NCBI GenBank assembly: GCA_017471245.1
Contig: JAFUVB010000034.1
Location: 32,769-96,768, forward strand
Origin: Prevotella sp.
GTDB lineage: Bacteria > Bacteroidota > Bacteroidia > Bacteroidales > Bacteroidaceae
Direction of reading: 5' to 3'
Length of the DNA: 64,000 nucleotides
Shown piece after piece: positions 1 through 64,000 of the stretch. The notes below the pieces were generated by a model. The model saw only the letters and a list, made by a program, of their open reading frames with translations. It had not been told where the DNA came from and ran no database searches. Both the position numbers and the translations under genes were made by a program. The first letter of the stretch is position 1; the number at the start of each line of letters is the position of its first letter.

Positions 1-821
1 AGATGTTCCTCGTTGATTGCGGAGAAGGTACGCAGATACAGCTGCGACGCTCACATATCAATTTCATGCGCATACAAGCTGTGTTCATTTCCCATCTGCA
101 TGGTGACCATTGTTTTGGGCTTATCGGCATGATAAGCACATTCGGCATGCTTGGCCGCACAGCTCCTCTTCATGTGTATGCACCCCGAGAGTTGGAGCCA
201 ATGCTGACATCACAGATTGAAATGTTTTGCAATGGCTTGGAATATGAGGTGGTTTTCCATGCCATAGAGACCACCCAATCACAGATTATCTATGAAGACA
301 GGAGCCTGACCGTAACCACAATACCGCTGAATCACCGTATTTCTTGTTGTGGGTTCCTGTTCCGCGAGAAGCAGGGACTACCTCATATCCGCCGGGATAT
401 GATTGATTTCCTTCAAATACCCATCAGTCAAATCAACAATATCAAAGCGGGTGACGGCTGGACGACAGAAGACGGCACCCATTATCCCCATGAACGGTTG
501 GTGACACCGCCCGACCGTGCTCGTTCCTATGCATATTGCAGCGACACCAAATACATGCCTCACTTGCATGAACTGCTTGTGGATGTAGACATGCTGTATC
601 ATGAAAGCACCTATTGCGAAGACAATGCCGACCGCGCAAGGCTCTATTATCACTCCACAGCGCACCAGGCTGCTATGGTTGCAAGAGATGCAGGCGTGAA
701 AAAACTGCTGCTCGGCCACTATTCAGCACGCTATAATGATGAGGAAATGATAGTCAAGGAAGCACGCGAAATATTCCCTGAAAGCTATCTGACCAAAGAA
801 AATGACGTGTTTAATGTGTAA
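1..821 (+). CDS. rnz: Ribonuclease Z (5'-truncated by window edge)
   Basis: Metallo-beta-lactamase-fold endonuclease that removes 3' trailers from tRNA precursors in the cytoplasm. The frame is open to the left edge. The visible part starts at the FLVDCGEGTQ segment, which in this family lies roughly 30 residues into the protein, so the true start is outside the window and the ATG at 3 is internal. The zinc-binding HLHGDH signature is at visible residues 31-36. A later LGHYSARY segment carries a further metal-ligand His. The carboxy terminus looks complete and ends at TAA 819-821. A promoter follows, so the next gene appears to be transcribed separately. Identification is firm. Confidence 0.95.
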   Translation, partial: MFLVDCGEGTQIQLRRSHINFMRIQAVFISHLHGDHCFGLIGMISTFGMLGRTAPLHVYAPRELEPMLTSQIEMFCNGLEYEVVFHAIETTQSQIIYEDRSLTVTTIPLNHRISCCGFLFREKQGLPHIRRDMIDFLQIPISQINNIKAGDGWTTEDGTHYPHERLVTPPDRARSYAYCSDTKYMPHLHELLVDVDMLYHESTYCEDNADRARLYYHSTAHQAAMVARDAGVKKLLLGHYSARYNDEEMIVKEAREIFPESYLTKENDVFNV

Positions 822-835
822 AAATGCGAAAAAAG

Positions 836-867
836 TTTGGCGAATTGAAATAATAGTCGTATTTTTG
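836..867 (+). promoter_or_regulatory. Bacteroidetes-type promoter for the small CTD-like protein gene
   Basis: A TTTG box (836-839), a 20-bp spacer and TATTTTTG (860-867) match the Bacteroidetes primary sigma consensus (TTTG, 19-21 bp, TAnnTTTG). The predicted transcript would start near 874, about 16 nt before the ATG at 890. It could also serve the L,D-transpeptidase and sigma factor genes, since no terminator is visible between 1198 and 1217. Confidence 0.75.
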
Positions 868-889
868 CAAAAATTTAAAATGGGTTATT

Positions 890-1198
890 ATGAGCAAATT
901 TTTACGCAACATATTTTTGGCATTAATGTTCTTGGCATCAGTACCTGCGGTTACATACGCTTCTGAGGCTGTTGAGATAATCGAGCAGGATAATCAGGGC
1001 ATCACGATTACCGTGCAGGACAATGTTCTCCATGTGACTAATGCCAACGGTCAGATGCTCTTTATATACAACGTTACCGGTGTCAGGGTGATGAGCATCA
1101 AGATTGAGGGTGCCGATAAGCGTGTGGAGCTTAACCTTCCAAAGGGTTGCTACATCGTAAAAGTTGGAAACACCGTGCGTAAAATATCCTTGAAATAG
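890..1198 (+). CDS. Small secreted protein consisting of a T9SS CTD-like domain
   Basis: 102 residues. Residues 1-24 are a typical signal peptide (two Lys/Arg near the start, hydrophobic core, cleavage after TYA). The remaining 78 residues look like the C-terminal sorting domain that directs cargo to the type IX secretion system: IYNVTGVRV (G-x-x-V strand), LPKGCYIVKVG, then a basic end (KISLK). In known cargo this domain follows a large passenger, but here nothing precedes it except the signal peptide. It may be a free-standing CTD-like protein or an unrelated small beta-sandwich. The T9SS link rests on pattern similarity only; the open frame and signal peptide are clear. It is preceded by a consensus promoter. 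Confidence 0.75.
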   Translation: MSKFLRNIFLALMFLASVPAVTYASEAVEIIEQDNQGITITVQDNVLHVTNANGQMLFIYNVTGVRVMSIKIEGADKRVELNLPKGCYIVKVGNTVRKISLK

Positions 1199-1216
1199 TA
1201 TTCTTACCGGAACGTT

Positions 1217-2761
1217 TTGTGCAGATTTTCTTTTTTCACGCTTCTCTTCATCAGCCTTTTATGCAGTTGTCATGAAGAGACTTCCAATCCGAACAAGCAT
1301 CTACAGATAGCTGATTTTAATGATATGTCTATGAACGAATTCCGTTTAGACGCTCATAAAATCAGAAAACACATCATGAAGATTGCCGACATGGATAAAG
1401 ACAACAGACTCGCCGACCGGCATGTGAAGCAATACTATCAGAGCAGAAAGCCCTTTCTTTGGATCAGCCGCGCAGGAATCGACCGCCGTGCCGATTCTCT
1501 TTTGTCGTATTTGCAGCATGTTGAGAACGCAGGACTGAATCCCAACCGCTTCCGCCTCTCCCAGATTGAGCGTGACATTGACCGCATCAGACAATTGAAT
1601 CTTGGCAAAGACGAAGTCTCGAACATCAATATGGTGTATGCCCGACTGGAATATAATCTCACAAAAGCATTTCTGAAATACACCAACGGACAGTATTTCG
1701 GATTTGTAAACCCCAACAGCCTGTATAACAAATTGTGCGTAAAGGACTCCGATTCATTGCATGTCAACTATTTCCATCTGTATGATGTGGCAATGAAACA
1801 TCCCAACGAAGATTTCAATGAGCGGGCAATCAAGAAGATCCACAACGACAGCGTAGACATATTCCTCCGGGAAGTGCAGCCTGTTTCCAAGTTATACCAG
1901 CGGCTGTGCAACCGACTGAAAGAGCCGTCGCTGACAAAAACACAACAAATCACTACGCTCTGCAATATCGAGCGTTGCCGCTGGAGACTCAACGACTATC
2001 CTGAAAACCACAAGAAGCACATCGTGGTGAACATCCCATCGTATAGCCTGTATGCCGTAGACAAAGACAGCGTGCTCACAATGAGGGTAGGGTGCGGCAC
2101 GAACAATACCAAGACGCCGCTGCTTACCAGCAAGATCAACCGCATGGAACTGAATCCCGTGTGGATTGTTCCCCAAAGCATTGCCAAGGGAATTGTATAT
2201 AAACAGGGCTATCTGCGCAAGGAACACATGTATATCCTTGACAAAAAGCAAGGAAAACTTGATGTGGAGTATGCTTCCTACGACAAGATCATGTCAGGAC
2301 AGCAACATATCGTCCAAGAAGGAGGGGCTGGCAATTCATTGGGAAGGATCATTTTCCGTTTCCCCAACAACCATGCCGTCTATCTGCACGACACTTCTTC
2401 GCCGTGGCTTTTCGATCGCGACCATCGGGCAGTGAGCCATGGATGCGTGAGAGTGCAGAAACCATTCGAGCTGGCAGTGTTTCTCCTCGACAAGAAAGAC
2501 GAAGACACCATAGAGAAAATACGTTACAGCATGACCGCCGATGTGAACAACTACAACGAAAACGACGGTATTGACAAGTCGCAGATTGACCGTGGAAAGC
2601 TTATCCACCGTATTGATGTGACACCAGAAGTACCTGTGTTTATCACATACTACACGCTCTATCCCGACAAAAGCGGGAATCTCGTGGAATACAAGGACGT
2701 TTACGGGTACGACAAAGCATTGTTCAACGAATTAAAGGTATATGTCGGAGACATTCAATGA
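1217..2761 (+). CDS. L,D-transpeptidase (YkuD domain, YcbB-like) lipoprotein
   Basis: Predicted to form 3-3 or related cross-links in peptidoglycan in the periplasm. The 514-residue product begins with a hydrophobic stretch ending in LLCSC, a plausible lipobox. A long helical region (about 60-260) is followed by the YkuD catalytic domain (about 265-440), with the SHGCVR motif at residues 407-412 and Cys410 as the expected nucleophile. The layout matches the large YcbB-like enzymes of Gram-negatives. The only start that includes the signal sequence is TTG at 1217, 18 nt after the previous stop. The last 20 nt overlap the sigma factor gene, which suggests translational coupling. The start codon is less certain than the function. 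Confidence 0.9.
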   Translation: MCRFSFFTLLFISLLCSCHEETSNPNKHLQIADFNDMSMNEFRLDAHKIRKHIMKIADMDKDNRLADRHVKQYYQSRKPFLWISRAGIDRRADSLLSYLQHVENAGLNPNRFRLSQIERDIDRIRQLNLGKDEVSNINMVYARLEYNLTKAFLKYTNGQYFGFVNPNSLYNKLCVKDSDSLHVNYFHLYDVAMKHPNEDFNERAIKKIHNDSVDIFLREVQPVSKLYQRLCNRLKEPSLTKTQQITTLCNIERCRWRLNDYPENHKKHIVVNIPSYSLYAVDKDSVLTMRVGCGTNNTKTPLLTSKINRMELNPVWIVPQSIAKGIVYKQGYLRKEHMYILDKKQGKLDVEYASYDKIMSGQQHIVQEGGAGNSLGRIIFRFPNNHAVYLHDTSSPWLFDRDHRAVSHGCVRVQKPFELAVFLLDKKDEDTIEKIRYSMTADVNNYNENDGIDKSQIDRGKLIHRIDVTPEVPVFITYYTLYPDKSGNLVEYKDVYGYDKALFNELKVYVGDIQ

Positions 2762-3293
2762 TATGATTACACCCGAGATGCTCGCTGATCCCAAGGAGCG
2801 GAGAAAGGCATTCAGCATCGTGGTGAAGAAGTATAGCGAGCCGCTATACTGGAAGATTCGTCGTATCGTTATTTACCACGACGATGCCAATGACGTGCTC
2901 CAAAATGTGTTCATGAAGGCTTGGAACAGTCTGGATGATTTCCAAAACAAATCGCAAATATCCACTTGGCTCTATCGGATAGCCATCAATGAGAGCCTCG
3001 ATTTCGTGAGAAGACAGAAGAACAAGATAAGTGCCGATGCCGACCTGAGTATGGCAAACCGCCTGATGGCAGACGATTATTTCGACGGCGACCGCACGCA
3101 TGCACTTCTGCAAGAGGCCATCGCGACGTTGCCCGACGTGCAGCGCACGGTGTTCACCCTACGCTATTTCGAAGAAATGAAATACAATGAGATCTCCCAA
3201 TTGCTCGGTACTTCTGAAGGAGCACTAAAAGCATCCTACCATATTGCTGTGAAGAAAATCACGGAATATGTCACGAAGCACAATGACACATAA
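2742..3293 (+). CDS. ECF-type RNA polymerase sigma factor
   Basis: 183-residue sigma-70 family factor with only regions 2 and 4, typical of extracytoplasmic function sigma factors. Region 2 (about 20-90) contains the DDANDVLQNVFMKAW core-binding stretch and STWLYRIAINESLDFVRR. Region 4 (about 125-175) is a helix-turn-helix with FTLRYFEEMKYNEISQLLG. ATG 2742 overlaps the L,D-transpeptidase end by 20 nt; ATG 2763 is an alternative start just past that stop. The next two genes follow the usual Bacteroidetes pattern of sigma factor, one-TM protein, small secreted protein. The family is certain; its regulon is unknown. Confidence 0.94.
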   Translation: MSETFNDMITPEMLADPKERRKAFSIVVKKYSEPLYWKIRRIVIYHDDANDVLQNVFMKAWNSLDDFQNKSQISTWLYRIAINESLDFVRRQKNKISADADLSMANRLMADDYFDGDRTHALLQEAIATLPDVQRTVFTLRYFEEMKYNEISQLLGTSEGALKASYHIAVKKITEYVTKHNDT

Positions 3294-3383
3294 ACTCTTG
3301 AATGCGAAGAAAGAAATCAAAAATAGCAGAACCTGGTTAAACTTTATACAAAATATAACGTCAAATAACAAAAATAATATATC

Positions 3384-3761
3384 ATGACTGAAGAAGAACT
3401 ACTGAAACAGACATTTGGTAACGCAAATCATTTCCAGGTTCCCGATGGATTTTTCGATCGTTTTGCTGATGAGATGATGGCAAAAATAGAGGAAAGTCCC
3501 ATAGAGGAACAACCAAAGACTATTGCCAAAGGCAGGAATGCAATAATCAGAAGATTCGTTCCTTATCTGGCAGTGGCATCTGTCGTGGGCTTGCTATTCG
3601 GTGTTGCGGTATTCCATTCACCGACAGACGAAGGCCAAAACGGCAACATGCAAGTGCAGACACTGGCATCTGCTCCATCGGGAGACGCGCTCGACCAGAT
3701 GGCCGACTATGTGATGCTCGACAATCAAGACCTCTATAGTTACATGTCAAATGAGTATTAA
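3384..3761 (+). CDS. One-TM putative sigma-factor regulator
   Basis: 125 residues. A cytoplasmic N-terminal segment contains FQVPDGFFDRFADEMMAKI, a pattern I recognise from proteins encoded next to ECF sigma factors in Bacteroidetes. One membrane span follows at about 60-78 (PYLAVASVVGLLFGVAVF), then a short acidic periplasmic tail. No zinc-binding anti-sigma (ZAS) His/Cys motif is present, so the role as anti-sigma factor or membrane sensor is inferred from position and topology. It lies 90 nt after the sigma factor gene. Confidence 0.75.
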   Translation: MTEEELLKQTFGNANHFQVPDGFFDRFADEMMAKIEESPIEEQPKTIAKGRNAIIRRFVPYLAVASVVGLLFGVAVFHSPTDEGQNGNMQVQTLASAPSGDALDQMADYVMLDNQDLYSYMSNEY

Positions 3762-3762
3762 T

Positions 3763-4200
3763 ATGAAAAGACATATTATAATTATATTACTATTCCTTGT
3801 CTGCATGGGTGCAAAAGCGCAGCAAAACAAGTTCGACCCGCAGAAATTCCAGGCTGCCTTGGAGCAATTCATCACCCGGGAAGCGAAGCTCACGCAGAAA
3901 GAAGCTGCCGATTTCTTCCCCATTTACAAGGAATTGCAGGCAAAACAGCGCGCTCTGTTCCAGCAGGCAGGCAAGTCGCGTTGGGTGAAACCTGCTTCTG
4001 AAGCCGAATGCCGCACTGCTATTGAGAAGCAAGATGCCATCGACATACAGATAAAGAAACTTCAGAAGCAGTATCATCAGAAATACCTTCAGGTGATTTC
4101 TGCCAGCAAGCTGTATGACGTGATACGAGCCGAAGACAGGTTCCACCGGCAATCCATCCGAAAATTCACGGAACGGCAGGCTCCCCCCAAACGAAAATAG
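3763..4200 (+). CDS. Small periplasmic helical protein of the ECF operon
   Basis: 145 residues from ATG 3763. The signal peptide MKRHIIIILLFLVCMGAKAQ ends in the AKAQ site common in this phylum. ATG 3751 is also in frame but adds four residues and overlaps the preceding gene by 11 nt, so 3763 is preferred. The mature part is highly charged and predicted helical, with LTQKEAADFFPIYKELQAKQ and a Lys/Gln-rich second half. It resembles the small Spy/CpxP-like periplasmic proteins found with envelope-stress sigma factors, though I see no decisive motif. It is the last gene before a strong terminator, which fits one operon from the L,D-transpeptidase to here. Confidence 0.75.
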   Translation: MKRHIIIILLFLVCMGAKAQQNKFDPQKFQAALEQFITREAKLTQKEAADFFPIYKELQAKQRALFQQAGKSRWVKPASEAECRTAIEKQDAIDIQIKKLQKQYHQKYLQVISASKLYDVIRAEDRFHRQSIRKFTERQAPPKRK

Positions 4201-4204
4201 AGTT

Positions 4205-4240
4205 AAAGTGTGCAATATAAAAGCTGCACACTTTATTTTT
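4205..4240 (+). terminator. Rho-independent terminator of the ECF operon
   Basis: A 10-bp perfect stem AAAGTGTGCA (4205-4214) and TGCACACTTT (4225-4234) with a 10-nt loop is followed by ATTTTT. It lies 5 nt after the stop at 4200. It also shows that the in-frame ATG at 4208, inside the hairpin, is not the start of the next gene. Confidence 0.9.
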
Positions 4241-4321
4241 CGTTATCCTGCAGGCAATTGCCTGACGATCAATCAATCACTTTTGCATAACAACCCAATC
4301 AATAAACGAAAAACCAAAAAA

Positions 4322-5473
4322 ATGAAAAACCGAGTCTTTTTATCCGTACTGATGATTGTTTTTGTTGCCATGAAAGCGCAATCACAAACAAATCCGCAAC
4401 GTGGAAGTATCATAACCAATCATCATGAGACCCTTAAAGGATACATCGATTACCTATCCGACGAGAAAAATGCCTACGAATGCCATTTCAAAGCTGACGG
4501 AGAGTCTTCGTATAAATTGTATAAACCCGGTGAAATCGCAGAATATAAGCTCGACAATGGCGGTGCTTATTATGTGTCGAGAACATTTCCGGTGGGCAAT
4601 CAGCAGAAAACAGTTTTCGCATCTTATCTGCTAAAAGGCGAAATCAGCCTTTTCCACCTTGTGGAAGGGAATACCGACTATTATTATTTCGTTGATGCCA
4701 ACGGGAGAGTTGCCGTAATGAAAGATGAAAACAAGAGTTATCGTAGCGCAGAAGAAGCAATGAAGGTGCGGCGGGATAATGTTCGCGAAGTAAGTCAGCT
4801 GTTTTCCAAGAGCACTGCGACCGTCAACAAATTGAGCAACCTTGATTTGTCGCCTCGTTCTTTAACCCGCATCACCCGTGAATATGTAGAAAACTACTGC
4901 ACCAGCAATGAAGACTGTGTGCAATACCTCGTCGATGAAAAATCGGCTTCTACCGTAAAGGCTAAAATGCGGATAGCTGTCGGCGGCGGTTTGGGGTCTT
5001 TCAAGGTGAAACCTCTGTCAGGAATAAAGGCAGATGACCTGTCTCTGAGCGGCTTTGTCCCAGAATTTGGTGCTGGAATTGACCTGCATTTCCCCCGAAT
5101 GTCGCGCTATTTGTTTTTCCAGGGTATGGTTCTTGCCAGCTTATGGGACATGAGCAAGGATTCCTACAATGTGAAATTCACGAATGTGGACGTTCAATTG
5201 GGAGCTGCATTGCGCTCTAATGGAGATCAGGTGGTTAGTCCTCTGTTTCGTGCAGGTGTCATTTTAGGACAGACAGCAGGCATGAAGACCACCGACATGG
5301 GCGATTATATCAACGGACACGGCACAACGAAAGGCCTTTACATCGGTGCAGGCGTTGACATACCTATTGGCAAGCCCATGCTGGCCATCACTGCCGACCT
5401 GCAATATCGTCACGACAACAAGGCGGATGCCAATCTTTTGCAAGTCGGCCTGAATGCTTCTGTGTCTTTTTAA
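4322..5473 (+). CDS. Secreted protein with a predicted C-terminal outer-membrane beta-barrel
   Basis: 383 residues from ATG 4322; the longer in-frame version would begin inside the upstream terminator. Signal peptide MKNRVFLSVLMIVFVAMKAQ with cleavage near QSQ. The N-terminal half (about 25-200) contains a TLKGYIDYLSDEKNAYECHF segment seen in Bacteroidetes proteins of unknown function. The C-terminal half (about 215-383) has alternating hydrophobic and Gly/aromatic residues (AVGGGLGSFKVK, FGAGIDLHF, GLNASVSF) and ends in Phe, typical of a small outer-membrane barrel. I do not recognise a specific function. It stands alone, downstream of a terminator and upstream of the 5.5-kb repeat region. 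Confidence 0.8.
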   Translation: MKNRVFLSVLMIVFVAMKAQSQTNPQRGSIITNHHETLKGYIDYLSDEKNAYECHFKADGESSYKLYKPGEIAEYKLDNGGAYYVSRTFPVGNQQKTVFASYLLKGEISLFHLVEGNTDYYYFVDANGRVAVMKDENKSYRSAEEAMKVRRDNVREVSQLFSKSTATVNKLSNLDLSPRSLTRITREYVENYCTSNEDCVQYLVDEKSASTVKAKMRIAVGGGLGSFKVKPLSGIKADDLSLSGFVPEFGAGIDLHFPRMSRYLFFQGMVLASLWDMSKDSYNVKFTNVDVQLGAALRSNGDQVVSPLFRAGVILGQTAGMKTTDMGDYINGHGTTKGLYIGAGVDIPIGKPMLAITADLQYRHDNKADANLLQVGLNASVSF

Positions 5474-5547
5474 AAGACCTATAGGAAAAAGACAAATATA
5501 GTGTCGCTGCGCGTAAATCATTGATTGAAAGCAGACTATGAGATTTT

Positions 5548-5745
5548 ATGTGTCATCTGCTGCGTTACCTGCTGCGTCATCTGCTGCGTTTTTTCATTGA
5601 CTATTGACCATTGACCGTTGAGAATTGACCATTGACCGTTGAGGATTGACCATTGACCGTTGAGGATTGACCATTGACCATTGAGCATTGAACATTGGGA
5701 AATGCTCAGCAGGTAACGCAGCAGGTAACGCAGCGGGTAACACAT
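5548..5745. repeat. Inverted-repeat element R1: 12-bp-unit arms around a heptad array
   Basis: Left arm 5548-5589 and right arm 5707-5745 are imperfect inverted repeats. Each arm is about three copies of a 12-bp unit: CAGCAGGTAACG on the right, and its complement form CGTTACCTGCTG with CGTCATCTGCTG variants on the left. The intervening 117 nt are filled by the heptad array at 5597-5701. The same arm sequence recurs at 27204-27562. If transcribed or extruded, the arms could form a stem of about 40 bp. It lies between two convergent genes. Confidence 0.85.
5597..5701. repeat. Array of 15 heptanucleotide repeats
   Basis: Fifteen consecutive 7-bp units of the form TTGANNN (TTGACCA, TTGACCG, TTGAGGA and variants). 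The order CCA, CCG, GGA/GAA repeats, giving a 21-bp higher-order period. Related heptads occur at 27645-27750 and 52186-52606. An in-frame minus-strand ORF through it encodes a seven-residue repeat (LNGQWSI), which is a consequence of the 21-bp period rather than evidence of coding. Confidence 0.9.
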
Positions 5746-5864
5746 GGATTAAGGAAAGTAGTTGACAATCAGCGGTTTATGCGCAGCGACATTTGTTTTC
5801 CATTTTTTGTGTTTGGAGAAGTTTTTGAAGCACTTGTCAAGACCTTCTTTTTTCCATTTTAATA

Positions 5865-5945
5865 CCTATGTTTTTGATGGTCAAAACCTATGCTTTTGAT
5901 GGCTGAAACCTATGCTTTTGAAGGCTGAAACCTTAGTTTTCGCAT
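5865..5945. repeat. 22-bp tandem array with AAAACCTATG core
   Basis: CCTATG or CCTTAG occurs at 5865, 5887, 5909 and 5931, exactly 22 bp apart, each followed by a T-tract and preceded (from the second unit) by A3-A4. The core AAAACCTATGCTTTT is nearly self-complementary. A degenerate unit may start at 5843. The array ends just before the stop of the NUDIX gene at 5953. The rest of the 5474-5952 gap (5746-5842) shows no gene. Confidence 0.88.
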
Positions 5946-5952
5946 TAATTGT

Positions 5953-6456
5953 TCATTGTTTCCCGAAGAATTTCATGAATTCATCCTCGAAATTTGGGGT
6001 GAAAACATCCTTTCCGATGTACTCCATGATCTCTTTTCTCGACCAGAATCTGCCACCGGCAAGTTCGTCTCTGCTCGGTTGAATGGTGCCGTCGTAGACG
6101 GTTTTGTGCACATAAACCAACTCGCGTTCCCGCTTTCCTTCGAAGACATACATGCCAATTCTTTCCGGCAAATAGTCGGTAATGCCCAGCTCTTCCTTCA
6201 CTTCCCGGTGCAAAGCCTGCTCAATGGTTTCGTTCAAATCCACATGACCGCCGCACGCAGTGTCCCATTTGCCGGGCTGAATGTCCTTCCATAGCGGGCG
6301 CTGCTGCAGGTAGAGGTCGCCGTTTGAATTGAACACGTGGAGATGAACCACAGGATGCAGCACTTTGCAGCCGTTGTGAGCCTCGCCTCTTGATATGCTT
6401 CCAACAACGTTTCCTTGCTCGTCAACCACCGGAAACAGTTCTTTTTGATTGTCCAT
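5953..6456 (-). CDS. NUDIX hydrolase
   Basis: 167 residues. The Nudix box is complete: G70-x5-E76-x7-R84-E85-x2-E88-E89-x-G91 (core REVKEELGI). The N-terminal part (ELFPVVDEQGNVVGSISRGEAH) and the LYLQQRPLWKDIQPGKWD segment resemble the YfcD and isopentenyl-diphosphate-isomerase-like branch, so the substrate may be a nucleoside or isoprenoid diphosphate; this cannot be settled from sequence. It lies 24 nt downstream of ispE on the same strand, so it is probably co-transcribed. An isoprenoid-related role is possible but inferred only. Confidence 0.92.
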   Translation of the reverse strand: MDNQKELFPVVDEQGNVVGSISRGEAHNGCKVLHPVVHLHVFNSNGDLYLQQRPLWKDIQPGKWDTACGGHVDLNETIEQALHREVKEELGITDYLPERIGMYVFEGKRERELVYVHKTVYDGTIQPSRDELAGGRFWSRKEIMEYIGKDVFTPNFEDEFMKFFGKQ

Positions 6457-6480
6457 TTTGCAATAATCGTTGGGTTGTTT

Positions 6481-7299
6481 CTATCCTTTAACTACATGTA
6501 CATAGCAGTCTGGGAATAAGGATTTTAAGGATTCTGGATTTTGTTCATATATTCCGAATACGGCACTTCCGCTTCCACTCATCGCCGCATAGAGTGCACC
6601 TTCGTCGTAAAGCGCCTTTTTGATGTCGGCAATGACGGGATATTGCGGAATGATGCTCTCTTCGAAATCGTTGAAAAGCAGGTGTTTCCATTGCCCGACG
6701 GGAAGCTGCACGATGTCGCGGCAACACTTCTGCGGACGCTTCACCTTGATTCCGGCAAAGGCTTCTCGCGTGGAAATGGCCACAGGAGGCTTGACTATGG
6801 CGATGAAATAGCGGCTCAGGTCAAGGTCAACGGGCGAAAGCAATTCCCCGATACCCTCTGCGTAGGATGGTTTTGCGGTGATGAAGAAGGGGCAGTCGGC
6901 ACCTAAGCGCGTTGCATATCCCTCCATTTCAGCCACAGAGATGCCAAGATGGAACATATCGTTCAGCAAACGGATGGTGAAAGCGCAATCTGCTGAGCCG
7001 CCACCCATGCCTGCCTGCATGGGAATCTGCTTGTTGAGCGTGATATGTACGGGCGGAAGGGGATGAATACCTGACAACAGGCGGTAGGCTTTCACAACAA
7101 GATTCTTCTCAACATCACCTTCAATCTCTTGTCCGGTTATTTCCAACGAACAGCCATTGTCGCTATCCGTCTCATTTATCTCGATTTCATCGTAGATTCC
7201 CACAGGATAGAAAACGGTTTCAAGGTCATGATAGCCGTCGGCACGTTTGCTCACGATGTTCAATCCCAGATTGATCTTGGCACATGGTCGTATCTTCAT
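6481..7299 (-). CDS. ispE: 4-diphosphocytidyl-2-C-methyl-D-erythritol kinase
   Basis: GHMP-family kinase that phosphorylates CDP-methylerythritol in the MEP pathway to isoprenoid precursors. 272 residues, the usual length. N-terminal AKINLGLNIVSKRADGYHDL carries the catalytic Lys and the conserved GYH. The ATP-binding loop MQAGMGGGSADCAF is at about residues 94-107, and the C-terminal AMSGSGSAVFG motif is present. The ATG at 7299 lies just downstream of a consensus promoter, back to back with ileS. Confidence 0.96.
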   Translation of the reverse strand: MKIRPCAKINLGLNIVSKRADGYHDLETVFYPVGIYDEIEINETDSDNGCSLEITGQEIEGDVEKNLVVKAYRLLSGIHPLPPVHITLNKQIPMQAGMGGGSADCAFTIRLLNDMFHLGISVAEMEGYATRLGADCPFFITAKPSYAEGIGELLSPVDLDLSRYFIAIVKPPVAISTREAFAGIKVKRPQKCCRDIVQLPVGQWKHLLFNDFEESIIPQYPVIADIKKALYDEGALYAAMSGSGSAVFGIYEQNPESLKSLFPDCYVHVVKG

Positions 7300-7320
7300 A
7301 TCATTCTTAATTTATGGTCG

Positions 7321-7352
7321 CAAAGGTAATATTTCTTTCCGTTCCACCCAAA
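7321..7352 (-). promoter_or_regulatory. Promoter of ispE (minus strand)
   Basis: On the minus strand, TTTG (7352-7349), a 20-bp spacer and TACCTTTG (7328-7321) match the Bacteroidetes consensus exactly. The start of transcription would be near 7314, giving a 5' leader of about 15 nt for ispE. Confidence 0.8.
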
Positions 7353-7379
7353 TATTTCTTGAATTAATCCAAAAACTTC

Positions 7380-7410
7380 TTTGCTATAAGGATTTTTTTA
7401 GTTACCTTTG
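7380..7410 (+). promoter_or_regulatory. Promoter of ileS
   Basis: TTTG (7380-7383), a 19-bp spacer and TACCTTTG (7403-7410) match the consensus. The predicted start near 7417 gives a leader of about 43 nt to the ATG at 7460. It also rules out the in-frame upstream extension to 7247. The -33 boxes of ispE and ileS are only 27 bp apart. I see no T-box: the leader is too short for one. Confidence 0.8.
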
Positions 7411-7459
7411 CGCCCTATATAGAAACAATGTTATAAAAAATAGAAAATATTCTGTAATT

Positions 7460-10400
7460 ATGGCAAAGATGTTTGCTGAGCATAGCGGTCTCGACTTGAC
7501 AGAGACCAACAATAGAGTTCTCGAAGAGTGGGAAAAGAATGACATCTTCCACCGTTCCATTACCGAGCGTGAAGGAAATCCTCAGTTCGTTTTCTATGAA
7601 GGACCGCCTTCTGCCAACGGTCATCCGGGTATACACCACGTTCTTGGGCGTGCTCTTAAGGATACTTTCAACCGTTATAAGACAATGAAGGGCTTCCAAG
7701 TGCACCGCAAGGCGGGTTGGGACACACATGGACTGCCCGTGGAACTTGGTGTTGAGAAGGAAAAAGGCATAACGAAGGCCGACATTGACAATCCTGCATC
7801 TCCCCGATATATCTCAATCGAAGACTATAACGCAGCTTGCCGCCACAACGTGATGATGTTTACGCAAGAATGGCGTGACCTGACGGAGAAGATGGGATAC
7901 TTTGTGGATCTCGATAATCCCTATATCACATACGACAACAAGTATATCGAGACGCTCTGGTGGCTGCTCAAGCAGTTCTATAACAAAGGATTGCTCTATA
8001 AAGGCTATACCATTCAGCCGTATTCACCTGCGGCAGGAACGGGTCTTTCGAGCCATGAGCTGAACCAGCCGGGGTGCTATCGCGACGTGAAAGATACCAC
8101 AGTGACGGCTCAGTTCAAGATTCTCGACCCGCGACCGGAGATGAAAGAGTGGGGTATACCTGTCTTCCTGGCATGGACCACGACACCTTGGACACTTCCA
8201 TCAAATACGGCATTGTGCGTGGGACCGAAGATTGACTATGTTTGCGTGCAGACTTTCAATCCGTATAGCGGCGAGAAAATCAGCGCCGTGATGGCAGGAA
8301 CACGCATCGATGCCTATCTGAAGCCCGAAGGAGAATTCGCTTCCATGGACGAATACAAGCCCGGCGACAAGGTGATTCCTTACCGTATCGTTGCCACATA
8401 CAAGGGATCGGATCTCGTGGGAATGAGATATGCGCAGCTGATGCCATGGGTGAAACCGTGCGAGAAGGTCGACGACTTGTCGGCAAAGTTCGTTAAGGAA
8501 TATGCAGATGTGCATGCCGACAAGGTTTTCCATACCGGAAACGACTCATTCATCGAGATGGAAGACGTGGCATTCCGCGTGATTCCCGGCGACTATGTGA
8601 CTACTGAAGATGGTACTGGTATCGTTCATATTGCTCCAACCTTCGGTGCCGATGATGCCAAGGTTGCCAAAGATGCCGGAATCCCGTCGCTGTTCCTCAT
8701 CAATAAGGCTGGCGAGACACGTCCGATGGTTGACTTGCAAGGCAAGTATTATGTGATGGATGAGCTCTCCGACGAGTTTATCGCCGCTTGTGTCAATGCT
8801 GATGCCTACGGCCGTCATGCCGGTGACTACGTGAAGAATGCCTATGATCCGAAGTATAATGTGAACGGATATGATGAGAAGGCTGCATCTAAGGATGAAG
8901 ATCTCAACATCGTGCTCTGCATGGAGATGAAGCAGGAGGGCTGTGCCTACAAGATTGGAAAGCACATCCACAACTATCCCCACTGCTGGCGTACCGACAA
9001 GCCGGTGCTTTACTATCCGCTCGACTCTTGGTTCATTCGTTCCACTGCCTGCAAAGAGCGCATGGTGGAATTGAACAAGACCATCAACTGGAAGCCGGAA
9101 AGCACTGGTACTGGGCGTTTTGGCAACTGGCTTGAGAACCTGAACGACTGGAATCTGTCGCGTTCTCGTTTCTGGGGAACGCCGCTTCCTATATGGCGCA
9201 ACAAAGATACGCGCGAAGAAATCTGCATCGGCTCACTTGAAGAACTCTACAATGAGATTGAAAAGGCTGTCAAAGCCGGTGTTATGGCGGTGAATCCGCT
9301 CAAGGAGAAAGGGTTCGTTCCTGGTGATTATTCTCAGGAGAACTACGACAAGATTGATGTTCACCGTCCGTATGTTGACGATATTGTGCTGGTTGGCGAG
9401 AGCGGAAAGCCGATGCATCGTGAGAGCGACCTTATTGATGTGTGGTTCGATTCCGGTTCCATGCCTTATGCACAGGTGCATTATCCATTCGAAAACAAAG
9501 ATGCCATCGACAAATACCTGGCTTATCCTGCCGACTTTATCAACGAGGGAGTAGACCAGACCCGTGGATGGTTCTTCACATTGCATGCCATTGCCACGAT
9601 GGTATTCGACAGCGTTGCATTCAAGAACGTGATTTCAACGGGCTTGGTGCTCGATGCCAAGGGAATCAAGATGTCAAAGCATCTTGGCAACGTGGTGAAC
9701 CCGTTCTCTGAAATCAAGAGAAACGGTGCCGATGCGGTACGTTTCTACATGCTTACCAACACTCAGCCATGGGATAACCTGAAATATGATCCCGCCGGAG
9801 TGGATGAGGTGCGCCGCAAGTTCTTCGGAACGCTCTACAACACCTATAGTTTCCTCGCACTCTATGCCAATGTTGACGGTTTTAAACCGACCGACAAGAA
9901 GGTTGACATGGCTGATATGCCTGAGATCGACCGTTGGATTCTCTCGAAGGTAAACTCGCTGATCAAGGGCGTGGATGAAGCTCTTGCTGATTTCGAACCT
10001 ACCAAGGCAGGCCGCATGATCGACAGTTTCGTGAATGATGACCTGAGCAATTGGTATGTCAGACTGAACCGCAAGCGTTTCTGGGGAAAGGAAATGAGCA
10101 CCGACAAACTGAGTGCCTATCACACATTATATACATGTCTGATGACGGTTGCCAAGCTTTTGGCTCCATTCTCACCATTCTATGCCGATGAATTATACCA
10201 TGACCTGGGAGGTGAATTAGACAGTGTGCATCTCGACAGATTCCCTGATGTTGACGAGTCGGTGATTGACTCCGACCTTGAAGCACGCATGGATATGGCT
10301 CAGAAGATCACTTCCATGGTTCTCGCCCTGCGCCGCAAGGTGAACATTAAGGTGCGCCAGCCGCTGCAGAGCATTATGATTCCGGCTGTGGATGACACGC

Positions 10401-11005
10401 AGAAGAGTCACATTGAGGCTGTGAAAGACCTGATTATGAATGAGGTGAACGTCAAAGAACTGAAATTCGTTGAGGGATCTGGCATCCTGGTGAAGAAAGT
10501 AAGGTGCAATTTCCGCGTCATGGGTAAGAAATTCGGCAAGCTGATGAAGGGTATTGCCGCTCAGATGGCAGCATTGTCGCAGGAAGAAATATCCTTGCTC
10601 GAAGAGAAAGGTGCTATCACGCTCAACGTTGAAGGCAATGAGGCTGTGGTTGAAGCAGCAGATGTTGAGATAATCAGCGAAGATATACCCGGATGGCTTG
10701 TCTCCAACGAGGGAAATCTTACCGTTGCACTTGAAATTGAGCTCACTGACGAACTGAGAAAGGAAGGTATGGCGCGTGAATTGATCAATCGTATACAGAA
10801 TATGCGCAAGGATCATGGACTCGACATTACCGACCATATCCGCGTTACCGTATCATCTGACGAGCAGTCGGATGCTGCCATCAATTCATTTGCCGACTAT
10901 ATCAAGTCTCAAGTGCTTGCCGATAGTATCCAAATTGCCGCCAATGACGGTGAAGAGGTGGCTTTTGATGATTTCGCACTTAATATCAGCATTTCGAAAA
11001 ACTGA
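7460..11005 (+). CDS. ileS: Isoleucyl-tRNA synthetase (IleRS2-like, GIHH signature)
   Basis: Class I aminoacyl-tRNA synthetase charging tRNA-Ile; 1181 residues from ATG 7460. The start is fixed by the promoter at 7380-7410 and the conserved N-terminus (EHSGLDLTETNNRVLEEWEK). The catalytic region contains GPPSANGHPGIHHVLGR: aligned with GPPFATG-P-HxGH of other IleRS, residues 57-60 read GIHH, so His and Gly of the HxGH signature are exchanged. The second signature is KMSKH. The CP1 editing domain lies in the first half, with GTGIVHIAPTFGADD and a TTPWTLPSN segment. The C-terminal domain is long, as in the eukaryote-like IleRS2 type. Function is certain; see the finding about the altered motif. 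Confidence 0.97.
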   Translation: MAKMFAEHSGLDLTETNNRVLEEWEKNDIFHRSITEREGNPQFVFYEGPPSANGHPGIHHVLGRALKDTFNRYKTMKGFQVHRKAGWDTHGLPVELGVEKEKGITKADIDNPASPRYISIEDYNAACRHNVMMFTQEWRDLTEKMGYFVDLDNPYITYDNKYIETLWWLLKQFYNKGLLYKGYTIQPYSPAAGTGLSSHELNQPGCYRDVKDTTVTAQFKILDPRPEMKEWGIPVFLAWTTTPWTLPSNTALCVGPKIDYVCVQTFNPYSGEKISAVMAGTRIDAYLKPEGEFASMDEYKPGDKVIPYRIVATYKGSDLVGMRYAQLMPWVKPCEKVDDLSAKFVKEYADVHADKVFHTGNDSFIEMEDVAFRVIPGDYVTTEDGTGIVHIAPTFGADDAKVAKDAGIPSLFLINKAGETRPMVDLQGKYYVMDELSDEFIAACVNADAYGRHAGDYVKNAYDPKYNVNGYDEKAASKDEDLNIVLCMEMKQEGCAYKIGKHIHNYPHCWRTDKPVLYYPLDSWFIRSTACKERMVELNKTINWKPESTGTGRFGNWLENLNDWNLSRSRFWGTPLPIWRNKDTREEICIGSLEELYNEIEKAVKAGVMAVNPLKEKGFVPGDYSQENYDKIDVHRPYVDDIVLVGESGKPMHRESDLIDVWFDSGSMPYAQVHYPFENKDAIDKYLAYPADFINEGVDQTRGWFFTLHAIATMVFDSVAFKNVISTGLVLDAKGIKMSKHLGNVVNPFSEIKRNGADAVRFYMLTNTQPWDNLKYDPAGVDEVRRKFFGTLYNTYSFLALYANVDGFKPTDKKVDMADMPEIDRWILSKVNSLIKGVDEALADFEPTKAGRMIDSFVNDDLSNWYVRLNRKRFWGKEMSTDKLSAYHTLYTCLMTVAKLLAPFSPFYADELYHDLGGELDSVHLDRFPDVDESVIDSDLEARMDMAQKITSMVLALRRKVNIKVRQPLQSIMIPAVDDTQKSHIEAVKDLIMNEVNVKELKFVEGSGILVKKVRCNFRVMGKKFGKLMKGIAAQMAALSQEEISLLEEKGAITLNVEGNEAVVEAADVEIISEDIPGWLVSNEGNLTVALEIELTDELRKEGMARELINRIQNMRKDHGLDITDHIRVTVSSDEQSDAAINSFADYIKSQVLADSIQIAANDGEEVAFDDFALNISISKN

Positions 11006-11058
11006 AAGAAAGAGATAAAACAGAATAATTAACAAGCAAACTATACACTACTATTATT

Positions 11059-11439
11059 ATGGCAGAGAAAGTACGTTATAGTGATGAAGAACTTGAAGAG
11101 TTCAAGGGAATCATCAATGAAAAACTGGCAACAGCACGTCAAGACTACAATCAGATGATGCGACAGTTGATGAATGCAGACGGTAATGATGTTGACGACA
11201 CATCACCGACATACAAGATTCTTGAAGAAGGCAGTGCCACACAGACCAAGGAAGAGCTGATGCAGCAGGCTGCGCGCATGCAAAAGTTCATTCAAGGTCT
11301 TGAGGCTGCTTTGGTCCGGGTTCAGAACAAGACATACGGCATCGACAGGATGACAGGTGAACTCATTCCGAAGGAACGTCTTCGCATAGTTCCCCATGCT
11401 ACGCTCAGCGTGCAAAGCAAGGAAGGAAGAAAGCACTGA
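11059..11439 (+). CDS. DksA/TraR-like protein without zinc-finger cysteines
   Basis: 126 residues. The C-terminal segment TYGIDRMTGELIPKERL, then VPHATLSVQSK, matches the short DksA/TraR-family proteins of Bacteroidetes (usual form TYGICxxTGxLIPKERL). The N-terminal part is a long charged helix with an acidic centre (GNDVDDTSPTYKILEEGS). In DksA the helical tip enters the RNA polymerase secondary channel and modulates the ppGpp response. There is no cysteine in this protein; the position of the usual Cys is Asp, so no zinc site can form. It lies 53 nt after ileS, and its stop overlaps the lspA start by one base. Confidence 0.88.
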   Translation: MAEKVRYSDEELEEFKGIINEKLATARQDYNQMMRQLMNADGNDVDDTSPTYKILEEGSATQTKEELMQQAARMQKFIQGLEAALVRVQNKTYGIDRMTGELIPKERLRIVPHATLSVQSKEGRKH

Positions 11440-12095
11440 TGAAGAAAATTAGCAGCGGCCACATAGCCATCATCATCATTATCTGCATATTGGTCATCGA
11501 TCAGGTTATCAAAATCATGGTCAAGACCAATATGTGCCTGCACGAAAGCATACAAGTGACGAATTGGTTCTATATCAATTTCATTGAAAACAATGGAATG
11601 GCATACGGCATGACATTCGTCAACAAGTTCGTGCTCAGTCTGTTCCGCATCGTTGCTGTATGCGTTCTTGGATATTACATCTGGATAGAAGTAAGGAAAA
11701 AGGCGCGCACCGGCTACATTGTCTGTGTGTCGATGGTCTTGGCGGGAGCAGCCGGGAATATTTTCGATTCCATGTTCTACGGACTGATATTTAGTGCTTC
11801 CTCACCGTTCTACGTATCTTACTTCGTTCCGTTCGGTGAAGGCTACGCTCCATTCCTCATGGGTAAGGTAGTGGATATGTTTTATTTCCCGCTGATAGAA
11901 ACCACTTTGCCTGATTGGTTGCCCATTTGGGGCGGTCAGCCATACGTGTTTTTCAGTCCGGTATTTAATTTTGCAGATGCAAGTATCACAACTGGAGTGG
12001 CACTTCTGCTGCTGTTCTACCGTAAGGAACTGTCAACAATATCATTCAAAAAAGTCAGTAGTCAGTCAGTAAAATCAGATGAAGATCCGTCATAA
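11439..12095 (+). CDS. lspA: Lipoprotein signal peptidase (signal peptidase II)
   Basis: Inner-membrane aspartyl protease that cleaves the signal peptide of lipidated prolipoproteins. 218 residues with four predicted membrane helices. It is longer than the roughly 165-residue E. coli enzyme because of an insertion between helices 3 and 4, which I regard as common in this phylum. Catalytic Asp motifs are GAAGNIFDSMFYG and FNFADASITTG; VDMFYFP is also present. The start ATGA overlaps the stop of the DksA-like gene. Its 3' end overlaps the next lipoprotein gene by 17 nt, and that gene's product is a predicted LspA substrate. Confidence 0.96.
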   Translation: MKKISSGHIAIIIIICILVIDQVIKIMVKTNMCLHESIQVTNWFYINFIENNGMAYGMTFVNKFVLSLFRIVAVCVLGYYIWIEVRKKARTGYIVCVSMVLAGAAGNIFDSMFYGLIFSASSPFYVSYFVPFGEGYAPFLMGKVVDMFYFPLIETTLPDWLPIWGGQPYVFFSPVFNFADASITTGVALLLLFYRKELSTISFKKVSSQSVKSDEDPS

Positions 12096-12996
12096 CATCT
12101 TTTTCATCGCCATGATATGGGTATTGATGGCATCGTGCAAGCCTTCCGTACCTTCAGAATATATCCAGCCGTCTGACATGGAGGACATTCTCTATGATTA
12201 TCATCTGGCTGGGGGAATGGCTTTGAATACTGATTATCCGGAGCGCAATTACGATGACAGGCTCTATAGGCTCGCTGTGCTCAAGAAATACCACGTTACT
12301 GAAGCCGATTTTGACTCTTCAATGGTTTACTACATGCGTCACACGGAACGTATGCATGATATTATGAAACGCGTTGAAGACAGAATGAACAACGAGGCAA
12401 GGGCTGTTGGAGCTGATGTATACGACAATAGTGAATCAGAAGTGATGGTGGGAGATACGGCAAGCATCTGGCATGGAGAATCAAACGTGGTGCTTATTCC
12501 CAACGAACCGTATAATCACCACTCGTTCATCATCACTCCTGACACTACGTTCCACAACGGAGACCGGATCATTTTCAAATTCAATGCCCAGTTCTTGTAT
12601 CAAGACGGAATGCGTGATGGCATTGCCATGCTCGCAGTACGCTTCAAGAACGACAGCGTTGGCACTCGAATGATGCACATGTCATCAGCTAACCGTTACA
12701 CACTCGAAGTTGCCGACACGCAAGAAAAGGGTATCAAGGAAATCAGGGGATTCTTCTTCCTGTCGAGAGATGCCAATTCTTCCTCTACAACCCTGAAGGT
12801 GATGGTCATCAACAACATCAGCATGCTGCGTTTCCATGAGAAGAAAAAAGAGCAAGAAGCTGCTCCAAAAGACAGCATAAGCATGAAACAGCCGATTGAT
12901 TCAGCAAGAAACTTGCCTGTTCTTCCTCCTGATCCGAGTGCCGTAGCTGTGCCTGCGCCCGAAGCTATGCCTGATCCCTCGTTGCGAAAGAACTGA
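12079..12996 (+). CDS. DUF4296-type lipoprotein
   Basis: 305 residues. Signal sequence ending in VLMASC, a clear lipobox, so it is predicted to be lipidated. The following 85 residues (SDMEDILYDYHLAGGMAL ... DFDSSMVYYMRHTERMHDIMKRV) match the DUF4296 domain, found in Bacteroidetes lipoproteins of unknown function. The middle part (about 130-250) is beta-rich, and the tail is Pro/Ala-rich low complexity. It starts inside the end of lspA, so it belongs to the ileS-dksA-like-lspA transcription unit. No molecular function can be assigned. Confidence 0.85.
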   Translation: MKIRHNIFFIAMIWVLMASCKPSVPSEYIQPSDMEDILYDYHLAGGMALNTDYPERNYDDRLYRLAVLKKYHVTEADFDSSMVYYMRHTERMHDIMKRVEDRMNNEARAVGADVYDNSESEVMVGDTASIWHGESNVVLIPNEPYNHHSFIITPDTTFHNGDRIIFKFNAQFLYQDGMRDGIAMLAVRFKNDSVGTRMMHMSSANRYTLEVADTQEKGIKEIRGFFFLSRDANSSSTTLKVMVINNISMLRFHEKKKEQEAAPKDSISMKQPIDSARNLPVLPPDPSAVAVPAPEAMPDPSLRKN

Positions 12997-13011
12997 TAAG
13001 ACTTATAATAT

Positions 13012-13227
13012 ATGAAAACGCGGCAGGTTGCAGCACACTTCGTTAACTTCAACGGAAAGATTCTACCTATGCATGTCGTTGTCATTTGCAACGGTAAAGT
13101 GACTGAGTGTTTTCCTCTTAAAGAAGAAATTGCAATGACGGAATGGCTCAGTGGAACAATTGAAATCCGCAATATGGAAGATGGAGCATATCAATCGGCA
13201 TTCTGGAAAGGCAAGTTGCTGAAATGA
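13012..13227 (+). CDS. Small hypothetical protein
   Basis: 71 residues, no signal peptide or membrane span. Predicted beta-rich (HFVNFNGKILPMHVVVICNGKVTECFPL) with a short helical centre and a basic end. I do not recognise the family. Its start is 16 nt after the DUF4296 gene on the same strand, and codon use looks like that of its neighbours, so it is probably the last gene of the ileS-lspA unit. A lone sequence resembling the 22-bp repeat core (ATACCTATGTATTAAAA) lies about 45 nt after its stop. Confidence 0.7.
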   Translation: MKTRQVAAHFVNFNGKILPMHVVVICNGKVTECFPLKEEIAMTEWLSGTIEIRNMEDGAYQSAFWKGKLLK

Positions 13228-13311
13228 AATGCACATAGATTATAGAACACCAAAGGCCATAATTGAAATGAAATACCTATGTATTAAAAGGCAGCAAAGA
13301 TAAAGAATTGA

Positions 13312-13363
13312 GTTAATAATAAAGGGGAGGCATCGGATGATTATTCAATCCTTTGCCTCCCCT
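13312..13363 (-). terminator. Terminator of gdhA
   Basis: On the minus strand a 10-bp stem AGGGGAGGCA (13363-13354) pairs with TGCCTCCCCT (13332-13323). The 21-nt loop contains a further GGAT/ATCC pair, and TTATTATTA follows. It lies 30 nt after the gdhA stop. Confidence 0.87.
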
Positions 13364-13393
13364 CGACGTTTTATAGGGTTAATTGTATTTCTA

Positions 13394-14731
13394 TTATACG
13401 ATGCCCTGTCCCATCATACCCTTGGCAACCTTCATGAAACCGGCCACATTGGCACCTTTCACATAGTTAATGTAGCCGTCTTTCTCTGTTCCATACTTGA
13501 TACAGTTCTCATGAATGTCATTCATGATTCGCTTCAGATAATCGTCTACTTCCTTAGCAGTCCATGACAAACGCTCAGAATTCTGACTCATCTCAAGTCC
13601 AGATACAGAAACGCCACCGGCATTACTTGCTTTTCCGGGTGCATAAAGTATCTTTGCTCCCTGGAAAATCTTGATGGCATCGGGAAGGGTAGGCATATTG
13701 GCACCCTCAGCCACAGCTATCACGCCATTGTCAACAAGTGCCTGTGCCTCATCAGCATTGATTTCGTTCTGAGTAGCGCACGGCAGGGCAATGTCAGCCT
13801 TCTCATACCATGGTCGTTTGCCTTCATGATATACGGCATTCGGGTATTCTTCAATGTATTCCTTAATGCGTCCGCGCTCAATATTCTTCAATTCCATAAT
13901 ATAATCGAGCTTTTCGCGGTCGATACCTTCGGCATCGTAGATATATCCATCAGAATCAGACATGGTGAGAACGGTAGCTCCCAACTGGATGCATTTCTCT
14001 GCAGCATACTGGGCTACGTTTCCAGCACCAGAAATCAAGACTTTCTTTCCCTTGATGTCAATATTACGAGTAGCAAGCATCGACTCCAAGAAATAAACAC
14101 ATCCATATCCTGTTGCTTCAGGACGGATCAGCGAACCGCCAAATGGTATTCCCTTGCCAGTAAGAACACCGCTCCACTCATGAGTAAGCTTCTTGTATTG
14201 GCCAAACATATATCCTACTTCACGGCCGCCAACACCGATATCGCCTGCCGGAACATCTTCATCTGGTCCGATGTAACGATACAGTTCGTTCATAAATGCC
14301 TGACAGAAGCGCATCACTTCTGCATCGCTCTTGCCACGTGGAGAGAAATCAGATCCACCTTTGGCACCTCCCATCGGCAAAGTGGTGAGAGAGTTCTTGA
14401 AAGTCTGTTCAAAAGCAAGGAATTTCAGAATACCGAGATTCACACTTTTATGGAAACGGATACCGCCTTTATATGGTCCAATCACATTGTTGTGCTGGAT
14501 GCGGTATCCCATATTTGTCTGAACAACACCCTTATCGTCAACCCATGTCACCCGAAACTGGATGATCCTGTCAGGAATGCACAGGCGTTCAATCAGATTT
14601 GTCTTTTCAAACTCTGGGTGTTTGTTATACTCCTCTTCAATTGTTGGAAGAACTTGTGAAACAGCCTGGATGTATTCAGGCTCATTTGGGAATCTCTGTT
14701 TGAGATCTTCTACTACTTTCGCTGCATTCAT
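13394..14731 (-). CDS. gdhA: Glutamate dehydrogenase (NADP-type, hexameric)
   Basis: Interconverts 2-oxoglutarate plus ammonia and glutamate in the cytoplasm, a main route of ammonium assimilation in Bacteroidales. 445 residues, the usual length of the small hexameric enzymes. Substrate-domain motifs include GYRIQHNNVIGPYKGGIRFH and PMGGAKGGSDFSPRGKSD (catalytic Lys). The Rossmann fold starts at KKVLISGAGNVAQYAAEK. The cofactor assignment as NADP comes from overall similarity to the GdhA group and is less certain than the activity. It has its own promoter and terminator, so it is monocistronic. Confidence 0.96.
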   Translation of the reverse strand: MNAAKVVEDLKQRFPNEPEYIQAVSQVLPTIEEEYNKHPEFEKTNLIERLCIPDRIIQFRVTWVDDKGVVQTNMGYRIQHNNVIGPYKGGIRFHKSVNLGILKFLAFEQTFKNSLTTLPMGGAKGGSDFSPRGKSDAEVMRFCQAFMNELYRYIGPDEDVPAGDIGVGGREVGYMFGQYKKLTHEWSGVLTGKGIPFGGSLIRPEATGYGCVYFLESMLATRNIDIKGKKVLISGAGNVAQYAAEKCIQLGATVLTMSDSDGYIYDAEGIDREKLDYIMELKNIERGRIKEYIEEYPNAVYHEGKRPWYEKADIALPCATQNEINADEAQALVDNGVIAVAEGANMPTLPDAIKIFQGAKILYAPGKASNAGGVSVSGLEMSQNSERLSWTAKEVDDYLKRIMNDIHENCIKYGTEKDGYINYVKGANVAGFMKVAKGMMGQGIV

Positions 14732-14799
14732 AATAATGAGTTTTTAATGTGTTTTGTAATTTTCAATATCTTTTTACCTCTTTATTCTTAATTCGTTTG

Positions 14800-14830
14800 C
14801 AAATTTACACATTTTTATTTATATAACAAA
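14800..14830 (-). promoter_or_regulatory. Promoter of gdhA (minus strand)
   Basis: On the minus strand TTTG (14830-14827), a 19-bp spacer and TAAATTTG (14807-14800). The leader to the ATG at 14731 is about 60 nt. The rest of the 259-nt gap (to 14990) is AT-rich, with no gene seen. Confidence 0.78.
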
Positions 14831-14990
14831 CAAAATGAAAGATATTTTTCAAAAAATATATAAAAAAGTTATGAAATTGTGGTTTTTGCCTACTTTTTGT
14901 AGATATACACTTGATTTAAATCAATTTTATATGCAAATCTGCTTTCACAGGCTCAATTTGTGAAAACTCTCGGAAGATTAGAAATAGCGT

Positions 14991-16214
14991 TTAGAATATG
15001 TCTCCCCATTGATAACTGCCGGGTTTCAATGTAATATGTACATCATTTGTGGGCTGATGGTATAATAATGTAACAACGCCTGGTGCCTTTTGCTGCTCAA
15101 TCTCAAATTGTTGCCAACCCAGTGCGTTCAAAATTGAAAACGCCGTTGCACCTCCCTCGATTATCAGCGATTGCGGATAATGTAAAGTGATTAGGTTTTT
15201 TACGGCAATTGCCATGCTTTCACGAAGGCGAACCGCATATTCCTTTCCGCCATGAGCTTTCCTTCCTATGGTAAGAATAATAGAACCGGTCTGACGATAT
15301 GTGTCTGTCAGCATGGGTAACCATTGAAGAGGTGATTGCTTTCCGTGGAAAACTTCTTCAGGCATCTGTGATACAGGAATGCCAATATCTAATGGTTTGC
15401 TTTGTGTGCTTCCGCAGACAATGATGGTTGATTTACGTGTTTGATTGTAATTACCAACAAGTTCGGAAGAATTACCATGCTGATTACTGTTGTCACTTAT
15501 CGCCTTGTTTGTGTTGGCTACGGTAGTTGATTGTAATTCCAACAGCATTTCGAACAAATCTGCTCCTCCTGCTATGATCGTATGATTATCTGTCTTCGAC
15601 AATTGATGCATGATGTCATCCTTCGTAGCAGCATCTGCAATGGCAATGCCACTCGTTAGAGTTGGCTGTTTTACAGGAATGGAATAAACAGGATAGCTAC
15701 AATTGAAGTCATTGTGGCATACAATCTTTTCCACTTGTGATGATTTTGCAGGAAACTCTGGATCATGGCGGAAATCGGTATCGCATAGAGGGATTCCATT
15801 AATAGAATAATAGCCATTGCTGACTATACGTTTCTTTGACGGGTTTTGTGCTAATAACAGTGTTTTTTCCATTTGAAGACACTGCATCATGGTGCTCAGT
15901 TCAGCGATGATGTTACCTCGGAGTGCTGAATCTGTTTTCTTATAGAATAAAATATGTGATTTCTCGCACGAAGAGAATCGCGAGAGAATCGCTTCGATTG
16001 TAGTTCTTGCCTCTGTAACCGACAAAGAACGCGTATCAGTTGCAATAACCAAGACCTGATTCTCACGTTCTGGTTTCACAAGAGAGTGGCAGATAGAAAC
16101 AGGAGTGTATTCATTCGAATTGAATAATGAAAAACTTACATGCAGTCCATGACTCCATGCAATGCCACCCATTTCTGCAGCACCTGTCAGATCGTCAGCA
16201 ATAACTACAATCAT
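14991..16214 (-). CDS. Four-carbon acid sugar kinase (DUF1537 family)
   Basis: Family known to phosphorylate four-carbon sugar acids such as threonate or erythronate at the 4-hydroxyl. 407 residues from ATG 16214, six bases after the pdxA-like stop. A longer in-frame start overlaps that gene and is unlikely. N-terminal MIVVIADDLTGAAEMGG is the conserved substrate-binding start of the family. KKTDSALRGNIIAEL and the C-terminal IIEGGATAFSILNALG nucleotide-domain motif are also present. Pairing with a PdxA2-type dehydrogenase is the arrangement in which the phosphorylated acid is oxidised and decarboxylated to dihydroxyacetone phosphate. The exact substrate cannot be read from sequence. It is the last gene of the operon. 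Confidence 0.9.
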   Translation of the reverse strand: MIVVIADDLTGAAEMGGIAWSHGLHVSFSLFNSNEYTPVSICHSLVKPERENQVLVIATDTRSLSVTEARTTIEAILSRFSSCEKSHILFYKKTDSALRGNIIAELSTMMQCLQMEKTLLLAQNPSKKRIVSNGYYSINGIPLCDTDFRHDPEFPAKSSQVEKIVCHNDFNCSYPVYSIPVKQPTLTSGIAIADAATKDDIMHQLSKTDNHTIIAGGADLFEMLLELQSTTVANTNKAISDNSNQHGNSSELVGNYNQTRKSTIIVCGSTQSKPLDIGIPVSQMPEEVFHGKQSPLQWLPMLTDTYRQTGSIILTIGRKAHGGKEYAVRLRESMAIAVKNLITLHYPQSLIIEGGATAFSILNALGWQQFEIEQQKAPGVVTLLYHQPTNDVHITLKPGSYQWGDIF

Positions 16215-16219
16215 ACAAG

Positions 16220-17248
16220 CTAAACCGTTCTGTTTACAGCCATCTTCGATGCATAGTCGATGGCAAGCAGCAGTCCTTCGGCACTTGCTATGCCCTGACC
16301 AGCCACGTCGAAGGCAGTACCATGATCCACACTCACGCGGATAATGGGCAATCCGAGTGTGATATTCACACCCTTTGAAGCTTCCATGCGTCCTGTTTCT
16401 TTGTTCCATTGGAAGCCAACAACCTTGAATGGAATGTGTCCTTGATCGTGATACATAGCCACAACACCATCAAATTTCCCACATCTTGCCTTGGCGAAGA
16501 GTGAATCTGGAGAAACCGGACCCTCCACATTGAAGCCTCTCGACTTGAGTTCCTCAACGGCAGGAGTGATTTCTTTCTCTTCCTCCCATCCGAACAGTCC
16601 GCCGTCACTGGCATGAGGGTTCAGTCCTGCAATACCAATATGCGGCTGTGGGATGCCAAACTGATGGCAGGCATCGTTGATAAGTTCAGTCACTTCGATG
16701 ATTCTTGCCTTCTTAACACGGTCGCATGCCTCACGCAGAGACACGTGTGTGGAAACATGAATCACTCGAAGAAACTCATCAGCCAATAGCATTGCGTATT
16801 TCTTGGTGTTGGTATAGTGCGCATAAATCTCTGTATGCCCGTCGAAGTTATGCCCTGCTTTGTGTAGCGCTTCTTTGTTTAGCGGTGCCGTAACCGTTCC
16901 ATCCACTTCGCCAGACATGGCAAGTTCTATCGCTTTCACCACACTGATGAATGCTGCATGACCACATTGCGGTTGAACAACGCCCTGATGGAAGGTTTCC
17001 ATGTCAACGCACTTCATGTCATAAACATCAATGGTTCCTGGCTCAAATACGGCTTTCTCCACCTTGTCCACTGCATTAACAGTCAGATCGGCACACATCT
17101 GAGAAACCGCCATCTTCATGATTTCTGCGTCGCCGACAACAATCGGATGACACTTCTGGTAAGTTTCAGGCTTGCTCAAAGCCTTAACGATGATCTCTGG
17201 GCCGATACCGGCAGGATCGCCCATGGTTATTGCTAATTTCGGTATCAT
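16220..17248 (-). CDS. PdxA-family dehydrogenase (PdxA2-like)
   Basis: 342 residues. Members oxidise and decarboxylate 4-phosphorylated hydroxy acids: PdxA acts on 4-phosphohydroxythreonine in vitamin B6 synthesis, PdxA2 on 4-phospho-threonate or erythronate. Conserved motifs: MGDPAGIGPEI at the start, NFDGHTEIYAHYT and HDQGHIPFK with metal-binding His, GLNPHASDGG, and SVDHGTAFDVAGQG. Its place between an alcohol dehydrogenase and a DUF1537 kinase (5-6 nt spacing) argues for the catabolic PdxA2 role. A pyridoxine role is not excluded without knowing whether another pdxA exists in the genome. Confidence 0.9.
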   Translation of the reverse strand: MIPKLAITMGDPAGIGPEIIVKALSKPETYQKCHPIVVGDAEIMKMAVSQMCADLTVNAVDKVEKAVFEPGTIDVYDMKCVDMETFHQGVVQPQCGHAAFISVVKAIELAMSGEVDGTVTAPLNKEALHKAGHNFDGHTEIYAHYTNTKKYAMLLADEFLRVIHVSTHVSLREACDRVKKARIIEVTELINDACHQFGIPQPHIGIAGLNPHASDGGLFGWEEEKEITPAVEELKSRGFNVEGPVSPDSLFAKARCGKFDGVVAMYHDQGHIPFKVVGFQWNKETGRMEASKGVNITLGLPIIRVSVDHGTAFDVAGQGIASAEGLLLAIDYASKMAVNRTV

Positions 17249-17254
17249 GTTCTT

Positions 17255-18400
17255 TCAATACAAGCTGTTATAAATGTCATGTGCATCTGATTCAGTAACT
17301 GTACGCGGATTGTTTTTCAGCAGGCGCTGAACATTCATGGCTGCCTTTGCCATGCCATCAACGGCCGACTGTGGAATGCCAATTTCTGAGAGTTTGGTTG
17401 GTATTCCACAATCCATACTTAGTCTTGTGATGAATTCAACTCCACGTTGCGCGGTTTCTTCCGCATCTTTTCCTTGTTCAACGCCGCAGGCAATGGCAAC
17501 ATCTGCGTATCTTTCTATGCATGCAACGCTGTTGAACTTCATCACAGAAGGCAGCAATATTGCATTGCTCAGCCCGTGTGATATGTGGAATTCTCCGCCA
17601 AGCGGGTAGGAGAGTGCATGAACGGCTGCCGTGTTTACGGGACCGAGGCACATGCCGCCATACATGCTGCCTAACGACAAAGCCTCTCTTGCCTCCACAT
17701 CCCTGCCGTTTTTCACTGCACGCAAGAGGTTAGAAGCAATCAGGCGTATGCCTTGCAGGGCGTATACATCAACCAGCGGATGCGCAAACTTATTGGTATA
17801 TGCCTCAATGCAATGGGTTAGGGCATCCATACCTGTCTCAGCAGTAATCTTTGGCGGCACTGTCCATGTCAGTTGCGGATCGATATAGGCAGCATCGGCC
17901 ATCAAGTGAGGACTGACGACACCCTTTTTCAATGCATCCCGCTCATCCAGGAGAATCGCATTTGGTGACACTTCGCTTCCCGTTCCCGATGTTGTCGGCA
18001 TGCATGCAAACCATACCCCTCGGCGATTAACAAAGCCTATGCCGAACAAATCCTCTATCTGTTGGTCGCTGTAGATAAGTGTTGCCACGAGTTTGCTCAA
18101 ATCGAGTACGCTGCCTCCGCCAACACCAATCACGCTATCTGCTTTAAAAGCACGAGCTTCTTCGAGTATGCGCTTGAAATCTGTAACAGTCGGCTCGGCA
18201 GTAATGTCATCAAAATATGCAATTTCCACGCCGCCGTTGTGCAAAACGCCTTCCATCTGCGCCAGCATTGGGCGAATGACGGGTGCTGTCAGCACAAATA
18301 GCCGTTGTTTGCCCATGGCAAGATAGTCTTTACAGAACTGTTCCATACAACCAGTTCCAAACTGAATCTTACCTGGTTGCAATAATGTGATTGCTTTCAT
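17255..18400 (-). CDS. Iron-containing alcohol dehydrogenase
   Basis: 381 residues, family III (Fe-ADH) NAD(P)-dependent dehydrogenase. The nucleotide-binding GVGGGSVLDLSKL motif is at about residue 96. Metal ligands are in DALTHCIEAY and in AAVHALSYPLGGEFHISHG, which carries the two further His. The family includes lactaldehyde, butanol and 4-hydroxybutyrate dehydrogenases, so the substrate is unresolved. In this operon an aldehyde released by the DapA-family aldolase is a reasonable candidate, but that is inference. The stop is 6 nt before the pdxA-like start, and its own start is 1 nt after the symporter stop. Confidence 0.92.
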   Translation of the reverse strand: MKAITLLQPGKIQFGTGCMEQFCKDYLAMGKQRLFVLTAPVIRPMLAQMEGVLHNGGVEIAYFDDITAEPTVTDFKRILEEARAFKADSVIGVGGGSVLDLSKLVATLIYSDQQIEDLFGIGFVNRRGVWFACMPTTSGTGSEVSPNAILLDERDALKKGVVSPHLMADAAYIDPQLTWTVPPKITAETGMDALTHCIEAYTNKFAHPLVDVYALQGIRLIASNLLRAVKNGRDVEAREALSLGSMYGGMCLGPVNTAAVHALSYPLGGEFHISHGLSNAILLPSVMKFNSVACIERYADVAIACGVEQGKDAEETAQRGVEFITRLSMDCGIPTKLSEIGIPQSAVDGMAKAAMNVQRLLKNNPRTVTESDAHDIYNSLY

Positions 18401-18401
18401 A

Positions 18402-19967
18402 TCAATTCTTCTCCTTTTTTCTTTCTTCCAAATAACCGTAAACAGTCAGTTCCTTGTCGGCAGGCGGCGTTTTGAAGAACAAACTTGCCACATAACCGAC
18501 GATCAACACTATGAGGTGACTGTAGACACCTAACATATACTTGTGGTGAGTGAAATTCCAACTACCCAGATCAAGTAACAATTGTTTCTCGCCTCCTGCA
18601 GTTTCAAACTTGCTGGAAGTAAGCACGGCATAGGCAGTGAACAACACCGCAGCAGCAATTCCGATATACAACCCCTGCCAATTGGCACGACGGGAGAACA
18701 GACCTAACAGGAATATACCGACAATACCAGCAGAAACGATGGCATACAGACCGAACAGTGTTCCAAGAACACCTTCTCCGCCCCATGAAACATAGATTAA
18801 TGCTATGAGAATACTCAATATGCCAATGACAAGGACAGAGATTCGGCCTACACGCAGTTTCTGTTTGTCGGTGACATTCTTCTTGAAACGCCCGTAGTAA
18901 TCCTCCACGATAATGGCTGAAATGCAGTTCACGTCGCTGTCAATGCTTGATATGGCACCGGCTGCAAGCGCTGCGATAATCAGTCCGGTGATACCTATCG
19001 GCAGTTCTGTTGCAATAAAGAACGGGAATACTTCATCGCTCTTGATGCCTTCGGGCAGTGCTCCACTATTAATATGGTAGTAGACAAAAAGACAAGTACC
19101 CACAAACATGAACAATGCCCATGCTGGAACGCTCATCAGAACACCCATATACGAGGCTTTCTTTGCGCTCTTGTCATCTTTGGCTGTGAGATAACGCTGC
19201 ACAATGCTCTGGTCTGTGCCGTATTTCTGCACTGCATAGAAGATGCCATTGAGAACCAACACGATGAAAGTCATCTGTGTGAGATCCCAATCATACGGTC
19301 CGAAGTCAATCTTGTTGTACTCTTTGGCAACACTGAAGATGGTTGAAGCACCGCCATCGGTGAGATAGAACAGCATGCCGACAGTCAGCACACCGCCCAA
19401 TATCAGCAAGAATCCCTGAACGACATCCATCCAGATAATGGCTTCCATACCTCCCAGATAGGTAAGTATGATAACGATGATGCCTATAAATATAATAATG
19501 TATACAATATCGATGCCCGTGAATGTTGCCATGGCGATACCCATCAGATAAAGAATCGTTCCCATCTTTGAGAAATGCTCCAAGACGAAAGCCAAAGAAC
19601 TGTATAAACGGGCAAAAGGACCGAAACGGCGCTCAAAATATTCGTATGTGCTCAGACGGATCACCTTTCGGAAAAGCGGAACAATGAACCAAATCATACC
19701 AACAAGTACGATGGGTACCATTAGCCCCTGCACAAGAAGAATCCAGTTGCCGGCATACGACGCACCGGGATAGGCAAGAAATGTTACGCTGCTGATAATG
19801 GTGGCAAACATCGACATGCCTACCGCCCATGCAGGGACATTACCGTTGGCGGCATAATATGCCTCTGTAGAGTTTTGCTTTCGGGAAAAATAGACACCAA
19901 CGCCAACTGCCAGCAACAGCGACAAGATGACTATGGTCATGTCAATCCAATGAATTGAAGTTTCCAT
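18402..19967 (-). CDS. Sodium:solute symporter (SSS family)
   Basis: 521 residues, inner-membrane sodium-coupled uptake permease with about 13-14 predicted helices. Family features include the N-terminal VGVYFSRKQNSTEAYYAANG segment, AYPGASYAGNWILL, and AAGAISSIDSDVNCISAI in the sodium-binding helix region. The solute is not determined by sequence; relatives carry sialic acid, sugars, proline or carboxylates. Gene position indicates it imports the substrate of this operon. It starts 35 nt after the DapA-family gene. Confidence 0.92.
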   Translation of the reverse strand: METSIHWIDMTIVILSLLLAVGVGVYFSRKQNSTEAYYAANGNVPAWAVGMSMFATIISSVTFLAYPGASYAGNWILLVQGLMVPIVLVGMIWFIVPLFRKVIRLSTYEYFERRFGPFARLYSSLAFVLEHFSKMGTILYLMGIAMATFTGIDIVYIIIFIGIIVIILTYLGGMEAIIWMDVVQGFLLILGGVLTVGMLFYLTDGGASTIFSVAKEYNKIDFGPYDWDLTQMTFIVLVLNGIFYAVQKYGTDQSIVQRYLTAKDDKSAKKASYMGVLMSVPAWALFMFVGTCLFVYYHINSGALPEGIKSDEVFPFFIATELPIGITGLIIAALAAGAISSIDSDVNCISAIIVEDYYGRFKKNVTDKQKLRVGRISVLVIGILSILIALIYVSWGGEGVLGTLFGLYAIVSAGIVGIFLLGLFSRRANWQGLYIGIAAAVLFTAYAVLTSSKFETAGGEKQLLLDLGSWNFTHHKYMLGVYSHLIVLIVGYVASLFFKTPPADKELTVYGYLEERKKEKN

Positions 19968-20002
19968 GCTTATTTGTTTTTAGAAATAAACGTTTTTTGA
20001 GT

Positions 20003-20914
20003 TTATTGATATGACTTCAATACTGACTCAGCCTCTTTGCGTATGCGCTCTGCCGTCTCGCTATTCAACTCCGTGAGCGGCGGAAGCATGTACTCTTCAC
20101 ACAGACCTGCCATTTTCATAATCACTTTCAGACCGGCAAGCGACTCGCCCAAAGTCAGCCCGGCTGTATTTATCTTGCCAATCTGAATACTCTCTTGTTG
20201 CAGGCGTTCTGCTTCAGCATCGTTGCCGGCCTTGCCTGCTTCATAGATATCCTGATATATTTTCGGAAGATAATTGCCTACACTCGGCACAATACCATCG
20301 GCACCGTTTTTCATGGCTACGGCCGAATTGGCGGCGCAACCGCAGAAATAACTGAAATCCTCGCGGTCAGCAAACAGTTTCAATGCTTCTTCCAAACGTG
20401 GGATGTTGTTCTCAGAGTCTTTCAGACCAACTATGTTTGGGTGGTGGCTCAGTCTTTCTATCACATCCAATGGGATGCTCATGTGGGTTGTGATGGTAAT
20501 GTTATACAGCATCAAGGGTACTGTCAGGAATTCTGCCAGGTTGAGGTAATACGACTCCATCTGCTCAGGAGTCAGTGTATAATAACTGGGCAGGGTAGCT
20601 GCAATCACATCGGCACCAGCTTCAATAAATCTCTCGGCAGCTGCATATTGCTCGCTGATACAAGTGCCGCCAAGACCTGCATATATCGTAACTCTTCCCA
20701 TGCTTGCACGCTTGGCTGCAGATATCATCTCTACTCCTTGAGAGCAACTCACCGAATTACCTTCGCCTGTAGTACCCATAATGAGCGGACTGACACCATA
20801 TTGTGCAAAGTTATTTACAATTCTCTCAACAGCCGCAACATCAATATCACCATCCTTTGTAACAGGAGTCACCATGGGAACCACAACGCCATGGTATTTC
20901 TTTTCAATTTTCAT
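20003..20914 (-). CDS. DapA-family Schiff-base aldolase/lyase
   Basis: 303 residues, TIM-barrel enzyme of the dihydrodipicolinate synthase / N-acetylneuraminate lyase family. GTTGE at residues 47-51 binds the keto-acid carboxylate, Tyr137 lies in MLYNIT, and Lys165 in IVGLKDSENN is the Schiff-base lysine. After YN the usual short proline-containing loop is replaced by ITITTHMSIP, which may alter specificity. As first gene of a catabolic operon next to a symporter it is more likely a 2-keto-acid aldolase than the lysine-biosynthesis enzyme. I could not find a convincing consensus promoter in the 81-nt gap upstream. Confidence 0.88.
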   Translation of the reverse strand: MKIEKKYHGVVVPMVTPVTKDGDIDVAAVERIVNNFAQYGVSPLIMGTTGEGNSVSCSQGVEMISAAKRASMGRVTIYAGLGGTCISEQYAAAERFIEAGADVIAATLPSYYTLTPEQMESYYLNLAEFLTVPLMLYNITITTHMSIPLDVIERLSHHPNIVGLKDSENNIPRLEEALKLFADREDFSYFCGCAANSAVAMKNGADGIVPSVGNYLPKIYQDIYEAGKAGNDAEAERLQQESIQIGKINTAGLTLGESLAGLKVIMKMAGLCEEYMLPPLTELNSETAERIRKEAESVLKSYQ

Positions 20915-20995
20915 TCTATGATTTGTTTTAATAATTATATTTTAAGTATAACGCATTTGTTGTTGATTTGTAACGTGTTTATTGGTTAAATCGCA

Positions 20996-22270
20996 TCATT
21001 CAGTATAGAATTTGATGAGCTTGCGCAATGCTTGTTGGCAGACAGGACAGAAAACGGGATACTCATTGGTTCGCATACGGCAGTCTTGCATGCCCCTGTA
21101 GACACCATTCAGACTGTAGCCAGCTCCTTCGTATACTCCCACCGTGTTAGAATATTGGCTTGTGGCAGGGGTAGGAACGGGGACATTCTTGCCGATCAGG
21201 TTTCCCCATTTCCCTGCAAAGTCTTTCATTGTGGTAAGGTTCGGTTCCCATGGTTCAACGTCGTGAGGGTACATGGGTATTGCTTCATTCTCGTAAGCAT
21301 ATTCATCTCCCAATCCGCAGAAGCTGTGACCGAACTCGTGAACCACCACCGGTCGATATTTCGGGTGATGTGTCATCGACAGGTTATATGAATTCAGAAT
21401 GCCGCCGCCGCCATATTTGTCGGTGTTTACTAATACAATGATGTGTTCGTATGGCGTTCCAGCCAGCCAATCATGTAATTCTTTGAGGTTCAGGGTGGTT
21501 AGATACCTGTCGCTATAGAAAGTGTCGAAGTGAGAATGTAGTGCTGTGTTTTTCCAAATTCCCTTAGACGGTTCGCTGGTTCCACTTTCCTTGGATGGCG
21601 ACATAACGGCAATCAGGTTGAATCTGTCGCGCATCTGTTTGAACGGTTCGTGTTCGAACAGCGCATCAACGGCAATCTTCGCATCTTCTATGAATGTGGG
21701 CATCTCTTCTTGCGTGTAACCTTCTGCGAGATAGGCGATATGTATGCAGTTTAGCGTATCTTTTGCCTGTTGGAGGGTGATGTATGGAGTGACATTGCGT
21801 TCACCAATATGCCGTATGAGAATATCTTTCGGATCAACGAGATGCGTGAGAGAAGTCATAATCTGCCTTCGGTTGTTATACAACTCAACAGTTATATCTA
21901 CACTATCTTTGGGCATTGGAACCAAAAACACATTCTCAAACGATTTCTTTGCTGTTTTTGCTTCGTCGTAGGAAAGCCATTCCTGAAAAAGAGTGGAGAA
22001 TGAGTTTCTGTAAATCACACTCTGTGAGCGATGGTCTCTTACGATTACCTGTCCGTTGCCTTCCACGGGTACTTCAGACAAGTGCTTTTTCTTGCCGTAC
22101 CATTGAGGTATCACATTCAGTTTGTCTACATATACATCCTGACGGTTGGCATTTCCTGAAAAGGTATAGTCGATCCGCAAGGTGTTATTGGTGAAATACT
22201 CTTCAAATTGCTGAGCATTCGCTGCCATCGTCAGCATGAATGCTACGATGAGCAATGCTGTTTTCTTCAT
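20996..22270 (-). CDS. Secreted M64-family metallopeptidase (IgA-peptidase-like)
   Basis: 424 residues. Signal peptide MKKTALLIVAFMLTMAANAQ. An N-terminal beta domain (about 25-150) precedes the peptidase domain. The zinc site is H311-E312-F-G-H315 with Asp322 as the probable third ligand (HEFGHSFCGLGDE). Architecture and motif match family M64, whose named member cleaves IgA; most gut relatives have unknown substrates. A Cys pair near the end (FCPVCQQALRK) may bind metal or form a disulfide. No type IX sorting domain is seen. The first 68 nt of the gene overlap the folK-like gene in another frame; the clear signal peptide shows the start is right. Confidence 0.9.
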   Translation of the reverse strand: MKKTALLIVAFMLTMAANAQQFEEYFTNNTLRIDYTFSGNANRQDVYVDKLNVIPQWYGKKKHLSEVPVEGNGQVIVRDHRSQSVIYRNSFSTLFQEWLSYDEAKTAKKSFENVFLVPMPKDSVDITVELYNNRRQIMTSLTHLVDPKDILIRHIGERNVTPYITLQQAKDTLNCIHIAYLAEGYTQEEMPTFIEDAKIAVDALFEHEPFKQMRDRFNLIAVMSPSKESGTSEPSKGIWKNTALHSHFDTFYSDRYLTTLNLKELHDWLAGTPYEHIIVLVNTDKYGGGGILNSYNLSMTHHPKYRPVVVHEFGHSFCGLGDEYAYENEAIPMYPHDVEPWEPNLTTMKDFAGKWGNLIGKNVPVPTPATSQYSNTVGVYEGAGYSLNGVYRGMQDCRMRTNEYPVFCPVCQQALRKLIKFYTE

Positions 22271-22643
22271 TATTCAGTTCCTTGTATAGTTTAACAATAT
22301 ATTCTCTTTGCCAGTCTTTCTCATGATAGCGATCACCTGCATACTCCAAAATGTCCAAATCCATCTCGATGAGTCCTTCTTGTCGCTTCTCTGCCGTGTT
22401 TCCACATTGCCTTTCTATATCTTTCAACCAGTCATTTACCTCTTCGAAGGAGTCAGTTGTCGTTCCTGATGCAAGACAATTCAAGAAGTCTTTGGCATGG
22501 ATTCCGATAGCTTCAGTGTTCATCGACTTCGTAAATCGGATATCTTTGATGTGTCCGTCAAGCAGCATTCTTGCTTTTTTCATGTTCTTGCTGCGATGGG
22601 CGTTGGTGCCGATAGCTATCAGAATAGTTTTTTCATTCATCAT
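22203..22643 (-). CDS. HPPK-like protein (6-hydroxymethyl-7,8-dihydropterin pyrophosphokinase family)
   Basis: 146 residues, resembling the short FolK type of Bacteroidetes. IAIGTNAHRSKNMKKAR is the N-terminal strand and helix. TEAIGIHAKDFLNCLASG follows, then WLKDIERQCG and LIEMDLDILEYAG, where the two Asp would bind magnesium. The classic proline-arginine before the Asp pair is replaced by leucine-isoleucine (EGLIEMDLD), so activity in folate synthesis is probable but not certain. The last 22 residues are encoded within the start of the M64 gene, in another frame. It begins 23 nt after rlmD on the same strand, which suggests an rlmD-folK-M64 unit. Confidence 0.75.
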   Translation of the reverse strand: MMNEKTILIAIGTNAHRSKNMKKARMLLDGHIKDIRFTKSMNTEAIGIHAKDFLNCLASGTTTDSFEEVNDWLKDIERQCGNTAEKRQEGLIEMDLDILEYAGDRYHEKDWQREYIVKLYKELNNEENSIAHRSIHADDGSECSAI

Positions 22644-22666
22644 TTTCAGGTAGCAAACAATGGTGA

Positions 22667-24133
22667 TTATTCCGCCTCCGAGAGTCTTTTCTCTAATAGC
22701 ACCACATTTTCGACATGCGGCGTATGGGGAAACATATCAACAGGTTGAACAGCAAGCACTTGATACTGAGAATCCAACATCTGTAAATCGCGGGCTTGGG
22801 TGGCAGGATTGCAGCTTACATAGACCACGCGACGGGGAGCCGCTCTGAGTATTGTGCTGATCACATCGGGGTGCATTCCAGCTCTGGGAGGATCGGTGAT
22901 GATCACATCTGGTCTGCCATGCATGGAAATGAATTCGTCATTCAGCACATCTTTCATATCACCGGCAAAGAACAGTGTGTTATCTATCTTGTTGATTTGT
23001 GAATTAACCTTTGCATCTTCGATGGCATCCTCCACATATTCAATACCAATCACTCTTTCGGCTTTCCCTGCAACGAAGTTCGCTATTGTACCCGTGCCAG
23101 TATACAAATCATATACCAATGGCTTGCTTTCGTCAGAATCGGAATCAGAAAAGGCAAACTCACGCACAACGGAATATAGATGATACGCCTGTTCCGTGTT
23201 TGTTTGATAGAAGCTCTTCGGCCCCACCTTGAACATCAGTCCCTCCATTCTCTCAAAAATATGATCTTTTCCTTTATATACCCATATCTCTTGATCTCCG
23301 ATAGTGTCGTTGCATTTCTGATTATCCACGTATAATAGTGAGCTGACTTGCTGGAATTTATCTGAAATATATGAGAGTAATGCTTCAACTTTGTTTTTTT
23401 CTCCTTCTTCTATCATTCCATTCTCATCTCTGTTGTAGTGGAATACCACAATAACCATCCACTCGCCAGTATTTGAATTACGGATAATCACATCACGAAG
23501 CAGCCCAGTCTGTGCTCGAAGGTCGAAGAAACTGATGCCATTGGCAACACAAAAGCTGAAGATTTCATTGCGTATTTCGTTTTGCAAATGATTCATCAGA
23601 TGACATTTCGTAATGGGGAGTATCTTGTCGAATGCACCGGTGATGTGAAAACCGAGGGCATCACGCTGGAATTCTTTGCCACTCTGGATTTCTTCTTTTG
23701 TGAGATACCGGCGATTGGATGCACCAAAATCCAATTTGTTGCGGTATTCCCACTGGTGAACAGAGCCGAGAATAGGACGGAATTGTGGCAAATCAACCTT
23801 GCCGATACGGGTGAGCTGGTCGTAGACCTGTTGCTGTTTCATCTTCAACTGCTCTTCGTAAGGCAGGTTCTGCCACTTGCATCCGCCGCAAATGCCAAAA
23901 TGCTCACAGCGTGGAGTCGCGCGTACTTTACTATATTCATTGATTCTGACCACCTCTCCCTCTGCAAAACTGTGCTTCTTGCGCCGTAACTGCACATCAA
24001 CCACATCGCCGGGGACGCAGTAAGGTACAAAAACGACAAGGTCGTTCCAGTGGAAAAGCGATTTCCCCTCGGCGGCACAAGCTTCTATCACAACATTTTC
24101 CAATAATGGTAAAGGTTTCTTTTTTCTGCTCAT
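22667..24133 (-). CDS. rlmD: 23S rRNA (uracil-C5)-methyltransferase, RlmD/RumA family
   Basis: 488 residues. SAM-dependent methyltransferase that methylates a 23S rRNA uridine (U1939 in E. coli RlmD; the exact site here is inferred). An N-terminal TRAM domain (about 1-65) is followed by the iron-sulfur cysteines CEHFGICGGCKW. The SAM-binding motif is VYDLYTGTGTIANF, then VIITDPPRAGMHPDV, and the catalytic Cys lies in VVYVSCNPATQARDL. All expected motifs are intact. A TAACTTTG -7 element on the minus strand (24163-24156) lies just upstream, but without a good -33 box. Confidence 0.92.
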   Translation of the reverse strand: MSRKKKPLPLLENVVIEACAAEGKSLFHWNDLVVFVPYCVPGDVVDVQLRRKKHSFAEGEVVRINEYSKVRATPRCEHFGICGGCKWQNLPYEEQLKMKQQQVYDQLTRIGKVDLPQFRPILGSVHQWEYRNKLDFGASNRRYLTKEEIQSGKEFQRDALGFHITGAFDKILPITKCHLMNHLQNEIRNEIFSFCVANGISFFDLRAQTGLLRDVIIRNSNTGEWMVIVVFHYNRDENGMIEEGEKNKVEALLSYISDKFQQVSSLLYVDNQKCNDTIGDQEIWVYKGKDHIFERMEGLMFKVGPKSFYQTNTEQAYHLYSVVREFAFSDSDSDESKPLVYDLYTGTGTIANFVAGKAERVIGIEYVEDAIEDAKVNSQINKIDNTLFFAGDMKDVLNDEFISMHGRPDVIITDPPRAGMHPDVISTILRAAPRRVVYVSCNPATQARDLQMLDSQYQVLAVQPVDMFPHTPHVENVVLLEKRLSEAE

Positions 24134-24264
24134 TCTTCAAAATCTAATTAGAGTGCAAAGTTACGAATAATATTCGTTATTCTACAGATTAAGCGGTTAA
24201 AAAATAAAAATCACCTGCTATTTGCAAAAATGCTATCTCTACATTGCAAATTAATGTTTAATAA

Positions 24265-24296
24265 TTTGGATAGTTCAAGTTTTTTCTATATATTTG
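24265..24296 (+). promoter_or_regulatory. Promoter of ppdK
   Basis: TTTG (24265-24268), a 20-bp spacer and TATATTTG (24289-24296). A second -7-like box TATTTTTG at 24319-24326 has TTTG 22 bp upstream (24293-24296), so tandem promoters are possible. The leader to ATG 24342 would be about 16-40 nt. Confidence 0.72.
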
Positions 24297-24341
24297 CAAA
24301 TCATTTGAAACTAACTTATATTTTTGTAAATCAAATACACA

Positions 24342-27062
24342 ATGAACGAAAAAAGAGTTTATCTTTTCGGCAACGGAAAAGCCGAAGGAAATGCAAAAAT
24401 GAGAGAAGCACTGGGCGGCAAGGGAGCAAACCTTGCAGAAATGAACTTAATTGGAGTTCCAGTTCCTCCCGGTTTTACAATCACAACCGATTGCTGCAAC
24501 GAGTATTATCAAGTGGGTCAGGCCAAGATCATGGAGATCTTGAACGACGACGTGATGAAAGCCGTGAAGCACATCGAAGTGTTAATGAACAGCAAGTTTG
24601 GCGACAAGGAGAATCCGCTGCTGGTTTCTGTACGTTCAGGTGCTCGCGCATCCATGCCTGGCATGATGGACACCATCCTGAACCTGGGTTTGAACGATGA
24701 GGTAGCAGAAGGAATGGTGAAGAAGACCAACAATCCTCACTTCGTTTACGACTCTTACCGTCGTTTCGTGCAGATGTATGGCGACGTGGTTCTTGAAATG
24801 AAGCCGGTGAACAAAGAAGATATCGACCCGTTTGAGGAAATCATTGAGAAGGTGAAGGCTGAGCGCGGCGTGAAACTCGACAAAGATTTGTCAGTTGATG
24901 AGCTGAAGAAACTGGTGAAGTTGTTCAAGGAAGCCATCAAGGAGCGCACAGGCAAGGACTTCCCCGACGATCCAATCGTGCAGCTTTGGGGTGCGATCTG
25001 CGCCGTGTTCCGTTCATGGATGAACGAGCGTGCCATCCTCTATCGCAAGATGGAAGGTATACCCGATGAATGGGGAACAGCCGTATCAGTGATGGCCATG
25101 GTGTTCGGTAACATGGGCGACACCAGTGCCACTGGCGTTTGCTTCAGCCGTGACGCTGCAAATGGTGAGAACGTGTTCAATGGTGAGTATCTTGTAAACG
25201 CACAAGGAGAAGACGTTGTGGCTGGTATTCGCACTCCGCAGCAGATTACCAAGCTCGGTTCTCAGCGTTGGGCAGAGCGTGCTGGCATCTCAGAAGAGGA
25301 GCGCGTTGAGAAGTATCCTTCAATGGAAGAGGCAATGCCCGAGATTTATGCTCAGCTGAATGGTATTCAGGAAAAACTGGAAGAGCACTATCACGACATG
25401 CAGGATATGGAGTTCACCGTTCAGGAAGGTAAGCTCTGGTTCTTGCAGACACGTAACGGCAAGCGCACAGGTGCTGCCATGGTGAAGATAGCCATCGACC
25501 TGCTTCACGAAGGAAAGATCGACGAGAAGACAGCCATCATGCGCTGCGAGCCGCAGAAACTTGACGAACTGCTCCACCCGGTATTCGACAAGAAAGCACT
25601 TTCCACAGCCAAGGTGATTGCGCAGGGTCTGCCTGCTTCTCCGGGTGCTGCTTGCGGACAGATTGTTTTCCATGCCGACGATGCACAAGTATGGCATGAA
25701 GACGGTCACAAAGTGGTTCTCGTGCGTATCGAAACATCTCCTGAAGACCTCGCCGGTATGTCTGCAGCAGAAGGAATCCTCACCGCTCGCGGTGGTATGA
25801 CTTCCCATGCAGCCGTTGTTGCCCGCGGTATGGGTAAGTGCTGTGTGTCAGGTGTCGGAGCATTGAATGTGGACTACAAGACCAAGACCGTGGAAATCGA
25901 CGGTGTTGTATATAAAGAAGGTGACTATATCTCATTGAACGGATCCACTGGACAGGTATATGCAGGCGAAGTTCCCACTAAGGCTGCTGAACTCAGCGGT
26001 GACTTCAAAGAGTTGATGGATCTCTGCGACAAGTACACCAAACTACAGGTTCGCACCAACGCAGACACGCCGCACGATGCACAGGTGGCACGAGCTTTCG
26101 GTGCAAAGGGTATCGGTTTGACTCGTACAGAGCACATGTTCTTCGAGGATAAGAAGATCATCGCCATGCGCGAAATGATTCTTGCCGACAGCGTTGCCGG
26201 TCGCGAGAAGGCACTTGCCAAGTTGCTGCCTTACCAGAAGGCCGACTTCAAGGGTATTCTTGAGGCTATGGACGGACTGCCAGTGAACATCCGCTTGCTC
26301 GATCCGCCACTCCATGAGTTCGTTCCGCACGATCTCGCCGGTCAGCAGACCATGGCTGATGAGATGGGCGTATCTCTTGAAACCATCAAGCGCCGTGTAG
26401 ACTCTCTGGCAGAGAACAACCCGATGCTCGGTCACCGTGGTTGCCGCTTGGGTATCACATTCCCAGAAATCACTGCCATGCAGACAAAGGCCATCCTGGG
26501 TGCCGCATGCGAACTGAAGAAGGAAGGAAAGAATCCTATTCCAGAAATCATGGTTCCGCTGATTGGTACGCTTTATGAGCTGAAACAGCAGAAGGACATC
26601 ATCCAGTATGCTGCCAAGGAAGTGTTTGCAGCGGAGGGAATCGAAGTGGAATTCGAGATTGGAACAATGATTGAGATTCCGCGCGCTGCCCTGACCGCCG
26701 ACCGTATCGCGACAGAAGCACAGTACTTCTCATTCGGTACTAACGACTTGACGCAGATGACCTTCGGTTACAGCCGCGACGACATTGCTTCGTTCCTGCC
26801 TGTATACCTCGACAAGAAGATCCTGAAGGTAGACCCGTTCCAGGTGCTCGACCAGAAGGGTGTCGGCAAACTCATCAAGTATGCCGTCAAGGAAGGTCGC
26901 TCAGTACGCCCAGAGCTACGTTGCGGCATTTGCGGTGAGCATGGTGGCGAGCCAAGTTCCGTGAAGTTCTGTGCCAAGATTGGCATGAATTATGCTTCTT
27001 GCTCTCCGTTCCGTGTGCCAATCGCACGTCTCGCTGCCGCCCAGGCTGCTGTAGAGGAGTAA
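24342..27062 (+). CDS. ppdK: Pyruvate, phosphate dikinase
   Basis: 906 residues. Catalyses reversible conversion of pyruvate, ATP and phosphate to phosphoenolpyruvate, AMP and pyrophosphate in central carbon metabolism. The N-terminal ATP-grasp domain (about 1-340) contains GGKGANLAEM and SVRSGARASMPGMMDT. The swivelling phospho-histidine domain contains GGMTSHAAVVARGMGK. The C-terminal PEP/pyruvate TIM barrel (about 530-906) contains HEFVPHDL and ends with the catalytic ELRCGICGEHGG motif. Length and domain order are normal. It has its own promoter and terminator. Confidence 0.98.
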   Translation: MNEKRVYLFGNGKAEGNAKMREALGGKGANLAEMNLIGVPVPPGFTITTDCCNEYYQVGQAKIMEILNDDVMKAVKHIEVLMNSKFGDKENPLLVSVRSGARASMPGMMDTILNLGLNDEVAEGMVKKTNNPHFVYDSYRRFVQMYGDVVLEMKPVNKEDIDPFEEIIEKVKAERGVKLDKDLSVDELKKLVKLFKEAIKERTGKDFPDDPIVQLWGAICAVFRSWMNERAILYRKMEGIPDEWGTAVSVMAMVFGNMGDTSATGVCFSRDAANGENVFNGEYLVNAQGEDVVAGIRTPQQITKLGSQRWAERAGISEEERVEKYPSMEEAMPEIYAQLNGIQEKLEEHYHDMQDMEFTVQEGKLWFLQTRNGKRTGAAMVKIAIDLLHEGKIDEKTAIMRCEPQKLDELLHPVFDKKALSTAKVIAQGLPASPGAACGQIVFHADDAQVWHEDGHKVVLVRIETSPEDLAGMSAAEGILTARGGMTSHAAVVARGMGKCCVSGVGALNVDYKTKTVEIDGVVYKEGDYISLNGSTGQVYAGEVPTKAAELSGDFKELMDLCDKYTKLQVRTNADTPHDAQVARAFGAKGIGLTRTEHMFFEDKKIIAMREMILADSVAGREKALAKLLPYQKADFKGILEAMDGLPVNIRLLDPPLHEFVPHDLAGQQTMADEMGVSLETIKRRVDSLAENNPMLGHRGCRLGITFPEITAMQTKAILGAACELKKEGKNPIPEIMVPLIGTLYELKQQKDIIQYAAKEVFAAEGIEVEFEIGTMIEIPRAALTADRIATEAQYFSFGTNDLTQMTFGYSRDDIASFLPVYLDKKILKVDPFQVLDQKGVGKLIKYAVKEGRSVRPELRCGICGEHGGEPSSVKFCAKIGMNYASCSPFRVPIARLAAAQAAVEE

Positions 27063-27093
27063 TCGTTTTTTACAAAAAGAGATATTAATATTT

Positions 27094-27128
27094 AGGATGC
27101 GTCTGCTCGTCAGGCGCATCCTTTATTA
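27094..27128 (+). terminator. Terminator of ppdK
   Basis: Stem AGGATGCG (27094-27101) with CGCATCCT (27115-27122), extended inside by CTG/CAG around a CTCGT loop, followed by TTATTA. It lies about 31 nt after the stop. Confidence 0.85.
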
Positions 27129-27203
27129 TATATTCCTACATCAAAAAGCGAATTTTGATGTATTTCTGCATAACCACTTGATTTTTAAGTTCTTATATAG
27201 AAT

Positions 27204-27562
27204 CATGTGTTACCCGCTGCGTAATCTGCTGCGTTACCTGCTGCGTATTTTCCTTGATCCATTTTTCCCCGAGTTGAAGGCGATAATTCAGTTTTTTTGA
27301 TGGATTCAGGGTTTCGTAAAACTTGAAAAGTTCAGAGGTTGTTTTCAATGGGCATGCTTAATAGGCGAGGGAAGGTTGGCAATTGCCAAAGGAAAACGAT
27401 CTATAGATTATGAAAGAAAACTCATTGGATTATGGAAAAACACTCATTAGATAGTGGAAATACATTCATTTGATAATGGAAAACACTCATTAGATAATGG
27501 AAAAACGCAAAAGAAAAATACGCAGCAGGTAACGCAGCAGATTACGCAGCAGGTAACACATG
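27204..27562. repeat. Inverted-repeat element R2: same 12-bp-unit arms as R1
   Basis: Left arm 27204-27252 and right arm 27514-27562 are about 49 bp each and differ at essentially one position (C/T). Each holds three 12-bp units, with the middle one reading CAGCAGATTACG on the right arm (CGTAATCTGCTG on the left). Where R1 has a different middle unit, both arms of R2 carry the same variant, so the two arms match each other within the element. The 261-nt loop holds the 22-bp array at 27401-27509 instead of heptads; 27253-27400 shows nothing I can name. Confidence 0.87.
27401..27509. repeat. 22-bp tandem array of a second sequence (CATTNGATNATGGAAA)
   Basis: CATT cores occur at 27423, 27445, 27467 and 27488 (spacing 22, 22, 21), with a degenerate first unit at 27401. 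Each is followed by GATTATGGAAA, GATAGTGGAAA or GATAATGGAAA. It lies inside the loop of R2. The sequence is unrelated to the AAAACCTATG arrays although the period is the same. Confidence 0.85.
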
Positions 27563-27644
27563 GTTTCTTTCAACTCTCTGTAAACCAAATGATTATGCAA
27601 AGATGCTTTAACGTTTCTTTTTTTCGTTGGAAGTGTTTGGAGAA

Positions 27645-27750
27645 CAATGACCGTTTACCATTGACCGTTTACCATTGAACATTGACCGTTTACCATTGAA
27701 CATTGACCGCTTACCATTGACTATTGACCATTGAGCATGTTCATTGACCA
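27645..27750. repeat. Heptad array outside R2
   Basis: About 14 consecutive or nearly consecutive 7-bp units of the types ATTGACC, GTTTACC and ATTGAAC, ordered as a repeated triplet (21-bp super-period), ending with ATTGACC at 27742-27748. It lies between the right arm of R2 and the next 22-bp array. Confidence 0.87.
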
Positions 27751-27766
27751 TTATTTAGTGTTAAAG

Positions 27767-27904
27767 CATAGGTTTTAAGGCTCAAAAACATAGATTTTGA
27801 GTAACGAGAGCATAGGTTTTGAGCAACGAGAGCATAGGTTTTGCGCGTTAAAAGTGTAGGTTTGAGCAGGAAGTGTATGTAGATTGAAAAATTAAAGCAT
27901 CGGT
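27767..27904. repeat. 22-bp tandem array with CATAGGTTTT core
   Basis: CATAGG, CATAGA or TGTAGG occurs at 27767, 27789, 27811, 27833 and 27855, exactly 22 bp apart. Weaker units follow near 27878 and 27898. It is the reverse-complement orientation of the array at 5865 (AGCATAGGTTTT against AAAACCTATGCT). It ends about 27 bp before the -33 box of the glucosaminidase gene. Confidence 0.88.
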
Positions 27905-27930
27905 ATTGTGAAAAACTTCCTAATGCTGCA

Positions 27931-27958
27931 TTTGTCTCGCCTTTATTTCGTAACTTTG
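27931..27958 (+). promoter_or_regulatory. Probable promoter of the glucosaminidase gene
   Basis: TAACTTTG (27951-27958) matches the -7 consensus and is followed by ATG at 27982. The nearest TTTG (27931-27934) is only 16 bp upstream, shorter than the usual 19-21, so the -33 assignment is doubtful. Confidence 0.5.
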
Positions 27959-27981
27959 CAACCGACAAAAATAAAATCGCA

Positions 27982-28902
27982 ATGAAGAAACTGTTCAACC
28001 TCTTGATGTTCCTCGCCATAGCTGAATCAGCCATGGCGCAGCAGATGAAATGGAGCGTCACTTTTCAGACATACATCGATCAATACAAGGATCTTGCCAT
28101 TGAAGAAATGCTGAAATATAAGATTCCAGCCAGCATCACATTGGCACAAGGACTCTTTGAAAGTGGGGCGGGCAAGAGCGAACTTGCCATCAAGGGCAAC
28201 AATCACTTTGGTATTAAGTGCCACGGATGGACGGGGCGCACCGTCCATTTCGACGATGATGCCAGTCAGGAGTGCTTCCGCGCATACGACAATGCGCTGC
28301 AAAGCTATGAAGACCACAGCAAGTTTCTTTACGGCAACCAGCGATATAAGAAACTGTTCTCGCTCTCGGTGAAAGACTATAAGGGATGGGCTCACGGACT
28401 GAAAGAGTGCGGATATGCCACGAATCCCACCTACGCGCAGCGGCTCATCAACCTGATTGAGCTGTATAAGCTGTATCAGTATGATGATGCCAAGAGTTTC
28501 GACAAGTTCATGGCAGCCAATTCGGGCAAGAGAACATCCACTCCCGACGGCACGTTGCTGCACCCCATACACATCTATAACAAGAATTATTTCCTGCAGG
28601 CACGGCGTGGCGACACGTTCAAAATGATTGGAAAGGAGATCGGAATCAGTGCCAAGAAGATTGCTAAGTATAACGAGCGGAACGTGAACGATCAGCTGAC
28701 CGAGAACGAAGTGATATGGCTGAAGAAGAAACAGAAGAAAGCCGACAAGGCATATCAAGGCCGTCTGCACCGCGTGAAGGCAGGAGAGAGCATGTATTCC
28801 ATCGCACAATACTATGGCATTCGGCTGAAGAGTCTTTACAAAATGAACCGTCTGAGCCCGGACTACCAGCTTCGCATTGGTGACCAGCTAAGGGTAAGAT
28901 AG
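27982..28902 (+). CDS. Secreted glucosaminidase with two LysM domains
   Basis: 306 residues. Signal peptide MKKLFNLLMFLAIAESAMAQ. The catalytic domain (about 30-170) matches the GH73-type N-acetylglucosaminidases that cleave peptidoglycan glycan strands: ITLAQGLFESGAGKSELAIK carries the catalytic Glu, and NNHFGIKCHGW and FRAYDNALQSYEDHSKFL follow. Two LysM peptidoglycan-binding modules lie at about 200-250 (FLQARRGDTFKMIGKEIGIS) and 260-306 (HRVKAGESMYSIAQYYGI). It acts in the periplasm in cell-wall turnover or division. It stands alone between the R2 repeat locus and a convergent helicase gene. Confidence 0.94.
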   Translation: MKKLFNLLMFLAIAESAMAQQMKWSVTFQTYIDQYKDLAIEEMLKYKIPASITLAQGLFESGAGKSELAIKGNNHFGIKCHGWTGRTVHFDDDASQECFRAYDNALQSYEDHSKFLYGNQRYKKLFSLSVKDYKGWAHGLKECGYATNPTYAQRLINLIELYKLYQYDDAKSFDKFMAANSGKRTSTPDGTLLHPIHIYNKNYFLQARRGDTFKMIGKEIGISAKKIAKYNERNVNDQLTENEVIWLKKKQKKADKAYQGRLHRVKAGESMYSIAQYYGIRLKSLYKMNRLSPDYQLRIGDQLRVR

Positions 28903-28983
28903 GCAGTCGGTCAGGATTGGCCATCGGCAAGTTGTCTATGCGAAAATGCTTGCCGAAGAAGCAACGGCGCGAAATCACATTCA

Positions 28984-29017
28984 TTCAGGTCGGTTATTTG
29001 CCGGCCTGAAGTTTTTT
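28984..29017. terminator. Terminator between convergent genes, built into the helicase 3' end
   Basis: TTCAGGTCGG (28984-28993) pairs over 10 bp (one G-U) with CCGGCCTGAA (29001-29010) around a 7-nt loop, followed on the plus strand by GTTTTTTC. The loop, right half of the stem and T-run are coding sequence for the last residues of the helicase (KKLQAGK-stop). It would stop transcription from the glucosaminidase gene. Confidence 0.78.
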
Positions 29018-30733
29018 CAGCCTGCGCAAAGCCTCGGGAGCAGTAGGGTATAGCTGCAGCGCCTTGTTGTAGTTGGCGATGGCAGCTTCTTTCATGTGCT
29101 CCTTTTCGCATTCTTTTCCGAGCATGATATACTCCACGGCGAGTCGCTTCAGCATGTCGTCGATGCGGTTGCGCTCAGCTATTAGCGCGTCTTTTTCCTG
29201 TTTCAGCAGATTGATTGAATTGAGTTTCCGGCGAATGAGGCGCTTTGCGGCAGGCTTCTCAATGTCGTATCGGCTATGGATGGCAGCGAAGAAATGATTG
29301 AGGAACTGGTCGAAATCTCCCGCATCAAATGCCAATGCAGCGTCGTGATAGTCCTTGTCGGCTTTGCTTTCCGCCAATGCAGCCGTGATAACGCGGTCGT
29401 TGTTGTATTGACGAGCGAACTGTTTCACCTCTGGTCTCACAAAAACATGCTCGCGCCGGATGGGTTCTGTGAGCGACATACCGCCGAGCGACGTGCAGCG
29501 CGACAGTGCCACGTAGGTCTGTCCGCCCGCAAAAATGCCGCCCGAAAAGTCGATAACCACCTGGCGGAACGTCAGTCCCTGGCTCTTGTGAATGGTCATT
29601 GCCCATGCCAGACGGATGGGGAACTGAATGAAAACTCCGATTTCCTCTTCCTCGATCTTCTGTTCCTTTTCGTTGAAAGTATACCTCACGTTGCTCCAGT
29701 GTTCCGGTTCCACCTCGTATTCGTTACCGTCTTCCGTGATCACATATATCACTCCCAGTTCTTCGTCGATGGCTTCCACCACACCGAGCGTGCCGTTCAC
29801 CCATCGTTTGTCCATGTCGTTCTTGATGAAGACTATCTGTGCGCCCGGTTTGATGAACAGCTCCATCTGCGTGGGCAGGCTGCTTTCGGGGAACTCGCCC
29901 TTGATGATACCCTTGAAACACGTGGGTTCTCCGGGCAGTTCCTGCAAATGTTTCTCGTTGATATAGTCCACCTGGTCGCGCCGTGAAGACAGTGTGATGG
30001 CGAGCTGGCTACCGTTGGCGTCGCCCTTCAGAGGCTTTCCCACCTGCGCATTCAGCATCTGCAGGTCGGGCTGTGTCACCTCGCTCATCCTGATATGGTC
30101 GAGAATGGAAAGGAAGAGCGGGTCTTTCTGCCGGTATACCTTCTTCAGTTCCACACATACAAGCTGAAAATTGCGGAACACATGGGCATCGAAGAAGAAC
30201 GCGCTGGGATAGAACGGCGAGAGAAACTGCCGGTCTTCTTCTTTCACAACGGGCTCCAACTGGTATACATCGCCCACTAACAGTAACTGTTTTCCGCCGA
30301 ATGGTTCGCGCATATTCCTGTTGTAGATGCGCAACACCTTGTCAATGAAATCCAGAATGTCGGCTCTCACCATGCTGATCTCGTCGATAATGATCAGCTC
30401 TAACTCCTGCAATATCTTGCGTTTCTCACCGTTATAGCGCAGCGTGTCGCGGATGTTGCGTGCATTATAGCGAGTGTCGTTGGGCAATAGGGGATGAAAC
30501 GGCAGTTTGAAGAAACTGTGCAGCGTGCTGCCACCCACGTTGATGGCGGCAATGCCGGTAGGAGCCAGCACCACGTGTTTCTTTTTCGTATGCTTGCAAA
30601 TGTATCTGAGAAAAGTGGATTTACCCGTCCCTGCCTTTCCGGTGAGGAAAAGCGAGCGACGGGTATATTGGATAATCTGCAGTGCCTGCTGTAATTCTTT
30701 GTTGTCTAAATCAATGCTCTCGATGTCGTTCAC
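28994..30733 (-). CDS. PIF1/RecD-like helicase with C-terminal TPR-like region
   Basis: 579 residues. Superfamily 1 helicase: Walker A GKAGTGKSTFLRYI, motif Ia APTGIAAINVGGSTLHSFF (typical of PIF1), Walker B LIIDEISMVRADI, and the C-terminal helicase motif AMTIHKSQGLTFRQVVID with VALSRCTSL. PIF1-type helicases act 5' to 3' on DNA, including G-quadruplex and replication intermediates; the specific role here is unknown. The last 90 residues are helical with a tetratricopeptide-like repeat (EAAIANYNKALQLYPTAPEA). It starts 3 nt after the PBP1A stop, so the two may be co-transcribed. Confidence 0.92.
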   Translation of the reverse strand: MNDIESIDLDNKELQQALQIIQYTRRSLFLTGKAGTGKSTFLRYICKHTKKKHVVLAPTGIAAINVGGSTLHSFFKLPFHPLLPNDTRYNARNIRDTLRYNGEKRKILQELELIIIDEISMVRADILDFIDKVLRIYNRNMREPFGGKQLLLVGDVYQLEPVVKEEDRQFLSPFYPSAFFFDAHVFRNFQLVCVELKKVYRQKDPLFLSILDHIRMSEVTQPDLQMLNAQVGKPLKGDANGSQLAITLSSRRDQVDYINEKHLQELPGEPTCFKGIIKGEFPESSLPTQMELFIKPGAQIVFIKNDMDKRWVNGTLGVVEAIDEELGVIYVITEDGNEYEVEPEHWSNVRYTFNEKEQKIEEEEIGVFIQFPIRLAWAMTIHKSQGLTFRQVVIDFSGGIFAGGQTYVALSRCTSLGGMSLTEPIRREHVFVRPEVKQFARQYNNDRVITAALAESKADKDYHDAALAFDAGDFDQFLNHFFAAIHSRYDIEKPAAKRLIRRKLNSINLLKQEKDALIAERNRIDDMLKRLAVEYIMLGKECEKEHMKEAAIANYNKALQLYPTAPEALRRLKKLQAGK

Positions 30734-30736
30734 GAA

Positions 30737-33259
30737 CTACAAGTCTTCAAATTTAACGGGTTGTTCTTTCGGAATCTGCGCCGGTTGCTGCGAATTGCCT
30801 TGCGACGGATCCTGATTGCCTGAATTGTTGTCGTTCTCGTCCATGATTATGGGATTGCCGTCTTCATCCAAAAGAATCTCATCATCCATCTCAATGGCGA
30901 GCGTATCGGCATCAACGGTGTCGCGCACCTGTCCGTAATAGCTTGAGCAATTGTACAGATCGTTGGTGATATTGGCATCTGCCGGTTTCTTGAAATGGCC
31001 GTGATACTTCTTGAAAGCAGGGTCGTTCATCACCGATTCCAGGAAATATCCGCAGATGGGAAGTGCCGTTTTGCTTCCCTGTCCGAGTGCTCCCGTGCGG
31101 AAATGAATAGACCTGTATTCACCGCCAACCCATGCACCGCAAACCAAATTCGGACTCACGCACATGAACCAGGCATCTGAATGGTTGTTCGAAGTGCCGG
31201 TCTTGCCGCCGAAATCGGTATCCAAAGCACCCTTGTTTCCAACCCATGCCCAGAGGCTTTGTGAGGTTCCGCCCGGCTCCCGCAGTCCTCCGAGCAGCAT
31301 TTGCTGCATCAGGAAGGCACTCTTATAGGGAATCACCTGCTTCACTTCGGTAGGTCCGAGATACACTTCGCGCCCGTCGCGGTCTAAAATCTTGGTGACA
31401 AGCACCGGTTCAACATGCTTTCCGTCGTCGGCTACACAGCAGTAGGCATTGGTCATTTCCAGCAGATTCACGTCGCTCGAGCCAAGTGCCAGCGACGGCG
31501 CATCGTCGAGTTTACTCTTGATGCCCATATCGTATGCGGTGGCAATGATATTCTTGATGCCCATCTCTTGCCCCAAACGCACGGCGACGGTGTTAATACT
31601 CTTGGCGAAAGCACTCTTCAACGGGAGAGAGTCTCCTGTGAATCTGCCGTTTGCATTCGATGGTGTCCACATCACGGTTTTCTTCTTTTTCGAGTCGTAA
31701 ACTTCCATAGAGAAGTATTCATCGCGCCTTTTGTCGCATGGTGTGAGGCCTTGATTCATGGCTTCCGTATAGACAAAGAGCTTGAATGTGGAACCTGGCT
31801 GGCGCATGGCAGTCACCTTGTCGTACTTCCAATGGTTGAAATCGATGTCGCCCACCCAAGCCTTGATGTGTCCATTCGACGGTTCCATCGCCACAAAACC
31901 GCAATGCATGAACCTTACCATATAGCGGATGGAGTCGAGTGTTGACATATCGCGCTCGATGGAACCGTTCTCATAGTCGAACAGTTTCACCTTGTGGGGG
32001 CGGTTCAAAGCTGCCATCACGCTGTCGGGATCATTGGGAAACTTCGCCGTTAACGACTTATACACAGGCAGTCGCTTGGCAATATCCTCAATGAAGTGGG
32101 GGATAACGCGGTGGTTTTCATCCTGCCATGGCTCCTCTTTTCCCCAGTGATTGTTGAAGTTGTTCTGCACTATCTTCATCTGGCGGATAGCTGCATCCTC
32201 AGCATATTTTTGCATTCGCGTGTCGATTGTCGTATAAATCTTCAATCCGCTGCTATATAGGTCGTATCCGTTTTCTGCGCACCAGTCTTCCAGATAGTTG
32301 GCTATCGCCTCCCTGAAATAGTTGGCTTTGCTGTCGTAGTTGGTCTCTACGCTGTAGTTAAGCTTAATGGGTATCTGCTTCAAGGAGTCGTATTCCAGAT
32401 CAGTAAGGTCGAGATGGCGGAACATATTGTCTAAAACCACGTTGCGCCTCTTGATGCTGTTGTCGGGATGAGATATGGGATTGTAATACGTTGTCGCCTT
32501 CAACATGCCCACCAACACGGCTGCCTGCTCTGTGGTAAGGTCCTTCGGCGTGGTGTTGAAGTAAGTCTTGCATGCCGTCTTGATGCCGTATGCATTCGAT
32601 CCGAAGTCCACAGTGTTGGCATACATGGTGAGTATTTCGTTCTTGGAGAACACTGTTTCCAGCTTCGTTGCGATGATCCATTCCTTGGTCTTCACAATTA
32701 ATATCTTCAAACCAGGCACCTTTCCGAGCAAGCCGGTTGAGTATTTTGTCCTCACACGGAACATGTTCTTGGCCAATTGCTGTGTGATGGTCGATGCTCC
32801 GCGTGCATCATGGTGGAGCAAAGCGTCCTTTGCGGCACCGAACAAGCCCAACGGGTCGATGCCCCAATGCTTGTAGAAGCGCTCATCTTCGGTGTCTATC
32901 AGTGCTTTCCAGAACATCGGGTTCACCTCTTCATACTTTACCGGTGTGCGGTTTTCGTTGAAATACTTGCCGATGAGCACGTTGTCGGCACTGTAAAGCT
33001 CAGAAGCCTGGCTTGTCTGAGGGTCTCTGATGCCCGAGAAATAGCCCGGCGACTTACCGAAAAGCCCAAGGAAATTGATGTCTACCATGCCGAGATAGAT
33101 CAGGAAGAGCACGATAAACGACAAGATGCCGACACATAGTTTGGTGTACCATCGGCGGTTTCGATATAGAGATTTGTACCAAGGCCAGAACCCTTTTATT
33201 TTTTTCCAGCACCAAGAAATCATTCTGGTGATGAAAAAACCTTTCCTTCTTTCAGACAT
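30737..33259 (-). CDS. Penicillin-binding protein 1A (bifunctional transglycosylase/transpeptidase)
   Basis: 840 residues, class A PBP that polymerises and cross-links peptidoglycan. A cytoplasmic basic tail and one membrane span lie at about 43-64 (LCVGILSFIVLFLIYLGMV). The glycosyltransferase domain contains EDERFYKHWGIDPLG and GASTITQQLAKN. The transpeptidase domain has S-x-x-K in QPGSTFKLF, S-x-N in AKSINTVAVR and KTGT in GGKTGTSNNHSDAW, all intact. The C-terminal tail is rich in Asp, Asn and Gln. A -7 element (TAAATTTG on the minus strand, 33296-33289) lies upstream, without a convincing -33 box. Confidence 0.96.
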   Translation of the reverse strand: MSERRKGFFITRMISWCWKKIKGFWPWYKSLYRNRRWYTKLCVGILSFIVLFLIYLGMVDINFLGLFGKSPGYFSGIRDPQTSQASELYSADNVLIGKYFNENRTPVKYEEVNPMFWKALIDTEDERFYKHWGIDPLGLFGAAKDALLHHDARGASTITQQLAKNMFRVRTKYSTGLLGKVPGLKILIVKTKEWIIATKLETVFSKNEILTMYANTVDFGSNAYGIKTACKTYFNTTPKDLTTEQAAVLVGMLKATTYYNPISHPDNSIKRRNVVLDNMFRHLDLTDLEYDSLKQIPIKLNYSVETNYDSKANYFREAIANYLEDWCAENGYDLYSSGLKIYTTIDTRMQKYAEDAAIRQMKIVQNNFNNHWGKEEPWQDENHRVIPHFIEDIAKRLPVYKSLTAKFPNDPDSVMAALNRPHKVKLFDYENGSIERDMSTLDSIRYMVRFMHCGFVAMEPSNGHIKAWVGDIDFNHWKYDKVTAMRQPGSTFKLFVYTEAMNQGLTPCDKRRDEYFSMEVYDSKKKKTVMWTPSNANGRFTGDSLPLKSAFAKSINTVAVRLGQEMGIKNIIATAYDMGIKSKLDDAPSLALGSSDVNLLEMTNAYCCVADDGKHVEPVLVTKILDRDGREVYLGPTEVKQVIPYKSAFLMQQMLLGGLREPGGTSQSLWAWVGNKGALDTDFGGKTGTSNNHSDAWFMCVSPNLVCGAWVGGEYRSIHFRTGALGQGSKTALPICGYFLESVMNDPAFKKYHGHFKKPADANITNDLYNCSSYYGQVRDTVDADTLAIEMDDEILLDEDGNPIIMDENDNNSGNQDPSQGNSQQPAQIPKEQPVKFEDL

Positions 33260-33312
33260 AATGCTTGTTTATTATACGTATTATCCTGCAAATTTAGTAA
33301 AAAAGCTGTTGA

Positions 33313-34215
33313 TTATATCAAGTTGCTAATATATTTTATGATTTCTTTAGTATTGTCCGTATCCAGATCAAACCATTTAATTGAGTCGTCGCGCTTAAAC
33401 CATGTGAGCTGTTTCCTGCAATACCTGCGCGTGTTTCCTTTCATTCTTTCAATCGCTTCATCAAGATTCCACACGCCGTCAAAATAGTTGAACAGTTCTT
33501 TATAACCCACTGTGTTCAGAGCATTTAGATGTTTGTAAGGATACAACCTACGGGCTTCTTCAACCAAACCCGACTCAACCATGCTGTCAACCCGCTGATT
33601 GATTCTCTGATACAGGATTTCGCGGTTTCTGTTCAACCCGATTTTAATGATGTTGAAGTCGCGTTTCTTCTTCTCGCCGGTGCGCAGGCTGGTGAACGTT
33701 GTTCCCGTTGTGTGGATGATTTCCAGCGCATGGATCACACGCCGATAGTTCTTTTTATCCACAATTTCATAGTAATCGGGGTCCAGGGTTCTGAGCTCCT
33801 CGCACAGCGAATCGAGACCTTCCTCCTTCAGTCGGCGCTTTATTTCATTCCTCAAATCGTCGCTCACCGAAGGCAAATCGCCCATTCCGAAGCACACGGC
33901 ATCTATATACATCATGCTGCCACCTGTCATCAGCGCCATGTCGTTCTGCTGAAACAGCCGTTGGAGCAGGCTGATAACGTCGGCTTCATACATAGATGCA
34001 TTATAGTAATCCTGCAGGTCGAGCATTTCAACCATATAGTGTTTCACGCGCCGTTGCTGCTCAATGGTCGGTGCAGCCGTGCCAATCGGCATGCCGCGAT
34101 ATATCTGCCTGGAGTCGGCATTGATAATCGGAACATGAAAAAACTCGGCAACACTGAGGCAGGTTTCTGTCTTTCCTACACCAGTGGGGCCGAGTATGAT
34201 GACGAGATTCTTCAT
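33313..34215 (-). CDS. miaA: tRNA dimethylallyltransferase
   Basis: 300 residues. Transfers a dimethylallyl group to A37 of tRNAs that read UNN codons. The P-loop GPTGVGKTETCLSVA is at the N terminus, followed by INADSRQIYRGMPIGTA (general base Asp and substrate contacts). Central MTGGSMMYIDAVCFG and C-terminal YKELFNYFDG and RYCRKQLTWFKRD are also conserved. It ends the lpxD-lpxC/fabZ-lpxA-miaA cluster: its ATG at 34215 directly abuts the lpxA stop at 34216. Confidence 0.97.
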   Translation of the reverse strand: MKNLVIILGPTGVGKTETCLSVAEFFHVPIINADSRQIYRGMPIGTAAPTIEQQRRVKHYMVEMLDLQDYYNASMYEADVISLLQRLFQQNDMALMTGGSMMYIDAVCFGMGDLPSVSDDLRNEIKRRLKEEGLDSLCEELRTLDPDYYEIVDKKNYRRVIHALEIIHTTGTTFTSLRTGEKKKRDFNIIKIGLNRNREILYQRINQRVDSMVESGLVEEARRLYPYKHLNALNTVGYKELFNYFDGVWNLDEAIERMKGNTRRYCRKQLTWFKRDDSIKWFDLDTDNTKEIIKYISNLI

Positions 34216-34986
34216 TTATCGTATGATTCCCCGCTTGCTTTCTTGCACGAAATCGATGATATATTGAATCTCAGGAGTGAGCGGAAGGTTCTTCTTGATT
34301 TCCTCAATGCCCTCTGCCAGAATGCCTTTTGAATAGAGCAACCTGTAGGCATCGTGGATCTGAGTGATGGTTTCGTTGCTGAAACCGCGGCGGCGCAACC
34401 CAATGATGTTCACTCCAGCATAGCGGATGGGCTCTTTTCCGGCAATGATATATGGGGGAATGTCCTGGCTGGTGCGGCTTCCGCCCTGAATCATCACATA
34501 TCCGCCGATGCGGATGAACTGATGGAAGAGCACGGTGGCAGAGATAATGGCGTTGTCGTCGACCACTACTTCACCTGCAAACTTGGTGGAATTGCCGATG
34601 ATGCATCCGCTTCCGATCACGCAGTCGTGGGCTATGTGCATGTTTTCCATCAGCAGATTGTTGCTGCCAACGATGGTCGTACCCTTCGAAGCCGTACCTC
34701 TTGAGATGGTAACATTCTCGCGGATGCTGTTGTTATCGCCGATTTCGCAGATCGTGTCTTCGCCTTTGAACTTCAGGTCCTGCGGTTTCGTGCTGATGCT
34801 TGCACCTGGCATGAACTCATTATTGTTGCCAATGCGTGCTCCATAGTTGATTGTCACGCTGTTTTGCATCACGTTGTTGTCGCCGATCACGGTGTTTCTG
34901 TCGATATAGCAGAACGGTCCGATGATGTTGTTATCGCCGAGTTTTGCCTCGGGATGTACGAATGCTAAGGGGCTTATTGTATTCAT
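34216..34986 (-). CDS. lpxA: UDP-N-acetylglucosamine acyltransferase
   Basis: 256 residues. First enzyme of lipid A synthesis, transferring a 3-hydroxyacyl chain to UDP-GlcNAc. Hexapeptide repeats that form the left-handed beta-helix run from about residue 5 to 180 (IGPFCYIDRNTVIGDNNVM, IGSGCIIGNSTKFAGEVVVD). The catalytic His is expected in the MENMHIAHDCVIG segment, and a helical C-terminal domain follows. The ATG directly follows the lpxC-fabZ stop (0-nt gap), so translation is probably coupled. Confidence 0.97.
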   Translation of the reverse strand: MNTISPLAFVHPEAKLGDNNIIGPFCYIDRNTVIGDNNVMQNSVTINYGARIGNNNEFMPGASISTKPQDLKFKGEDTICEIGDNNSIRENVTISRGTASKGTTIVGSNNLLMENMHIAHDCVIGSGCIIGNSTKFAGEVVVDDNAIISATVLFHQFIRIGGYVMIQGGSRTSQDIPPYIIAGKEPIRYAGVNIIGLRRRGFSNETITQIHDAYRLLYSKGILAEGIEEIKKNLPLTPEIQYIIDFVQESKRGIIR

Positions 34987-36372
34987 TTATTTGTTTTTTA
35001 CTATTTGCGCGGTAAACGAAGCTTCTGAAACGATGGTGTCACCTACGAAAGTGTAGCCTTTCATGGATGAAATGCCATGGCGGAGAGGGGCAAGAAGTTC
35101 AACCTTGAATATGAGCGTGTCGCCCGGAACCACCTTCTGGCGGAACTTCACGTCGCTGATTCTCATGAAATAAGTGCTCCAGCGCTCGGGTTCCTCTACG
35201 GAATTGAGCACCAAAAGACCGCCACACTGTGCGAGAGCTTCTATCTGCAGCACTCCTGGCATCACGGGTTCCTGCGGGAAATGTCCCTGGAAGAAAGGCT
35301 CGTTGCTGGTGACATTCTTCACGCCGACGATGCTGTTCGGCCCGATGGAAATCACTTTGTCCACCAGCTGGAAGGGGTAGCGGTGGGGCAGGAGCTCACG
35401 TATGCGGTTCACATCCATCACCGGCGGCTCGTTGGGATCGTAGAACGGCACCTGCACTTCGTGCTTGCGAATCTCCTTTCTCATCAGTCGGGCGAACTTG
35501 TTGTTCACGGTATGGCCCGGCCTTGTGGCAATAATGCGCCCCTTGATGGGCTTTCCGATGAGTGCCATATCGCCGATGATGTCGAGCAGTTTGTGCCTTG
35601 TGCACTCGTTTTCCCATAGGAGCGGCTTGTTCTGGATGTAACCAATCTTCGTGGCATCCATGTGAGGAACCTTCAGCACATCTGCCAGATGGTCGAGCTG
35701 ATCCTGCGTTACTTCTCTCTCATAGATAACGATGGCATTGTCGAGGTCGCCACCTTTGATGAGGTTTGCATCAAGCAGCGGCATGATGTCGCGTACGAAA
35801 ACGAAGGTGCGCGCGGGTGCTATCGTCTCGGCAAAGTCTTCCATTTTCGACAGCGTAGCAAACTGGCTATTGATGAATTTCGACTCAAACGAGCACATTG
35901 CCGTAATCGAGAACTCCTCATCGGGCAGGATTGTGATGCACGAACCCGACTCTTCGTCAACGATCTCATGCTTGTGGCGAATCACATAATAGTCTTTCGG
36001 CGCATTCTGCTCTACGAGTCCGATTTCGAGAATCTTCTTTACGTACATGGCGGCAGACCCGTCGAGAATCGGAAATTCCGGTCCGTTCACCTGAATCAGG
36101 CAATTATCGATGCCCAAAGCATATAGGGCTGCCATGCCGTGTTCTACGGTTGACACGCGGAAATCGCCCTTTCCGAGAACTGTTCCGCGGCGAGTGTCAA
36201 CCACGTTTTCTGCGATTGCGTCGATGACGGGTTCACCTTCCAGGTCGATGCGCTGTATTTTATAACCTGTATTTTCTTCTGCCGGATTGAACGTCACCGT
36301 GAGATTCAATCCTGTATGCAAGCCTTTTCCAAACAGAGAAAAGCTTCCTTTAAGCGTTTTTTGCTTCAACAT
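34987..36372 (-). CDS. lpxC-fabZ: LpxC-FabZ fusion (lipid A deacetylase and 3-hydroxyacyl-ACP dehydratase)
   Basis: 461 residues with two enzymes in one chain, a fusion characteristic of Bacteroidetes. Residues 1 to about 305 are LpxC, the zinc deacetylase that commits UDP-acyl-GlcNAc to lipid A: FGKGLHTGLNLTVTF, then VEHGMAALYALGIDN (zinc His), and HKLLDIIGDMALIG with the second zinc His and Asp. Residues about 315-461 are FabZ, the fatty-acid elongation dehydratase: LLPHRYPFQLVDKV, then the active-site loop FFQGHFPQEPVMPGVLQIEA. Both catalytic sets look intact. Confidence 0.97.
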   Translation of the reverse strand: MLKQKTLKGSFSLFGKGLHTGLNLTVTFNPAEENTGYKIQRIDLEGEPVIDAIAENVVDTRRGTVLGKGDFRVSTVEHGMAALYALGIDNCLIQVNGPEFPILDGSAAMYVKKILEIGLVEQNAPKDYYVIRHKHEIVDEESGSCITILPDEEFSITAMCSFESKFINSQFATLSKMEDFAETIAPARTFVFVRDIMPLLDANLIKGGDLDNAIVIYEREVTQDQLDHLADVLKVPHMDATKIGYIQNKPLLWENECTRHKLLDIIGDMALIGKPIKGRIIATRPGHTVNNKFARLMRKEIRKHEVQVPFYDPNEPPVMDVNRIRELLPHRYPFQLVDKVISIGPNSIVGVKNVTSNEPFFQGHFPQEPVMPGVLQIEALAQCGGLLVLNSVEEPERWSTYFMRISDVKFRQKVVPGDTLIFKVELLAPLRHGISSMKGYTFVGDTIVSEASFTAQIVKNK

Positions 36373-36407
36373 ATATTATGATTTTTATGATTTCTGATGG
36401 TGGCTGA

Positions 36408-37445
36408 TTATTTCAGCTGGCTCTTCAGTGCCTCTATTTCTTTCTGCATCTCGTTCATCTGCTTGTAGATTTCGGGCAGTTTCCTGAAGAGAACCGACGA
36501 TTTGAAGAACTGCTTGGCATCCATTGCCGGCGAGCCGATGACGGTTTCGTTGCCTTTCAGGCTGCTGTTGACACCGCATTGCGCACCTACGAAGGTCTTG
36601 TCGCCCACTTTTATGTGACCGGCAAAGCCTGCCTGGCCGCCGAACATGCACCATGAGCCAACCTTGGTGCTGCCTGCAATGCCCACCTGAGCTGACATTA
36701 CGGTGTTTTCTCCTACCTCCACGTTGTGGGCTATCTGCACAAGATTGTCGAGTTTCACGCCTTTATGCACCACGGTACTGCCCATTGTGGAACGGTCAAC
36801 GCAAGTGTTTGCACCGATTTCAACGTCGTCTTCGATCACCACATTGCCTATTTGCGGAATCTTGTCGTAGCCTTCGGCGTTGGGCGCAAAGCCGAAACCG
36901 TCGGCGCCGATTACGGTTCCCGAGTGGATGGTCACCCGATTGCCGAGACGGCAGCCATGATATACCGACACGTTTGGATAGATCAGGCAGTCGTCGCCTA
37001 TCTTCGCGCCGTCTTCAATCACGCTGTGGGGATATATCTGGGTATGATTGCCAATCTCAACATTGTCGCCGACGAAGGCAAAAGCACCGATATAGCATCC
37101 TTCGCCTACCTTTGCCGAGGGCGAAACGAATGCAAGCGGGTCGATGCCGGTCTTTTTCGGCTGCATGCTCTGGTAGAGCTGGAGCAGCTTTGCCACGCTC
37201 TCGTAGGCGTTTTTCACCCGGATGAGCGTTGGTTTCACGCTTTTTTCCAGCACCACGTCTTCGTTGATGAGCACCACGCTCGACTCTGTTTCGTAAATAT
37301 AGTGCAAGTATTTTGGATTGGAGAGGAAAGAAATGGCTCCCGCCTTGCCCTCTTCTATTTTGGCAAATGTATTGACAATTGCATTCTCATCGCCTTCTAC
37401 TCTTCCCTGAATGAAGCCGGCGATCTGTTTTGCAGTAATTTCCAT
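36408..37445 (-). CDS. lpxD: UDP-3-O-acylglucosamine N-acyltransferase
   Basis: 345 residues. Third step of lipid A synthesis: adds the N-linked hydroxyacyl chain. The N-terminal uridine-binding domain (about 1-100) is followed by hexapeptide repeats (about 105-310; [38 protein letters not shown]). The catalytic His is expected in [14 protein letters not shown]. The C-terminal helix ([16 protein letters not shown]) is typical. It lies 35 nt upstream of lpxC-fabZ on the same strand. Confidence 0.97.
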
Positions 37446-37483
37446 ATTCTAATAATTAATTGTGCAAAGGTAAGAAAAAATAA

Positions 37484-38704
37484 TCAGATTCGGTGATAAC
37501 ACAGGTAATATTTGCGTATTTTTTTAGATAATAGACCAATATTTAATATATCTGAAGACTCTGCAATGTCTTTTATCGTACCGTCTTTGTATAGAATTGC
37601 GATGCGATCGTCGTTCACATCGTACATGTCTTTTTGGATTGTGTTCACGCTCATCATATAGTGTGCGTCGCTTCGGGGAATGCCGAGCGATGCTGAAATG
37701 GCTGTTTCGATGTCGTGTATCTTATCTTCGGCAAACGGAACGTCGTTCACCTCAACGCGGAAGATATGCCTGTGAACGATTGACTGTGCGAGGGTGGAGA
37801 GTATTTTGTCATCGTGATCCATCCAAATCTTGACAGAACACCAGATGTCGTTGTCGTCAAGCAGCTCGTAAAACTTAAGTGCTTCAGGATGATTGGTGAA
37901 GAATTGCGCATCCACATCGTTCTCGAGGAAGTAGCGGAGGGCAGGTGTTGCAAACAGGTGTGTGCCGTTTTGCGAGAGGTATTTGGCGCGCAGCAGGATG
38001 TTGACGAGCATCTTTTCGAATGCCACAACCGTCTTGTGGAGATACACTTGCCAATACATCAGGCGGCGCGAAGTGAGGTAGTTCTCGATGCTGTATATGC
38101 CTTTGGAATTGACCACCAACTGATCGTCGACCACATCAAGCATCTTGATGATGCGCGCACTGCCGATATTGCCCTCGTGAACGCCGGTGAAGAACGAGTC
38201 GCGGCGCAGGTAATCCAGCCTGTCCATGTCCAACTGGCTGCTGATAAGCTGATGCAGGAACTTCTTGTTATACTCATCCTTGAAGATCATCAGTGCCAGA
38301 TTGAGCGCCCCGTTCATCTCCCGGTTGATCTGTTCCATCATCAGCAGCGATATCTCTTCGTGGGAAATGCCGTGGATAAGGGTATTTTCGAGCACGTGGG
38401 AGAACGGTCCGTGACCGATGTCGTGCATCAGAATGGCAGCCTCAACCGCCTCTGCCTCGCTGTCGAAGATGAAGATTCCCTTTTGCGAAAGCGAGGTAAT
38501 CGCCTCGCTCATCAGATGAAGCGCCCCGATGGAATGCTGAAAACGCGTGTGCTGAGCGGCAGGATAGACCACAGAAGCCATACCTAACTGCTTGATATGA
38601 GTGAGGCGCTGCATCAGCGGATGTTGCACAATCTGCAGCAAAAGCCCATGTGGAATCTTGATAAACCCGAACACCGGGTCGTTGATTATCTTACTGTCGT
38701 TCAT
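37484..38704 (-). CDS. HD-domain phosphohydrolase (SAMHD1/YwfO-like)
   Basis: 406 residues. Metal-dependent HD hydrolase: the HTRFQHSIGALHL segment supplies the first metal-ligand His (about residue 57), then LMHDIGHGPFSH gives H94-D95. The SSQLDMDRLDYLRRDSFFTG segment is conserved in the group that includes dNTP or (p)ppGpp-related hydrolases. Substrate cannot be assigned. It lies 38 nt upstream of lpxD, and similar placement beside lpx genes is, as far as I recall, common in Bacteroidales, so co-transcription is likely. Confidence 0.9.
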   Translation of the reverse strand: MNDSKIINDPVFGFIKIPHGLLLQIVQHPLMQRLTHIKQLGMASVVYPAAQHTRFQHSIGALHLMSEAITSLSQKGIFIFDSEAEAVEAAILMHDIGHGPFSHVLENTLIHGISHEEISLLMMEQINREMNGALNLALMIFKDEYNKKFLHQLISSQLDMDRLDYLRRDSFFTGVHEGNIGSARIIKMLDVVDDQLVVNSKGIYSIENYLTSRRLMYWQVYLHKTVVAFEKMLVNILLRAKYLSQNGTHLFATPALRYFLENDVDAQFFTNHPEALKFYELLDDNDIWCSVKIWMDHDDKILSTLAQSIVHRHIFRVEVNDVPFAEDKIHDIETAISASLGIPRSDAHYMMSVNTIQKDMYDVNDDRIAILYKDGTIKDIAESSDILNIGLLSKKIRKYYLCYHRI

Positions 38705-38820
38705 TAAAGATTTTTCATTTTGTTTTCTTATAAAATCGGTCTGCCCAAACGCTTCTTCAGCTTCCCGATTGCTGCCAATACCATAGGTTTCGGGCGGAAA
38801 TATTGATTGGTTTTGAAAAA

Positions 38821-38947
38821 CCTATGGTTTCAGGTGTCAAAACCTATGTTTTCGAGCTTCAAAACCTATGGTTTCAGCAGTCAAAAGCATAGGTTTTTCT
38901 GAGCGAAACCTATGCCTCTGATGCTGTAAAGATAATTCATAGGTGAA
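38821..38947. repeat. 22-bp tandem array between pyrF and the HD gene
   Basis: CCTATG at 38821, 38843 and 38865, the inverted core GCATAGG at 38887, then CCTATG again at 38909: five positions at exactly 22-bp spacing. The unit at 38887 is the reverse complement of its neighbours but keeps the A-tract/T-tract frame (AAAAGCATAGGTTTTT). A last CATAGG at 38938 touches the pyrF stop. Unlike the 5.5, 27 and 52-kb loci, no heptads or inverted-repeat arms are present. 38705-38820 contains no gene. Confidence 0.88.
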
Positions 38948-39775
38948 TCAGATGCCAAAAGCGTCCAACTGCTTCGACATTTCTTGCTGCAGCTCGCGTG
39001 CCTTGTTGCCCGCAATCTCGGCGTAATGGTCGTCGTTGCAGGCATAAATGATGCCGCGCGAAGAGTTGACAAGCAGGCCGCAATCGCTGTTCATGCCATA
39101 TTTGCACACCTCTTCCAAGCTGCCTCCTTGCGCTCCAACGCCGGGAACAAGCAAGAAATGGCGGGGCGCAATGCGACGTATGTCTTCGAACATCCTGCCT
39201 TGGGTGGCACCCACCACATACATCATGTTCTCAGGAGTGCCCCATTTCTGACTTTCAAGAATCACCTTTTCGAACAGCCGCATGCCCTCTTTGCTCTCCG
39301 TAAGCTGGAAATCGGCCGACCCTTTGTTGCTTGTCAGGGCGAGCAAGATCACCCATTTGCCTTCGTAATCGAGGAAAGGCTTCACGCTGTCCTCACCCAT
39401 ATAGGGCGCAACAGTGAGCGAATGCACGTTGTATTCATCGAAGAAGGTGCGCGCATACATAGCCGACGTGTTTCCGATGTCACCTCTCTTGGCATCGGCA
39501 ATAATGAAATGATGCGGATGACTTTCCTTAATATAGTTGATGGTCTTAATAAACGCCTTCATTCCCTTGATGCCGTAGGCCTCGTAGAATGCCAGATTGG
39601 GCTTGAAAGCCACACAATAGGGCGCCGTGGCATCGATGATTGCCTTGTTGAATTCGAAGATGGGGTCATACAAATCGAATACACACTGGGGCATTTTCTT
39701 GGGGTCTGTGTCGAGCCCAACGCAGAGGAAACTCCTTTTCAGCTTGATCTGCTCTATCAATTCCTGTCTTGTCAT
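38948..39775 (-). CDS. pyrF: Orotidine-5'-phosphate decarboxylase (type 2)
   Basis: 275 residues. Decarboxylates OMP to UMP, the last step of pyrimidine synthesis. The active-site segment [15 protein letters not shown] contains the catalytic Lys and Asp of the longer (about 270-residue) subfamily. [13 protein letters not shown] at the start and [10 protein letters not shown] for phosphate binding are conserved. Its 3' end abuts the 22-bp repeat array. It lies 35 nt downstream of prfA on the same strand. Confidence 0.96.
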
Positions 39776-39810
39776 GGTTCTTGGATTTAATGTTCTGTAT
39801 GATTTCTGTG

Positions 39811-40920
39811 CTATAGCTCAGTCTCTTTGAGCCTTTCTGCATTCTCGGCAACGGTGAGTGCGTCGATCATATCCTGAATGTTTCCGCCGAGAAAACCGCT
39901 CAGGTCGTGCGTGGTATAGCCGATGCGGTGGTCGGTGACGCGCCCTTGCGGGAAGTTATAGGTGCGGATTTTCGCCGACCTGTCGCCCGTGCTCACCAGC
40001 GTTTTGCGCCTCGACGCGATGTCGTCCATATACTTCTGGTGCTCCTTGTCGTAGATAAAGGTGTACAGTCTCGACAGTGCGCGCTCCTTGTTCTTGGGCT
40101 GATCTCGCGTCTCAGTGCACTCAATGAGGATCTCTTCCGTCTGTCCCGTGTTGGGATTCTTCCACATATAGCGCAGGCGAACACCCGATTCCACCTTGTT
40201 GACGTTCTGTCCGCCGGCACCGCTTGATCGGAATGTGTCCCATTTTATTTCTCCTTCGTTGATGTGAACCTCAAATTTGTCGGCCTCGGGAAGCACGGCT
40301 ACCGTCGCGGCAGAGGTGTGCATGCGCCCCTGGGTCTCAGTTGCGGGAACCCGTTGCACACGATGCACGCCGCTTTCATATTTCAAAGTGCCGTAGACAT
40401 CGGCACCATTCACGGCGAAATCTATCTCTTTGTAGCCGCCGACGGCACCTTCGCTCACGCTGGTTACTGACAAATTCCACCCCTTAGAGTCGCAATACTT
40501 CTTGTACATCTGAAACAAGTCGCCCGCAAAGAGGCATGCTTCGTCGCCGCCAGTGCCTGCACGGATTTCCATTTGTACGTTTTTGGCATCCTCCGGGTCT
40601 TTCGGCACGAGCGCCAACTTGATTTCCTCTTCCAGTTTTGGCTGCAATTGCTCGTTCACAGCGAGTTCTCCGCGCGCCATCTCCTTCATTTCGGGGTCTT
40701 CTTCGTTGGCAAGTATGTCCTTTGCCTCTGCTATTGAATTCAGGCAAGCTATGTATCGCTTCCTGGCATCCATCACATCGCCCAGGTCTTTATACTCTTT
40801 CGTCAGCTTCACGAAGCGTTGCTGGTCGGCAATCACGCTGGGATCGGTGATCAATGTGGACACTTCCTCGAAGCGGGATTCCAGACCGTCAAGCTTCTGC
40901 AATATACTGTTATTCTCCAT
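39811..40920 (-). CDS. prfA: Peptide chain release factor 1
   Basis: 369 residues. Terminates translation at UAA and UAG. The codon-recognition PAT tripeptide is in [15 protein letters not shown], and the peptidyl-tRNA hydrolysis GGQ motif in [16 protein letters not shown]. The N-terminal helical domain and the C-terminal [16 protein letters not shown] segment are normal. The PAT motif distinguishes it from RF2. It lies 48 nt after purM on the same strand. Confidence 0.97.
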
Positions 40921-40968
40921 TCTGTAGTGTTTCTGATTCCTTATTCATTCTGCGGCCGACGGCAAATG

Positions 40969-42132
40969 TCAGTAATTAAACTCCCCGAACTCGCTCCTGA
41001 TGGTCAGTGAGCGGCGCCCTTCTTCGATGTGACCTACCACCTGGGCATCGATGTTGAACGATTTCGAAATGCCGATGATCTGGTCTGCCACTTCGGGACT
41101 CACGTAGATCTCCATGCGATGACCCATGTTGAACACCTGATACATCTCTTTCCAGTCGGTGCCGGAGCATTCATGGATGGCTCGGAACAGAGGAGGAACA
41201 GGGAACATATTGTCTTTCACCACGCGGCAGTTGTCGTTTACGAAATGAAGCACCTTGGTTTGTGCGCCGCCAGTGCAGTGCACCATGCCGTGGATATCTG
41301 CCCGGTGCTCGTCCAGCATCTTCTTGATGACGGGGGCATACGTGCGGGTAGGGGAGAGCACCAATAGCCCTGCATCCACAGGAGCACCCTCAACGGCATC
41401 CGTAAGATGGTATTTGCCGCTGTAGATCAGCTCTTGCGGCACTTGATGATCGAAACTCTCGGGGTATTTTTCTGCCAGATACTTGGCAAACATGTCGTGT
41501 CGGGCCGACGTTAACCCATTGCTGCCCATCCCGCCGTTATATTTCCGCTCGTAAGAAGCTATGCCCGTGGAGCTCAGACCTACGATCACGTCTCCGGGAC
41601 GTATGTTGGCATTGTTGATTACATCACTTCGCTTCATGCGGCAAGTAACCGTGCTGTCAACAATAATGGTGCGCACCAGGTCGCCCACGTCGGCTGTTTC
41701 GCCGCCGGTGGGGTAGATTCCGATTCCCATATCGCGCAGTTCGGCAAGCAGTTCGTCGGTTCCGGCGATGATTGCAGAAATCACTTCACCGGGAACGAGC
41801 ATCTTGTTGCGCCCGATAGTGCTGCTCACGAGGATGTTGTCAACAGCTCCCACGCACAAAAGGTCGTCGGTATTCATCACAATAGCATCCTGCGCGATGC
41901 CCTTCCACACAGATAAGTCGCCGGTTTCCTTCCAATAAATGTAGGCAAGACTTGACTTTGTGCCAGCCCCGTCGGCATGCATGATGTTGCAATAGTCCGG
42001 GTCGCCGCCGAGGATATCAGGGATAATCTTGCAGAATGCCTGCGGAAAGATTCCTTTATCGATGTTCTTGATGGCGTTGTGAACGTCTTCTTTGGCGGCA
42101 CTAACGCCACGCATCATATATCGATTGTTCAT
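40969..42132 (-). CDS. purM: Phosphoribosylformylglycinamidine cyclo-ligase (AIR synthase)
   Basis: 387 residues. ATP-dependent ring closure giving aminoimidazole ribonucleotide in purine synthesis. Conserved elements: MHADGAGTKSSLAY, the NTDDLLCVGA nucleotide-binding segment, YPTGGETADVGD, and GLSSTGIASYERKYNGG. The C-terminal domain (about 200-387) includes MVHCTGGAQTKVLHF. It belongs to the longer PurM-like variant common in Bacteroidetes. purC lies 3.4 kb away on the same strand but not adjacent. Confidence 0.94.
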   Translation of the reverse strand: MNNRYMMRGVSAAKEDVHNAIKNIDKGIFPQAFCKIIPDILGGDPDYCNIMHADGAGTKSSLAYIYWKETGDLSVWKGIAQDAIVMNTDDLLCVGAVDNILVSSTIGRNKMLVPGEVISAIIAGTDELLAELRDMGIGIYPTGGETADVGDLVRTIIVDSTVTCRMKRSDVINNANIRPGDVIVGLSSTGIASYERKYNGGMGSNGLTSARHDMFAKYLAEKYPESFDHQVPQELIYSGKYHLTDAVEGAPVDAGLLVLSPTRTYAPVIKKMLDEHRADIHGMVHCTGGAQTKVLHFVNDNCRVVKDNMFPVPPLFRAIHECSGTDWKEMYQVFNMGHRMEIYVSPEVADQIIGISKSFNIDAQVVGHIEEGRRSLTIRSEFGEFNY

Positions 42133-42154
42133 CTATTATTACTGATAATACAAG

Positions 42155-42223
42155 ATATGTTCGTCAAATGACACATTATATAATTATCAAATGACGCTTT
42201 ATAGATTAATCAAATGACACTTT
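42155..42223. repeat. Three 23-bp tandem repeats overlapping the lemA stop
   Basis: Units at 42155-42177, 42178-42200 and 42201-42223, each exactly 23 bp and containing TCAAATGACNC. The last unit includes the lemA C-terminal codons and TAA stop (42206-42208); the other two are copies of that segment in the intergenic region. This looks like tandem duplication seeded from the gene end. Confidence 0.88.
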
Positions 42224-42790
42224 AGGAGCACTCTGAGCACCTGCTTCTGCCTCAAACTTATTCATCTTGTCGAACCCGAACATGCCTGCAAACAAGTTCT
42301 TGGGGAATGAACGGATGCTTGTATTATAGGTCTGAACCACAGAGTTATACTTGTTGCGAGCCTCGTTGATGCGATTTTCTGTTCCTTCAAGCTGCACTTG
42401 CAGGTCCTTGAAGTTCTCATTGGCCTTCAATTCGGGATAATTCTCCTGAACGGCAATCAGTTTTCCGAGAGCTGAACCTAATTCTCCCTGTGCTTTCTGG
42501 AACTCCTGAAGCTTCTCGGGGGTGAGGTTTGTCGGGTCGAGAGTGATCTGTGTTGCCTTTGCGCGGGCCTCAACCACACCCTTGAAGGTCTCTTCCTCAT
42601 GCTTGGCATAGCCCTTCACGGTTTCCACAAGATTGGGAATCAGATCGGCACGGCGCTGGTATGCTGACTGCACATTTGCCAATGCAGTTGTTGCCGACTC
42701 CTGATCACGAACCATTCCATTGTATGCACTGATGCCATACAATACTGCTACCGCAACAATAGCGATAATTCCAATAATACCTTTTTTCAT
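42206..42790 (-). CDS. lemA: LemA family protein
   Basis: 194 residues. Membrane-anchored protein with an N-terminal span (about 4-22, GIIGIIAIVAVAVLYGISAY) and a periplasmic four-helix-like domain. Family motifs NGMVRDQESATTALANVQSAYQRRADLIPNLV-like start (about 24-55) and YNTSIRSFPKNLFAGMFGF near the end are present. Molecular function is not established in the literature I know. It lies 49 nt downstream of a TPM-domain gene, a pairing seen often and suggestive of a shared membrane role. Its last codons form one unit of a 23-bp tandem repeat. Confidence 0.93.
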   Translation of the reverse strand: MKKGIIGIIAIVAVAVLYGISAYNGMVRDQESATTALANVQSAYQRRADLIPNLVETVKGYAKHEEETFKGVVEARAKATQITLDPTNLTPEKLQEFQKAQGELGSALGKLIAVQENYPELKANENFKDLQVQLEGTENRINEARNKYNSVVQTYNTSIRSFPKNLFAGMFGFDKMNKFEAEAGAQSAPKVSFD

Positions 42791-42839
42791 ATTCTTCTTT
42801 TATTAATTATAATAATGTGTATTCTTAAATATCTTTTCA

Positions 42840-44033
42840 TCACCATCCTCCGCCGGCACCGCCGCCGCCGAAGCTACCTCCGCCGTAGCCGCCACCAAAG
42901 GAACCGCCGCCGAAACCTCCTCCGAAGCCGCCGCCCCAGGTATTAGATCCGCCGCCCATTCGTGATCTTCCGAAGCCGGTATAGCCTGTTCCCGCCATGG
43001 CAGTTAACACAATCCAACCGTATTTCTTATTCAAAATGGAGTAGATGAACAGCAGCATGAAGATGATACCCAAGCTGATGGCAAACGCATCGGCAGTTTC
43101 GGAGGATTCATACTTAGGAACGAGATCCTCGGATGATGGTTCTTCGAGACTTCTCTTTTCCACTGCCAGCGCGTAAGTGGCATTAATGAGTGACATCAGC
43201 GCAGCATCGGGATTCTCAACCTTTAGGAACGGAGTGAGATAATTTCTTGCCAACCGGCTGCAGTCGGCATCTGTGAGATGGCTTTCAAGCCCTCTTCCGG
43301 GGGCAATGAAATACTTACGGTCCTTGTAGGCTACAACTATCACCAGACCTTTATCGGTTTCCTTGCGTCCCACACCGTATTTATTGCCCACGTCTTGAGC
43401 CATTCTGAACGCATCTTGATTCTCGATATAGTTGACAACAATTACCGCAGACTCTATGCCAACCTCATCGTCAAGCTTCTTCAAGACAAGATTAAGGGAA
43501 TCAACAGTTTGCTGATTGAGCACCGTATCGGGATTGGAAACATACTGACGACCATCGGTCAAGTGGGGAAGAGGTATGTTGTCGGCGTTCCATACCGTGA
43601 CATTGGGCGTTCCTTCGGGCGAATCTGTCACCATACTATATTCGCACGAAACGATTGTACATAGGATTATCGCCCAGAACAATGCGCCAAGATACCGCTT
43701 TTCGAACATGAACGACGGTGTTTTCTTAGCTTCAGAGGCGGCATCTTTTACGTTTTTCTTCTTATTATCTGAATATTGCTTGCTTTCAATTTGCTTTGCC
43801 TGAACCTCAAGGGCATGTATGCTGTCAAGTTCACTGAGTGAAGGATTCTGGAATTTATGCACATACACATACCATCCCGCAAAAACCACGGCTGTGATTC
43901 CAAGCAATATTCCCAACAATCCGCCGAACCCCAAGCTGTCTCCGGTGGATTCATAGGCTATCGACGGCAGGAACAAGACCACAATCAGCACTCCCAACGT
44001 CAGCAAATATATCAGACAGCCGCTATTCTTCAT
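42840..44033 (-). CDS. TPM-domain membrane protein with Gly-rich tail
   Basis: 397 residues from ATG 44033; a start at 44078 would overlap aroE by 28 nt and add a non-conserved leader. Two N-terminal spans (about 5-25 and 32-52) precede a linker, another span near 117-130, then a TPM (Psb32/YgcG-like) domain about 165-290 (YVSNPDTVLNQQTVDSLN ... GVGRKETDKGLVIVVAYKDR). A further span lies at about 320-340. The C terminus is Gly/Ser/Phe-rich (GGGFGGGSFGGGYGGG) and ends in Trp. TPM proteins are membrane-associated with unsettled function. Genetic linkage to lemA is the main clue. Confidence 0.88.
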   Translation of the reverse strand: MKNSGCLIYLLTLGVLIVVLFLPSIAYESTGDSLGFGGLLGILLGITAVVFAGWYVYVHKFQNPSLSELDSIHALEVQAKQIESKQYSDNKKKNVKDAASEAKKTPSFMFEKRYLGALFWAIILCTIVSCEYSMVTDSPEGTPNVTVWNADNIPLPHLTDGRQYVSNPDTVLNQQTVDSLNLVLKKLDDEVGIESAVIVVNYIENQDAFRMAQDVGNKYGVGRKETDKGLVIVVAYKDRKYFIAPGRGLESHLTDADCSRLARNYLTPFLKVENPDAALMSLINATYALAVEKRSLEEPSSEDLVPKYESSETADAFAISLGIIFMLLFIYSILNKKYGWIVLTAMAGTGYTGFGRSRMGGGSNTWGGGFGGGFGGGSFGGGYGGGSFGGGGAGGGW

Positions 44034-44050
44034 ATCAAATTCCTGTTTAA

Positions 44051-44797
44051 TTATACCTTTCCGTTCCAAAACTCCCAACTGGAGAAAGCCTGCAAGAGAA
44101 GCATTTCCAAACCGTTTTTCACGGTAGCGCCCTGCTTTTTCCCATTATACATGAACATGGTTTCGTCGGGATTGTAGATCAAATCGTAGAGAATGGTGTG
44201 GCTGTCCATTGCTTCGTAAGGAAGATTCGGGCACTCGTCTGAATGAGGAAACATGCCGCAGGGCGTGCAATTCACGATAACGTTGTATTCTTTCACAACA
44301 TCGGGAGTGATTCGCTCATATTGTATGGTGCCGGGACGCTCGTATCTGCTCACGAAAACGGTCTCAAGCCCCAACGATTTCAGCCCGTAGTCAATGGCTT
44401 TCGATGCTCCGCCCGTTCCAAGAATTAATGCTTTCTTGTGGTAACGCTCCAAAAGAGGCTCTATGCTCTTGGTGAATCCGATGACATCACTGTTGAATCC
44501 TTTCAGGCGAACATCGTTTCCGCGGTGCTCAACCTTGATGACGTTCACCGCTCCGATAGCTCTTGCCTCGGGACTGATGGCATCAAGATAGCTCATAACG
44601 CGCTGCTTGTAAGGGATAGTAACGTTCAGACCTTTCAGTTCAGGATTCGACGCAAGCACTTCGGGCAAAGCTTCGATCGTGGGAATCTCGAAATTGATAT
44701 ACTCTGCATCAATTCCTTCGTTCTGAAACTTCTCATTGAAATAACTGATAGAGAAAGAGTGAGCTAACGGATAGCCTATCAAGCCGTATTTGTCCAT
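44051..44797 (-). CDS. aroE: Shikimate dehydrogenase
   Basis: 248 residues. Reduces 3-dehydroshikimate with NADPH in aromatic amino acid synthesis. IGYPLAHSFSISYFNEKF contains the substrate-binding SxS-like motif. LKGLNVTIPYKQ carries the catalytic Lys, and ALILGTGGASKAIDYGL is the nucleotide-binding loop. VNCTPCGMFP and YDLIYNPDETMF are also conserved. It is slightly shorter than E. coli AroE but complete. It begins 10 nt after the menG stop. Confidence 0.95.
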   Translation of the reverse strand: MDKYGLIGYPLAHSFSISYFNEKFQNEGIDAEYINFEIPTIEALPEVLASNPELKGLNVTIPYKQRVMSYLDAISPEARAIGAVNVIKVEHRGNDVRLKGFNSDVIGFTKSIEPLLERYHKKALILGTGGASKAIDYGLKSLGLETVFVSRYERPGTIQYERITPDVVKEYNVIVNCTPCGMFPHSDECPNLPYEAMDSHTILYDLIYNPDETMFMYNGKKQGATVKNGLEMLLLQAFSSWEFWNGKV

Positions 44798-44807
44798 ATT
44801 TTTTCGT

Positions 44808-45545
44808 TTATTTAGTTGCTATATACATTGTGCAGATACCAAAAGTGAGGCGTTTGAAACGTGCGTCGCGGAATCCCGCTTTCTTCAATATTCCCACCAT
44901 TTGCTCCCCTTGCGGGAATGCTTCAATGGTGTTGATTAGGTATTTGTAGGCATGTTTGTCTTTAGAGATTATCTTTCCGTAAAGTGGCAAAAGGGTGTGG
45001 CTGTAGATCCAGAACAGCTGTTTCATGGGGAAAGATACCGGTTGTGACAGCTCCACTACGCTGAGATGACCGCCTGGTTTCAGCACACGGCACATCTCGC
45101 TGAGCCCCTTGTCGAGATCCTGGAAATTACGTATTCCGAAGGCGGCAGTCACCGCATCGAAAGCATTATCGGCGAAACTCATCGACAGGCAGTCTTCTTT
45201 CCTGAACGAAACGATGTCGCCAAGCTGCTCGTGTTCCACTTTCTCACGCCCTATTTTCATCATACCTTCCGACAGGTCAACACCGATAAGCGTTTCAGGT
45301 TTCAGCATTTTTGCAGCGAGAATGGCGAAGTCGCCGGTTCCCGTTGCTATGTCCAACACCTTTCGTGGGGCGTATGGAAGAATCTGCCTGATGGCTTTTC
45401 GCCTCCACGCCTTGTCTATGTCCCACGACAAACGGTGATTTAGCGAGTCGTAGGTAGGTGCAATATGGTCGAACATCTGCTCCACCTGCCTGCTCTTTTC
45501 CTCACCATTTGTGTTATAAGGTGTAATCGTTTCCTGCTGATACAT
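44808..45545 (-). CDS. menG: Demethylmenaquinone methyltransferase (UbiE/MenG family)
   Basis: 245 residues. SAM-dependent C-methylation that completes menaquinone synthesis; Bacteroidales respire with menaquinone. Motifs: [25 protein letters not shown] at the start in part, SAM motif [32 protein letters not shown] and VVELSQP. All are typical of UbiE. It starts 24 nt after the purC stop. Confidence 0.95.
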
Positions 45546-45569
45546 GAGAAAGTGTGTTATGGATTCTTG

Positions 45570-46523
45570 CTATTTCTTCATCGCCGACAGATAGGAAGCC
45601 ACGTTGTGTTCTATGCGCTGAGCGATGTCACCTTCTTCCACAGCCTTATCGAACTTCTCTCCGACGATGTGTTCATACAGCTCGATGTATCTGTCGCTTA
45701 CGCTCTCGGCATACTCATCTGTGATTTCGGGCATCACCTGACCTGGTTCGTTCATGAAATTATGCTCAATGAGCCATTGGCGCACGAACTCCTTGGAGAG
45801 CTGGCGCTGAGGTTCGCCTTTCGCAAACTTCTCTTCATAGCCGTCGGCATAGAAATATCGGCTTGAGTCGGGAGTGTGGATCTCGTCGATAAGATACACT
45901 TTGCCGTCGCGCTTGCCGAATTCATACTTCGTGTCAACGAGAATCAGGCCTTGCTTGGCGGCTATTTCCTGTCCACGAGCGAAGATACGGCGCGTGTAAT
46001 CCTCCATAACCTCATAGTCGTCCTTGCTTACAATGCCTTGAGCGATTATTTCTTCCTTGGAGATATTCATGTCGTGACCTTCGTCGGCCTTGGTTGTCGG
46101 GGTGATAATCGGCTCGGGGAAGCGCTCATTCTCGCGCATTCCGTCGGGCAGTTTCACACCGCACAACTCGCGACATCCTTTCTGATACTCTCGCCAAGCA
46201 GAGCCGGTGAGGATTGAACGGATAATCATTTCCACGCGAAAGCCTTCACATTTCAGGCCTACGGTAACCATCGGGTCGGGCGTAGCGAGTTTCCAGTTGG
46301 GACAAATGTCGGTCGTGGTGTCGAGAAACTTAGCTGCAATCTGGTTGAGAACCTGTCCTTTGAACGGAATACCCTTTGGTAATACGACATCAAAGGCAGA
46401 AATGCGATCGGTGGCAACCATTACCAACAAGTCGTCGTTGATGTTATACACGTCGCGCACCTTGCCATGATAAACGCTTTTCTGACCTTCGAAATTGAAA
46501 TCTGTTCTTGTTAATGCCTTCAT
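45570..46523 (-). CDS. purC: SAICAR synthetase
   Basis: 317 residues. Condenses CAIR with aspartate in purine synthesis. [28 protein letters not shown]-type N terminus (about 14-42), [15 protein letters not shown] and [10 protein letters not shown], and [13 protein letters not shown] are family motifs. It is longer than the roughly 240-residue E. coli enzyme and resembles the long form of about 300 residues. It lies between phoH (11 nt upstream) and menG on one strand. Confidence 0.96.
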
Positions 46524-46534
46524 TTTATTATTGT

Positions 46535-47488
46535 TTAATTTGTTCTTTTGTTGTTTCTGTCATAGTCTTCGTATGCATTGACGATACGAGTGACCAGCTT
46601 ATGCCTCACGATATCTTTCTTGTTCAGCTCCACAAACGAAATGCCCTCAATGCCTTTCAGTATCTGCATGGCTTCGCGGAGGCCGCTTTTCGTTTCGCGC
46701 GGCAGGTCTACTTGAGTCATATCACCGGTAACAATCATCTTCGTATTCCATCCCATGCGGGTCAGGAACATACGTATCTGGGCGGAAGTGGTGTTCTGCG
46801 CCTCGTCGAGAATGACCACTGCATCGCTCAAAGTGCGACCTCTCATGAATGCAAGCGGGGCTATTTGGATGATGTGTTTTTCCATCATGTCCTGCAGTTT
46901 CACGGCTGGTATCATGTCTTCCAGTGCATCATAGAGCGGCTGAAGATAAGGATCGATCTTGTCTTTCATATCGCCGGGCAGGAATCCGAGCTTCTCTCCG
47001 GCTTCAACAGCTGGGCGGCTGAGGATGATTTTCTTGGCTTGCTTCTCCTTCAAAGCCTTGACTGCGAGCGCAATGCTGAGGTATGTCTTGCCGGTTCCTG
47101 CCGGACCGACGGCGAAAATCATATCATCCTTTTCGAAGGAATCAATCAGTTTCTGCTGATTCTCACTCCTGCTTTTGATGGGACGGCCTGAAACGCTGTA
47201 TACAACCACACCTTTCACGGCATCATCCTTGGTCTTCTCACCATTGATAATGTCGATAATATCTTCATCGTTGATACGGTTGTATTTCACAATGTGCTGA
47301 CGCATCATCTCAATCTGACGGCAAAAGACATTCATTTGCTCCTCATCGCCCAGCACACGGAGCACGTTATCCCTTGCCACTATGCGCAATTTGGGATAAA
47401 GAGCCTTAATCATCTGCAAATGAGAATTGCCGACTCCGTAGAAAACCACGGGGTCTATATCCTCCAAAACAACATGCTTTTCTGTCAC
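46535..47488 (-). CDS. PhoH family ATPase
   Basis: 317 residues. Cytoplasmic P-loop ATPase of the PhoH-like group. The Walker A motif [18 protein letters not shown] is at about residue 148, Walker [19 protein letters not shown] and [14 protein letters not shown] follow. The N-terminal part resembles a KH-like RNA-binding fold. The role is often linked to RNA metabolism but is not settled. The start is GTG 47488. A TAATTTTG -7 element on the minus strand (47515-47508) lies just upstream, so this probably heads the phoH-purC-menG-aroE run. Confidence 0.93.
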
Positions 47489-47580
47489 TTGTTACTAAAT
47501 TTTTCTGCAAAATTACAAAATCATTTCGATATTCGTATATTTTTTAATACCTTTGTGCCATAAAAAATCGAAAAAAACAA

Positions 47581-48534
47581 ATGAAAATAACAAAGAACCA
47601 ATATTTAGCAGCGTTCAGCATCATCGTTTTACTGCTCGCCATCATACGGCTTGCCTTCCCAAGAATTGCCGATGAAAGAACCGACCGAGTGGAGGATCAG
47701 CAGGAATTGGCATTGACTGGTGACGGGCAAGATGCTTCTGAAACCGACATAAAGCCATCGGCAGAAACAGCAAAATTAACCGACAATTCAACAAAAGATA
47801 AGGAAATAGAAGAATCAAGGCTGAAAAACAACAAAGAGGAGGGCAAAGAAAAATCGAAAGAACAGGCTCCCGGCAACGACGAACCTGTTCCTTTTGAAGC
47901 AAATAGCAGGGCAAGGAATTGGAATAACGGCGAAAGCAGGTTCTTCAACCGTGACGGAACTCCCGCCAAACACCGTATTTTCAGCGTTGCGCGCTATGCC
48001 GATGCCTTTCCAGACAGCCAGCAAGTGCAGATAATTGCTGCAAACAAGTGGGGCGTATCACCCGTAAAGAACCGTCAAGATGCAGAAGCGAGGAAAAAGG
48101 AGCTGGTATACATGTCGGTAAGTCCCTATTATCATGTAGACAGGATGTATCGCAGCATACCTTATCTCGTGCCTCGGGCAGCCGTGTTATTGAACGATAT
48201 AGGCAGGGCTTTCTACGATAGTCTTCAGTTAAAGAACATTCCCATGCATCAGTTTATCGTGACAAGTGTCTTGAGAACGCAGGATGACGTTGTAAAACTG
48301 CGCAACTACAATGGCAATGCTACGGAAAACTCATGCCACTTATATGGAACCACATTCGACATCTCGTATAATAGGTATAAAACCGTGGAACCGCCGGGTG
48401 AAAAACGTCGCCAAGTGAGAAACGATTCTTTGAAATTCGTTTTGTCGGAAGTGCTCAACGACATGCGGAAAAGCAATCGCTGCTACATCAAATATGAGGT
48501 GAAGCAGGGCTGTTTTCATATCACTGTGAGATGA
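47581..48534 (+). CDS. DUF5715-like exported protein with M15-peptidase-like motif
   Basis: 317 residues. An N-terminal signal anchor (about 8-27) and a long low-complexity Glu/Lys/Asp linker (about 30-110) precede a C-terminal domain (about 125-317). That domain carries CHLYGTTFD (H253, D260) and CFHITVR (H313), the spacing of zinc ligands in M15 D-Ala-D-Ala peptidases. The Glu normally three residues before the last His is absent (QGCFH), so either another residue acts or it is inactive. Assignment to DUF5715 is from memory of the family pattern. A TACCTTTG -7 box is at 47548-47555, with no exact -33. Confidence 0.78.
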   Translation: MKITKNQYLAAFSIIVLLLAIIRLAFPRIADERTDRVEDQQELALTGDGQDASETDIKPSAETAKLTDNSTKDKEIEESRLKNNKEEGKEKSKEQAPGNDEPVPFEANSRARNWNNGESRFFNRDGTPAKHRIFSVARYADAFPDSQQVQIIAANKWGVSPVKNRQDAEARKKELVYMSVSPYYHVDRMYRSIPYLVPRAAVLLNDIGRAFYDSLQLKNIPMHQFIVTSVLRTQDDVVKLRNYNGNATENSCHLYGTTFDISYNRYKTVEPPGEKRRQVRNDSLKFVLSEVLNDMRKSNRCYIKYEVKQGCFHITVR

Positions 48535-48673
48535 TCACAATGCTCGGAACACGTTCAGAAGTGGCAGGCTGCGCTCCTTGAAACAGGTTTAATTGTTCAA
48601 CGATTATACACTCTGCGATTGTTAACTAATTATAAAATTCAAGAATCTCAGTTCGTAGTTCAAAGATTTATAT

Positions 48674-48681
48674 TACCTTTG
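48674..48681 (+). promoter_or_regulatory. -7 element of the tRNA pair
   Basis: TACCTTTG lies 28 nt before tRNA-Thr, matching the TAnnTTTG consensus. At the -33 position only GTTCG is seen, so the upstream box is weak. Confidence 0.55.
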
Positions 48682-48709
48682 CACCGCATTTACAAAAAGA
48701 ATGCATATT

Positions 48710-48782
<73 letters not shown>

Positions 48783-48828
48783 CAAACGAGGCGCTCATCA
48801 GCGTCTTTAGTTTTCAGAAAGACATTTT

Positions 48829-48901
48829 GCGGCAATAGCTCAGTTGGTAGAGCATTGGCTTCCCAAGCCGAGGGTCGCGGGTTCGAGTCCCGTTTGCCGC
48901 T
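48829..48901 (+). tRNA. tRNA-Gly (anticodon CCC)
   Basis: Complete cloverleaf. Acceptor GCGGCAA with TTGCCGC, D-stem GCTC/GAGC, anticodon loop TTCCCAA (anticodon CCC, reading GGG), T-arm GCGGG-TTCGAGT-CCCGT. It lies 46 nt after tRNA-Thr, probably on the same transcript. It is convergent with uvrA, whose stop is 14 nt further on. Confidence 0.97.
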
Positions 48902-48915
48902 CTGAAAACAACCAT

Positions 48916-51786
48916 CTAATTCATCCCAAGCTTTTCTTTCAGGTATTTTCCCGTAATACTTTCTTTGCAAGAAGCCACCTTTTCAGGAGTTCCTGTGCAT
49001 ACAATCATTCCGCCTTTGTCGCCTCCGTCTGGTCCCAAGTCGATCATGTAGTCGGCACATTTTATGATATCCATATTGTGTTCTATTACAATGACGGTGT
49101 GACCGCGCTCTATCAACTGGTCGAAGGCATGAAGCAGTCGCTTGATATCATGGAAGTGAAGCCCTGTGGTGGGTTCATCAAACACAAAAAGGGTAGGGGA
49201 CGACTTCTCCTGACCTATGTAATAAGCCAGTTTCACACGCTGGTTTTCACCTCCAGACAAGGTGGATGAACTCTGACCTAATTTGATATAGCCAAGTCCA
49301 ACCTCCTCTAACGGCTTCAAACGGTTCACTATCATTGAACACGAACTCTTGAATTCTTTCTCTTTACAATTGCCGAAGAACTCAATTGCCTCACTAACAG
49401 TCATTTCAAGCACATCGTTAATGCTTTTTCCTTCGTATTTCACATCCAGAATGTCGTGCTTGAAACGCTGTCCATGGCACGCTTCACACTCGAGCACAAG
49501 GTCGGCCATGAACTGCATTTCAACTGTTTTCACACCGGCACCCTTGCATTCTTCGCACCGTCCGCCATCGGCATTAAATGAAAAATACTGGGCAGAAAAC
49601 CCCATTTGTTTTGACAACGGAAGCTCGGAAAACAATTCGCGTACAGCATCATATGCTTTCACGTAGGTGGCAGGATTGCTGCGCGTGCTCTTGCCGATGG
49701 GGTTCTGGTCAACCATTTCCACATGTGTGATCTGCTGCCAGTCGCCATTCAGTGAGACATAATCACCGGGAATGTCGGCCACTTCGTTCAGATGGCGCTT
49801 CATGGCAGGGTAGAGAATGCCCTTCACAAGCGATGATTTGCCGCTTCCGGAAACGCCAGTCACCACCGTGAACACATTCAACGGGAATTTCACGTCGATG
49901 CCTTTCAGATTGTTCATCCTGCAGCCTTTCAACTCGATAGCCATGTTCCACGGTCGGCGGCTGTGTGGAACATCGATGGTTTCTGCCCCTATCAGGTATT
50001 TGATGGTATAGCTGTCAGGATATTTCTTCACAAGTTCTGCTTCATTCCGATCAATGTTCGAAGCATCACCTTGGAACACAATCTCTCCTCCAAGCCGCCC
50101 TGCATCAGGACCGATATCTATCAGATAATCAGCGGATCGGATGATATCCTCGTCGTGTTCTACGACAATGACCGTATTTCCGATGCTCTGCAGTTCCTTT
50201 AACACATGAACGAGCCTGAACGTATCCCTTGAATGCAGTCCGATACTTGGCTCGTCAAGGATGTATAGCGAACCAACCAGGCTGGAACCAAGCGAGGTGG
50301 TCAGGTTGATTCGCTGGCTTTCGCCGCCCGAAAGAGTGTTCGACGGTCTATTTAATGTAAGATAAGAAAGTCCCACATCTACAAGGAATTGCAGCCTACT
50401 GTTAATTTCCGTCAACAGCCTTTTTGCTATATTCTTGTCATGTTCGTCGAGTTCAAGATGGTCAAACCATTGTTTCAATTCGCCGATGGGCATCTCAACC
50501 AAATTGGTGATGCTCATTCCGCCAATCTTTACATAATCAGATTCGGGCTTAAGACGTGTACCATGACATACCGGGCAGGTGGTTTTGCCTCGGTATCGGC
50601 TCATCATCACGCGATATTGAATCTTATACTGGTTTTCCTTAACCATCTGGAAGAAAGCATCTATAGACACTTGTTCGTGTATATCCTTAGAATCTGACGG
50701 CAGACCATGCCACAACATGTCCTTTTGGCGGGTGGTCAGACTGTAGTAAGGCTCAAAAATCGGGAAATCATCTTTGGCTGCACGGCGACAGAATTCTTCT
50801 TGCCAGATTTTCATTTTGTCACCATGCCAGCACTGCACGCATCCGTCATATACGCTCAATGATGTGTTGGGAATGACAAGTTTCTCATCAATTCCAATAA
50901 TAGAACCGAAGCCTTCACACTCAGGACAGGCTCCCAACGGCGAATTGAATGAGAACATGTTGTCGTTTGGCTCATCAAACCTGATTCCGTCTGCCTCGAA
51001 ACGTATTGAAAAATCATAACAAATCTTACTTGGAAGGAACATCAGTCGGCACTCGCCATTGCCTTCGTAGAATGCTGTTTCAGATGAATCAATAAGCCTG
51101 GATATGGCATCTTGTGAATCGTCGACAGACAAACGGTCGACGACTAACCATAATCCGTGATGATGATCAAGCTCCTTCGAATCACAGGATGTCCCCTGCT
51201 CATCAGCATCAGCCAAGAAGTCATCGATTCTTATGAAGTCACCATTGTGAAATAACCTTACATATCCTTGTTTGTTATACATTTCCAATTGCTTGGCAAG
51301 TGTGCGTCCTTCAGGAATATGAATAGGGGAGAGCAATGCATATCTTGTTCCTTTGCTATACTGTTTTATACAGCTGACAAGATCTTCTGTGGAGTGCTTT
51401 TTCACCAATTGTCCGCTTATTGGCGAATAGGTCTTGCCGATGCGGGCAAAAAGCAACCTCAAGTATTCGTAAACCTCGGTACTCGTACCCACGGTTGACC
51501 TTGGATTGCGGGCTATCGTCTTTTGTTCAATCGCAATAGCTGGCGGAAGCCCCTTGATGTAATCACATTCCGGCTTGCTCATTCTGCCAAGAAACTGCCG
51601 CGCATAACTCGATAACGACTCTACATAGCGCCTTTGACCTTCAGCATATAACGTATCAAATGCCAAAGAAGACTTTCCTGATCCTGAAACACCAGCTACG
51701 ACTATGAATTTATCACGAGGAATATCAAGGCTGATATTCTTCAGGTTGTTTACACGTGCATTTTTAATTCTTATATATTCGCCCAT
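48916..51786 (-). CDS. uvrA: Excinuclease ABC subunit A
   Basis: 956 residues. DNA-damage recognition ATPase of nucleotide excision repair. It has two ABC ATPase modules: Walker [20 protein letters not shown] and [17 protein letters not shown], and signature motifs [12 protein letters not shown] and [12 protein letters not shown]. Zinc-binding Cys pairs are in [28 protein letters not shown] and [10 protein letters not shown]. The [19 protein letters not shown] segment is typical UvrA. Genomes of this phylum often have two UvrA paralogues; the [11 protein letters not shown] variant here may be the second type, which I cannot settle. Its promoter region is made of 22-bp repeats. Confidence 0.95.
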
Positions 51787-51793
51787 ATGAGTG

Positions 51794-51903
51794 GAATCAA
51801 CTTTTCTTCTAATTTGAATCTACAATTCATCTGATCTTAATCTACAAATCATTTGCTCTGAATCTACAATTCATATGATTTGAAAATACAAAATTACGAC
51901 TTT
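51794..51903. repeat. Five 22-bp repeats forming the uvrA 5' region
   Basis: Units begin at 51794, 51816, 51838, 51860 and 51882, exactly 22 bp each. The middle three share AATCTACAA or AATCTACAAA, then TCATNTG; the outer two are more diverged. The array ends 8 bp before the uvrA ATG (51786). The sequence is unrelated to the AAAACCTATG core, but the period is the same. Confidence 0.88.
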
Positions 51904-51916
51904 TTCCTGAAACAAA
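51889..51916 (-). promoter_or_regulatory. Probable uvrA promoter (minus strand)
   Basis: TAATTTTG (51896-51889) matches the -7 consensus and lies inside the last 22-bp unit. TTTG at 51916-51913 is 16 bp upstream, shorter than usual. The 5' leader, about 95 nt, would consist mostly of the 22-bp repeats. Confidence 0.5.
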
Positions 51917-52080
51917 ACTATATCACCATAAAATTTAAGTTACTTTTTAATATCCATTGCACAAATCAGTGAATCATTTTCTCAATTCTACTTTTATCGT
52001 TTTGTGAAGAGTATTAATGTCACACTTGGAGATAGAATCGTCATTCTGTGAAATATGCATGTGCAATAGTATGCCAAAAG

Positions 52081-52185
52081 CTTAGGTTTAAACAACCAAA
52101 ATCATAGTTATTGGCAATCAAAAGCATAGATTTCAGCTCTCAAAACATAAGTTTTTACTTCTCAAAAGCATAGGTTTTGAACCAT
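52081..52185. repeat. 22-bp tandem array with CATAGG core, uvrA-rpoD region
   Basis: CTTAGG or CATAG at 52081, 52103 and 52125, CATAAG at 52146 and CATAGG at 52169 (spacing 22, 22, 21, 23). Each is preceded by A-rich and followed by T-rich sequence. Same orientation as the 27.8-kb array. It runs directly into heptads at 52186. The 51904-52080 stretch before it shows no gene or repeat I can name. Confidence 0.86.
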
Positions 52186-52250
52186 TGACATTGAGCATTG
52201 ATCATTGACCGTTTCCCTTTGACCATTGAAAACTAACCATTGACAATCAT
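52186..52250. repeat. Heptad cluster left of R4
   Basis: Units such as CCATTGA, GCATTGA, TCATTGA and CCATTGA, partly out of phase (one 6-bp step), between the 22-bp array and the left arm of R4. Degenerate compared with the array at 5597. Confidence 0.7.
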
Positions 52251-52299
52251 TTCTTCAATGATTTTCACTGCTTCTTGCAATAAAAAATAGAATTATTCG

Positions 52300-52694
52300 G
52301 CACCTGAGCACAAACTATTGATAGTTAGGTAATTGCGAGAAATTAACTGGCACCAGATCCTACACCCGATCCTGCACCTAATGCGGCACCTACTGACGAT
52401 TTTAATCATATTGAAGAAACTATAACTAATATCGTGTTTCTTTACTATGAATCACTCATTGCTCATTGTATAATAGTCAAAGATCAATCCTCATTGGTCG
52501 ATGCTCAATGGTCAACGATCAATGTTCAATGGTCAACTGTCAATGTTCAATGGTAAACGGTCAATGCTCAATGGTAAAACGGTCAATGGTAAGCGGTCAA
52601 TGATTATAGCGTTAGGTGCCGGATCGGGTGCTGGTTCAGGTGCCAGTTAATTTCTCGCAATTGCCTAATTATCAAGTGTTTTTGCTCAGGTGCT
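52300..52694. repeat. Inverted-repeat element R4: 86-bp arms of a different sequence around heptads
   Basis: Left arm 52300-52385 and right arm 52609-52694 are inverted repeats. The core AATTGCGAGAAATTAACTGG plus the next four bases (52332-52355, matched at 52639-52662) is perfect over 24 bp, and both arms contain 12-bp units of the type NGCACCNGATCC. The 223-nt loop carries about 16 TCAATGG-type heptads between 52488 and 52606. Design as in R1 and R2, but the arm sequence is unrelated. Confidence 0.87.
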
Positions 52695-53024
52695 GGTAAA
52701 ACTTTTTTTTATATAGGGAGGGAGGGTTTAAAATGGACGTTACCTATCTATTTTTTTAGTTCTCAATTCAGGATTACTTTATTGTTCTAAAATCAAATTA
52801 TATCTCTTTATCTCATTCTCAATATATCCTATTTATCATAATGCCGATTATATTTTTTTTAATTGTAAAAATAAAAATGTGAAAATGTGGATTAATTTAA
52901 TTGAATTTAACCATATTAGGAGTACAACGTATTGTTTTTTTTTGTATTTTTGCAACGATTTTAGTATATAATTGTGTTATATGCCTGATTATCAGGTAAT
53001 TAAAAGATGTTTTAGGGTTAAAGG
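52695..53024. other. AT-rich gap upstream of rpoD
   Basis: No gene is visible in this 330-nt stretch. It holds an A+T-rich segment with a GGGAGGGAGGG run at about 52717-52727 and, near the end, TATTTTTG at 52945-52952, which matches the -7 consensus. No TTTG lies at the right distance upstream, so the rpoD promoter is tentative. The leader would be about 65 nt. Confidence 0.5.
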
Positions 53025-53897
53025 ATGAGACAACTAAAAATTCAAAAAAGTATTACAAACCGTTCAAGTGAGGCACTTGATAAGTATCTCGTTGAAATCG
53101 GACGAGCACCATTGATTTCCATCGATGAGGAAATTGAATTGGCACAAAAGATTCGCAAAGGTGGTCCCGAAGGTGAACGTGCAAAGGATAAACTGGTTAC
53201 TGCGAACCTCAGGTTTGTTGTTTCCGTTGCCAAACAATACCAACATCAAGGACTCACACTGACAGACTTGATTGACGAAGGCAATATCGGGCTGATTAAG
53301 GCTGCACAAAAGTTTGATGAGACGCGTGGGTTCAAGTTCATCAGCTATGCTGTTTGGTGGATTCGCCAGAGCATTCTGCAAGCTATTGCAGAGCAAAGTC
53401 GTATTGTGAGACTTCCTCTCAATCAGGTGGGCAGCTTAAGCAAGATAAATCATGAAATCAACAGATTCGAGCAGGAAAACCAGCGCCATCCAAGTGTTTC
53501 TGAATTATCAGAGGCAACCAACTTGGATGAAGAGAAGATTGGACAGAGTCTTGCTGCCGACGGACACCATGTAAGCATCGATGCTCCCTTCCAGGATGGC
53601 GAGGACAACTGTATGCTTGACGTGATGCCAAGTGGAGATGACAGCCGTACAGACCGCATGGTTGATCATGAAAGTATGGCTCAGGAGCTCAACACCGTGC
53701 TTTCAAAGGTGCTCAAGGAAAGAGAAATCACGATTATACGTGAGTGTTTTGGTATCGGATGCCACGAAAAAGGTCTTGAAGAGATTGGCGATCAGCTCGG
53801 GTTGACTCGTGAACGTGTACGCCAGATTCGCGAGAAGAGCATCGCGAAACTCAGAGATAGCGGAAACGCCAAAATCCTGATGAAGTACCTTGGATAA
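53025..53897 (+). CDS. rpoD: Primary RNA polymerase sigma factor (Bacteroidetes RpoD type)
   Basis: 290 residues. Housekeeping sigma factor of the short Bacteroidetes type that lacks most of region 1.1. Region 1.2 is at about 12-45 (SSEALDKYLVEIGRAPLIS). Region 2 has LVTANLRFVVSVAKQYQHQG, DLIDEGNIGLIKAAQKFD and FKFISYAVWWIRQSILQAIA. Region 3 is at about 130-200, and region 4 has GLTRERVRQIREKSIAKLR for -33 recognition. This factor reads the TTTG/TAnnTTTG promoters found elsewhere in the window. A perfect terminator follows. Confidence 0.97.
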   Translation: MRQLKIQKSITNRSSEALDKYLVEIGRAPLISIDEEIELAQKIRKGGPEGERAKDKLVTANLRFVVSVAKQYQHQGLTLTDLIDEGNIGLIKAAQKFDETRGFKFISYAVWWIRQSILQAIAEQSRIVRLPLNQVGSLSKINHEINRFEQENQRHPSVSELSEATNLDEEKIGQSLAADGHHVSIDAPFQDGEDNCMLDVMPSGDDSRTDRMVDHESMAQELNTVLSKVLKEREITIIRECFGIGCHEKGLEEIGDQLGLTRERVRQIREKSIAKLRDSGNAKILMKYLG

Positions 53898-53930
53898 GAA
53901 GAGATTTTTTGAAATTTACAGAAAATATCA

Positions 53931-53963
53931 TCCTCTAATGTGCATGCATTAGAGGATTTTTTT
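53931..53963 (+). terminator. Terminator of rpoD
   Basis: A 10-bp perfect stem TCCTCTAATG (53931-53940) and CATTAGAGGA (53947-53956), loop TGCATG, then seven T. It lies 34 nt after the stop. Confidence 0.92.
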
Positions 53964-53980
53964 GTAATTTTGCGTTCATA

Positions 53981-56026
53981 TTGGTAGTTAGAAAAGTCAT
54001 AACCATCATTTTGCTATGCCTTTTTGGTTGTAAACAGGGCATTTATGCAATGAGCCAGCAGGAATACAACGACAGTCTCGTGCTGAATCGCATGTTCAAT
54101 TACAGAAGCATGCTACAGTTCAACGTGAAAGATTCCTGCATGAACTTGTATGTGCGCTTCACTGTCTCTACACTGAAAAAGAACAAGCTGCTGCTCACCG
54201 TGCCGTCGATGTATGTGCTCGCACGCAAAAATAATTCAGATTTTGCAGGAGAGTTCTATTCAAGGATTCAATTCCAAGATTTAGGCAACATTCATTCTTC
54301 AAGGCAAGTTGCCGTAGGAACCGTACCAAGACATAAGAACACGCTGCCCACAGTGATGAACATGAGTACGCCAAACCTGTATAATGTCACACTGTTCAAT
54401 GATCATATCCTCTCCCCTTTCAACCAGAAAAACCAGATTCTCTACAGATACGGTATATCATACCTCACTGATGGCAGGGCCGAAGTGATATTCCGACCTC
54501 GGAAATACAATACGCAGCTGGTGAGCGGAAAGGCTATCGTTGACATTCTGACAGGCAGAATCATCAGTTTTAATTTCAATGGAGAGTACGACATGATACG
54601 CTTCGACATGAATTCAACGATGGGCAACAGCGGCTATAAGTCGCTAATTCCCAAGATGCTAAACATTGATGCCACGTTTAAGTATCTCGGCAATGAAATC
54701 AAAAGTGATTATTATGTTGAATTTGATGCCCCAACGACACTTCCCGACACTATTCTCGACTGTCATGAGATGGCGCTGATGGACAGCATACGCCCCACCC
54801 CACTCCCCAGCAACATCCGAAAACTCTATGATGTTCAGGATTCCATCAACCGCGCACATGACAGTCTGCCCCGCCGCAATCACAAGAAATCCATTTGGAA
54901 AACCATATTCTGGGATGCCATCGGCGATAACCTCGTGAATCGCATCAAAGGTAATTTCGGAAGCAACGACCAAGGATATTTCCGTATATCCCCTATCTTG
55001 AATCCGCTCTATTTTGGCTATAACCCTAAAAAAGGTATTACATACAAATCAAAACTGCGTGTGCAGTATTCTTTTTCTCCCGAAAGCGAACTCTCTCTGA
55101 ATGCTCGACTCGGCTATACATTTAAACAGGAGCAGTTTTATTTCCGCATTCCGGTCAGATATACTTATCAGAAGAGCAGGAATGGGTATGTTGAAGTGAA
55201 CATCGGCAACGGTAACCGCATCTACAATTCTACCGTAATAGACAAACTGAAAGAAGAGGGGCAGGACTCAACCGTATGGTCGATGTCTAATCTTGACTAC
55301 TTCAAGGATATGTATACCAAGATTACGACGAACTATGACTTATCTGACCGGTTAAGCATTGGTGGCGGTATTACCTATCACAGGCGCTCAGCGGTTGAAA
55401 AGAGCGTATTTCATGAAGCAGGAAAGCCAGCCACCTATTATTCGCTTGCGCCGATGGTGGAGACTCAGATCAGACCTTGGGGATGGAAAGGTCCTATCAT
55501 TACGGTAAACTATGAACAAGGTATCAGCGGCATAGGACAGGCAAACATGAACTACGGAAGATTGGAAGCAGATGTCATTTGGTTGCGCAAATTCCATCGG
55601 CTCCGCTCACTTTCCATGCGGTTCGGCACAGGTATGTACACCAACAAAGATAAAGACTGCTATTTCCTTGACTATGAAAACTTCAGGGAAGATAACATGC
55701 CAGGCGGATGGAATGACGACTGGACAGGAGAATTTCAGCTATTAAATCGTACTTATTATAATTCATCCGACTACTATGTGCGTGCTAATGCCACCTACGA
55801 ATCACCACTCATGCTGATGTCAAGGCTCCCAGTCGTAGGAAAAATCATGGAAATGGAACGCATCTATGTAAGTTCGCTGCTGGCACATGGGCTACATCCA
55901 TACACGGAATGGGGCTATGGATTCACCAACAGGCTGTTTTCATTCGGGCTGTTCATTGCAACAAAAAATGCAAAATACGACGGCATCGGTTTCAGGGCTG
56001 GTTTCGAACTGTTCAGCGACTGGTGA
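53981..56026 (+). CDS. DUF5686-like outer-membrane protein
   Basis: 681 residues from TTG 53981. The start region gives a signal sequence (VITIILLCLFGCKQGIYA). The N-terminal half (about 25-300) is soluble and beta-rich. The C-terminal half (about 320-681) has many alternating beta strands (LRVQYSFSPESELSLNARLGYTF, FRIPVRYTYQK, FGLFIATKNAKYDGIGF) and ends with FELFSDW, consistent with a large outer-membrane barrel of the DUF5686 / CarboxypepD-reg-like group. Function unknown. A -7 box TAATTTTG (53965-53972) is so close that transcription would begin about at the start codon. No ATG occurs before residue 24. Confidence 0.8.
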   Translation: MVVRKVITIILLCLFGCKQGIYAMSQQEYNDSLVLNRMFNYRSMLQFNVKDSCMNLYVRFTVSTLKKNKLLLTVPSMYVLARKNNSDFAGEFYSRIQFQDLGNIHSSRQVAVGTVPRHKNTLPTVMNMSTPNLYNVTLFNDHILSPFNQKNQILYRYGISYLTDGRAEVIFRPRKYNTQLVSGKAIVDILTGRIISFNFNGEYDMIRFDMNSTMGNSGYKSLIPKMLNIDATFKYLGNEIKSDYYVEFDAPTTLPDTILDCHEMALMDSIRPTPLPSNIRKLYDVQDSINRAHDSLPRRNHKKSIWKTIFWDAIGDNLVNRIKGNFGSNDQGYFRISPILNPLYFGYNPKKGITYKSKLRVQYSFSPESELSLNARLGYTFKQEQFYFRIPVRYTYQKSRNGYVEVNIGNGNRIYNSTVIDKLKEEGQDSTVWSMSNLDYFKDMYTKITTNYDLSDRLSIGGGITYHRRSAVEKSVFHEAGKPATYYSLAPMVETQIRPWGWKGPIITVNYEQGISGIGQANMNYGRLEADVIWLRKFHRLRSLSMRFGTGMYTNKDKDCYFLDYENFREDNMPGGWNDDWTGEFQLLNRTYYNSSDYYVRANATYESPLMLMSRLPVVGKIMEMERIYVSSLLAHGLHPYTEWGYGFTNRLFSFGLFIATKNAKYDGIGFRAGFELFSDW

Positions 56027-56064
56027 AAAGATACTTTAAAACGCAAAGGTGATTGGCAAAGAGA

Positions 56065-59000
56065 ATGAATATGACAAATAGCAGAGACAACAAACCACAA
56101 CTGACTGTCTATAAAGCGAGTGCAGGTAGTGGGAAGACATTCCGCTTGGCAATAGAGTATATCAAACTGCTGATTGACAATCCGCAGAAATACAAGAACA
56201 TCCTTGCCGTGACTTTTACAAATAAAGCCACAGAAGAAATGAAATCGCGAATCCTCAGTCAGCTGTATGGTTTGTGGAAAGGTGCCAAGTCATCGCAGAT
56301 CTACATGGATGAGGTAACATCCAGCTTGAACATGTCGCCGTCGAAAGTGTCAGAACGAGCAGGAATCGCCTTAAAGAACCTGATTCACAACTACAGTTAT
56401 TTCCACGTAGAAACCATCGACAGCTTTTTCCAGACCATTCTTAGGAATCTCGCGAGGGAACTTGACCTGTCGGCAAACCTGCGCTTGGAACTGAACGATA
56501 ATCAGGTTGAAGAATTGGCAGTAGACATGATGATCGAGAAACTGACAAGGAATGATGTAATGTTGAAGTGGATAATCGGTTATATTGAGCAAAATATTGA
56601 AGATGACAAAAGCTGGAATGTAATCGGAAGCATTAAGAAATTCGGTAAGACTATATTCAAGGATTACTACAAGGCAAATAGCGAACAGCTGAAAAAAGCC
56701 ATCGAGAAGAAGGGCTTCTACACTGCCTACAGGAAGGAACTTGTAAGAATCAAGGAGAGCGCGCAATCAGAAATGGCTGCATTTGCCGACCGTTTCGAGA
56801 ATATCCTGGAACGAAACCATCTGCAATACGACTCTTTTGCCGGAAGGGAAAAAGGTATCGGCAGCTATTTCAGGAAGCTAAGAGGCAATGATTTCAGTGA
56901 CAAAAAGTGCCTGAACGCAACTGTTGAGAAGTGTCTTGGCGATGCTGCAAAATGGACAACCAAGACAAGCAGCGACAAAGAACTGATTCTGCAACTGGCA
57001 GAGAATGAACTCATTCCCCTACTCCGTGAGGCTGAACAAGCCAGAATAACGCTGTGGAAGAACTATCTGACAGCAGATATTTCATTAAGGCATATCAACG
57101 AGCTCAGACTTCTGGGGAACATCGAAAAGGAAGTGCGCGAACTAAACGAGGAATCCAACAGTTTCCTGTTGAGCGACACGCAGCAGTTCCTACACGATTT
57201 GATAGATGATAGCGACAGTCCATTTATATTTGAAAAGATTGGAACAGCACTTGACCACATCATGATTGACGAGTTTCAAGACACAAGTACTATCCAATGG
57301 CGGAATTTTCAGATACTTCTTGACGAAACGATGAGTCGTGACAGCTACGCAAGTCATGAGAACCTGACGAGGAACCTGATAGTGGGCGACGTGAAGCAGA
57401 GCATATACAGATGGCGAAGTGGTGACTGGAAACTCCTGAACAACATTGAAACCGAGCTTTCTTCAGCAGGAAAAAGAATCCGCGTTACACCCTTGAACGT
57501 CAACTATCGCTCATGTAAGAACATTGTAGATTTCAACAATGCATTCTTTGAAGAGGCAAGAAAGATAGAATTTGATAATGAAATGACCGTCAATCCCGCT
57601 GAAGCAGAAGACCTCTTGCACGCCTATGGCGATGTGTTTCAATACACTCCCGACGGTAAAAAGCAGGATGGTGGTGTTAAGATAACGCTGTTGCCCAAGC
57701 AAGACTATAACGAAAACACGTTGTCGATGATTGCAGACACGGTGAACGAACTCATTGAAGCTGGCGCGAAAGAGAACGAAATAGCCATTCTGGTAAGGGC
57801 AAACAAACACATTCCAGTGATAGCGGAATACTTCCAACAGCATCAAAAGCATCTGAAAGTGATCAGCGATGAAGCCTTCCAACTCAGCTTCTCATTGGCT
57901 GTAAGGAGTCTTGTGAATATGTGCGAGATGATTGTGCACCCACAAAATATGCTGGCTCGCGCAAATGTAGAGAAGGCATATACACTCATTAACGACTGTG
58001 ATATGCCGGAAATCACTGAAGAGCAGCGGAATGAATTGCTGAGAATGCCACTGATCGACATGATGGAAGAGCTGTTCAGATGGCTCCATCTCGATAAACT
58101 CGATGATCAGAGTGCATACGTTTGTGCTTTTTACGATCAGCTTTCTTCGTTTACCGAGGAATACGGCACTGATCTTGAAGCTTTCCTACAGATGTGGGAG
58201 GACAGCATTCATAAGAAAACCATTCACAGCAGCAGTATGAACGGCATCAGGCTCATGAGCATACACAAGTCTAAGGGATTGGAATTCAACTATGTAATCA
58301 TTCCATTCTGCGACTGGATTCTTGAACTTACAAGCACACTTTGGTGCAAGTCGCCCGACCTATACCCATATAACCAACTGCCCATCATGCCGGTTGACTA
58401 TAGCGGAAGGCTTTCAGAAACTTATTTTGAAAAAGAATATGCTCACGAACATCTTCAGAATTGTGTTGACAACCTGAATCTTCTGTATGTTGCGTTCACG
58501 CGTGCAGCGAGGAATCTGTTTGTCATCGGAAAGAAAGAAGGTAAGGGTACGAGGAGTTCTCTCATCAGCAGTGTCATTGAAAAACTAACGCTCGATGGTG
58601 CTACATATCAAAACGATGATGGCGACAATGCCCCAGTAGTCTATGAATACGGTAGTGTTTCTGTGAAAAAAGAGGATAATGGCAAGCACGGCGAAGACAA
58701 TATTTTCTTGCGGCAGCCCATGCCCGTTAACCTAAGAATTGAGTCGTACAAGAACCACGTGGAGTTTATGCAAAGCAACCGAAGCCGTGATTTCGTGAAA
58801 GAAGAGGATTCAACAGAGGAGCATGAGAACCAAAAGCGACAACAATATATTAAAATAGGTAATGTGATGCATTGCGTTTTCTCACAAATCAAAACAACCG
58901 ACGACATCCCTGTCATGCTCAGACAGCTCGAAAATGACGGTATTCTCTACGACGAGGATGTGTCTCCTAAAATGATTAAAGATATGTTGGAGAACCGCCT

Positions 59001-59289
59001 ATCCAATCCACGCGTGAGGGAATGGTTCAGCGGCAGATGGAAATTGTTCAATGAATGCAGCATCGTATATATGGATGAGCAGGGTGATGTAGTAGAACGC
59101 AGACCCGACCGTGTGATGACCGACGGAGAGAAAACTATTGTTGTAGACTTTAAATTCGGCCGTGAACGCGAGGAGTATCATCGACAGGTGAGCGAATATA
59201 TGAATCTTCTCACATCCATGGGACACCGCAGCGTGAAAGGTTATCTGTGGTATGTGTATAATAATAAAATAGTGGAAGTGAAATCATGA
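56065..59289 (+). CDS. AddA-like helicase-nuclease (UvrD/RecB family)
   Basis: 1074 residues from ATG 56065; TTG 56053 is also in frame. Superfamily 1A helicase with Walker A KASAGSGKTFRLAIEYIKLL, LAVTFTNKATEEMKSRIL, Walker B IMIDEFQDTSTIQW and VGDVKQSIYRWRSGDW. Motifs V-VI follow in LMSIHKSKGLEFNYVIIPF and LYVAFTRAARNLFV. The last 100 residues carry the PD-(D/E)xK nuclease motif TIVVDFKFGREREEYHRQV. This is the large subunit of an AddAB-type double-strand-break resection enzyme, partner of the next gene, whose start overlaps this stop by 4 nt. Confidence 0.92.
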   Translation: MNMTNSRDNKPQLTVYKASAGSGKTFRLAIEYIKLLIDNPQKYKNILAVTFTNKATEEMKSRILSQLYGLWKGAKSSQIYMDEVTSSLNMSPSKVSERAGIALKNLIHNYSYFHVETIDSFFQTILRNLARELDLSANLRLELNDNQVEELAVDMMIEKLTRNDVMLKWIIGYIEQNIEDDKSWNVIGSIKKFGKTIFKDYYKANSEQLKKAIEKKGFYTAYRKELVRIKESAQSEMAAFADRFENILERNHLQYDSFAGREKGIGSYFRKLRGNDFSDKKCLNATVEKCLGDAAKWTTKTSSDKELILQLAENELIPLLREAEQARITLWKNYLTADISLRHINELRLLGNIEKEVRELNEESNSFLLSDTQQFLHDLIDDSDSPFIFEKIGTALDHIMIDEFQDTSTIQWRNFQILLDETMSRDSYASHENLTRNLIVGDVKQSIYRWRSGDWKLLNNIETELSSAGKRIRVTPLNVNYRSCKNIVDFNNAFFEEARKIEFDNEMTVNPAEAEDLLHAYGDVFQYTPDGKKQDGGVKITLLPKQDYNENTLSMIADTVNELIEAGAKENEIAILVRANKHIPVIAEYFQQHQKHLKVISDEAFQLSFSLAVRSLVNMCEMIVHPQNMLARANVEKAYTLINDCDMPEITEEQRNELLRMPLIDMMEELFRWLHLDKLDDQSAYVCAFYDQLSSFTEEYGTDLEAFLQMWEDSIHKKTIHSSSMNGIRLMSIHKSKGLEFNYVIIPFCDWILELTSTLWCKSPDLYPYNQLPIMPVDYSGRLSETYFEKEYAHEHLQNCVDNLNLLYVAFTRAARNLFVIGKKEGKGTRSSLISSVIEKLTLDGATYQNDDGDNAPVVYEYGSVSVKKEDNGKHGEDNIFLRQPMPVNLRIESYKNHVEFMQSNRSRDFVKEEDSTEEHENQKRQQYIKIGNVMHCVFSQIKTTDDIPVMLRQLENDGILYDEDVSPKMIKDMLENRLSNPRVREWFSGRWKLFNECSIVYMDEQGDVVERRPDRVMTDGEKTIVVDFKFGREREEYHRQVSEYMNLLTSMGHRSVKGYLWYVYNNKIVEVKS

Positions 59290-62003
59290 GGAGTTTTCTT
59301 GAATACGTAGCAACCGACCTGCTTGAGAAATATGGCACTGACTTGTCGCACGTGGCATTGGTCTTTCCGAACAAGCGGGCATCTTTGTTCTTGAATGCGC
59401 ATCTTGCAAGACTGGCAAAACGTCCCGTCTGGAGCCCTTCGTACATTACCATCAGCGATTTCTTCCGTAATCAATCAACGTTGATTGTGGCAGACAACAT
59501 CAAGCTTGTTTGTGACTTATACAAAAGCTACATCCGATGTACGGGAATGGCTGAGACACTTGATCATTTCTACAGTTGGGGGCAGTTGCTGCTCTCCGAC
59601 TTCGACGATATCGATAAAAACATGGCCGATGCCGATCAGGTGTTTAAGAATCTGACTGACATCCATGAACTTGATGACGTGTCATACTTGTCAGAAGAAC
59701 AGTTGAAAGTACTAAAGAAGTTCTTCAGCAACTTCAGTGAGGACCACAATTCGGAATTAAAAAAGAGGTTTCTGGAATTGTGGAACCACCTGAACGATAT
59801 CTATCACGACTACAGACGTACATTGCGGGAACAGGGAATAGCCTATGAAGGTATGTTATATCGTGAGATCGCAGAACAAGAACAGTTGCAAACAGACTAC
59901 GACCTGTATATTTTCGTGGGGTTCAACCTGCTTCATCAGGTGGAACAGAAGCTGTTTAAGAGAATCCAGCAAGTAGGGAAAGCCAAGTTCTATTGGGATT
60001 TTGACATTTCATACACCGACACTGACAACGAGGCCGGGCGTTTTATAGCCCAGCATCTGATCATGTTCCCTAACGAACTGGATACCAAGTGTGATGGTGT
60101 TTACAACAATTTCTGCAGAAATAAGCAGATTACATATATCAGCGCAACCACAGAGAACATTCAGGCAAGGTATGCGAGCGCCTGGCTTAGGGAAGAAAAC
60201 AGATATGCCGATGGCAAGGAAACAGCTATTGTGATGTGTGACGAGCATATTCTTCCTACCGTTATCCACTGTCTGCCTGACGAAACCGACAAGGTGAATG
60301 TAACAACCGGATATCCCCTGAAGGACTCACTGATAAGCTCGTTCATCATGCAGTGGTTCAATTACTGTATATACGAAGGTAAGCAGAACTACAAACGACT
60401 TGTTCATCATCCCTATGCCTCATTCATCGATGATGACATAATCAAAGCTAATAAAGGCAAAATAATCCCATCTGCACTCACACTTACAAAAATAATAGCA
60501 GAGAAACTCAAGGACAGCAACGATGCTTTCCAGCAGGAAGCAGTATTCAGAATGTATACGTTGCTCAACAGAGTGAGCAATCTAATCAGCTCAGGTGACT
60601 TGATTGCCGATGAAATTACAATTCAAAAACTGGTATACCAGCTTGTAGACAGCATCACCATACCTTTCCACGGCGAACCTATTGAAGGGATTCAGATAAT
60701 GGGGGTGCTTGAAACAAGGAATCTTGACTTCAAGCATGTGCTGATATTGTCGTGCAATGAAGGCAACATGCCGAAAGGCGTTAGTGACACAAGCTTCATC
60801 CCCTACTCCATTCGAAAAGCATTCGGTATGACTACTATAGATCATAAAGTGGCAGTATTCGCCTATTATTTCTATAGATTGCTGCAAAGGGCGGAAGATA
60901 TTACTATCATCTATAATAACTCCACAGAGGATGGACACACGGGGGAAATGAGCCGCTTCATGCTGCAAATGATGGTAGAGAGCAACCATGATATTCTGCG
61001 TAAGTCATTGCAAGCCGGGCAGGAACAGGTGACCATACTTCCAAAACCTGTTGTCAAGGATGAGAAAACGATGAGCACGCTGTTCAGAATCGCGAAAAAA
61101 GGCATCTACCCCACTTTCATCAACCGTTACTTGCGCTGTCCCTTGCAGTTCTATTATAATAATATCTCTGGTATCAAAGAACCAGACAGCGACGAAGACG
61201 ACCTGATTGACAACCGAATGTTCGGCAATATCTTCCACAAAGCCTCCCAGATACTTTATAGCAGAATGGCTTCTGAACAGTATCAGGTTACCCTCAAAGA
61301 TATTGAATACATCGAAAAACATCCTCACGAAATAGAACGGGCTGTGGATGAAGCGTTTCATGAGGAAATGATGATTGACGAACCCGAGAACGGACTCCAT
61401 CTTATCAACCGTGAAGTGATTATCTATTATATCAAGCGACTGCTCTCCATCGACAAACAATTGGTGCCATTCCACATCCTGGGACTTGAAAAATACGTGC
61501 AGGGTGATCTGGATGTACCCACAACAGGGGGCGATGTGACCGTAAGAATCGGGGGCATCATCGACAGACTGGATATGATAAGCGATCCAGACAGCGGAAG
61601 AGAGAGAATCAGAGTGGTTGACTATAAAACTGGCGGGAAGGCGCTGACCAGTAAGGTGAATACCGTCGAAGAACTCTTTGAAAGGCCCATCAATGCCCAG
61701 AAACATGCTGACTATTATATCCAGACCATGCTTTATGCCCACCTGATTAGTAGTAATGCGAGCCACAACCCCCAAAAATGCCCAGTCACACCTGCGCTGC
61801 TATTCATACAGCACACCAATGAAGACCCGACACTCGTTATCGGAAAGGAGAAAATCTATGACATCAGGATGCACGACAAGGAGTTTATAAGCCTGTTGAC
61901 AGGCATACTGGAGGAGATATTTGAGCCTTCTGTCGATTTCACACCTACCGAGGACAGAAAGACTTGCGCAAACTGTCCCTACAAACAATTATGTGGATTA
62001 TAA
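59286..62003 (+). CDS. AddB-like nuclease subunit
   Basis: 905 residues. An inactivated-helicase-like N-terminal part (VALVFPNKRASLFLNAHLAR in the position of the P-loop region) is followed by a C-terminal PD-(D/E)xK nuclease. FINRYLRCPLQFYYNNISG and the terminal CANCPYKQLCGL supply the four Cys of the iron-sulfur clamp, and RVVDYKTGGKALTSKV holds the catalytic Asp/Lys. The helicase motif GKT is absent, as expected for AddB. ATGA overlap with the addA-like gene indicates coupled translation and a heterodimer for recombinational repair. Confidence 0.92.
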   Translation: MRSFLEYVATDLLEKYGTDLSHVALVFPNKRASLFLNAHLARLAKRPVWSPSYITISDFFRNQSTLIVADNIKLVCDLYKSYIRCTGMAETLDHFYSWGQLLLSDFDDIDKNMADADQVFKNLTDIHELDDVSYLSEEQLKVLKKFFSNFSEDHNSELKKRFLELWNHLNDIYHDYRRTLREQGIAYEGMLYREIAEQEQLQTDYDLYIFVGFNLLHQVEQKLFKRIQQVGKAKFYWDFDISYTDTDNEAGRFIAQHLIMFPNELDTKCDGVYNNFCRNKQITYISATTENIQARYASAWLREENRYADGKETAIVMCDEHILPTVIHCLPDETDKVNVTTGYPLKDSLISSFIMQWFNYCIYEGKQNYKRLVHHPYASFIDDDIIKANKGKIIPSALTLTKIIAEKLKDSNDAFQQEAVFRMYTLLNRVSNLISSGDLIADEITIQKLVYQLVDSITIPFHGEPIEGIQIMGVLETRNLDFKHVLILSCNEGNMPKGVSDTSFIPYSIRKAFGMTTIDHKVAVFAYYFYRLLQRAEDITIIYNNSTEDGHTGEMSRFMLQMMVESNHDILRKSLQAGQEQVTILPKPVVKDEKTMSTLFRIAKKGIYPTFINRYLRCPLQFYYNNISGIKEPDSDEDDLIDNRMFGNIFHKASQILYSRMASEQYQVTLKDIEYIEKHPHEIERAVDEAFHEEMMIDEPENGLHLINREVIIYYIKRLLSIDKQLVPFHILGLEKYVQGDLDVPTTGGDVTVRIGGIIDRLDMISDPDSGRERIRVVDYKTGGKALTSKVNTVEELFERPINAQKHADYYIQTMLYAHLISSNASHNPQKCPVTPALLFIQHTNEDPTLVIGKEKIYDIRMHDKEFISLLTGILEEIFEPSVDFTPTEDRKTCANCPYKQLCGL

Positions 62004-62015
62004 ATTCAGACAAAT

Positions 62016-62207
62016 ATGATGATACAGTATATTATAATCTTCAGTGTAATAGCCCTATCCATAGCCTATGCAGGCTATAGGATCATACTTGCCATCAAGC
62101 ATTCATCAGACCCATGTTATGGGTGTTCCGGATGCGCATTAAAGGATTTGCAGCGCAAAAAGAATAGAAGAAAGAAATCAAAACCGAGCTGCTGGACTGC
62201 AAAATAA
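62016..62207 (+). CDS. Small Cys-rich membrane protein (FeoB-associated-like)
   Basis: 63 residues. One membrane span (about 4-26, YIIIFSVIALSIAYAGYRIIL) then DPCYGCSGCALKDL and a Lys/Arg-rich tail with a last Cys (SCW). The C-x2-C-x2-C pattern after one helix resembles the FeoB-associated Cys-rich membrane proteins, but no feoA or feoB is present here. It starts 12 nt after addB and may ride on that transcript. A role in iron is inferred from resemblance only. Confidence 0.72.
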   Translation: MMIQYIIIFSVIALSIAYAGYRIILAIKHSSDPCYGCSGCALKDLQRKKNRRKKSKPSCWTAK

Positions 62208-62277
62208 CCATGTTTTCTTCCATCGAAAGTAAAAAACAACAGAAAAATTTGGTGTTTCAAAAGAAAAGTCTTATCTT

Positions 62278-64000
62278 TCCTGACTTCGGCGATGCGTCAC
62301 CCTGTTCGCGCGTGCGCCTGTTAGTTTAACTGCTCTCCTTGTCAAGGATGGCCTTGATGTCGAAGAGTGGCTTAATCTGCAGGTGCTTATCAGTGAGAAA
62401 TAACGTCTTTACCCTCTCTGCATCACCATATGGCAGGCTCAGCTTTATGGTGGGTATTGTTTTGGCAATGTCAATCACCTTGTCCACGCTGAGGTTGATA
62501 CCACCATGCAGGACGATGATACGCTGTAGTTCCTTGTAGACTTTGTAGGCAATGAAGCATATGCAGATGTGCGCCTCGATGCGCTTCTCCGTGAAATGGA
62601 ATATCGGCCTTGCCTCCAGATTGCCCTTCGTCACACGGAAAGCCCGTTCCACGTACCAGAGACTGTGATATTGGGCGACGACCTGCTCGGCATCAAGGTT
62701 AGTGTTGGTGACGTAGCCTTTCAGGCCGTCCCATCTGGAATCGTTCTCAATCTCTTCCTCGTTGATGACCACCTGTACGTCCTTGCTGATGGTAAGGAAC
62801 TTATTATATCCACGCCTGTTAATGGAAGCCTTGGTGAGCACTCCGCTGCCATATGCCTTGCGCAGCCTCTCAATGCCCTTCTCACGGTTATGGGCATCCT
62901 TCTTGGCCCGCTGCTCTGAGTAGCCCACAATCAATCTCTCGCCGTTCTTGCGGGCATACTCATGGTATGTACCAGACACCTTCTCCTGTGCCAGTATCCA
63001 CTCCACGATATCGGAAGGCTCCTTCTTGATTCTCGCACCGAGGATATACTTGTAGCCTGCCCGGCGCAGCAGATCTATGTTGGTCTTGTTCAGAAGACCC
63101 GAATCGGCCACCACGACAAAGTCCCTGATATTAAAACGCTGGATGAAGTCGTCGATGATGGGAATCATCGTGCGCCCCTCATACTGCGCACCGTTGAAGA
63201 TGGAGTACGACAACGGATAGCCGTCCGCACTGACCAGCAGCCCCAGGATTATCTGAGACTCTGCCGTCTTGCCGTCCTTTGAGAATCCGTTCGTGCGCAA
63301 CTCGTCCTGAACTCCCGTTTCGAAGTACAGCGAAGTGACATCGTAGAACATCAGCCCAATGCTGCCTCCGAGAATCTTGCGGGTATGCTCCACGCTTATC
63401 TGTTGTACCAGTTCACGCTGTCTGTTGTACAGTTTGTCCATGTAGCGGTATATCTGGTCAAGGCTGACGTCCTCATGGAAATAAGACTTCAGATAGTCTG
63501 CAGTGGCCGACTTGCTCAGGGGCTGGCAGATGCGGGCGATGACCAGATGACGGAGGATCTCGTCCCTTATCCTGCCAAAGCCGATGCTGTCGTAGACCTG
63601 GTTCAGAATCTGCTGGGGACCGTTCAGGACAACGGCAGAGATGTTGTTCAGTACACGCTCCGACTCAAGGAACTCCTGCTGTACGATACTGCTCTGGGCA
63701 AAGTCAATCTCCTGCTGCCCGCCATACCTGCGTACCCACTCAGCCGCTTTGGCATACAGGCGGTCTGCCTCTTCCTCGGTCTTTGCAACACCGAAGCTTT
63801 TGACCTCCTTGAAGCCGCCACGGCTCTTGTCGACTACCACAACACTGATGGTGCCCGTCCTGTTTCTCTTCTTACGTGGGAACATGCCGCAAAGGTACAC
63901 AAATTTTCTGAGTCACCCAAGTCACCGAGCAAAATTCCCTGTTTATCGGGGTTTCAACTAGGTTGAGCCTTCGGAAATGTTAAAACCGCCGAAGTCAGGA
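62278..64000. mobile_element. IS1634-family insertion sequence (right end at or beyond the window edge)
   Basis: The left end TCCTGACTTCGGCG (62278-62291) is repeated as its exact reverse complement at 63987-64000, the last 14 bases of the window, giving terminal inverted repeats of at least 14 bp. One transposase gene fills the space between. Visible length is 1,723 bp. The element may extend a few bases further on both sides, so target duplication cannot be seen. It inserted downstream of the addB and Cys-rich genes, apparently without breaking a gene. Confidence 0.9.
62326..63885 (-). CDS. IS1634-family transposase
   Basis: 519 residues from ATG 63885. DDE transposase with the first Asp in LMFYDVTSLYFET, the second in DFVVVADSGLLN, and Glu in LWYVERAFRVTKGNLEARPI, all intact, so it is probably functional. 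A GTG at 63900 is also in frame but lies upstream of, and would precede, the -7 box TACCTTTG (63897-63890 on the minus strand). With that promoter the mRNA would start almost at the ATG. TTGG 19 bp further upstream could serve as a weak -33 element. Confidence 0.93.
   Translation of the reverse strand: MFPRKKRNRTGTISVVVVDKSRGGFKEVKSFGVAKTEEEADRLYAKAAEWVRRYGGQQEIDFAQSSIVQQEFLESERVLNNISAVVLNGPQQILNQVYDSIGFGRIRDEILRHLVIARICQPLSKSATADYLKSYFHEDVSLDQIYRYMDKLYNRQRELVQQISVEHTRKILGGSIGLMFYDVTSLYFETGVQDELRTNGFSKDGKTAESQIILGLLVSADGYPLSYSIFNGAQYEGRTMIPIIDDFIQRFNIRDFVVVADSGLLNKTNIDLLRRAGYKYILGARIKKEPSDIVEWILAQEKVSGTYHEYARKNGERLIVGYSEQRAKKDAHNREKGIERLRKAYGSGVLTKASINRRGYNKFLTISKDVQVVINEEEIENDSRWDGLKGYVTNTNLDAEQVVAQYHSLWYVERAFRVTKGNLEARPIFHFTEKRIEAHICICFIAYKVYKELQRIIVLHGGINLSVDKVIDIAKTIPTIKLSLPYGDAERVKTLFLTDKHLQIKPLFDIKAILDKESS

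Follow-up and report, generated by a model that had tools for sequence, protein, structure and literature searches.

Elements R1, R2 and R3 in the window

The window, that is, the whole 64,000-nucleotide stretch of Prevotella sp. DNA that was analysed, contains a long inverted repeat, R2, whose arms at 27204-27252 and 27514-27562 are inverted copies of each other that differ at 2 of 49 positions (at 3 of 55 for the wider pair 27201-27255/27511-27565). When the region 27128-27640 was folded as RNA, the folding energy was -176.7 kcal/mol (z -11.7), which none of 100 shuffles equalled. These results confirmed the original prediction of a long, nearly perfect inverted repeat at 27204-27562, although the arms differ at two positions and not at about one as had been stated. 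As had also been described, each arm carries three 12-bp units, and the variant middle unit CAGCAGATTACG was present in both arms. A search of the whole window with Rfam 15 at the gathering threshold found two tRNAs only, neither of them at R2, and no transposase was found within R1-R3; the expectation that the repeat holds neither a known RNA gene nor a transposase was thus borne out.

Beyond the arms, R2 carries an additional inverted module that is conserved; the element therefore extends from about 27128 to 27630 and is larger than first reported (27204-27562). Using a model of this end module, we found three elements in the window: R1 at 5478-5825, R2 at 27128-27630, and R3 at 52279-52728. 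The first reading had overlooked both the end modules and R3, which carries other units. The features of R2 are as follows.

27128..27207, minus strand: left end module, reading outward to the left (end-module model, 32.8 bits, E 2.8e-9)
27172..27194, no strand: left core palindrome (model positions 14-36), with two putative back-to-back IHF-type half sites
27204..27252, no strand: left arm, three 12-bp units, 2 mismatches in 49 against the right arm
27253..27513, no strand: interior, containing a 22-bp tandem array at 27404-27504
27514..27562, no strand: right arm, inverted copy of the left arm with 2 mismatches in 49
27559..27630, plus strand: right end module (end-module model, 30.0 bits, E 2.2e-8)
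27572..27594, no strand: right core palindrome, degenerate (model positions 14-36)

We take WATCARNNNNTTR to be the IHF consensus, which may not be the preference of the host's own HU/IHF proteins. By reading, the outward half of the left core, AATCAAGTGGTTA, is an exact fit to this consensus, and the outward half of the right core is one base off.

R1 (5548-5745) had been assigned to the same arm family. Its units are indeed of this type, but its arms agree less (8 mismatches in 46 bp). Since R3 carries other 12-bp units, membership of the family is not determined by arm sequence; the arm identity of R3 (locus L145) was 0.73 in the 78-element comparison described below. The features of R1 and R3 are as follows.

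5478..5550, minus strand: R1 left end module (43.7 bits, E 1.1e-12)
5548..5593, no strand: R1 left arm, 8 mismatches in 46 against the right arm
5595..5697, no strand: R1 interior, minisatellite of the heptamer CATTGAC (tandem repeat, 14.7 copies, period 7)
5700..5745, no strand: R1 right arm, inverted copy of the left arm
5743..5825, plus strand: R1 right end module (51.5 bits, E 4e-15)
52279..52345, minus strand: R3 left end module (37.9 bits, E 7.2e-11)
52348..52395, no strand: R3 left arm, a different 12-bp unit of the CACCCGATCCTG type (sequence)
52472..52602, no strand: R3 interior, heptamer array (tandem-repeat detection)
52598..52645, no strand: R3 right arm, GGTGCCGGATCG type (sequence)
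52648..52728, plus strand: R3 right end module (33.3 bits, E 2e-9)

Tandem arrays of 22 bp (AAAACCTATGCTTTTGATGGCC type) flank one side of each element (5864-5933, 27789-27843, and 52118-52178). Elsewhere in the genome, a 22-bp array of the AAAACCTATGTTTT type was observed on one side only in 11 loci, which had been chosen for visible repeats. A lone weak core match (52978-53010; 11.8 bits, E 0.011) lies directly upstream of a sigma-70-type gene at 53025-53897.

A repeat family in the host genome

The host genome contains CAGCAGGTAACGCAGCA 91 times in forward and 94 times in reverse orientation when up to 2 mismatches are allowed; the reversed pattern gave no match. A second pattern, representing the outer unit, was found at 85 places compared with 8 for its control. 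Fifty-two loci (L031-L082) were drawn from the outer-unit places and from the first 100 CAGCAGGTAACGCAGCA matches, and reading of their arms and flanks showed that the ends share a nearly ungapped region of about 75 bp beyond the arms. The sequence-only model of the end module was built on 95 of 98 ends, three being omitted as shifted or at contig edges. It matched at least 150 ends in the genome (1258 candidates), most of which, by reading, belong to pairs that face outward. When 32 more loci (L114-L145) were examined, they had the same ends and in most cases different 12-bp units, for example GGTGCGGGATCG or CAGCGGGTGTCG. In total, 84 loci were read and 78 were used as pairs; L049, L054, L067, and L068 (contig ends) and L122 and L141 (one weak end) were dropped.

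The genome contains at least 78 paired elements with their ends facing outward. In each copy, a variable interior, often minisatellite DNA, is enclosed by inverted arms made up of 12-bp units, and the arms in turn by a pair of inverted end modules, each about 75 bp long. The distance between the modules was 549 bp or less in 77 of the 78 elements (median 263 bp); by arithmetic (the median plus two 75-bp modules, times 78), the repeat makes up about 0.9% of the genome. L031, the sole paired element with a long gene, has 1524 bp between its arms and an open reading frame (ORF) of 470 aa inside (L031:1881-3293). Several contigs of the assembly end within elements (L049, L054, L067, and L068), and L054 and L068 resemble two halves of one element.

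The repeat family is real and unusual, and has so far been seen in one genome. At E 1e-5, the end-module model matched 5 of 398 genus genomes including its own, with one match in each of the other four, and 1 of 399 family genomes (30 genera), namely its own; both searches covered one genome per species under stricter filters, by which weak matches are lost. The single matches in other species reached only 23-35 bits. The 12-bp unit with up to 1 mismatch occurred in 19 of 150 genus genomes, its own included, with one or two matches in each of the others. The exact double unit had no match among named genomes, nor did R2 match the plasmid collection. A viral contig (L359) contains the exact 24-base double unit; it was rejected as a chance match because it has no module match and the unit lies inside the open frame of a glycine-rich protein. 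None of the other genomes searched showed the family at strong scores.

The inverted ends, the small size, and the interiors free of transposase (78 elements, the 470-aa ORF of L031 being the only long gene) are those of a MITE. In a conventional MITE, a transposase acting in trans would move the element by using the end module as terminal inverted repeat, and the IHF-like site would serve a cofactor as in Correia elements. The occurrence of whole copies in which both ends are similar (e.g., L076/L125) accords with this, as does the absence of the element downstream of ppdK in five relatives with at least 500 bp of readable downstream sequence (by eye, 11 regions read). However, no common target duplication of 5 bp or more was found, the best 6-mer register being shared by 2 of 78 elements; this ranking would miss duplications of 2-4 bp in a minority of elements. 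Random module positions between invariant ones are also unlike copies of one master. Furthermore, a genome-wide search with PF01797, the sole transposase family searched for, found a single Y1 transposase gene with no end module nearby, which also sets the family apart from REPIN/RAYT systems. A conventional MITE is possible but not the explanation that we would expect to hold. The Y1 (IS200-like) gene itself (L192:1402-1857) has GC-rich palindromes, CCCAGGGC...GCCCTGGG, on both sides by reading, and perhaps represents a separate REP/RAYT pair.

Arm agreement and possible exchange between loci

The interiors of the elements were grouped by blastn into 23, 12, 7, and 3 loci, partly because minisatellites are shared. 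In the 12-locus group, the interiors of L121 and L123, L124, or L129, and those of L123 and L124, were 74-85% identical. The modules of these four elements were 0.42-0.62 alike between loci and 0.79-0.90 alike from left to right, and in the alignment of L121 and L123 the homology stops at the inner edge of both modules. Such sharing of interiors, among loci whose modules match left to right but are unrelated from one locus to the next, suggests cassette exchange. The remaining members of the group lack this pattern, and averages over whole clusters do not bring it out: left-right module identity was not higher than the highest of four comparisons between loci in the clusters of 12 (0.60 and 0.60) and 7 loci (0.51 and 0.65), the values for the 23-locus cluster being 0.61 and 0.55. 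This weighs against the mosaic-repeat reading given below. On the other hand, L039 and L133 are whole copies with their flanks included, and L126/L135 and L076/L125 have at least one module in common. Whole copying and cassette exchange therefore both seem to occur, exchange being judged from the few pairs among L121, L123, L124, and L129.

Another possibility is that an IHF-type site was duplicated in inverted form at each locus and that foldback cassettes, each comprising arms plus interior, are swapped between these duplications, with the arms rewritten pairwise. If true, the architecture would be inherited and the sequence free, and the core beside a CRISPR array, tRNA-Ser, and 22-bp palindromic arrays (see below) would mark a general site of IHF-assisted repeat growth in Bacteroidota. 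We regard this scheme as rather unlikely.

Left and right arms were compared over all 78 elements. The inner-arm identity was 0.80 for matched and 0.61 for mismatched pairs, and none of 2000 permutations exceeded 0.652. The corresponding values were 0.80 and 0.69 within the CAGCAGGTAACG set (48 loci) and 0.80 and 0.615 within the remaining 30 loci. The outer module also showed agreement (0.58 compared with 0.507; best permutation 0.543). By position, the excess of matched pairs was 0.17 over three 20-bp arm windows, 0.10 further inward, 0.07-0.12 in the module, 0.01 in the T-run, and about zero in the flanks. At twelve low-consensus module positions, the left-right agreement was 0.384 compared with 0.291, a value reached by none of 2000 permutations, whereas 89 of 2000 reached that of control positions beside the T-run. 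The agreement at low-consensus positions was carried by the 30 elements without CAGCAGGTAACG (0/2000). Its weakness in the 47 CAGCAGGTAACG-type elements (38/2000) is a point against the mosaic-repeat reading as a whole.

If the arms were paired as RNA, an excess of transitions toward G-U on one strand would be expected. The counts for the two strands were 137 and 139, showing no strand bias in the 70 of 78 elements that passed an identity cut of 0.6, and the spread of wobble direction over elements was no wider than binomial (chi2 60.9, 68 df). Arms that agree beyond mismatched pairs without G-U bias suggest homogenisation at the DNA level over an RNA hairpin; we favour a DNA-level process, conversion or other, as what keeps the arms alike. 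The original prediction had traced the agreement to selection for pairing or to conversion between arms: the agreement was found, RNA pairing was not supported, and conversion or another DNA-level process fits better. An occurrence restricted to one genome, with no pairing conserved, had been named as a refutation; half of this applies, in that the 12-bp unit hardly occurs outside this genome, whereas its many copies here retain their pairing. The architecture of the repeat is constant while the sequences of its two arms change together, and the family is a naturally occurring collection of inverted-repeat pairs in which conversion within bacterial foldbacks could be measured.

Pairing of the DNA itself might be selected, with a cruciform or single-stranded hairpin acting, for example, as a recombination or replication signal. 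An arm sequence that is free between elements, with complementarity kept and strand bias absent, is what such selection would leave. However, the agreement fades outward, many arms are only 0.5-0.8 alike, and plain conversion would account for this as well; we consider such selection unlikely. A transcribed hairpin RNA, for instance one that is regulatory or is cleaved by RNase III, is still less probable. The very stable fold of R2 would suit it, and in the outer modules one wobble direction did predominate within individual elements (chi2 129.5, 60 df), but this predominance correlates with base skew in the flanking DNA (Spearman 0.46, p 1.9e-5) and is thus explained by strand-biased mutation; moreover, the arms have no wobble excess and Rfam gave no match. 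Finally, a segment flipped between the arms by a recombinase with IHF as helper, which the inverted arms, the inverted IHF-like sites outside them, and the related interiors in both orientations between loci might suggest, is very improbable, as many interiors are minisatellites.

The end-module core and related systems

The module at each end is conserved and inverted, with AA-N4-CTGAT-N-ATCAG-N4-TT at its centre. In the profile of 156 ends, which is symmetric about position 25, near-invariant positions (A14 and T36, 100%; T21, 98%; A29, 96%) alternate with random ones (16-19 are near random); further outward follow a T-run at 61-65 and then G73 (79%) within a G-rich stretch. This alternation fits a protein-binding site better than a decaying copy. 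Compared with the IHF consensus given above, the core is readable as two back-to-back IHF-type sites. Of the 156 ends, 146 have at least one half that differs from WATCARNNNNTTR by no more than 1 base, compared with none of 312 flank windows; the contrast is partly circular, as the ends had been aligned by the model. Such halves numbered 97 outward and 98 inward, and both were found in 49 ends. The genome has 6 matches to HU/IHF-family genes, 4 of them strong.

Taken together, we hold with moderate confidence that R2 is a copy of a high-copy, apparently non-coding mosaic repeat that provides docking sites for HU/IHF-family proteins and whose arms are homogenised at the DNA level. A host protein of this family would bind the modules and bend the DNA, and the copies may act as chromosomal docking sites in the manner of RIBs, a class of BIMEs in E. 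coli. The match between the arms would be kept by gene conversion or by template switches within the foldback as it is replicated; interiors might also move between loci via shared arms. The outward-ended pairs, the dyad core, the IHF-like ends, the lack of G-U bias in the arms, and the shared interiors argue for this mosaic-repeat reading. If the modules do bind an HU/IHF protein, they would form a dense set of nucleoid-protein sites in this phylum; to our knowledge, few such sites have been mapped in Bacteroidota.

RIBs are dispersed extragenic palindromic repeats with IHF sites that lie at the 3' ends of transcription units and contain REPs. The present family is likewise a dispersed palindromic repeat with IHF-like, here predicted, sites. 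Unlike RIBs, it contains no REP sequence by reading and has neighbouring genes in all orientations, which speaks against the docking view: by crude ORF calls, 21 of 71 placed elements lie between convergent, 20 between divergent, and 30 between tandem genes. The intergenic location is itself a judgement, because 25 of the 71 are partly overlapped by an ORF of at least 80 codons, mostly short.

We found no description of the element in the literature searched, mostly papers outside subscription. BrickBuilt, a MITE of Porphyromonas gingivalis, is described as having 19 copies, 23-nt repeats, and 12-nt IS5-type ends (PMC4596501). Both families are intergenic and multi-copy, with a minisatellite within inverted ends, a narrow host range, and no transposase inside, whereas ours has arms of 12-bp units, modules of about 75 bp with an IHF-like core, and at least 78 paired copies; its tandem periods are 7, 12, and 22, and its ends, by reading, differ from the published table. 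Correia/NEMIS elements of Neisseria are also small inverted-repeat elements; their 155-bp form, almost only intergenic, has an IHF site bound in vitro, and they show one internal IHF site, 24-bp ends, and TA plus target duplications (PMC2229807, PMC10969869). In contrast, the IHF-like sites here lie at both ends outside the arms, which are element-specific. PINSR of Prevotella intermedia is a high-copy intergenic repeat as well (188 bp, 177 and 184 copies), limited to a few related species and of unknown function, and is stated to have no terminal inverted repeats (PMC4755523). Our family has inverted ends and differs on this point from PINSR as described. Overall, the family is best filed as a new variety of intergenic mosaic repeats (MITE/RIB-like) and not as a hairpin RNA gene.

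The core motif was also found beyond the family. With up to 1 mismatch, it occurred in 26 of 60 genus genomes, its own included, compared with 1 match overall for the reversed control. Among named genomes, the exact 31-base core was found in 9 stretches of six assemblies, all Bacteroidota and titled Aquimarina, Cytophagales, Chitinophagales, or Prevotellaceae. In viral contigs, a 28-base core gave at least 120 stretches compared with 1 for the reversed pattern, and 23 of the 32 phage records matching one viral core site were Bacteroides or Azobacteroides phages, all with weak E-values. The IncW plasmid R7K has a near copy of the core between its stb genes and transfer genes, an interval that is presumably the location of an R388-type oriT. 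IHF is reported to bind the R388 oriT specifically (PMC3264647). The viral, phage, and R7K settings suit an IHF-type site without proving one.

In an uncultured Prevotellaceae genome (RUG178), the exact core (L225:1026-1056) is followed within a few bases by a CRISPR-like array, starting with its first repeat and with 22 repeat copies listed, mostly at 77-bp spacing; this placement resembles a leader IHF site. In four genus genomes (L157, L199, L202, and L209), the core palindrome is just past the 3' end of tRNA-Ser(TGA), and in other genus genomes 22-bp palindromic arrays of other sequence adjoin the core. A general association of the core with tandem arrays in other genomes was striking by eye and was rejected, as 9 of 29 loci showed it against 7.3 expected from a crude control. 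The core also lies within other dispersed repeats (L223, L227, L228, and L224 at 126-187, 674-735, 864-928, and 1415-1479); such core-bearing repeats occur in Cytophagales and Aquimarina genomes, with inverted copies in Cytophagales.
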